Shown piece after piece: positions 1-27,562 of a stretch of DNA of 27,562 bases. Within the stretch, counting starts at the first letter, position 1, and every line of letters starts with the position of its first letter. The notes beneath the pieces were generated by a model. It had not been told where the DNA came from. It saw only the letters and a list, made by a program, of their open reading frames with translations, and ran no database searches. Position numbers and translations under genes: made by a program. The DNA is from a virus: positions 1-27,562 of the IMG/VR virus record IMGVR_UViG_3300035724_000021; one strand, given 5' to 3'.

Positions 1-2
1 CG

Positions 3-266
3 CGCGCTGCCTACATCAAGCGCCGGTGGGCCGAGAAGGCGGAACGCGCCACGATCGTGAAGGAGATCCAGAGCGCCGGCCCGCCGCACGACAAGTGCAC
101 CTACCAGATCGTCTTCGCCGCGACCAAGGGCCTCCCCGGCGGTCCCGACAAGGACAAGCCGACGGGCGATGACGGCAAGACCTATTCGCTGCAGCCGCCG
201 AAGCCTGGCGCGTCGCCGGCAGCCTCGCAGACGAACCAGGGTGCATCGGCAGCCGCCGCGGAGTAA
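3..266 (+). CDS. Partial unknown protein, C-terminal end only
   Basis: An open frame enters from the left edge and ends at the TAA at 264-266, so the true start lies outside the window; the GTG at 57 is only an internal possibility. The visible 87 residues begin with a charged helical stretch (YIKRRWAEKAERATIVKEI), pass through a short region with one cysteine, and end in a low-complexity tail rich in Ala, Pro, Gly and Gln. Codon use is strongly GC-rich (GCC, GGC, AAG, GAC), unlike the lipoprotein and small genes that follow, which suggests a highly expressed gene. I do not recognise a family. It could be a structural or DNA-binding protein, but nothing visible decides this. Confidence 0.55.
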   Translation, partial: RAAYIKRRWAEKAERATIVKEIQSAGPPHDKCTYQIVFAATKGLPGGPDKDKPTGDDGKTYSLQPPKPGASPAASQTNQGASAAAAE

Positions 267-270
267 CGAA

Positions 271-284
271 TCACTGGCCAGTGA
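271..284. promoter_or_regulatory. 14-nt perfect palindrome just after the first stop codon
   Basis: TCACTGGCCAGTGA is a perfect inverted repeat without a spacer, starting 5 nt after the TAA at 264-266. A loopless dyad suits a dimeric DNA-binding protein better than an RNA hairpin. It directly precedes the long helix that opens the structured region at 285, so it may be an operator for that transcript or simply its 5' edge. Function is inferred only. Confidence 0.3.
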
Positions 285-735
285 GCTGAAGTACGGGCCG
301 CTATGGGTTGGAGGCTAGCGCCTCCTTCCCTGCTCTCGTACGTTGGTCGGAAACAAACCATCGGCAAGGCCAGCGACCCGTACTCAGCGACGAGTCCAAC
401 GTTGTCAAGGTCCGACGTCATGAACAGGATGCACGCCCCGGTACGCAGCCTGCAAGCATCGCCGAGGGCTCCTTTGATGGAGGTAGGCGAGGAAGCGGTA
501 GGCTGTGGGCATAAGTCCTAGGCAAACCCGGGGTATTGGAGGACGGCGGTTTGCGTGTGCTCCCTAGGTTGACCATGCTACGACCGTTCCCGAGGCTTTG
601 GGGGTTGTGCCTGACGAACAGATGACGCTGCGTGAAACAACCTCCACTGTTTTAGTAGGGACGGCTTCGGAGGGTGTGCCGTAAACACCTTCCACTCTGA
701 CGTGATGTGCCGCTATCGAGCTAGCGACATGTTAC
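271..735 (+). ncRNA. Candidate large structured RNA in a 500-nt gene-free region
   Basis: Between the stop at 266 and the ATG at 767 there is no ORF with a ribosome site and protein-like composition, yet long complementary segments follow one another. Helices read by eye: 285-302 with 372-388 (about 16 pairs, one bulge and one mismatch); inside it 305-315 with 320-330 (GGAGGC/GCCTCC, then GGG/CCC across a TT/TT loop); 459-463 with 486-490 capping 469-472/479-482; 517-528 with 548-568 (CCTAGG and CAAACC arms); 599-608 with 637-646 (10 pairs, one G-T); 669-677 with 685-693 (9 pairs); and 705-715 with 722-730. Order and nesting are mutually compatible. There is no U-tract terminator and no obvious promoter, so both ends are uncertain. 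It does not resemble tRNA, tmRNA, RNase P RNA or a group I intron core as I know them. Large ornate phage RNAs such as GOLLD and ROOL are known precedents, but I cannot show homology. Confidence 0.5.
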
Positions 736-766
736 TCCTCAAAACTTGGCCCGGTAGCTGTAACTT

Positions 767-1324
767 ATGGACTCGCCCCAGGCGCTAACACTTGCTGAGT
801 TAGTCGGCGAAGGAGCGGTTTCGCAGCTGCCGGGCTCTTCTTTTTTCGAGTTCTACCAAAAGGTAAAGGGGCGACCACCAGTCGAAACCCTACCGTACGA
901 GATTATAGGCTTGGACCCTGGAGAGACCACAGGCGTCAGTGTTTGGACCAGGACAGGCTCGGAATTCCAGGTGCAGTCATTCCAGATCAACACCTCCATC
1001 ATCGAATGGGGCGTTGACAAGTTTAACATCCTACTCCAACGTTCTCCAGGCAAGTGTGTAGTCATAGAGAACTACCGCGTGTATAGTTGGAAGGCCAAGA
1101 TACATAGCTGGCAGGAGCTCCTCACTCCCCGGTTGATCGGGGTGGCTGAGACCTTCTGCCGTCTGGGTTCGATCCCGATCGTCAAGCAGATGGCACAACA
1201 AGGGAAGTCGTTCGCAACTGACGACAAGCTAGAACAATGGGGCCTCTACCTTAAGGGGAGACCTCATGCCATGGATGCTACACGTCACGTCTGTCAGCTA
1301 CTACTCTTCGGAGAATGGAAGTAA
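767..1324 (+). CDS. RuvC-like Holliday junction resolvase (RNase H fold)
   Basis: A 185-residue protein with the acidic residues of a RuvC-type nuclease in order: D50 in IIGLDPGETTG, E101 in VVIENY and D170 in the terminal HAMDATRH motif, with H167 beside it. Enzymes of this fold cut four-way DNA junctions with two metal ions; in phages they resolve replication or recombination intermediates before packaging. The start is fixed because an in-frame TAA lies at 761-763 and no other early start exists, although no clear Shine-Dalgarno site is visible. The stop TAA overlaps the ATG of the next gene (TAATG at 1322-1326), so the two are probably translationally coupled. The family is fairly certain; the exact substrate is inferred from family knowledge. 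Confidence 0.8.
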   Translation: MDSPQALTLAELVGEGAVSQLPGSSFFEFYQKVKGRPPVETLPYEIIGLDPGETTGVSVWTRTGSEFQVQSFQINTSIIEWGVDKFNILLQRSPGKCVVIENYRVYSWKAKIHSWQELLTPRLIGVAETFCRLGSIPIVKQMAQQGKSFATDDKLEQWGLYLKGRPHAMDATRHVCQLLLFGEWK

Positions 1325-2067
1325 TGATGCAAAGGAGCAAGTCAGCAATCGTAGCTTTGCTCCTAGCCACAACGGCTTGCGGAGGATCACCCTTGGCTCC
1401 GCTTCAGCCGGGAAAGGTCAGGATCTCCGACCCTATGCAGTACCTGGCTCAATCGCGAGCACCCGACGGTAACGTAGCAACTCCCCTACACGACTACGAC
1501 CCGATAGCTTATCGCAGGTTCGACTTCGGGCACTCTCAAGCGTCAGACAGCTTCCTGACTGGCCCGACTTCGGCGATCACAACCTGGAGCTACTCTCCCT
1601 GGAATGAGTTCACCGACGCCAACGGTGATGGTGGGGAGACCTATGAGCTCCAGGGCGATAAGGTGTTGATCACCAGCACGAAGCATATGGGCATCCCTAC
1701 GACAGCCATCTCATGGGTCGCCCTACGTACCGACACCGTAGATTGCTCGCAGGGTTGGACGACCTACTCTCCACTCGAGCGAGGGTGTAGAGTAGCAGTC
1801 ACATACCCGAACATCGGACCAGTAGACACGATCGTCAGTGAGCATCTCAACCCAGTTGAACAGTTTGTTGAACGCATATTCCTGGGACGAGGCTGGGGCA
1901 GACTAGCATGGCAGACGTTCCGAGCCTCGGGACAGCCAGTCAAGGACCGTTGCCCCGACTTCGGATGGAGCACCTATGCGAGCTGGGCTCTAACCGATTG
2001 TCGGTATGCCCTCAATGTCGAGCAGGCATCAGGCAATCTAACAGGAAAGAATCTCTGGCACCCCTAG
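1324..2067 (+). CDS. Predicted phage-encoded lipoprotein, unknown function
   Basis: I chose the ATG at 1324 because it overlaps the previous stop; an ATG at 1315 or 1327 is possible. The product starts MMQRSKSAIVALLLATTAC: two positive residues, a short hydrophobic core and a cysteine after TTA, which is the layout of a signal peptidase II lipobox. The mature protein of about 228 residues has aromatic-rich segments and two pairs of cysteines (DCS...RGC and RCP...DCR) that could form disulfides outside the membrane. This places it on the outer face of the cytoplasmic membrane, or in the periplasm if the host is Gram-negative. Phage lipoproteins of this kind are sometimes superinfection-exclusion factors, but that is only a possibility. 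I do not recognise the mature domain. Confidence 0.6.
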   Translation: MMQRSKSAIVALLLATTACGGSPLAPLQPGKVRISDPMQYLAQSRAPDGNVATPLHDYDPIAYRRFDFGHSQASDSFLTGPTSAITTWSYSPWNEFTDANGDGGETYELQGDKVLITSTKHMGIPTTAISWVALRTDTVDCSQGWTTYSPLERGCRVAVTYPNIGPVDTIVSEHLNPVEQFVERIFLGRGWGRLAWQTFRASGQPVKDRCPDFGWSTYASWALTDCRYALNVEQASGNLTGKNLWHP

Positions 2068-2090
2068 TAAGCGAGCGGGATAACCTAACC

Positions 2091-2660
2091 ATGCAGTCCG
2101 ATAATGAGAGAGCTTGGGAACGGAGTAAGCGAGAGGGCGTCAACCCGAAAGACCTGATCGGGGTCACCAAAGTCCCCTTCCAAGTCGTTCCTTGGCCGGC
2201 TGTCGCTTACATGTCGTTCTGCATGTATGATGGAGGAGTCAAGTACGCTCCCGTCAACTGGCGTGACATCGCCGTCAAGCTAAGCATCTACGCCGAAGCT
2301 GGGCTAGGCCACTTCGCTTCGATCCTCGACGGCAAGGACTATGATCCCGTCACTGCATTACACCATGCGGGCTATGCTATGTCGTGCGGAGCGATCATCC
2401 TTGATGCCTTGATCACCGACAGCCTCATCGACGACCGCTTTGCAGTGCGTCGCCAACGTCCAGGGGCTCTGGCATCACGCGACATCGTCGGCTACCCAGA
2501 AGGCAGGCCAGGTGCCATCAAGGAGATGATCGCCAAGCCTCTCCGTCTCGATCCTATCGGTTCTATACCGGTACCTCCGCCTCAACCGTCAGCAGATCCC
2601 GAACCGGTACCTGCACCTGAGAGTCTGGTCCCAGACGGAGGTCGGGAGGAGCCGTTCTAA
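2091..2660 (+). CDS. DUF5664 / dATP-dGTP diphosphohydrolase N-terminal-like protein
   Basis: The frame is open from 1908, but the part before 2091 overlaps the lipoprotein gene and reads like shadow sequence, so the ATG at 2091 (189 residues) is preferred. The core carries the family pattern as I recall it: NPKDLIG near residues 17-23, then Lys-Val-Pro-Phe, GGVKYAPVNWRD, a helix with YAEAGLGHF, the acidic DGKDYDP, and ALHHAGYAMSCGAII. This all-helical domain occurs in many phages and is annotated as the N-terminal domain of dATP/dGTP diphosphohydrolases, so a role in tuning the phage dNTP pool is plausible. The C-terminal 50 residues are proline-rich and end in acidic GGREEPF. The catalytic role here is unproven; the family call is moderately sure. 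Confidence 0.6.
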   Translation: MQSDNERAWERSKREGVNPKDLIGVTKVPFQVVPWPAVAYMSFCMYDGGVKYAPVNWRDIAVKLSIYAEAGLGHFASILDGKDYDPVTALHHAGYAMSCGAIILDALITDSLIDDRFAVRRQRPGALASRDIVGYPEGRPGAIKEMIAKPLRLDPIGSIPVPPPQPSADPEPVPAPESLVPDGGREEPF

Positions 2661-2701
2661 CCTGCTCAACTAGCCAAAAACCAACCTGAGGAGTAACCAC
2701 T

Positions 2702-3022
2702 ATGAAGATCAGAGCCCTCAAATATGGGACTCTAGAGGTAGTCGGAGCCGTCGAAATCCAGGACATGCAGATGTCCAGCGCCCATGCCTTCAAGCTTGAG
2801 GACAAGCCGGTCCCAGAGATGGTAGCTTGTGGCAAGACTCCCTACTGGATCGACGACGAGAACAATCCTATTGTCGAGTACGACGGAGGCACCTGGGATA
2901 TGCGCTCCACTCGGATGGAGTTCTTCCTGGAGGTCCCGGAGGAGTTCATCGGCCGACTGCCTGGCTGGATCCGCATGCCTCCTAAACCGATCATGGTCCT
3001 CGGCGACTTTACAAACTGCTGA
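2702..3022 (+). CDS. Hypothetical protein, 106 aa
   Basis: A good Shine-Dalgarno site (GAGGAG about 9 nt upstream) supports the ATG at 2702. The protein starts with a beta-rich segment (MKIRALKYGTLEVVGAVEI), has mixed charge and Trp/Pro-rich patches toward the C-terminus, and has no membrane segment or recognisable catalytic motif. It is followed 11 nt later by another small gene, so it sits in the same early-region operon. I do not recognise the family. Confidence 0.6.
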   Translation: MKIRALKYGTLEVVGAVEIQDMQMSSAHAFKLEDKPVPEMVACGKTPYWIDDENNPIVEYDGGTWDMRSTRMEFFLEVPEEFIGRLPGWIRMPPKPIMVLGDFTNC

Positions 3023-3033
3023 CGGCTAGTCCG

Positions 3034-3366
3034 ATGGCAAATCCTGAGGCGTACACGACCTATCTCGGGAATTCCTACTACGAATGGACTTCCTTCGAGA
3101 GAGGGTTTGATGTACCGACAGCCTTCATGGAGTCTGTTCGAGTTGGCTTCCACATGCCGAGGTGTGACATGTGCCAGGACTTCCCTGAGAAGCTCGAGAT
3201 AGGTAGGCTCGTTAGGCCACTCATCCACGAGCCCTCAGGGCGAATTATCCACATGCAGCATCTCGATACCGAAGTTCGGATCGAATGCCACGGCCATCGC
3301 TGGAGCTTCCAAGGGTCCCAAGCTGCTGCCTACCTAAACGCCATGTTCGAGCCTGGACCCGGCTAG
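3034..3366 (+). CDS. Hypothetical protein with possible zinc-binding cysteines
   Basis: This 110-residue protein starts at the ATG at 3034, eleven nt after the previous stop. It contains CDMC (residues 44-47) and later CHGHRW, giving Cys and His residues that could bind one metal ion. The rest is aromatic-rich and soluble. There is no match to a family I know. It ends three nt before the HNH endonuclease ATG, so the two are probably co-translated. Confidence 0.55.
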   Translation: MANPEAYTTYLGNSYYEWTSFERGFDVPTAFMESVRVGFHMPRCDMCQDFPEKLEIGRLVRPLIHEPSGRIIHMQHLDTEVRIECHGHRWSFQGSQAAAYLNAMFEPGPG

Positions 3367-3369
3367 CTA

Positions 3370-3882
3370 ATGGCAACCGGTAAGGCAGTAGACCGCTACA
3401 AGGACAAGCGTACGCTTGATTGGCGTAGGCGCACTACGTATACGATCTGGTACCACATTGTACGCAGGTGCTACGAGCCTATGCATGACTCGTACTGGGA
3501 GTATGGAGGAAGAGGGATATGTGTACATGAAGAATGGCTCTATTCTCCATACTCTCAACAGCCGAGGACAAAGGCTGAGGCTTTCCGAAACTTCGTGCGA
3601 GACGCAGGTCTTCGCCCAGGACAACACGTCTCATTCGATCGCATTGAGGTCAACGGCCATTATGAGCCGGACAATACCCGTTGGGCAAACGGTCACGTTC
3701 AGGCCAGAAACAAGCGGAACAGTCTATACATTGACGACCCAGATAATCCCGGCACCAAAATTCCGGTTGCCGACCTAGCCGACCGTATGAAAATCCCATA
3801 TCAGAAGCTCAGGTACATGCTGAAGTCCCAAGGACGCTGGCCAGGAGATGTCAACGATGGAGAGGTGGATCAAGGTGAGTGA
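3370..3882 (+). CDS. HNH homing-type endonuclease with C-terminal HTH-like segment
   Basis: A 170-residue protein matching the small phage HNH family: a tryptophan near residue 27, RRC at 32-34, the hallmark YGGRGICVHEEW at 45-56, FRNFVRDAG at 72-80, and SFDRIEVNGHYEPDNTRWA at 88-106 carrying the Asp, His and Asn of the HNH/AP2-like core. Such proteins nick or cut DNA and usually behave as selfish mobile genes between phage genes. The C-terminal part (about 131-157, IPVADLADRMKIPYQKLRYM) looks like a helix-turn-helix that could give site specificity. Its end overlaps the next gene by about 26 nt. Free-standing insertion is inferred from family behaviour; no intron boundary was found. Confidence 0.75.
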   Translation: MATGKAVDRYKDKRTLDWRRRTTYTIWYHIVRRCYEPMHDSYWEYGGRGICVHEEWLYSPYSQQPRTKAEAFRNFVRDAGLRPGQHVSFDRIEVNGHYEPDNTRWANGHVQARNKRNSLYIDDPDNPGTKIPVADLADRMKIPYQKLRYMLKSQGRWPGDVNDGEVDQGE

Positions 3883-4072
3883 CCTGCCTGACCTATACCA
3901 GGTCTGGTGTCAGGAGTTCACAGCAGGTCTAATAATCGACACATCGGACAACCGCTGTGTCAGTGCAGCACCAATACTAGCGACACGACACAAGTTCATC
4001 GGTAAGTCCCTCAAGTACATTCAAAACGTCTGCCACAACAGACGCTGGACGCTGGAGAAGCTCAGCCAATAA
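3857..4072 (+). CDS. Small hypothetical protein, 71 aa
   Basis: AGGAG at 3843-3847 lies 9 nt before the ATG at 3857, so that start is preferred to the in-frame ATG at 3848, which would be too close to the same site. The reading frame overlaps the end of the HNH gene. The product (MERWIKVSDLPDLYQVW at the start, basic C-terminus) has three cysteines and no known motif. The C-terminal IGKSLKYIQNVCHNRRWTL resembles small DNA-contacting segments that often accompany HNH proteins, but this is weak. Confidence 0.5.
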   Translation: MERWIKVSDLPDLYQVWCQEFTAGLIIDTSDNRCVSAAPILATRHKFIGKSLKYIQNVCHNRRWTLEKLSQ

Positions 4073-4084
4073 AGGAGGAGTGAC

Positions 4085-4408
4085 ATGGCACAGTCAGTTG
4101 ACCTGAGTGAGAAGAGGTATTGGTACAAAGAGACAGTCGTCAAGTTCGGCAAGTTCAAGGGTGAGGATTACACCTGTGGACAGATCATGGCACTGGAGCC
4201 CTCATACCTGATCTGGTGCGACGAGAACATCGAATGGTTTAACCTCGACGAGGACTTCCGGATGGAAGTCGAAGAAGCCGTCGAGCGTGAACGGGAACAC
4301 AAAAGGTCAGAGCGTCGAGGCAGTCGAGGTCGTCGGGCTCCGACTATCGTCGACCTGACTACCGGTCGCGAGTCCAACGGCATAGACGACGACGAGATCC
4401 CCTTCTGA
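4085..4408 (+). CDS. ExoX C-terminal-like domain protein with SSB-like acidic tip
   Basis: A strong AAAGGAGGAG site precedes the ATG at 4085. Residues 21-55 read FGKFKGEDYTCGQIM followed by PSYLIWCDENIEW, which matches my memory of the small domain found at the C-terminus of ExoX-like exonucleases (FGK.KG...DP.YL.W). A helical, very acidic-basic region follows, then a basic Arg/Gly linker (residues 73-87), and the protein ends in GIDDDEIPF. That tip closely resembles the DDDIPF tail with which bacterial single-stranded DNA-binding proteins recruit repair and replication partners. No nuclease active site is present, so this is probably an adaptor that docks onto partners at DNA, not an enzyme. 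The domain call is moderate; the tail resemblance is seen directly. Confidence 0.6.
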   Translation: MAQSVDLSEKRYWYKETVVKFGKFKGEDYTCGQIMALEPSYLIWCDENIEWFNLDEDFRMEVEEAVEREREHKRSERRGSRGRRAPTIVDLTTGRESNGIDDDEIPF

Positions 4409-4422
4409 GCAGCAGGACTAAC

Positions 4423-4521
4423 ATGATGTGTTGGGCAATCGGTATACTGTTTATAATAGCTGTACTCGTCGCAGCATTTGCCTTCCCCGATAAAGGAGGA
4501 GACTACAGTTCTCGCAGATAG
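4423..4521 (+). CDS. Tiny single-span membrane peptide, 32 aa
   Basis: A short frame from the ATG at 4423 to the TAG at 4519-4521 encodes MMCWAIGILFIIAVLVAA followed by FAFPDKGGDYSSRR. The first 20 residues are almost wholly hydrophobic and then turn polar and charged, as in a one-helix membrane peptide. A modest AGGA lies about 7 nt upstream. It is the last gene before a strong terminator. It could act in lysis regulation or superinfection immunity, but there is no evidence for either. Confidence 0.45.
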   Translation: MMCWAIGILFIIAVLVAAFAFPDKGGDYSSRR

Positions 4522-4543
4522 TCCATAGTCCTCAAGGGAGAAG

Positions 4544-4570
4544 AGCCGGGTTCAGCCCGGCTATATTTTT
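4544..4570 (+). terminator. Rho-independent terminator closing the first operon
   Basis: AGCCGGG at 4544-4550 pairs perfectly with CCCGGCT at 4556-4562 around a 5-nt loop, followed by ATATTTTT at 4563-4570. This is the classic hairpin plus U-tract. It lies 23 nt after the membrane peptide stop and just before a new promoter. Confidence 0.88.
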
Positions 4571-4604
4571 GCCCTATCTCCTAAAAGGCCCCAAAAAATA
4601 CCTG

Positions 4605-4634
4605 TTGAGGTCCCATAGGAACTTATTATATAAT
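4605..4634 (+). promoter_or_regulatory. Sigma70-type promoter with shared spacer motif
   Basis: TTGAGG (4605-4610) and a perfect TATAAT (4629-4634) are separated by 18 nt, giving a predicted start near 4641 and a leader of about 50 nt ending in AGAGGAG 8 nt before the ATG at 4691. The spacer TCCCATAGGAACTTATTA matches the one before the TATAAT at 11512 at 13 of 18 positions. Confidence 0.75.
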
Positions 4635-4690
4635 ATACTCAAGAATCTTAATTTACCACTACGACATCAACCAAGAGAGGAGCGAGTAGC

Positions 4691-5134
4691 ATGCGCGTAT
4701 TTCGGCAGGGCGATGTCCTGATTCGGGAAGTCCCGAAGGATCATATCCCAATGATGCTAAGCGGGACGCAGACGGTCAAGCGCGACCAGCGCACTGGCAA
4801 GGTGACGTTGGCGTACGGGGAGGTCACCGGCCACCACCACACCTTCTCGGATAAGTCGAAGGTCAACATGTTCGCGAAGGCCGGCGAGGCCGAGATGTTC
4901 GAAGGCCCCTCAGGCGGCAATAGCGGAGCTCGCGAGCTGGCTAAGCTCCGTCACGGGGTCGAAAGCGATCCCCTGATGGATCCGACCCTCCGCCGCTTCA
5001 TCGACGTCCAGTCGGAAGTGGCCTTACTGGAGCACCAGGAGCACACCACGATCGAGGTGCCCAGGGGTTTCTACGAGGTTGTGATCCAGCGGGAATACGC
5101 TGGTCGTCAGGAAATCAGGCGCGTGGCGGATTAG
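4691..5134 (+). CDS. Conserved phage protein with GEVTGHHHTF motif
   Basis: This 147-residue protein begins MRVFRQGDVLIREV and contains AYGEVTGHHHTF near residues 42-53, a run of GHE-like histidines at EHQEHTTIEVP, and ends with EYAGRQEIRRVAD. The pattern RQGDVL ... GEVTGH.H ... HeEH..i..p.G.Y.V..Q.EY is that of a widespread uncharacterised phage family; the histidines suggest metal binding in a cupin-like or beta-rich fold. It is the first gene behind the 4605 promoter and has GC-rich, apparently optimised codons, so it is probably abundant. A hairpin spans its stop codon. Function is unknown. Confidence 0.7.
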   Translation: MRVFRQGDVLIREVPKDHIPMMLSGTQTVKRDQRTGKVTLAYGEVTGHHHTFSDKSKVNMFAKAGEAEMFEGPSGGNSGARELAKLRHGVESDPLMDPTLRRFIDVQSEVALLEHQEHTTIEVPRGFYEVVIQREYAGRQEIRRVAD

Positions 5135-5163
5135 CTGTCGCTCGCACGAACGAACGGCAGCTA
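5132..5163 (+). other. Hairpin straddling the stop codon of the 4691 gene
   Basis: TAGCTGTCG (5132-5140, beginning with the stop codon) pairs with CGGCAGCTA (5155-5163): nine pairs with one G-T, and a 14-nt loop. No U-tract follows, so it is more likely an mRNA 3'-end or processing structure than an intrinsic terminator. Confidence 0.45.
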
Positions 5164-5248
5164 CGCCTGATTTGGCGGGAGGGGCCTTACCGATGTCACT
5201 GCGATCTGAGGGTTGCGCAGCTAGCGTGTCACGCTGGGACTTGTAGGC

Positions 5249-6682
5249 ATGGACTCCTCCCGTCACCTCGAGGATTTTGTAGCATCTCTCAGTAAAGGAG
5301 AGATTGTCCTCTCATACCTGAACCTTGCTGGGATCGAACGAAAGGCGATCGCACACATGAACGAAGTTGTCGACTACTTCTTCAATACACAGCCTGCAGA
5401 CCGTGCGACAGCGGAGAGGGCTATCCTCACTTTCCACCACCATGCTAACGTCCATGGAAACCAAAATGAGTGGCTGGACCAGAAACCACAGTTCATCTGG
5501 TGTCAGTCTCCCCAAGCGATGGTCGTCATCTCCAAGGTCCTCAGCGACATCCATGAAGGCACTCGGCCAGTAAAGCCCTCAGGGATGCGTCCAGGCCCGG
5601 GCGCCAAGATCCACGCACCTGCGCGACTTCAGAACTCGGTCCGGGGAGACACTCCTGTCGAGTATCTAATCGGACAGGCCACAGATGTCTTTGACTCCCG
5701 AGGACTGGACATCAGCTTAAGGGCTATGGGGACAGTCTCAGGACACTGGTCCTCGACCGTGGAGAACGAGACGCTAGACAGCCTGTTTCGCGGAACCAGA
5801 AGAGGAGGCTCGGTCCTACGAGGAACTTGGCCATGGAGCCTGGAGAACATTGCAAGCCAAATCAGGTTCTCGATTAAGACCAACCCGGATACTACCTTGT
5901 ACTCTGAGCAGGGGGGTAACGGGAAAGACGGGGAGTTAGTTGAACGCAGCCTAGCAGCTACCGAACCACATCTGTCACAGATCAAGCTTGACCCCAAGTT
6001 CTACGGGCGGAGGCTCAAGCTGAGGCATGCATGGTTAGGACAACATGCAGTAGACGATCACTCCTATACAGATCTTGCATGGGCGCTACGTAGGTCATGT
6101 AACTGGGTCATGGACTATGGCTCATTCGTGTTCTGCTGCGAGCGTCCTGCAGAGATTCACTACCAAGACCTCGGCACAGGAACTACAAGGTATCGGCTCC
6201 ACAATGAGAATGGGCCTGCAGTTAGGTTCCACGACGGCTGGCAGATGCATGTGCTTAGTGGAGTCGGTGTACCAGACTTCGTTGTCGAGAAACCCCACTT
6301 GATCACTACATTCAAGATCAACCGAGAAGGGAACCAGGAAGTCCGGCGGATCATGATCGACCGCTTCAAGTTCGGCGAGCAGCCCTCAGGGATCGCCGCT
6401 TACGTGATCGCCTGTGGAGCAAAGCGCATCAGCCATGACGAACGCTGGGGAACCCTCTGGAGGTTCAGGAACGCACAGCTTGCGAGATCGATGGGCGAGA
6501 TCGAGGACGAGACATACGTCATGCTCGAGGTCGTTAATCGCTCTCCAGAACCCGATGGGTCGTTCAAACGCTACTACTTGCGGGTTCCGCCTAACATGCG
6601 CACGGCACATCAAGCGGCAGCCTGGACATTCGGGTTCACCGGTGCAGAGCTCGACCTCTACTACCCCTTACAGGAGTCGTAA
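5249..6682 (+). CDS. DUF6745-like protein
   Basis: A 477-residue soluble protein. The C-terminal half carries features I associate with DUF6745: FCCERP followed by RYRLHNENGPAVRFHDGW around residues 292-332, a segment with VRRIMIDRF near 370, and VMLEVVNRSPEPDG plus YYLRVPPNMRTAHQAAAWTFG near 425-465. The LHNENGPA repeat-like segment is typical. The N-terminal half is unfamiliar and contains a Gly/Arg-rich patch. The biochemical role of the family is unknown to me. The ATG at 5249 has only a weak ribosome site, so the start is less sure than the frame. It is followed four nt later by the ligase gene, whose ribosome site lies in its own last codons. Confidence 0.65.
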   Translation: MDSSRHLEDFVASLSKGEIVLSYLNLAGIERKAIAHMNEVVDYFFNTQPADRATAERAILTFHHHANVHGNQNEWLDQKPQFIWCQSPQAMVVISKVLSDIHEGTRPVKPSGMRPGPGAKIHAPARLQNSVRGDTPVEYLIGQATDVFDSRGLDISLRAMGTVSGHWSSTVENETLDSLFRGTRRGGSVLRGTWPWSLENIASQIRFSIKTNPDTTLYSEQGGNGKDGELVERSLAATEPHLSQIKLDPKFYGRRLKLRHAWLGQHAVDDHSYTDLAWALRRSCNWVMDYGSFVFCCERPAEIHYQDLGTGTTRYRLHNENGPAVRFHDGWQMHVLSGVGVPDFVVEKPHLITTFKINREGNQEVRRIMIDRFKFGEQPSGIAAYVIACGAKRISHDERWGTLWRFRNAQLARSMGEIEDETYVMLEVVNRSPEPDGSFKRYYLRVPPNMRTAHQAAAWTFGFTGAELDLYYPLQES

Positions 6683-6685
6683 CAG

Positions 6686-7600
6686 ATGTCCTTCAGGCAA
6701 CCAATGCTTGCAGTAGATACGTCTCTAATGTATCTGGAGAGCCTCTTCGTAACCACCAACGATGCCTTCTACATGTCAACTAAGTTTGACGGAATTAGGG
6801 GGTCCGTAGTTGACGGAGTTCTAGTCTCCAGAACCCTGAAGTTTATCCCTAACTACTACATCCGGTCGATCCTAAGTCGGCCAGAATTCGAAGGCTTAGA
6901 TGGCGAGTTGGTGGTAGGGGCACCTTGTGGCGAAGGAGTTATGTCCCGATCGAGCTCGGGAGTGATGTCAAGAGAAGGCAGACCCGACTTCAAGTTTTAC
7001 GTATTTGACAAGCATGATCTTGACGGAGTCTTCATGGACCGTCACGAGTACCTACAGACCAGACCTTGGATGGGACATCCCGGGGCGGAGTTCATCGAGT
7101 TAGTAGATCAGCATCTGGTGACCTCAATCGATCAGGTGGCGGAACTGGAAGAACGGTTTGTAACCGAGGGGTATGAAGGGGCGATTCTCAAGTGGGTAGC
7201 ATCTCCTTACAAGCAGGGAAGGTCGACCCTGAGAGAACGTTACATGATGAAGCTAAAGCGCTTCAAGGACTCTGAGGGTACAGTTACCGGCTTTGAGGAG
7301 TTGATGCACAATGACAACGAGGCGACAATCGACGATAGAGGCTACACTAAGAGGAGTAGCCATAAGGACAATAAGCGACCTGGCAACACTCTTGGAAAGC
7401 TCGTCATACAAGATCTCCACAGACCCGAGTGGACTCCTAAAGTTGGAACTGGCTTTGATGCCGAAACCAGGAAGGAGATCTGGGACAACCAGGAACAGTA
7501 CCTCGGCAAAATCGCCAAGTATAAATACCTCCCAGTCGGAACCCTCGAGCAACCCAGACACCCAGTCTTCCTCGGCTTCCGTGACTCCTCCGACCTCTGA
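6686..7600 (+). CDS. ATP-dependent DNA ligase
   Basis: The 304-residue protein has the nucleotidyltransferase motifs in order: motif I KFDGIRG with catalytic Lys33, motif III GLDGELVVG near 69-77, motif IIIa KFYVFDK near 102-108, motif IV EGYEGAILKW near 162-171, and motif V MMKLKRF near 187-193. The remaining 110 residues fit the OB-fold domain. The size is close to compact phage ligases such as that of T7, with no zinc or BRCT domain. It seals nicks in phage DNA using ATP. CAGGAG ten nt before the ATG at 6686 supports the start. Confidence 0.9.
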   Translation: MSFRQPMLAVDTSLMYLESLFVTTNDAFYMSTKFDGIRGSVVDGVLVSRTLKFIPNYYIRSILSRPEFEGLDGELVVGAPCGEGVMSRSSSGVMSREGRPDFKFYVFDKHDLDGVFMDRHEYLQTRPWMGHPGAEFIELVDQHLVTSIDQVAELEERFVTEGYEGAILKWVASPYKQGRSTLRERYMMKLKRFKDSEGTVTGFEELMHNDNEATIDDRGYTKRSSHKDNKRPGNTLGKLVIQDLHRPEWTPKVGTGFDAETRKEIWDNQEQYLGKIAKYKYLPVGTLEQPRHPVFLGFRDSSDL

Positions 7601-7754
7601 GGAGTGTCCTGGAGTCCGAGGTAAATGTTGGGATCTAGGGCCGTCGTTTCCTACATGCCCGGCAAAGGACTGTCCAAAGATAGGAGCGGGCCGATCAGGT
7701 TACCGAGCACCGCTGGGACCTAGCTTCATCACCAGAAATGTGAGCCGTCAATGA
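7581..7754 (+). CDS. Possible small four-cysteine protein
   Basis: Weakly supported. From a GTG at 7581 inside the ligase 3' end, a 57-residue frame runs to a TGA at 7752-7754 that forms an ATGA overlap with the next gene. It contains ECPGVRGKC and later TCPAKDCP, a spacing that could bind zinc. It would fill the otherwise empty 150 nt between 7600 and 7751. There is no convincing ribosome site, so it may be non-coding. An alternative 32-residue frame from the ATG at 7624 has no protein-like features. Confidence 0.3.
   Translation: MTPPTSEECPGVRGKCWDLGPSFPTCPAKDCPKIGAGRSGYRAPLGPSFITRNVSRQ
7584..7605 (+). other. Hairpin straddling the ligase stop codon
   Basis: ACTCCTC (7584-7590) pairs with GAGGAGT (7599-7605) around an 8-nt loop; the ligase stop TGA at 7598-7600 lies at the loop-stem border. 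No U-tract follows. The pairing would hide the GAGGAG sequence and so could modulate translation just downstream. Confidence 0.35.
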
Positions 7755-8197
7755 AGACCTCCAACCGTGGTGTACAGAAGAAAGCAAAGACGTGGAGACT
7801 GACCCCAAAGGGTGAGGAGGCCGTAGATCGTCTCGTACCTCAAGAGTGCAAGTACATAAGGGTACCTGCCTTTGGGGTAGCAGCTGCTCGGATGCGCGAG
7901 ATCCGATTGTGGCTTGGCCAGTTCGATGATCGAAAGCTCGAGCAGATCCTCAGGGCCAATGTCGCCGGGATTATGGGACCCAACAATAGGGTGGCAGCAA
8001 GACTTGAGGGGGAGAAGGCAGGTGACTACGAGTTCTCCGGGAGGGAAGATGCCATCGAACAACTCGTCTCGCTCGGGTTCTCCCACTCCTACTCCCCAGG
8101 GCAGCTTGAGGCGAGGGCGTCGGAAGAGCTCCGACTCCAACGACTATACACTGGAGGAACTGAAGGAGATCAAGGACCTAGTGCTGGGTCAAGTTGA
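7751..8197 (+). CDS. Hypothetical protein, possibly winged-helix N-terminus
   Basis: The 148-residue frame starts at the ATG at 7751. Near the N-terminus TWRLTPKGEEAVDRL resembles the start of small winged-helix domains, and the middle is helical with many Arg and Glu. The final 30 residues (from about QLEARASEEL on) overlap the next frame, where the sequence looks more protein-like, so the annotated C-terminus may not be the natural one. No known family recognised. Confidence 0.5.
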   Translation: MKTSNRGVQKKAKTWRLTPKGEEAVDRLVPQECKYIRVPAFGVAAARMREIRLWLGQFDDRKLEQILRANVAGIMGPNNRVAARLEGEKAGDYEFSGREDAIEQLVSLGFSHSYSPGQLEARASEELRLQRLYTGGTEGDQGPSAGSS

Positions 8198-8345
8198 GTT
8201 CCTTGATTCGGAGCTTGACAATCCCCAGAACACTACAGACCTAGAGTTCGAGCGGACGAAACATCTAAGGCAGTACGAGATATGCAGTCGAATTCTAACC
8301 AAGACAGTCGAGAAGATCAAGCAGCTCGTTTCATCAGGGGAATGA
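8106..8345 (+). CDS. Small helical protein, start uncertain
   Basis: The frame ending at the TGA at 8343-8345 encodes a clearly helical segment (YTLEELKEIKDLVLGQVEF, then ERTKHLRQYEICSRIL and KTVEKIKQLV), typical of small phage helical-bundle or coiled-coil proteins. The coding signal begins near 8142, still inside the preceding gene. Only a TTG at 8106 (CAGGG upstream) or a GTG at 8181 (AAGGA upstream) can serve as start; the TTG keeps the whole helical part. A +1 frameshift from the preceding gene is an alternative. The stop forms an ATGA overlap with the Fic gene. Confidence 0.45.
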   Translation: MRRGRRKSSDSNDYTLEELKEIKDLVLGQVEFLDSELDNPQNTTDLEFERTKHLRQYEICSRILTKTVEKIKQLVSSGE

Positions 8346-8842
8346 TGCAGTCGGAGGCCCTTGAGGACTTCATCCGTGAAAGTAATATCATAGAGGGCAT
8401 TATCAAGCCGAAGGACATCCAAGAGACGGCCGCTTACATGTCTCTCTTAGGGCTGAAGAGAATGACGTTGCACATTCTCAACAGGTTCCAAGAGATAATC
8501 GCTCCAGACAAGCCTCTCAGACGTCTAAAGGGCATGGACGTCTATGTCGGCAACCATATTCCTCCGCCAGGAGGATCAAACATCGTCGAGATGTACGAAG
8601 AGATCATCCTGATGGCCAACCAGGATGAAGATCCTTGGAAGGTCCATCTCCTCTTCGAGGATCTACATCCGTACATGGACGGCAACGGTCGTACTGGTCG
8701 AGCCTTGTGGATGTGGCAGATGCACAAGCAGGGCCGCGATCCGTTCCAGCGGTCATTCCTCCACCAGTTCTACTACGACACCCTCTCACGCACCAGGGCA
8801 GGAATAGCCTATGCAAAGCCAGCTGACCCCGGCCAAGGTTAA
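8342..8842 (+). CDS. Fic-domain protein with N-terminal inhibitory motif
   Basis: I chose the ATG at 8342 because it overlaps the preceding stop as ATGA; the frame is open upstream to an ATG at 8282. The 166-residue product contains the Fic active site HPYMDGNGRTGR at 109-120 (catalytic His109, phosphate-binding Gly-Asn-Gly, Arg120) and the substrate-aligning flap GMDVYVGNHIPPPG at 64-77. Fic enzymes usually transfer AMP from ATP onto Ser, Thr or Tyr of target proteins. Residues 14-19, SNIIEG, match the inhibitory motif [S/T]xxxE[G/N], whose Glu blocks productive ATP binding, so the enzyme is probably autoinhibited in cis. The target is unknown; a host protein or a partner in phage takeover is possible. 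No separate antitoxin is visible. Confidence 0.82.
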   Translation: MMQSEALEDFIRESNIIEGIIKPKDIQETAAYMSLLGLKRMTLHILNRFQEIIAPDKPLRRLKGMDVYVGNHIPPPGGSNIVEMYEEIILMANQDEDPWKVHLLFEDLHPYMDGNGRTGRALWMWQMHKQGRDPFQRSFLHQFYYDTLSRTRAGIAYAKPADPGQG

Positions 8843-9476
8843 CACGGACGAAGGGTGCGGAGATTGCGCCCTATGTTGCAAGCTGCTGCACATCGACCCG
8901 GAGCCTGCTGTTGCCCAGATGACCCAGGGGCAGGTAGACTTCCCCGAGAAGCCCTGGAACACCTGGTGCAAGCACTGCAAACCGGGACACGGAGGAGGCT
9001 GCCGGATCTACCCTGTGAGACCTCAGGCTTGCGTGACCTTCCAATGCATCTACCTACAGTCCTTAACTCGGGATGACGTACCCAAACTGGAGTACAACCT
9101 TAAGCCGAAAGTTTCTCACGTAGTACTGATGGGTTCGGTACAGGACAATATGGTTCTGTTCGCCCACTGTGACCCGGCCTACCCGAGAGCCTGGCGTAAC
9201 GAGCCAATGCGCTCGCACCTGATCAATGTCTCCAACCTAGGATGCACTGTTATCATCGTAGTAGGGCGAGACCACTACGTGATGACGAAAGGCCGACCGA
9301 CGGTGAAGATGACGGAGGAGCAGGCCCTTGAACTATCTAAGAATAAGTTCATCAAGCAGGGGTCGGACGGACAGCTCCATATCGGGCTTCTGGATTCCAC
9401 AGTTGCATCTACTGATAGTCGGCTTGTCCCGCGCCCTGTACCTCGGGCCGACTACGACTACGACAACAAGAGATAG
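8811..9476 (+). CDS. YkgJ-like cysteine-cluster protein
   Basis: The 221-residue product has CGDCALCC at residues 16-23, followed by a CKHC pair, GGGCRIYPVRPQAC and CVTFQC. This matches the YkgJ/CxxCxxCC family, in which about eight cysteines bind zinc or an iron-sulfur cluster. The biochemical role of that family is poorly known. The C-terminal half is unfamiliar and ends in an Arg/Asp/Tyr tail. The start overlaps the end of the Fic gene by about 32 nt, so the two are probably translated together. A GTG or later start cannot be excluded, but the cluster itself is secure. Confidence 0.72.
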   Translation: MQSQLTPAKVNTDEGCGDCALCCKLLHIDPEPAVAQMTQGQVDFPEKPWNTWCKHCKPGHGGGCRIYPVRPQACVTFQCIYLQSLTRDDVPKLEYNLKPKVSHVVLMGSVQDNMVLFAHCDPAYPRAWRNEPMRSHLINVSNLGCTVIIVVGRDHYVMTKGRPTVKMTEEQALELSKNKFIKQGSDGQLHIGLLDSTVASTDSRLVPRPVPRADYDYDNKR

Positions 9477-9478
9477 CT

Positions 9479-10873
9479 ATGAAGCCTTTACTGGTCACAC
9501 CCCGAGACTATCAGATCGAGGGGGCCCAGAAGCTTGTCAAGAATAAGAAGGTTATTCTTGGCGACGAGATGGGCGTCGGCAAGACAGGTACAGCAGCTCT
9601 GGCTTGGCGCGAGATCGGGATGAAGGGGCCTGCTCTGCTGATCGGGCGTCCTGCAGCTCAAGCTGTATGGATCCAGCAGGCCGATCAATGGGGCATCCAG
9701 CCTCCGATGACCATTACAGGTACTCCCAAGCAGCGACAGGCTATCTGGGAGGACATGGACTATACCTGGTTTGGGTCCTGCACCATCCAGGTCCTACGCA
9801 ACGACCTCAACAGCGGGATTGCACCTAAGGGTCTGCCTGTACTCATCTACGACGAAGTTCATCGAGCCAATAACCGCAAATCAGAAAACTGGGCTACCCT
9901 GAAGAAGGTAGCGTGCGAGTACTTCTGGGGCCTAACAGGGTCGCCAATGCGTAAAGGGTTCTGGGATCTCTGGGCGCTGTTAAACCTCTGCGATCCTAAG
10001 GCCTTCTCGTCCTACTGGAACTACGTCCAGACCTTCGGCTTAACGCAAAGGGACGAGATGGATCATTGGGAGGTCTTATGCCTCAATCCTGCAGCAGCAA
10101 CAGCCTTTGGCAGGAAGATCTATCCCCACTTCATCCGCAGGGAGAAAAAGGACGTCCTTCCTGAGCTACCTCCGAAGCAGCGCATTCTAGACCGTCGCAT
10201 CCCAGAGATGCAACCACGGCAGCTAAAGCTTTATAAACAGCTGGAGTCCGAGCTCATCGGGGAGCTTAGTGACGGCGAAATCATCATCGCCCAGAACCAG
10301 CTTGTCAAGCTCCTCAGGCTAAGGCAGATCCTGTGTACGCCGAAGATCCTCGATCCTTCATTCCCAGAGTGGGGCGCAAGCCTGGAGTACCTGGGGGATA
10401 TGATCGAGGAGACACAAGACCACCATTTCGTAGTATACACTCCATTTGCAGAAGCCATCCAGTACATTTCTGCATTCCTCTCAACGAGACTGCCCGACAC
10501 GCCTGTATTCTCATTCAGAGGGGGTGTGATGAACCCCCAGCAGATCGTCGACCATGCAAAGAGCTTCAAGGAGACCAGAGGCATCGCGGTCTGCTCAATC
10601 GCCTTCGCTGAGTCGTTCGAGCTGACTCCCGCTGAGTGGGCCTACTTCAATGGGTTCAGTTGGAGTTTAATCGAGAACCTCCAAGCGGAAGATCGTCAGC
10701 ATAGGATGACGACTACGGCCAGTATCTCGTATTACTACCCGATGCATGTTGGGGGTGTAGACCTTGAGCTGATGGCTCCTGTCCTCGACGAGAAAGCCGG
10801 CCACACCCTCGACGTCTATCGTACGCACAAACGTCTCAGAGACGTCCTAATCCGAGCTCGCGACAACAGGTGA
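9479..10873 (+). CDS. SNF2-type DEAD/H-box DNA helicase or translocase
   Basis: A 464-residue superfamily 2 ATPase. The N-terminus has the Q-like motif RDYQIEGAQ, Walker A GDEMGVGKTG (Lys35), motif Ia-like LLIGRP, motif II YDEVHRA at 124-130 and motif III LTGSPM at 152-157. The second RecA domain ends in QAEDRQHRM near 400-408, the SNF2-style motif VI. Phage SNF2-like proteins act on DNA in replication, recombination or transcription; which one applies here is not shown by the sequence. The start follows the YkgJ-like stop by 2 nt. Confidence 0.85.
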   Translation: MKPLLVTPRDYQIEGAQKLVKNKKVILGDEMGVGKTGTAALAWREIGMKGPALLIGRPAAQAVWIQQADQWGIQPPMTITGTPKQRQAIWEDMDYTWFGSCTIQVLRNDLNSGIAPKGLPVLIYDEVHRANNRKSENWATLKKVACEYFWGLTGSPMRKGFWDLWALLNLCDPKAFSSYWNYVQTFGLTQRDEMDHWEVLCLNPAAATAFGRKIYPHFIRREKKDVLPELPPKQRILDRRIPEMQPRQLKLYKQLESELIGELSDGEIIIAQNQLVKLLRLRQILCTPKILDPSFPEWGASLEYLGDMIEETQDHHFVVYTPFAEAIQYISAFLSTRLPDTPVFSFRGGVMNPQQIVDHAKSFKETRGIAVCSIAFAESFELTPAEWAYFNGFSWSLIENLQAEDRQHRMTTTASISYYYPMHVGGVDLELMAPVLDEKAGHTLDVYRTHKRLRDVLIRARDNR

Positions 10874-10877
10874 CCGA

Positions 10878-11075
10878 ATGGCGGATGTAACGACAAGAGC
10901 TATCAGTCTCAGCGAGGAAGATCGGCAGCTGACCTTACTAGCTCTGGCTTTATGTTCTTTACTGAGACCGGGGTTCGATACAGCTCTGAGGCTAATTGCT
11001 GACCAGCTTCAGGGCGGATACATGTTCGAAGAGTTCAAAAGGTTTAATAGCGACGTAGTAAAGCCGAAGCCGTAG
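10878..11075 (+). CDS. Small helical hypothetical protein, 65 aa
   Basis: The ATG at 10878 lies 4 nt after the helicase stop with AGGTGA overlapping that stop. The product is mainly helical (ISLSEEDRQLTLLALALCSL, then DTALRLIADQL) with an amphipathic pattern; hydrophobicity is too interrupted for a secure membrane span. It ends in a basic, proline-containing tail. Family unknown. Confidence 0.5.
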   Translation: MADVTTRAISLSEEDRQLTLLALALCSLLRPGFDTALRLIADQLQGGYMFEEFKRFNSDVVKPKP

Positions 11076-11094
11076 TTCATCATGAAAGTCCGTC

Positions 11095-11451
11095 ATGGCA
11101 TTGATCTACCGCAGGCTCGCTTTGATAGCGGGGGCCCGAGCTGAGATCCAGCCCTTGGCGAGAGCCTGGGGAGTACTCATCTGGGGTCACATTGGGAGGT
11201 ACAACCTGAGAGCACTGGAGTGCTACCCCCAGCTCAAAGAGGCCCGAGCGAGACGGAGAGAGGTAAACGGTGACGGTGTTGCGTTGGTAGAGTCCGTAGA
11301 GAACATTCTTTATCCCCTTTCAGCCTATACAGCAATGTACGATACTGAAGTACACAAGCCTCCGCCCCTACCTCCGACGGAGAAGGACCTCCAGCCCTTT
11401 AGCCGCGTGGAAGATGTCTACGACCTGCCTAGGTTACGGAAACGCGGTTGA
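11095..11451 (+). CDS. Hypothetical protein, 118 aa
   Basis: Starts at the ATG at 11095 with only a weak ribosome site. The N-terminal half is basic and helical (YRRLALIAGARAEI, LKEARARRREV), the C-terminal half is proline-rich (HKPPPLPPTEKDLQPF) and ends in RLRKRG, suggesting nucleic-acid or protein contacts. It is the last gene before the AT-rich promoter region near 11450-11520. No family recognised. Confidence 0.5.
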   Translation: MALIYRRLALIAGARAEIQPLARAWGVLIWGHIGRYNLRALECYPQLKEARARRREVNGDGVALVESVENILYPLSAYTAMYDTEVHKPPPLPPTEKDLQPFSRVEDVYDLPRLRKRG

Positions 11452-11487
11452 CACAGTTTTCGACAAAGGTAGACCATAAAATTGACC

Positions 11488-11517
11488 TAGATTTCCCTAA
11501 GGCATTCGTTATATAAT
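11488..11517 (+). promoter_or_regulatory. Promoter with TATAAT and the shared spacer motif
   Basis: A perfect TATAAT at 11512-11517 sits in an AT-rich 70-nt intergenic stretch. At 18-nt spacing the -35 box is only TAGATT (11488-11493), so it may need an activator. The spacer TCCCTAAGGCATTCGTTA matches the 4605 promoter in register. A TTGACC at 11482 is too far upstream (24 nt). The predicted start is near 11524, with a leader of about 34 nt. Confidence 0.6.
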
Positions 11518-11557
11518 ATAGATCATGTGAACTTGGTGTTAAACCTGTAGGGTGGGC

Positions 11558-12790
11558 ATGAACAACGAAGAGTTCGAATTCGACACTACAGCCCGAGAGG
11601 AACTAGACCCCATCGATATCTTCGGTGAGGCAAGGAACTCTATCGGCCTGTATATCGAATCCACGTTCTCCTCAGCCACCAAGAAACGGACCGCCTACAT
11701 CAGAACCTCCGATCGGATCACCTACCGTAGGTGCCGGAGGAAGTGGAACTGGGCCGACTCCAAGCGTCGCAATCTCCAATCAAACCAGGCTGCTAGCCCT
11801 CTGTGGCTAGGCTCGGGGTTACACTACTGCTTCGAAGATTTCCACGGCCCACGTAACCACGAGCATCCTCGTGACGCTTTGCAGGCATACTACGATGCCA
11901 CTCTGAACTCCGGTCTCCAGATTCCCTCCGACGCCGAAGACCTATTGGTACTAGGCAAAGGGATGATGGACTACTACGAGGGGTGGCTCGAACACCGCGA
12001 TCCTCTTACCACATTCGTTGTCGATGGAGAACCTCAGGTCGAGGTACAAATCTTCATTGAGATCCCCAAAGAGCATCTTATCCCGTATTGCCCAGATCCG
12101 AGTATCTTAGACGAATACGACCAAATCCTCTACAGTTTAACAATCGACCGTGTCATTATCGACGAATTGGGGAGGTTATGGGTCGTCGAGTACAAGTCCG
12201 CCAAGAACTTCCAGTGGATGCATCTCGAGACCGACCAACAGGTGACATCATATACGTGGGGTACAGGTATTAAATACCCGGGCTACCAAATTGCAGGGAC
12301 GATCTACCAGCAACACAAGAAACAGATCCTTCAGCCGCCTGCGTTCCTAGCCTCCACTAAGCTGTTCTCGACCTCAAAGAGACAAAAGACCTCCCGAGCG
12401 ATGTATATCAATGCGCTCAGGAACCTGTACGGCAATGACGAAAGAGTCTGGCCGGCAGAAAATAGGCTCTTCCTCCAGTTCCTCGATACACAAGAATCAC
12501 ATACGGCAGACCATCTCATCCGACGTGACTACGTCGAACGGAATGAGAATCAGGTAGCTTCTGAGTACCAGAAGATCTTGATGGAGATTCCAGAGATGCT
12601 TAACCCCAACACACCCATCTACCCCAATCCAACTCGTGACTGCTCGTGGGACTGCCCCTTCCAGACGCCGTGCATCGGCATCGATTCTGGCGAGGACTAC
12701 GAGCATGAGCTCGAAGTGACTACTATGCGTCGTGATGCTCCGGAAACCTTCTGGCGCAATCATCTTCTCCTGCCCCAGCTCGTCAGCTAA
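11558..12790 (+). CDS. RecB/Cas4-like PD-(D/E)XK nuclease, probable Fe-S protein
   Basis: The ATG at 11558, with AGGG 5 nt upstream, is preferred to the GTG at 11552. The 410-residue product has the parts of a RecB-family nuclease: Cys59 in YRRCRRKW, a helix with GSGLHYCFEDF (His89), TIDRVIIDELGRLWVVEYKSAKN around 195-217 giving Asp197 and Glu211-x-Lys213, and a Gln-containing helix (TDQQVTSYTWG). Cys362, Cys366 and Cys372 (DCSWDCPFQTPC) together with Cys59 have the layout of the iron-sulfur staple in Cas4 and AddB nucleases. It probably resects or cuts DNA ends. It precedes a Sak4-like ATPase and an SSB-like gene, a typical phage recombination set. Confidence 0.85.
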   Translation: MNNEEFEFDTTAREELDPIDIFGEARNSIGLYIESTFSSATKKRTAYIRTSDRITYRRCRRKWNWADSKRRNLQSNQAASPLWLGSGLHYCFEDFHGPRNHEHPRDALQAYYDATLNSGLQIPSDAEDLLVLGKGMMDYYEGWLEHRDPLTTFVVDGEPQVEVQIFIEIPKEHLIPYCPDPSILDEYDQILYSLTIDRVIIDELGRLWVVEYKSAKNFQWMHLETDQQVTSYTWGTGIKYPGYQIAGTIYQQHKKQILQPPAFLASTKLFSTSKRQKTSRAMYINALRNLYGNDERVWPAENRLFLQFLDTQESHTADHLIRRDYVERNENQVASEYQKILMEIPEMLNPNTPIYPNPTRDCSWDCPFQTPCIGIDSGEDYEHELEVTTMRRDAPETFWRNHLLLPQLVS

Positions 12791-12804
12791 CTCCAGGTAT
12801 CTAA

Positions 12805-13911
12805 ATGCCAGATGCTCTCGATCCTGCAGCTTCTTTGCCGGAAGATGGCCCGGAGACAAAAGCCACAGAGGCAAAGGTTGAGGTTATGCCTCCTACCAAT
12901 GGGGCAGCAGCTCCTGCAACGGTTGCACCGCAGGTTGTGGCTCCACCACAGGACACCCAGGTTAAGCCATCCAACCTGCCGCCGTTCATCATTCAGTCGA
13001 ACCAAAATGCTGTTCGTTGGCTCAAGGCGTTGATCTACGGCGAGTACGGATCAGGCAAGACCTTCTTGGTCGGTACAGCATCCGAGATCGATGTCTTCCG
13101 AGATGTTCTGTTTATCTCGACGGACGTAGGCGAGCTAACCCTCTTCGATCCGGACTCCCAGTACCACTTCGACATGATCGACATCGTGTCGGTCTTCGAC
13201 TATAAGACGCTCGGCCAAGTCCATGAATTCCTAAAAGCCCACTGTGCTTTACGCGATCGGGCATCGAACGGCGACAAAGACGCCATCGACCAGCTGATGC
13301 GTCTGCAGAAGTTTGTCATGCCCACCATCCCGGACCCCGATCGGCTACGGCTATACAAGACGGCGATTGTTGACAGCCTCGCCGAGGCCGAGAACCAGTG
13401 CATGATGCAGTTGCTCGGTGTCGGCGCCAAGACGATGATCGACGAGGAGGTTCAAGCTGAGGGTTGGGACCAGTACCGCATGCAGAGGAACATGATTCAT
13501 CGGCTCATCCGAAACTTCCGGAATCTCCCGATGAACATCCTCTTCACCTGCCCGAGACAGTACAAAGAGAACGAGCAGAAGAGGCGCATCTATGGGCCGA
13601 TGATGACGGGCAAGCTGGCCTCAGAGGTCCAAGGATTCGTTGACCTAGTAGGTCACCTAGTCGTTGGTGACCTGCAGAGCCAAGAAGCGGAAGAAGGAGA
13701 AGTCCCGGACGTGTTAGCTCCGAGGCGCCTATACATCCAGCCAGGGACACGTCACGCAGCCAAAAGTCGATTCACAAGGTACAAGAAGCCTTACTTCGAC
13801 AATCCTACAATCAAGTTCATCGGTGAATCAGTCGGCCTCTTAGAGGGAGGAATGCACTCGATGGCTCCCATCGCAGTGTCCAACCCCAGGAGAGCGACAA
13901 CGAAATCCTAG
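12805..13911 (+). CDS. Sak4-like RecA-fold ATPase
   Basis: A 368-residue protein. The first 60 residues are a Pro/Ala-rich disordered leader. The ATPase core follows: ALIYGEYGSGKTF with Walker A Lys85-Thr86, VLFISTD as the strand after it, and AIVDSLAEAENQ carrying the Walker B aspartate near residue 193. A later strand, NILFTCPRQYKEN, fits the sensor-like strand of RecA folds. Phage Sak4-type proteins bind single-stranded DNA and promote annealing, usually with the DUF669 SSB-like partner, which is the next gene here. A perfect 8-bp hairpin spans the stop codon. Confidence 0.85.
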   Translation: MPDALDPAASLPEDGPETKATEAKVEVMPPTNGAAAPATVAPQVVAPPQDTQVKPSNLPPFIIQSNQNAVRWLKALIYGEYGSGKTFLVGTASEIDVFRDVLFISTDVGELTLFDPDSQYHFDMIDIVSVFDYKTLGQVHEFLKAHCALRDRASNGDKDAIDQLMRLQKFVMPTIPDPDRLRLYKTAIVDSLAEAENQCMMQLLGVGAKTMIDEEVQAEGWDQYRMQRNMIHRLIRNFRNLPMNILFTCPRQYKENEQKRRIYGPMMTGKLASEVQGFVDLVGHLVVGDLQSQEAEEGEVPDVLAPRRLYIQPGTRHAAKSRFTRYKKPYFDNPTIKFIGESVGLLEGGMHSMAPIAVSNPRRATTKS

Positions 13912-13927
13912 GCATCCAGCCTAGGAT
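13905..13927 (+). other. Perfect hairpin straddling the stop codon of the Sak4-like gene
   Basis: ATCCTAGG (13905-13912) contains the stop TAG at 13909-13911 and pairs perfectly with CCTAGGAT (13920-13927) around a 7-nt loop. No U-tract follows directly. Confidence 0.5.
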
Positions 13928-13947
13928 GAGCCCCGGGGCCTCTCCTC

Positions 13948-13973
13948 AGGAAGGCATTTCGGGTGTCTCCTTT
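13948..13973 (+). terminator. Weak candidate terminator between Sak4-like and DUF669 genes
   Basis: AGGA (13948-13951) and GGCAT (13953-13957) pair with GTGTC (13963-13967) and TCCT (13968-13971), with one bulged A, two G-T pairs and a TTCGG loop; three T residues follow the stem. The short U-tract makes this a weak call; partial read-through into the DUF669 gene is likely. Confidence 0.3.
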
Positions 13974-13998
13974 AGCAGCCTTGAACGAGGATACGTAA

Positions 13999-14580
13999 AT
14001 GGCAAAAGGTGCGTTTAGCGAATTCGAACCCGGCGGCGGTGCTGGTGGGAGCGAAGGCGAAGACGGCGACAACAGCGCCGAGATGGACTACGAAGACGGC
14101 GGCGGGATGATGGTGGATCTCTCGGGCACTTCCGAGAACATCCAGTACAAGCTCGTCCCACGCGGCATCTACGACGCCGAGCTGATCGAGATGGAATACG
14201 GCCAGTCCCAGCGGTCCCAGAACAATATGTGGACCACCATCTGGGAGCTCGACAGCGAGGAATTCGCCGACGAGAAGGGCAATCGCAGCCGGCAATGGAT
14301 GCACTTGACCTTCACCGATGGAGGCCTGCCGCGCATCAAGCGCTTCCTGACTCGAGTCGGCGGTGACGACGAGCTCGTCTCCTACGCTCGGTCGTTGCTG
14401 ACGACCAAGTTCGATCCGCAGGCCGTCGCCGACGAAGGCAAGCTGATCGGTGCCCGCGCACGTCTCCGGATTGATATCCGGCGCTACGAGGGCCAGAACC
14501 GCAACAACGTGCGGGAGATCCTACCGCCGGGTGCCGACCAGTCGGGTGCCGCGGCGAAGGGAGCCTTCGCGAACGTCTAG
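13999..14580 (+). CDS. DUF669-type SSB-like protein
   Basis: A 193-residue acidic protein. After a Gly/Glu/Asp-rich N-terminal stretch (to about residue 38), the core has VDLSGTSE, LVPRGIYDAELIEMEYG, SQRSQNNMWTTIWEL, RIKRFLTRVGG, and GKLIGARARLRIDIRRYEGQ followed by NNVREILPP. This is the pattern of DUF669, a phage OB-fold protein thought to coat single-stranded DNA and to work with Sak4-like ATPases such as the gene just upstream. It lacks an acidic DDDIPF tail. Codon use is far more GC-rich than its neighbours, consistent with the high copy number of an SSB. A hairpin spans its stop. Confidence 0.8.
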   Translation: MAKGAFSEFEPGGGAGGSEGEDGDNSAEMDYEDGGGMMVDLSGTSENIQYKLVPRGIYDAELIEMEYGQSQRSQNNMWTTIWELDSEEFADEKGNRSRQWMHLTFTDGGLPRIKRFLTRVGGDDELVSYARSLLTTKFDPQAVADEGKLIGARARLRIDIRRYEGQNRNNVREILPPGADQSGAAAKGAFANV

Positions 14581-14601
14581 CCCTATCGGGGAGCTAGACG
14601 T
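14573..14601 (+). other. Hairpin straddling the DUF669 stop codon
   Basis: ACGTCTAG (14573-14580, ending in the stop TAG) pairs perfectly with CTAGACGT (14594-14601); CCC and GGG inside can extend it. No U-tract follows. Confidence 0.5.
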
Positions 14602-14819
14602 CGTCGCGTGGGTGTGAACGGGGTCCGTTAATCATGCATCGAGAGTTCGCCAGGCGAGATTCAGGTACGTGTGTAGGGATCTGGTGCCCCCGGATCGCGA
14701 AGCGTAGCCTGATGAGCTGAGTGAGGATGCGCGTGTTGAGCGTACACCGGAGCGGGAGTACCAGTCCTAAACCGCCTCGCCCCGTTCGCTCCGAAACCAG
14801 ATTGTTAGGATGGAACGAA
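14602..14819 (+). ncRNA. Gene-free, hairpin-rich leader before the deazaguanine cluster
   Basis: No convincing gene lies between 14580 and the ATG at 14820; a GTG-started frame from 14721 reads as low-quality sequence up to 14820. Complementary arms occur at 14617-14621/14625-14629 (AACGG/CCGTT), 14678-14684/14690-14696 (GATCTGG/CCGGATC, one G-T), 14733-14736/14744-14747 and 14749-14754/14787-14792 (GGAGCG/CGCTCC). It could be a 3' UTR of the DUF669 mRNA, a leader controlling the genes for preQ0 synthesis, or a separate RNA. It does not match a preQ1 riboswitch that I can recognise. Confidence 0.3.
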
Positions 14820-15080
14820 ATGCCTCCACTCAACGATTTATCTGAGGTCCTGAAGGTCCTCCCACCAAAACCGGCTGAGCCGAGGAAGGGATCGGTCTGG
14901 ACGAACAACAGCAACAAACACCAGTACATTGTTGTCGGATACATCTTCGACGGCACCAACAGCGTCGATGCCTGGAAGGTCCTCTATATCAAGGTTGAGG
15001 ATCACTGGCCTGACCCCCAAGTCCCCTTCTGCCGGGATGTCCCGGAGTTCCTCGAGAAGTTCACCCGGATGGGAGGGTAA
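14820..15080 (+). CDS. Small DUF1653-like protein upstream of QueC
   Basis: The ATG at 14820, with AGGA 9 nt upstream, gives 86 residues. After a proline-rich start, the core GSVWTNNSNKHQYIVVGYI, then SVDAWKVLYIKV, then CRDVPEFLEKF recalls small beta-barrel proteins of the DUF1653 type (G..Y.H..g..Y.V.g....t....VvY......R....F.e), but the match is loose. It lies 6 nt before the QueC start and is almost certainly co-transcribed with it. Any role in deazaguanine metabolism is only inferred from position. Confidence 0.5.
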   Translation: MPPLNDLSEVLKVLPPKPAEPRKGSVWTNNSNKHQYIVVGYIFDGTNSVDAWKVLYIKVEDHWPDPQVPFCRDVPEFLEKFTRMGG

Positions 15081-15086
15081 CCAGCA

Positions 15087-15839
15087 ATGAAGACCTTGGC
15101 GTATGTCCTCCTCTCAGGGGGCATTGACTCGACCACCTGCGTCGCGGAGGCTGTTGCAGCCGTAGGGCGGCGCAATGTCCGATGTGTGTCGATCGACTAC
15201 GGCCAGCGACACATTCGCGAGCTGGAGTCGGCACGAGCGGTGGCAGGGTACTATGCCCGGCCTCACACCATCCTACCAGTCTCGTTCCCGCGCTCTATGC
15301 TGACGGACCCGTCCATCGAGGTTCCGAACATCTCATACGCGGAGATCCAGGGGGTGTCCCCTACCTACGTTCCGTTTCGGAACGGGCTATTCCTGGCGAC
15401 GTTGGCATCACATATCGCAGGTATCCACTTCGACCCAACGAAGATGACTCTCCCGATGGAGAGTACGATCCCAGGCGACAACGTACCCAACCCCGAATAC
15501 AACGCCGACGTTACGTTGTACTTCGGCGCGCACGCGGAGGACGCGCAGAACTGGGCGTACCCAGACTGCACACCCGAGTTCGTCGGAGCGATGGCCAACG
15601 CGCTGTACGTCGGCACATACCACAAGCTCCGGTTGGTGACCCCCTTCGTACACTCGACGAAGTCCCAAATCATCCAGCGGGGTAAACAGCTCGGCGCACC
15701 GTATTACCTGACCTGGTCCTGCTACAAGGGCGGTGAGGTACACTGCGGTACCTGTGCAACCTGTCTCGCACGAAGGGACGCCTTTATCGAGGCAGGCGTC
15801 GAAGACCCGACCATCTACATGGCCGAAGCTGCCGAGTAA
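15087..15839 (+). CDS. queC: 7-cyano-7-deazaguanine (preQ0) synthase QueC
   Basis: A 250-residue protein with all hallmarks of QueC: the ATP pyrophosphatase PP-loop SGGIDST at 10-16, SIDYGQRH near 35-42, the conserved YVPFRNG near 92-98, and the zinc site Cys212, Cys220, Cys223, Cys226 (SCYKGGEVHCGTCATC). QueC turns 7-carboxy-7-deazaguanine into preQ0 in two ATP-dependent steps. Length is close to the bacterial enzyme, and no fused amidotransferase domain (as in the phage 9g type) is visible. GGGAGG 9 nt upstream supports the start. It is the last step of the pathway encoded here by FolE, QueD, QueE and QueC. Confidence 0.93.
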   Translation: MKTLAYVLLSGGIDSTTCVAEAVAAVGRRNVRCVSIDYGQRHIRELESARAVAGYYARPHTILPVSFPRSMLTDPSIEVPNISYAEIQGVSPTYVPFRNGLFLATLASHIAGIHFDPTKMTLPMESTIPGDNVPNPEYNADVTLYFGAHAEDAQNWAYPDCTPEFVGAMANALYVGTYHKLRLVTPFVHSTKSQIIQRGKQLGAPYYLTWSCYKGGEVHCGTCATCLARRDAFIEAGVEDPTIYMAEAAE

Positions 15840-15888
15840 CTACACTACACTACGTATCCAACACCCGAGGGGAGGTTCAGGGCCGTAT

Positions 15889-16473
15889 ATGACGTTCAAG
15901 ATCGACCGTTGCATCGAGATCGACGCAGGACACCGTGTGCCGACCCACGGGTCGAAGTGCGCAAATCCTCACGGGCATCGGTATAAGATCTTCGCCGAGT
16001 GTCAGTCGGCCAGCCTCACCCGAGAGCATCAGGGTGGAGCATACATCCATCTTCCTGGAGGCGATAAGGACGAGCAGCGGGATATGGTCATGGACTTCGG
16101 CTTCCTGAAGGAAGTCATGATGCACCATATAGACCGGATGTGTGATCATGGCATGATCCTCTGGTGCGACGACCCTTGGGCGGCTATGATGCTGGACCCT
16201 TACCAGAACAACCCTATCGGAGTCCTACAAAGTTTGACCCACGTGAGGGATGAGACCCTACCATTCCTCTTCGACGTCGTCGAGAAAGGCCACGATCCTC
16301 TTGCTCCACGCAAGCTGTTGATTGTGCCGTTCATTCCGACGGCAGAGCGCCTCGCAGAATTCTGGTACAACCTCATGAAGGAGGATGTCCATGTTCGGTC
16401 GAATGGGGTCGCCTATCTCAATCGCGTTAGCGTCTGGGAAACGCCGAACTGCTGCGCGTCCTACCCAGCATAA
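15889..16473 (+). CDS. queD: 6-carboxytetrahydropterin synthase QueD
   Basis: The frame is open from 15733, but homology-like sequence starts at the ATG at 15889 (GGGGAGG and CAGGG upstream), giving 194 residues. The first part contains IDAGHRVPTHGSKCANPHGHRY with His15, catalytic-type Cys24, and zinc ligands His28 and His30. Further on are VMDFGFLKEVM, CDHGMIL (Asp-His of the catalytic relay), and near the C-terminus VSVWETPNC carrying the conserved Glu. QueD converts dihydroneopterin triphosphate to 6-carboxytetrahydropterin. The protein is longer than the roughly 120-residue bacterial QueD because of segments inserted around residues 38-62 and 85-140; long phage forms of this kind occur. 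Confidence 0.88.
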   Translation: MTFKIDRCIEIDAGHRVPTHGSKCANPHGHRYKIFAECQSASLTREHQGGAYIHLPGGDKDEQRDMVMDFGFLKEVMMHHIDRMCDHGMILWCDDPWAAMMLDPYQNNPIGVLQSLTHVRDETLPFLFDVVEKGHDPLAPRKLLIVPFIPTAERLAEFWYNLMKEDVHVRSNGVAYLNRVSVWETPNCCASYPA

Positions 16474-16493
16474 GGAATACGTGGAGCCGGTCA

Positions 16494-16829
16494 ATGGTTG
16501 CGAAGTTCTCTGTCGGGGAGAGGGTGATTGGCCTACAGCACTCCCGAAGTCTGGCCCTGTTCGACATCCAGGAGATCTACCTGAATGCTGAGGGGAGTGC
16601 CGTCTACAAAGCCGTAAGGTGCTCGAACAACTCTCCTGAGTTCGTCGAGGAGGTTAACCTCAGCAAGTGCAACGGCAAGTACGTTGAATACGGAGGAAGT
16701 GTCTGGGACATTGAGTCAGTCCACCGGCCTGTCTTAACGGCTCCTCCGGGTGAAGTCTCTGACGACACGAAGCTCGCCCTTAGCGACCTGGTCGAGTACC
16801 TGAATCGCAAGCACATAAGCAGAGGGTAA
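16494..16829 (+). CDS. Hypothetical protein between QueD and QueE
   Basis: The ATG at 16494 with GGAG 7 nt upstream gives 111 residues. The N-terminal two thirds look beta-rich (VAKFSVGERVIGL, LFDIQEIYL, SVWDIESVHRP), like a small barrel, and resemble in style the 14820 protein, which also has a GSVW strand. The C-terminus is helical (KLALSDLVEYLNRKHI). It sits 4 nt before the QueE start, within the deazaguanine operon. Family not recognised; a linked role is only inferred from its position. Confidence 0.5.
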   Translation: MVAKFSVGERVIGLQHSRSLALFDIQEIYLNAEGSAVYKAVRCSNNSPEFVEEVNLSKCNGKYVEYGGSVWDIESVHRPVLTAPPGEVSDDTKLALSDLVEYLNRKHISRG

Positions 16830-16833
16830 CACT

Positions 16834-17589
16834 GTGGCTAACACCGCAAAGAACATCCCGGTCATGGAGATCTTTGGACCCACCATCCAGGGTGAGGGAG
16901 CTCTAACAGGTCAGGTCTCCTACTTCATCAGGACCGGTGGCTGTGCCTATCGGTGCACCTGGTGCGACCAGATGGAAGCGGTTCTGCCGAAGGAAATCAA
17001 GAAGAACGCCACCTACCTGTCTGAGTCGCAGATCGTCGAGAAGGTCATGACTCTGCTACCTCCAGACGGTGTGCCAAACGGGTCGGACGTCTGGATGACG
17101 CTGAGCGGAGGCGACCCGCTCATGTGGAACCTCGAGTACGTTGTCGGCTCCCTCCAGATAGCAGGAATGAAGGTAGCTGTTGAGACTCAGGGGACTCTGA
17201 ACCCTATGTGGCTCCAGTACGTAGACCTCATCACCTGCTCACCAAAGCCTCCGTCCTCTGGGATGAGCCACAAGATCAACCATAACACTATCGAAAGCTA
17301 CCACCGCTTGTTCGGCAAAGACAGGGTTGTCCTGAAGGTCGTCGTCTTCGATGAGAAGGACCTCGACTTCGCCCAGGCAATCCACGAGAAGTGGCCTACG
17401 ACACCTTTCTACCTGAGCGTAGGCACTCCGACAGAGCAAGAGTGCCCAGACGACGACAAGATGAAACAAGCAATCCTCAAGAGGTACAGATGGCTCGCGG
17501 ACGAGTTTCTCAAAAGACCAGCACTGTGGGGAGCAACAATGGGTCCGCAGATGCACACCTTTCTGTACGCCCGCGAGAAGGGAAGGTAG
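16834..17589 (+). CDS. queE: 7-carboxy-7-deazaguanine synthase QueE (radical SAM)
   Basis: Starts at a GTG at 16834 with AGAGGG about 8 nt upstream. The 251-residue protein has PTIQGEG near 16-22, the radical SAM cluster Cys37-x3-Cys41-x2-Cys44 (GGCAYRCTWCD) and LSGGDPLMW near 90-98, which fits the SAM-binding GGE-like motif. ITCSPKPP and the TPFYLSVGTP strand match QueE. The enzyme rearranges 6-carboxytetrahydropterin to 7-carboxy-7-deazaguanine using a [4Fe-4S] cluster and S-adenosylmethionine. It needs a reduced electron donor, presumably from the host. Confidence 0.92.
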   Translation: MANTAKNIPVMEIFGPTIQGEGALTGQVSYFIRTGGCAYRCTWCDQMEAVLPKEIKKNATYLSESQIVEKVMTLLPPDGVPNGSDVWMTLSGGDPLMWNLEYVVGSLQIAGMKVAVETQGTLNPMWLQYVDLITCSPKPPSSGMSHKINHNTIESYHRLFGKDRVVLKVVVFDEKDLDFAQAIHEKWPTTPFYLSVGTPTEQECPDDDKMKQAILKRYRWLADEFLKRPALWGATMGPQMHTFLYAREKGR

Positions 17590-17594
17590 CGGCC

Positions 17595-18266
17595 GTGAAT
17601 GAAGCTACATCTCCCGGATACGAGTACCGTCGCCCTTCTCAGTCTCCCATCAGGGAGATGATCGAGAAGAAGCTCCCTCCCGAAGGACAACGGGATAGGG
17701 ATGCAGCACACTCGATACGTGCCGCTCTCGAGCAGCTCGGGATGGACTGTGACCCAGGAAATCCGTCTATCGCCAATACGCCGGAACGATTCATCAAGTA
17801 CCTCAAGGAATTCTTCCAGCCGTTCGATGCAATCGAGCTCCTCGGAGAAGGCTTCGATGCGGTACACGACAACACGTCGATCAGCAGCATCGTCGCCCAG
17901 GCGCATATTCCGTTCACGGCGGTATGTGAGCATCACCTCCTCCCGTTTCAGGGAGAGGCTTTCGTTGGTTACATACCTAACCAGCGCGTCATCGGATTGT
18001 CCAAGATGGCACGTCTTGTTCATGCTGTCGGACACGAGCGTCCGGGTCTCCAGGAAGCGATGGGCGAGAAGATCGCCGACCTCCTTTATCAGGGGATCGA
18101 CGCCAAGGGAGTAATGGTCGTTCTCCAGGCTAAACACGGCTGCATGTCATGTAGAGGGGTTCACACGCCTGAGGTCGTCACTGTCACCTCCTGCGTTCGA
18201 GGGCTCTTCCGCGACGTCGTAGCTGCTCGTGAAGAATTCCTCTTCCTCACAGGTTTCCGTCGTTGA
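17595..18266 (+). CDS. folE: GTP cyclohydrolase I (FolE)
   Basis: The frame is open far upstream into QueE, but GGAAGG 8 nt before the GTG at 17595 marks the likely start, giving 223 residues. Core motifs: NTPERFIKYLKEFF, AVCEHHLLPFQGEAFVGYIP, IGLSKMARLV, and KHGCMSCRGVHTP. Cys111, His114 and Cys183 match the zinc ligands Cys110, His113 and Cys181 of the E. coli enzyme. FolE opens GTP to 7,8-dihydroneopterin triphosphate, the first step toward preQ0. With QueD, QueE and QueC it makes the phage pathway complete from GTP. Confidence 0.93.
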   Translation: MNEATSPGYEYRRPSQSPIREMIEKKLPPEGQRDRDAAHSIRAALEQLGMDCDPGNPSIANTPERFIKYLKEFFQPFDAIELLGEGFDAVHDNTSISSIVAQAHIPFTAVCEHHLLPFQGEAFVGYIPNQRVIGLSKMARLVHAVGHERPGLQEAMGEKIADLLYQGIDAKGVMVVLQAKHGCMSCRGVHTPEVVTVTSCVRGLFRDVVAAREEFLFLTGFRR

Positions 18267-18499
18267 CTCTGTCTACCCCTCTGAAAGAGCGCCTGGCTTT
18301 CTGGTGGAAGTTCCCCAGTAAGGGGATCTTCCACTACGATCCAGACAAGGGTGAGGGGTCCTTCGCTGAGTCCTATGACCCCTTCAAAGACGAGATGCGC
18401 ATGAGATACTCTCAGTTCGGATACGTCACGGGGCACGGCAATATCACTCTCGCAGGTTACCGAATCTATGTCGAGCCAATCCCGAAGTACAAAGACTAA
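18263..18499 (+). CDS. Hypothetical protein, 78 aa, TTG start
   Basis: A TTG at 18263 overlaps the FolE stop (TTGA) and gives 78 residues rich in aromatics (LAFWWKFPSKGIFHYDP ... YSQFGYVTGHGNITL ... GYRIYVEPIPKY). The even spread of charged and aromatic residues suggests a real small beta protein. No better start is in frame before the middle of the gene. Its TAA overlaps the next ATG as TAATG. Family unknown. Confidence 0.5.
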   Translation: MTLSTPLKERLAFWWKFPSKGIFHYDPDKGEGSFAESYDPFKDEMRMRYSQFGYVTGHGNITLAGYRIYVEPIPKYKD

Positions 18500-18786
18500 T
18501 GCCGACACCTAAGGTTAAGGCTGCAGATGTTCTCCCGTGGTGTGCTGTCTGCGACAAGCGAGTAGACAGCATAGAGGAGATCCGTCAGCCTCATGTCAGG
18601 AAGACTCTATACATCGTACGATGTCACGGCCAGGAAGAGCGTACCGTCCTGGGCGACGAGACGATCCTCGATGCCTATTCGATCGAGGTTGGTACGGCGT
18701 TTGCAACCAGAAGGTTAGGAGCCCACGATGTCGACACCAAGGGACGAACAAGGGATCGAAGACGAGATCCAGGCCAAGGGACTTGA
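18499..18786 (+). CDS. Small Cys-rich hypothetical protein
   Basis: Coupled to the previous gene by TAATG. The 95-residue product has CAVC at residues 15-18 and VRCHGQEE near 40-47, a possible one-zinc fold. The last 20 residues are Arg/Asp/Gly-rich and overlap the next gene by 59 nt, so the tail may carry little function. Family not recognised. Confidence 0.45.
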   Translation: MPTPKVKAADVLPWCAVCDKRVDSIEEIRQPHVRKTLYIVRCHGQEERTVLGDETILDAYSIEVGTAFATRRLGAHDVDTKGRTRDRRRDPGQGT

Positions 18787-19060
18787 CGCCCCGCGTCTGT
18801 CGCCGGAGAAGATCGATGCGACAATCGCCGAGACCCAATACTACGTCTTCCCCAACACCGTAACGACCGTGTGCTGTCTGACGCTGCAGAACGGTTACAC
18901 AGTGATCGGGAAATCGGCGCCGGCATCCGAGGACAACTTCGACAAGGAGCTCGGCGAGAAGATTGCCTTTGCGAATGCCCGCGAACAGATCTGGGCGCTC
19001 GAAGGCTACCTGCTCAAGCAGGAGCTCCACGAGGAGGCTGAGGGCGAAGCGGAAGCATAG
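18728..19060 (+). CDS. Gp49-like phage protein
   Basis: The ATG at 18728, with TTAGGAG 6 nt upstream, gives 110 residues. SPEKIDATIAETQYYVFPN, then CLTLQNGYTVIGKSA, then NFDKELGEKIAFANAREQIW and LEGYLLKQEL match the conserved Gp49-like phage family (N..V..G.SA......FD..iG...A..nA...iW...GY). That family is common in phage genomes, but its function is unknown. Codons are strongly GC-rich, as in the DUF669 gene. A stem that includes the stop codon lies at its end. Confidence 0.75.
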   Translation: MSTPRDEQGIEDEIQAKGLDAPRLSPEKIDATIAETQYYVFPNTVTTVCCLTLQNGYTVIGKSAPASEDNFDKELGEKIAFANAREQIWALEGYLLKQELHEEAEGEAEA

Positions 19061-19095
19061 CCAAATCCCGCGGAACCCTCCGAAACTACTGTGCT
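19054..19095 (+). other. Stem including the stop codon of the Gp49-like gene
   Basis: AGCATAG (19054-19060, ending in the stop TAG) pairs with CTGTGCT (19089-19095), seven pairs with one T-G. A competing stem, TGCTA (19092-19096) with TAGCA (19110-19114), shares bases with it, so two alternative folds exist. Confidence 0.3.
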
Positions 19096-19127
19096 AGGGG
19101 ACCCCGTTATAGCATGGTCGATCGCGC

Positions 19128-19457
19128 ATGAAAATGAGGCAATGGTCAGAGGATGGGTACCGCAAGTGCTCGTTCTGCGACAATCAGATCGGGCAGTGCA
19201 TGGGCATGGTCATGGCGGGGGATTTTGTCCTGGTCATGCGTGGACAAATCCACCCACAGCAGATGCGCGAGCGCTGTGGTTCATGCGCTGCCCGACATAC
19301 CACGGCCAGAGAGGGGGATAGGGGCCCCTTCCCCTTCTTCTGGGCGTTCCTATACGACGAGTTCTTCAGGAAAGTAAGCTGGCACCTACAGTTACGGCTC
19401 AGGAGAGTCAAGCACCCAGTGATGTTTCCCACCGAGGATAGCTCGGTGTCTTTTTGA
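19128..19457 (+). CDS. Hypothetical protein with two CxxC pairs
   Basis: A 109-residue frame from the ATG at 19128. It contains CSFC (residues 14-17) and CGSC (near 50-53), a zinc-ribbon spacing, followed by an aromatic, basic C-terminal half (FFWAFLYDEFFRKVSWHL). Unusually, its last seven codons and TGA stop lie within an intrinsic terminator, so the true C-terminus may be functionally constrained by the RNA hairpin. No clear ribosome site; coding is plausible but not certain. Confidence 0.45.
   Translation: MKMRQWSEDGYRKCSFCDNQIGQCMGMVMAGDFVLVMRGQIHPQQMRERCGSCAARHTTAREGDRGPFPFFWAFLYDEFFRKVSWHLQLRLRRVKHPVMFPTEDSSVSF
19430..19455 (+). terminator. Rho-independent terminator overlapping a gene end
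   Basis: CACCGAG (19430-19436) pairs perfectly with CTCGGTG (19442-19448) around GATAG, followed by TCTTTTT (19449-19455). The stop of the 19128 gene is in the T-tract. It ends the unit carrying the deazaguanine genes and the Gp49-like gene. Confidence 0.8.
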
Positions 19458-19520
19458 CCGGGGACCGCGCACCTGGCGGGGCCTCTTACTAGGCGATGAC
19501 CCAAACGGAGACCAAAGAAC

Positions 19521-19739
19521 ATGGCCCAGTGTGAATACCACCCAGACAAGGAATGCAGGTTCCTACACTTGTGTCAGGGAGTGGGTTGCTCTCACGAAGG
19601 CTTCGAAGTGAGGAAGTATCCTACTCGCAGGTCTCCCTGGCAATCGGGCTACAAGCCTGAACCGCCTCCGATGCAAAGTTCCGACGGAGGTCGTGCCCTC
19701 GGCGGCAAAGAGACTCCGAGCAAACCCAGAAGGGAGTAA
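19521..19739 (+). CDS. Small Cys/His-rich hypothetical protein
   Basis: The ATG at 19521 has GGAG about 10 nt upstream. The 72-residue product starts MAQCEYHPDKECRFLHLCQ and continues GVGCSHEGFEV; four cysteines and three histidines in 30 residues suggest zinc binding. The remaining half is Pro/Ser/Gly-rich and basic, probably disordered. It lies 4 nt before thyX. Family unknown. Confidence 0.5.
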   Translation: MAQCEYHPDKECRFLHLCQGVGCSHEGFEVRKYPTRRSPWQSGYKPEPPPMQSSDGGRALGGKETPSKPRRE

Positions 19740-19743
19740 GAAC

Positions 19744-20715
19744 ATGGCATACCAGCTGCCAGTAGCCGAGATCGTGTTAGACTCAGCCCATCCTATGGGC
19801 GACGAGTACCGCACGACGACTGTCCGAGGCAACATCCACAAGTTCGTCCTAGCCGAGCGCAACCGTCACAGGATGTTCTCGCTCTCCGACCGGTCGAGTC
19901 GAGCAATCCCGACCAAGCGTCTCATCGACGAGATCCTAGGTGGAACAGGTTTGGCGATGCCTGTTGAGTTCCGTCGCAACATTCCAGGCATGGCTGGCGG
20001 CGAACCCTTTACCGGTGAAGAGCTTCTACTAGCCCAGCAGAGATTTGAGGACGACGCTAGGGCTGCATGTGTAGGGGCCCGAACTGCAATGGAGGCGAAC
20101 GAGGCGAAGGAGACAGTTAACCGCCGCCTCGATCCGTACTCTTGGACCTATACGGTGATGACCGCCACTCGAGACTGTTGGCTGAACTTCGCTGGTCTCC
20201 GGCTCGACAAGTTTGCCCAGCCCGAGATCCGCGTGTTCGCCGAGTCCTTCTGGCGCGCCTGGAACGAATCGACCCCCAAGCTTCTCAAACCCGGCCAATG
20301 GCATACCCCGTTCGTCGACGGCGAAGACTGGATAAGCATCGAAGAGATGGCCTCCAGACCTGGAGAGGGCTACATGCCCGAACACGATACTTTGAATAAG
20401 GCGATCAAGCTGTCGGTGGGCCGGTGTGCACATACCTCCTATGTCGATTTTGAGACTGGGAACAGGATGACAGTTGAGAAGGCAATCGGCCTGTATGACA
20501 AGCTGATCACCTTTCGCCCGCTCCATGCCTCGCCCTCTGAACACCAATGCACTCCGGACGAGCTGGCAAATCCGATCATCACCTACCGAGCAGAGCCTAT
20601 GTGGATGCACCCCAAGCTCCATGGGAACCTGCCGGGATGGATTCAGCACCGGAAGCAGCTGCCTGGTGAACGTGTTGCTCCACTACCCGAGGGCTACGTC
20701 TATCGTGCGCATTAG
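19744..20715 (+). CDS. thyX: FAD-dependent thymidylate synthase ThyX
   Basis: GGGAG 7 nt before the ATG at 19744 sets the start; the open frame upstream is not needed. The 323-residue protein carries the ThyX signature RHRX7S as R41-H42-R43 followed by Ser51 (RHRMFSLSDRS), preceded by FVLAERN as usual. WTYTVMTATRDCWLNFAGLRL and AQPEIRVFAESF fit the C-terminal FAD- and dUMP-binding part (Q-E-I-R). ThyX methylates dUMP to dTMP with methylenetetrahydrofolate and NADPH. It is longer than many bacterial ThyX proteins (about 220-250 residues), mainly at the C-terminus. It pairs with the ribonucleotide reductase downstream in dNTP supply. Confidence 0.88.
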   Translation: MAYQLPVAEIVLDSAHPMGDEYRTTTVRGNIHKFVLAERNRHRMFSLSDRSSRAIPTKRLIDEILGGTGLAMPVEFRRNIPGMAGGEPFTGEELLLAQQRFEDDARAACVGARTAMEANEAKETVNRRLDPYSWTYTVMTATRDCWLNFAGLRLDKFAQPEIRVFAESFWRAWNESTPKLLKPGQWHTPFVDGEDWISIEEMASRPGEGYMPEHDTLNKAIKLSVGRCAHTSYVDFETGNRMTVEKAIGLYDKLITFRPLHASPSEHQCTPDELANPIITYRAEPMWMHPKLHGNLPGWIQHRKQLPGERVAPLPEGYVYRAH

Positions 20716-20720
20716 ATTAG

Positions 20721-21089
20721 ATGCCTAGGAAGCGTATCACCACAGTAGGTCAGGATTATACGATCCTGGCTAAGCAGATACCAGACAAGGCGATAGCGAA
20801 GGCCTACGGCCTGACTGAACGCCAGATCTGGTCGAGGCGCTATACTCTTACCTCTCGCAGCAGGGTCGAGCCGAAGAAACCGTCTCCCCTGAAAGGTCGT
20901 GAAGAAGAGATCAGGTACCTGCTAAACGTTGAACGACTGTATCTATCACAGGCAGCAGACCGACTAGGGGTTTCTCTTGGGACCCTTTCCGGGTATGTTC
21001 GAAGGCATAGGCTCCGGCAACAGGCCGTTGTGAGGCGCTTTGACCATCCTAGGGTTATGGTTACTAGACAACAAGACCAACACAGCTGA
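20721..21089 (+). CDS. DNA-binding protein with two helix-turn-helix segments
   Basis: A 122-residue basic protein starting at the ATG at 20721. Two segments look like helix-turn-helix units: residues 23-41 (AIAKAYGLTERQIWSRRY) and 75-95 (LSQAADRLGVSLGTLSGYVRR). Such doubled HTH proteins in phages are usually regulators or accessory DNA-binding factors. It lies between thyX and nrdJ and ends 7 nt before the nrdJ ATG. Its target site is unknown. Confidence 0.6.
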   Translation: MPRKRITTVGQDYTILAKQIPDKAIAKAYGLTERQIWSRRYTLTSRSRVEPKKPSPLKGREEEIRYLLNVERLYLSQAADRLGVSLGTLSGYVRRHRLRQQAVVRRFDHPRVMVTRQQDQHS

Positions 21090-21096
21090 GGATAAC

Positions 21097-24000
21097 ATGA
21101 AGATCGTTCGCCGATTCACTACTGCAGGGACACCTGTCGAAGAACAGATTGTCTGGAAGCGGATGGCCTCCCACATCGAAGACATGAGAACTGGGAAGGT
21201 CATACACCATCAAGACGACGTTGAAGTCCCGGAGCAGTGGTCGCAGACGGCGACGAACATGCTATCCCAGAAGTACTTTCGGAAGCGCGGCGTCCCAACA
21301 AGGACTATCCGCTTCAACTCTCCTGAAGAATCGGATATGCCCGGCTGGATACAGCGTTCAATCCCGGCTATGGATGCCGAGTACATCGGCGAGACCTCTG
21401 GGAAGCAGGCCTTTCACCGGTTGGCTGGCTGCTGGACGTACTGGGCCTGGAAGATGGGACTCATCAAGGATGGGGTATCAGCCCGGAATTACTATGACGA
21501 GATGTACTGGATGCTTGCCATGCAGTACGCTGCACCCAATTCGCCTCAGTGGTTCAATACCGGACTGCATTGGGCCTATGGCATCGAGGGACCGGATTCC
21601 GGTCAGTGGACGGTACTCTGGGACGGGAACATCGCAGATGGAGTTACATATCCTTACGTTGACCGAGTATATGATTCATACTCCAGGCCTCAGCCGCACG
21701 CATGTTTTATCCAGCCAGTCCAGGATGATCTTGTCAATGAAGGCGGCATTATGGACCTATGGGTTCGGGAGGCGCGTCTTTTCAAGCACGGCTCTGGCAC
21801 CGGTACAAACTTTTCTAGTCTCCGTGGTGAAGGGGAAGGACTCTCGGGTGGAGGTCGTTCCTCCGGTCTCATGTCCTTTCTACAGATCGGTGATCGAGCG
21901 GCTGGTTCAATTAAGTCTGGCGGTACCACTCGAAGAGCTGCCAAGATGGTCTGTATCGATGTGGACCATCCAGACATCGGAGAGTTCATCGAGTGGAAGT
22001 CCGGAGAAGAAAACAAGGCCTCAGACATCGCCGTGGGGTCGAAAGTCACAGCACGACATCTGAGAGGCATCCACGAGGCAGTTCTGAGATGGGGAACCAG
22101 TTCGGTTCTCTATAAGGAGCGTGTAAATGCTGCACGTGATGATGGCGTCCCTGACTCGATTATCAACCGGGTGCGCTACGCTGCAGAGCGAGACGAGCCG
22201 TTCAAATGGGAAGTCTACGAGGCTAACTCTTGGGAGGGAGTCCCGATCGAGACGGTCTCAGGGCAGAACGCAAACAACTCGATCAGGATCACCTCGAAGT
22301 TTCTACAAGCCGTCGACGAAGATAAGCCTTGGGACTTGATCGCCAGGACTACTGGCAAGCCGATGAAGACCGTATCGGCCAAGGGTCTCTGGGACAAGAT
22401 CGTTCGAGCTGCCTGGACTACCGCTGACCCAGGTATGCAGTTCCATGACGTGATCAACGACTGGCACACCTGCAAAGCGGATGGAGACATCAATGCCTCT
22501 AATCCATGCTCCGAATACATGTTCCTCGACGATACTGCTTGCAATCTTGCTTCGCTCAACCTGGTTAAGTTCCGTGGGTCTAATGGTGGTGTGGATGTTA
22601 ACGCATACATCCACGCCTTGAGGCTGTGGACAGTCACTCTGGATATCTCAATCCAGATGGCTTCGTTCCCGTCCCGGAACATTGCACACAACACTATGCA
22701 GTATCGGACGCTGGGGTTAGGCTACGCCAATCTCGGCGGCCTCTTGATGCGTTCAGGCATCCCATACGACTCTGAGGTGGGGCGCAACTTCGCAGCAGCT
22801 TTGACCTCTCTAATGACAGCTGTAGCGTACAGCACCTCCGCAGAGATGGCTGGCGAGATCGGCCCGTTCCCAGCATGGGAGCGCAACAAACACTACATGG
22901 CCGTTGTGATGGGCATGCATGCTGCTGCCCTGGACGGCCTTCAGACGGACGAGTGGTCTGGGCAGTTGCTAGTTGCAGCTCAGCGCTACTGGAGTTTGGT
23001 CGTAAATGATGCAGGGACTGTTGGCTTCCGCAATGCACAGGGGACGTTGCTAGCCCCAACAGGCACTATCGGACTCCTGATGGACGTCGACACAACAGGC
23101 TGCGAACCCGAGACCTCCCTAGTGCGCTACAAGAACTACGCCGGAGGCGGCTCGGATAAGTTCGTGTGTCAAGCAGTCGAAGAAGGCCTCATTAAGCTCG
23201 GCTACAACGGCGACCATCTGAAGGCCGTTCTCAAGTTCGTCGAGGAGAACGGGCACCTAGCAGTTGCGACTGAGAATCACGTCGCAGGTATCTGGTCGGA
23301 GCACCTCCCAGTCTTCGACTGCGCTCTAGACCGTAAGGAGACCACCAGATATATTCGGCCGATGGCCCACATCGAGATGCTGGCGGCCATCCAGCCGTTC
23401 CTGTCTGGAGCGGCGAGCAAAACGTGCAATCTGCCTGAGACAGCAACCTACGAAGACGTCGACATGCTTTACCGGGCTGCTGAGCGGTTGAAGTGCAAGG
23501 CTGTCGCCCTATACCGAAACAACTGCAAGCTCACCCAACCAGTCCAAACCGAGCAGCAGCCGGCCGTCGAGCGCCCAGACGACCAGCCCTTCATCCCTGA
23601 GACCGATCTAGTACGTCACACATCCATAGAGGAGCTCCGAGCAGAGAGGACGCACAGCAACGGCCATGACAAGACGAACGGATCGATGCAGAGGGGCGAG
23701 AGGAAGTACCCTCCCAACAGGCGATATGGACCGGCACAGAAGGTTCGCATCAACGACCAAGTGATCCATATCCGAACCTCCGAGTACCCTGACGACCACT
23801 CGTTCGCTGAAGTGTTCGTCGATATGGGCAAGGACGGGTCGATGCTGCAGGCGGTCCTAGGTCAGTGGGCTAAGGCTGTCTCACTTGCAAGGCAGTACGG
23901 AGCGCCGACTGAGAAGCTCGTTGAGTCGTTCCTGCATACCCGATTCGAGCCTGCTGGGTTCGTTCAGGAGCACGACCACATTAAGTCATGCACCTCCGTC

Positions 24001-24285
24001 ATCGATCTGGTTGCTCGCGAGATCGGCTTTACCTACCTCAAGCGTATGGACTTAGTCCAGGTACCCCCTGACACAGACCACGCGATGCACTTCAATCCGG
24101 TTGCATTCCAACCACAGCATCAGACAGAACATTCTTCCCTGATGGGGACTGCTGGAGTTGTAGCGTCGCCAGTTCGGATGGTTGCGTCCGGTAACGCTTG
24201 CAGTGTCTGTGGCAACGAGATGGAGTGGGACGGTACCTGCCTCAGATGTCGCCGTTGCGGCAACAATACCGGTTGCGGGAGTTAG
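21097..24285 (+). CDS. nrdJ: Adenosylcobalamin-dependent ribonucleotide reductase (class II)
   Basis: GAGGA 5 nt before the ATG at 21097 marks the start; the frame opens at 21040 inside the previous gene. The 1062-residue protein shows class II reductase features: NTGLHWAYGIEG, KHGSGTGTNFSSLR, the active-site NPCSEYMFLDDTACNLASLNL segment with its Cys and Glu, and LAPTGTIG. The C-terminal region has KSCTSVIDLVAREIGFTYL and ends in CSVCGNEMEWDG plus CLRCRRCGNNTGCGS, a zinc-ribbon-like tail seen in long NrdJ proteins. It reduces ribonucleotides to deoxyribonucleotides with a B12 radical, so it works with or without oxygen but needs host cobalamin. A weak terminator follows. Confidence 0.93.
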   Translation: MKIVRRFTTAGTPVEEQIVWKRMASHIEDMRTGKVIHHQDDVEVPEQWSQTATNMLSQKYFRKRGVPTRTIRFNSPEESDMPGWIQRSIPAMDAEYIGETSGKQAFHRLAGCWTYWAWKMGLIKDGVSARNYYDEMYWMLAMQYAAPNSPQWFNTGLHWAYGIEGPDSGQWTVLWDGNIADGVTYPYVDRVYDSYSRPQPHACFIQPVQDDLVNEGGIMDLWVREARLFKHGSGTGTNFSSLRGEGEGLSGGGRSSGLMSFLQIGDRAAGSIKSGGTTRRAAKMVCIDVDHPDIGEFIEWKSGEENKASDIAVGSKVTARHLRGIHEAVLRWGTSSVLYKERVNAARDDGVPDSIINRVRYAAERDEPFKWEVYEANSWEGVPIETVSGQNANNSIRITSKFLQAVDEDKPWDLIARTTGKPMKTVSAKGLWDKIVRAAWTTADPGMQFHDVINDWHTCKADGDINASNPCSEYMFLDDTACNLASLNLVKFRGSNGGVDVNAYIHALRLWTVTLDISIQMASFPSRNIAHNTMQYRTLGLGYANLGGLLMRSGIPYDSEVGRNFAAALTSLMTAVAYSTSAEMAGEIGPFPAWERNKHYMAVVMGMHAAALDGLQTDEWSGQLLVAAQRYWSLVVNDAGTVGFRNAQGTLLAPTGTIGLLMDVDTTGCEPETSLVRYKNYAGGGSDKFVCQAVEEGLIKLGYNGDHLKAVLKFVEENGHLAVATENHVAGIWSEHLPVFDCALDRKETTRYIRPMAHIEMLAAIQPFLSGAASKTCNLPETATYEDVDMLYRAAERLKCKAVALYRNNCKLTQPVQTEQQPAVERPDDQPFIPETDLVRHTSIEELRAERTHSNGHDKTNGSMQRGERKYPPNRRYGPAQKVRINDQVIHIRTSEYPDDHSFAEVFVDMGKDGSMLQAVLGQWAKAVSLARQYGAPTEKLVESFLHTRFEPAGFVQEHDHIKSCTSVIDLVAREIGFTYLKRMDLVQVPPDTDHAMHFNPVAFQPQHQTEHSSLMGTAGVVASPVRMVASGNACSVCGNEMEWDGTCLRCRRCGNNTGCGS

Positions 24286-24305
24286 GGTAGGCCCTCCCAT
24301 TATTT
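24277..24305 (+). terminator. Weak terminator at the nrdJ stop
   Basis: GGGAG (24277-24281) pairs with CTCCC (24294-24298), the TAG stop lies in the loop, and ATTATTT follows (24299-24305). The stem is short and the T-tract interrupted, so termination is probably partial. A promoter follows directly. Confidence 0.4.
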
Positions 24306-24311
24306 ACCCTC

Positions 24312-24341
24312 TTGCAATGACCAAGGCACATATGGTATAAT
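24312..24341 (+). promoter_or_regulatory. Leaderless promoter for the dpdA-polA unit
   Basis: TTGCAA (24312-24317) and a perfect TATAAT (24336-24341) are 18 nt apart. The next ATG is at 24348, exactly where transcription should start (six nt after the -10 box), so the mRNA would have no 5' leader. The spacer contains CCAAGGCA in the same register as in the promoters at 4605 and 11488. Confidence 0.65.
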
Positions 24342-24347
24342 AAGATA

Positions 24348-24647
24348 ATGGCTGATCCAATAGACCTCTGGGCAGTAGACCTCGACAAACCTGTGGAGGT
24401 TCTAGCCCGATACTGGAACGAATTTAACTGCTGGAGCTGGCCTGAAGAGCTGCTCAGCCTCAAGCCTGAAGGGTATGATGATATGCCCCTCAGTGAGAGG
24501 CACATCATCATTAGGCCCGCAATGCATGCGATCAGCGATAAGGTACCTGAGAAAGAATTGCTCCGGTACCACCATCTGCACAATCTATCGAGAACCGAGA
24601 CCGAGTTTGAAGCTTGGTGGGCTAAGTCTGAGGCAGGAGACATCTAA
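24348..24647 (+). CDS. Hypothetical protein translated from a probable leaderless mRNA
   Basis: The ATG at 24348 has no Shine-Dalgarno site but lies six nt after a TATAAT box, so the transcript probably begins at the start codon. The 99-residue product is acidic and tryptophan-rich (IDLWAVDLDKPVEVL, FNCWSWPEELLSL, FEAWWAKSEAGDI) and helical, without known motifs. Its stop overlaps the DpdA start as TAATG, so the two are coupled. The position suggests, but does not prove, a partner or regulator of DNA modification. Confidence 0.6.
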   Translation: MADPIDLWAVDLDKPVEVLARYWNEFNCWSWPEELLSLKPEGYDDMPLSERHIIIRPAMHAISDKVPEKELLRYHHLHNLSRTETEFEAWWAKSEAGDI

Positions 24648-25495
24648 TGGCTTTGTTTGCACCTATTGGTCCTGCTCGCCTCCTGAGGAAGATTCGTGAG
24701 CTACATGGCGACAGGATGTTAGGGAAGTACCACTTGGTGCTTGCCCATGATATCGTCGCCAACCCGGATGAGTGGAGAAACTGCCGCACACTCCCTCCAG
24801 ACTCGACTGTCATCATCGACAATTCGATCATCGAGCTCGGAGCTCCCGTCGATGTGGATACGATGGTAGAAGCCTATGGGATTCTTGGCCCTGACTACCA
24901 GTGTATCATCGTACTGCCGGATAAGTTCGACGATCCGGTTGTTACCCTAGAGCAGTCGGCTGACTACCTCGAGAAGTTGAAGTCCAGGCCGGAGCTCGGC
25001 GGTGTCGAGTACATGTACGTCGTCCAGGGCGATAGGTTGTCGGACTTCTCAGAGTCGTTTCTCTGGTCCAGCCTGGATCACATCGTTGATCGGGGAGCTC
25101 GATGGATCTCAGTACCTCGGCGAGTATGTGACAAGTTCGGCACAAGGATGGTAGGGCTCTATCCTCTGTTGAACTACAGGCTCAGAAGGCCGATAATCGA
25201 CATTCATCTGTTGGGGTTCAGCGAGAACGTCCTCGACGATGCCTGGTGTACAGCCTGTCCAGGAGTTACGGGGATTGATTCGGCAGTACCTGTTCGACTC
25301 GGCCAAGCAGGTCGCTCGATCGACTTACTACACAAAGGAGATCAAGCAGGGCCAAGAGGGACCTTCTGGGAGGACCCCCATGGCCACCTGAACCTCATGG
25401 TCGGCGAGAACCTCCTAGCTGTCAGAGTCTGGTTCGAAGCTGCACATAAGAACCTTCCCAGATATATCCCCGAAATCAAGGAGGAGTGGCTGTAA
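24647..25495 (+). CDS. dpdA: DpdA-like DNA-guanine transglycosylase
   Basis: A 282-residue protein with the layout of phage DpdA enzymes, relatives of tRNA-guanine transglycosylase: YHLVLAHDIVANPDEW near 28-43, VIIDNSIIELGAPV at 55-68 (Asp58), CIIVLPDKFDD near 86-96, MYVVQGDR near 123-130, RWISVPRRV at 152-160, and IDIHLLGFSEN at 184-194 followed by GIDSAVPVR at 209-217 (Asp211). The two aspartates are in the places expected for catalysis. DpdA exchanges guanine in DNA for a 7-deazaguanine such as preQ0. The other pathway genes are 6-9 kb upstream. The stop is directly followed by the polymerase ATG. Family call is from remembered motifs, not a search. Confidence 0.75.
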   Translation: MALFAPIGPARLLRKIRELHGDRMLGKYHLVLAHDIVANPDEWRNCRTLPPDSTVIIDNSIIELGAPVDVDTMVEAYGILGPDYQCIIVLPDKFDDPVVTLEQSADYLEKLKSRPELGGVEYMYVVQGDRLSDFSESFLWSSLDHIVDRGARWISVPRRVCDKFGTRMVGLYPLLNYRLRRPIIDIHLLGFSENVLDDAWCTACPGVTGIDSAVPVRLGQAGRSIDLLHKGDQAGPRGTFWEDPHGHLNLMVGENLLAVRVWFEAAHKNLPRYIPEIKEEWL

Positions 25496-27562
25496 ATGCC
25501 CAAACTCCTAGCAGGTCCAGCGTGGGACTTCGCTGACACGGATATGCCGAAGTGTCTTGGATGCCCTTACGGGGGAGCCAAGTGTGGTTCGCGCGGGAGG
25601 ATGGATGCACCGATAGTCTTTGTGGGCGAGGCACCCGGCCAAGAAGAGATCAGACCAGGCCAACGGCTGCCTCTAATAGGTCCTTCAGGAGAGGTATTCT
25701 GGGGTACATTCCCTCCCTTACAGACGCTCAGGGATGAGGGCATGGACCCGAATGGGTTCCTCATCCTCAATGCAGCTCAGTGCAGACCTCCGAGGACCAA
25801 GAACCAGCAGAAGAATATCGCCAACGTCAAGAGGGCAATGGTCACATGTCGTGACCGTCTGCTAGAGCAGGTAGCCAGGCATCCCCGTAAGCTCGTAGTA
25901 GCAATGGGGAACTTTGCCCTCTGGTCCTTGACAGGGAATATGAACTATAAGATCACCCAGGTTCGAGGTCAACCTATTCCTAGTCCCTTGGCTGAACATG
26001 GGATCCTGCCGGTAGTTCATCCCGCAGGCATCATGCGTGGTACTGGCAACTATCGTCAGTACAAGATGGACATGAACTACGCCCTTGACATCCTCCGGGG
26101 ACATCCTCTCAAAAGCCCCGTCAAGACATTCTACCTGGTATGCGATACACCCGACAGGGTCCGTCGAGCAATCAAGAAGTTAGTCAAGGCACCAGTTATC
26201 GACTGTGACATTGAGACGACGGGGTTCAACCCCAGAGTCGATGACATACTGGCTCTAGGGATGTCGAAGGACCCCCGGCTGGTGTACATCTTCCCAGGAG
26301 CGATTCGATCGATTGACCGGATGATCGAGTTGCAGGCCCACGAGACGTGGATGGACGGTCAGCCATCCATGATTCCATACCTGAGAGGCTTCTTCCGGAA
26401 GTACCGCGGGCATATGAAGTTCTCCGCCGCCGGCAAGCCGATAGGCAAGGGTAAGCTCTGCTGGCATAACGGCAAGTTCGACATCTCATTTATGAGGGCT
26501 CCCGGCTCGGGTCTGGAAGACGAGGACCTCTCTATTGGCCAAGAGGCAGAGGTTGCGGTCGACGAAGATACGATGTTGATGTCCTATGTGCTCGACGAGA
26601 ACAGAGGCATCCACGATCTAGAGCAGGTTGCTTCGGACCTACTGGGAGCACCAGACTACAAGTTCATTATCAAGCAGTGGGTTCCTAGGAAGAAAGATTC
26701 GTATTGTAGGATCCCCCGTACGATCCTGTACAACTATTTGGCATTGGACGTCGGCTCGACAGGCGGCATTCGAGACATCATGCGTCGCCGAGTACGGGAG
26801 GATCCGGTACAAGAGAAACTGTACCAGCATCTCCTCCGATTCTCGGAAACGGCGTATTGGATCGAACGCCGTGGCATGCCCGGGAACAGGTTCGCTCTGG
26901 AGAGGCAGCAGAGACGCCTCCAGAAGGTCCTCGACGAGTCCATAGCAGTGGTTCAGGAGGAGGCTGAGAAGCTCGGTGTTGATAAGTACATCAATCCAGG
27001 CTCCCCACAACAGATGGCCTGGATCTTCTTCGACGTCCTGAAGTATGACATCCCCGAAGGGCATGAGCGTTCTACCCAGAAGGAGGTAGTAGCGAAGCTA
27101 CCTCAGTCGCCGATTGTCAAAGCGTACAGGGCTTTCAAGGTAGCCCAGAAGGCTAAGGGGACGTATGCAGATGCCCTCCTCAGAGCGATCGATCCCGTTA
27201 CTGGACGAATTCATCCGGGACTACTTATCCATGGAACGCGCACTGGCAGACTTTCGCACAAGGTCGTCGCTAACATCCCTCGAGACAAACGCCTTAGGGG
27301 CATGTTCGCATTCGAGGTCCCTCAGCAGTCCCGAATTCTCGAACTACCCAAGCCTTACCTCATTACTAAAGGCTTCTCGGGTGAGCCGGCTGTCATCGGA
27401 GGCATGGCTCGAGGGGGCCGGCTATTCCTCAAAGCCGACCTTGATCAGGCGGAGCTTCGAGTACTTGCTGCCATGTCAGGAGACCCCGAGCTCTGTGCCA
27501 TCTACCTCTCCAACACACGCAAGCTCCACAGAGAAGTCGCATGCGAGATCTGGGGATCGCCA
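25496..27562 (+). CDS. polA: Family-A DNA polymerase with N-terminal UDG-like domain, 3' end outside window
   Basis: The frame is open from the ATG at 25496, abutting the dpdA stop, to the window edge (689 residues, no stop). Domain 1 (about 1-205) resembles family-4 uracil-DNA glycosylases: Cys20, Cys23, Cys96 and Cys118 could hold a 4Fe-4S cluster, with GEAPGQEE at 44-51, CRPP at 96-99 and HPAGIMR at 175-181. Domain 2 is a 3'-5' exonuclease: DIETTGF (Asp238, Glu240), HNGKFD (Asp329) and YLALD (Tyr414, Asp418). The polymerase domain starts with TRTGRLS at 581-587 and motif A, ADLDQAELR at 647-655. The remaining palm and fingers are beyond the window. Phage SPO1 polymerase is a known relative with such an N-terminal domain. 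It is the likely replicative polymerase. Confidence 0.92.
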   Translation, partial: MPKLLAGPAWDFADTDMPKCLGCPYGGAKCGSRGRMDAPIVFVGEAPGQEEIRPGQRLPLIGPSGEVFWGTFPPLQTLRDEGMDPNGFLILNAAQCRPPRTKNQQKNIANVKRAMVTCRDRLLEQVARHPRKLVVAMGNFALWSLTGNMNYKITQVRGQPIPSPLAEHGILPVVHPAGIMRGTGNYRQYKMDMNYALDILRGHPLKSPVKTFYLVCDTPDRVRRAIKKLVKAPVIDCDIETTGFNPRVDDILALGMSKDPRLVYIFPGAIRSIDRMIELQAHETWMDGQPSMIPYLRGFFRKYRGHMKFSAAGKPIGKGKLCWHNGKFDISFMRAPGSGLEDEDLSIGQEAEVAVDEDTMLMSYVLDENRGIHDLEQVASDLLGAPDYKFIIKQWVPRKKDSYCRIPRTILYNYLALDVGSTGGIRDIMRRRVREDPVQEKLYQHLLRFSETAYWIERRGMPGNRFALERQQRRLQKVLDESIAVVQEEAEKLGVDKYINPGSPQQMAWIFFDVLKYDIPEGHERSTQKEVVAKLPQSPIVKAYRAFKVAQKAKGTYADALLRAIDPVTGRIHPGLLIHGTRTGRLSHKVVANIPRDKRLRGMFAFEVPQQSRILELPKPYLITKGFSGEPAVIGGMARGGRLFLKADLDQAELRVLAAMSGDPELCAIYLSNTRKLHREVACEIWGSP

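Follow-up and report, generated by a model that had tools for sequence, protein, structure and literature searches.

A long, apparently non-coding stretch before a RuvC-like phage gene, possibly a 3' untranslated region

The 500 nucleotides that separate a small upstream gene from a RuvC-like gene in a phage genome form a genuine, long, apparently non-coding stretch that is probably terminated at its downstream end. We lean toward reading these bases as a long 3' untranslated region that closes a phage transcription unit, considering the absence of a coding signal, the match to a promoter upstream, a stem and U-run unique in the contig, and the terminators found at the same junction in relatives. 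A new ornate RNA is possible, but we judge an untranslated region of the ordinary long kind to be more likely.

A long gap without coding signal

The window, which is the whole 27,562-base virus record IMGVR_UViG_3300035724_000021, matches pieces of an 80,218-base IMG/VR contig (IMGVR_UViG_3300049448_000340) at 100% over bases 1-20,870 and from 20,725 to its end, with window base 1 corresponding to contig base 20,276. The earlier note on this DNA had pointed to a long interval without genes in an otherwise compact phage genome, which our codon scores, family searches and gap comparison bear out (Table 1). We trained a sliding codon model on large genes of the window, 13 of 14 of which scored 0.10 to 0.25 (the fourteenth was entered in the wrong frame). 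Between 226 and 721, scores stayed at or below 0.08 in every frame; in the RuvC frame, the score turned positive from about 766. The earlier note had also regarded a conserved protein frame as incompatible with its reading, and our check of 267-766 found neither a coding signal nor, in six-frame translations, any Pfam or PHROG match at E up to 1. The longest stop-free run within the stretch spans 249 of its 500 nt. Among 13 gaps checked in the parent contig, it is the longest that is not open, the next measuring 282 bases. Two longer gaps (620 and 549 bases) each have one frame that stays open over 618 and 543 bases, respectively, and are therefore probably missed genes. These gaps were taken from a crude gene caller, which placed a small ORF inside the stretch; an ORF at 303-521 was rejected on a codon score of 0.016 and a sub-threshold Pfam match to Trimer_CC (E 0.12). 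A limited literature search returned no title that we recognized as describing 267-766.

Table 1. Features around the non-coding stretch, in window coordinates
Feature	Position	Strand	Details and basis
Upstream gene end	3..266	+	ORF, beginning in full before the window; small protein with Ala-rich tail
Non-coding stretch	267..766	+	500 nt; codon score, six-frame family search, no long open frame
Possible domain closed by helix 260-267/731-738	260..738	+	8-pair closing helix; complementarity, predicted fold of 256-848
Best local domain	285..388	+	Helix 285-302/372-388 with inner hairpin 305-330; fold of 286-390
Helix	285-302/372-388		16 pairs; complementarity
Helix	305-315/320-330		9 pairs; complementarity
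Hairpin	459-490		9 pairs; complementarity
Helix	517-528/548-568		12 pairs, 9-nt bulge; complementarity
Helix	599-608/637-646		10 pairs; complementarity
Helix	669-677/685-693		9 pairs; complementarity
Helix	705-715/722-730		8 pairs; complementarity
Terminator-like hairpin	748..846	+	Stem 748-761/823-836, 14 pairs (11 Watson-Crick); U-run 841-846
RuvC-like gene	767..1324	+	tblastn to phage RuvC / RNase H-like proteins; PHROGs 1981 and 1770

Elsewhere in the window, we noted by eye ORFs at 15087-18266 that form a possible 7-deazaguanine precursor cassette and whose products resemble QueC, QueD, QueE and FolE. An ORF at 8282-8842 carries HPYMDGNGRTGR, read by eye as a putative Fic-like motif, and the protein encoded at 1908-2660 has a dATP/dGTP diphosphohydrolase N-terminal domain (PF18909). 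We rejected a replication origin in the stretch, where repeats are at chance level, the AT-rich core is missing (the top 30 bases are 57% AT) and no clear skew switch occurs.

Terminator-like hairpin, promoter-like sites and the junction in other phages

The most unusual element that we observed, the hairpin at 748-846, sits just downstream of the interval 271-735 to which the earlier note had assigned a structured RNA. Its stem is followed by CUUCUUUUUU. It is the only stem with at least 11 Watson-Crick pairs and a T-rich tail on either strand of the contig pieces, in which one further stem with such a tail has 9 Watson-Crick pairs. Ten shuffles of the + strand produced no comparable stem with a U-run, a post hoc statistic designed after the stem had been seen and with shuffles scored on the + strand alone. 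As an intrinsic terminator, the element has the GC-rich stem and the U-rich run but not the short apical loop, 61 nt of bases able to fold lying between its arms, and a standard terminator scan of 1-3000 (loop 3-8) reported none. A compact terminator was seen at 4544-4562, where AGCCGGGTTCAGCCCGGCT is followed by ATATTTTTGC directly before a promoter-like site at 4605.

ATG767, at which the RuvC-like gene was called to start, falls in the apical part of the hairpin, and the U-run also codes for FF of the RuvC-like protein. Like several other called starts, ATG767 lacks a clear ribosome-binding site, and similarity of the protein to its relative in Brevundimonas phage MaInes is poor before about residue 26. 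The true start may be another site inside the hairpin.

A promoter scan of the contig gave 13 matches, 6 of which lie on the + strand and combine TATAAT with a spacer of 18 bases, at contig 375, 3394, 19906, 24880, 31763 and 44587; those at 24880, 31763 and 44587 correspond to window 4605, 11488 and 24312. The recurring element has an A-rich upstream part, TTGNNN (TAGATT in one), the 18-base spacer and TATAAT. The site at contig 19906 (TTGCGT-18-TATAAT) lies at window -369, directly before the upstream gene, and scores 9/12; a standard promoter scan, which needs 4/6 in the first hexamer, omits it. Within 267-766 we detected no promoter-like site on either strand, the nearest being a weak minus-strand match at contig 21204.

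These observations suggest a model in which transcription would probably start at the contig 19906 site, ~370 bases before the window, and cover the upstream gene and then ~480 non-coding bases that would fold as ordinary local hairpins. Transcription would mostly halt at the terminator-like hairpin, leaving a stable untranslated tail on the upstream-gene transcript, and transcripts reading through would express the RuvC-like gene, so that the hairpin would set the ratio of the two genes. We infer the start, the stop, the read-through and a tail without further specific function from sequence. Bacterial small RNAs derived from 3' untranslated regions consist of an untranslated mRNA 3' end closed by an intrinsic terminator. 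The stretch would share this form, but it is much longer.

Searches by tblastn with the RuvC-like protein identified relatives in 10 phage records, and we read the junction before the gene in five of these. A short terminator-like hairpin precedes the gene in four of the five (MaInes, StAshley, Youna2 and BSP7), in which the same junction spans only 65-110 nt; therefore, either the window phage gained ~400 nt or the relatives lost them. The gene order in MaInes is a large protein, a small protein, a 110-base gap and the RuvC-like gene. The large protein is 34% identical to one upstream of our stretch, and the small one has weak similarity to the product of the upstream gene at 3..266 (pair E 2e-6). 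Within the MaInes gap lies a strong hairpin with a T-rich run behind it, in a stretch that folds with z -4.30. In Brevundimonas phage StAshley, the gap is 94 bases, with a terminator part identical to that of MaInes and a differing part before it. Weizmannia phage Youna2 and Bacillus phage BSP7 have gaps of 68 and 65 bases, respectively, each with a short hairpin, a T-run and, ahead of the gene, a ribosome-binding site; the RuvC-like gene of Youna2 is unannotated and its start is our own reading, and the translated small genes upstream in both phages are not established as homologs of the window's small gene. Consistent with the window, all four phages have a GC-rich stem and then a T-run at the same junction. 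Unlike the window phage, in which ~480 nt precede the stem, 61 nt separate its arms and the called start lies inside, these phages have a compact hairpin with the gene starting behind it after a good ribosome-binding site.

Several of these features argue against a 3' end. Usual terminators have their arms much closer together, and the standard terminator scan reports none here. The called gene start, which has no clear ribosome-binding site, sits within the hairpin, whereas the gene starts after the terminator in the four relatives. In addition, the genes of Gordonia phage DumpTruck overlap, with zero gap before the RuvC-like gene, the RuvC-like domain of another locus (L014) forms the end of a longer ORF, the contig 19906 site matches at only 9/12, and the stem statistic is post hoc. 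The L014 ORF (3287-4489, 400 aa) belongs to a low-GC phage; the RuvC-like match is its C-terminal part, and its N-terminus resembles, by eye, a sigma factor. This resemblance may hint at a role in transcription.

Folding of the stretch against chance

The earlier note had argued that so much retained non-coding DNA with the pairing seen in 271-735 is unlikely to be filler. Compared with dinucleotide shuffles, stability was above chance, with z -2.62 for 271-735 (2/100 shuffles as good), z -2.13 for its minus strand (1/100) and z -2.73 for 256-848 (0/100). This excess was gone against the phage's own DNA: among 66 same-phage windows of 593 nt, a z as low as the target's -2.82 occurred in 8 and an MFE as low in 2. 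Since the mean z of these windows is -1.38, z-scores against shuffles mislead in this phage. Folding the stretch as DNA was rejected as an explanation (z -1.2, 10/100 shuffles as good).

With 274 windows of 200 nt, those starting at 201 to 701 ranged from -2.28 to +0.40, and none was among the 20 lowest. The share of 100-nt windows below z -2 was 0.25 in the stretch (n=20) versus 0.10 outside (n=1,064), and control blocks had a mean z as low in 13/53 and a minimum as low in 20/53 cases. The ensemble diversity of the stretch was matched or undercut by 12/60 shuffles and 9/45 control windows. We counted 10 stems with at least eight Watson-Crick pairs against a control mean of 5.5, a number reached by 2/45 control windows and 1/20 shuffles, which is a mild excess over controls. 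A specially evolved RNA shape is possible on these folding predictions, which do not confirm that the helices go beyond chance.

The seven helices that the earlier note had listed as compatible can all be drawn without conflict on paper, but the helix at 517-568 occurs in neither predicted fold. The MFE structures of 271-735 and 256-848 each hold five of the seven; 517-568 and 599-646 are missing from the former, and 517-568 and 705-730 from the latter. Helix 517-568 had 0.1 expected pairs in both folds, and 510-590 folded alone gave z +0.85 (163/200 shuffles as good). Local domains picked by eye gave z -3.93 for 286-390 (0/200 shuffles as good), -3.23 for 739-848, -2.82 for 445-515 and -2.78 for 700-740, with weaker values for 590-650 (-1.86) and 655-700 (-0.98). 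No comparative support was found for the 260..738 domain. A loop E motif had been suggested, as a speculation, at 464-465/483-485; the letters GA and GTA are present, but three further unpaired G at 466-468 in the predicted fold break the usual motif.

Relatives of the stretch and competing explanations

Searches of IMG/VR viral_contigs with the RuvC-like protein, the ribonucleotide reductase, the helicase and the upstream protein returned the same three contigs at 100% identity, and an alignment query added one locus at 38%. Over the first 5,321 bases of the window, all three match it without a difference, and one of them differs at 1 base in 20,870. We found identical copies and no diverged copy of the stretch in viral_contigs. 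In genome_contigs, where 160 stretches matched a pattern, there was no protein relative, and phage and plasmid DNA searches returned nothing or short weak pieces at chance level. One locus (L146) shares 27/28 bases with 662-689 in a short hairpin between two unrelated ORFs, which we treated as chance.

A covariance-model scan against Rfam, which the earlier note had proposed, was run on the window and the contig pieces and gave zero matches at gathering score. The covariance models of group I and group II introns, riboswitches and other Rfam families were likewise without a match, and at E up to 10 the region 200-900 yielded one weak match, to the MS2 hairpin (14.5 bits; gathering score 40). 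PMC12286853 describes ROOL and GOLLD as RNAs that phages and prophages encode, frequently in the vicinity of tRNA islands. Like these RNAs, the stretch is long and non-coding, lies in a phage and could form many helices. It differs in having no covariance-model match (in 200-900 at E up to 10) and in the absence of tRNA genes from the window and four contig pieces. We found no link to GOLLD and ROOL, which the earlier note had named as precedents.

A dedicated new large structured RNA of ~480-590 nt, closed by helix 260-267/731-738 and ended by the terminator hairpin, would either be processed out of the upstream mRNA or be transcribed separately, and would act as RNA. We consider this unlikely. 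In its favor, the stretch is the longest non-open gap of the 13 checked in a compact contig, reaches z -2.7 against shuffles with good local domains, has more long stems than most controls (2/45 reach the count) and has a terminator-like end. Weighing against it, stability is not above that of the phage's own windows (8/66 as low), the ensemble is no better defined than in controls, named helix 517-568 is absent from the folds, internal repeats are at chance level, and we found no Rfam match, no promoter-like site of its own and no diverged relatives. In its most specific form, a new large phage RNA class of ~580 nt, encoded between the small protein with the Ala-rich tail and the RuvC-like protein, would have a closing helix and the terminator as its last domain, replacing the short terminator of relatives; this we regard as rather doubtful.

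The internal repeats, GGCTTYGGRGGKTGTGCC at 594 and 663 and GTMGGCGARGRAGCGGT at 483 and 803, were rejected as duplicated RNA modules, since equal self-matches arose in 20/200 shuffles and 5/29 control windows. A module pattern scan hit at least 120 stretches; among the matches listed, two different copies occurred only in stretches of the phage itself (L052, L138), and L027 matched one site on both strands. A second scan hit 17 stretches, of which 3 with two matches were from the same phage and 14 looked like chance. Two further scans, whose pattern missed the second hairpin copy by one base, gave 3 stretches, all from the phage itself, and 1 Rheinheimera locus, respectively. Contig 240-263 (L012) is complementary to window 399-422 at 22/24 positions (E 0.001); we treated this antisense pairing as chance, one of 44 other 595-nt stretches of the window having an equal match (w26436) and two a stronger one.

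It is improbable, in our view, that the stretch is the remnant of a decayed gene or a recent DNA insert with no RNA function and with hairpins that arose by chance. Such an origin would suit the junction of only 65-110 nt in the four relatives and structure statistics near control level, but the six frames hold no trace of a protein family and no coding bias, and a useless insert would be expected to be lost from a compact phage on general grounds. An attenuator leader for the RuvC-like gene, in which pairing further upstream, translation or a protein would decide whether the hairpin at 748-846 forms, is highly improbable. ATG767 sits in the hairpin, and 247-256 is complementary to 823-832 at 9/10 positions and could compete with the stem; a single 10-nt complementarity easily arises by chance, and no known riboswitch or leader family matched.

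Should the stretch prove to be no more than a long 3' untranslated region, it would belong to ordinary phage gene control. If diverged relatives were to show covariation, it would be an addition to the few large ornate phage RNAs.
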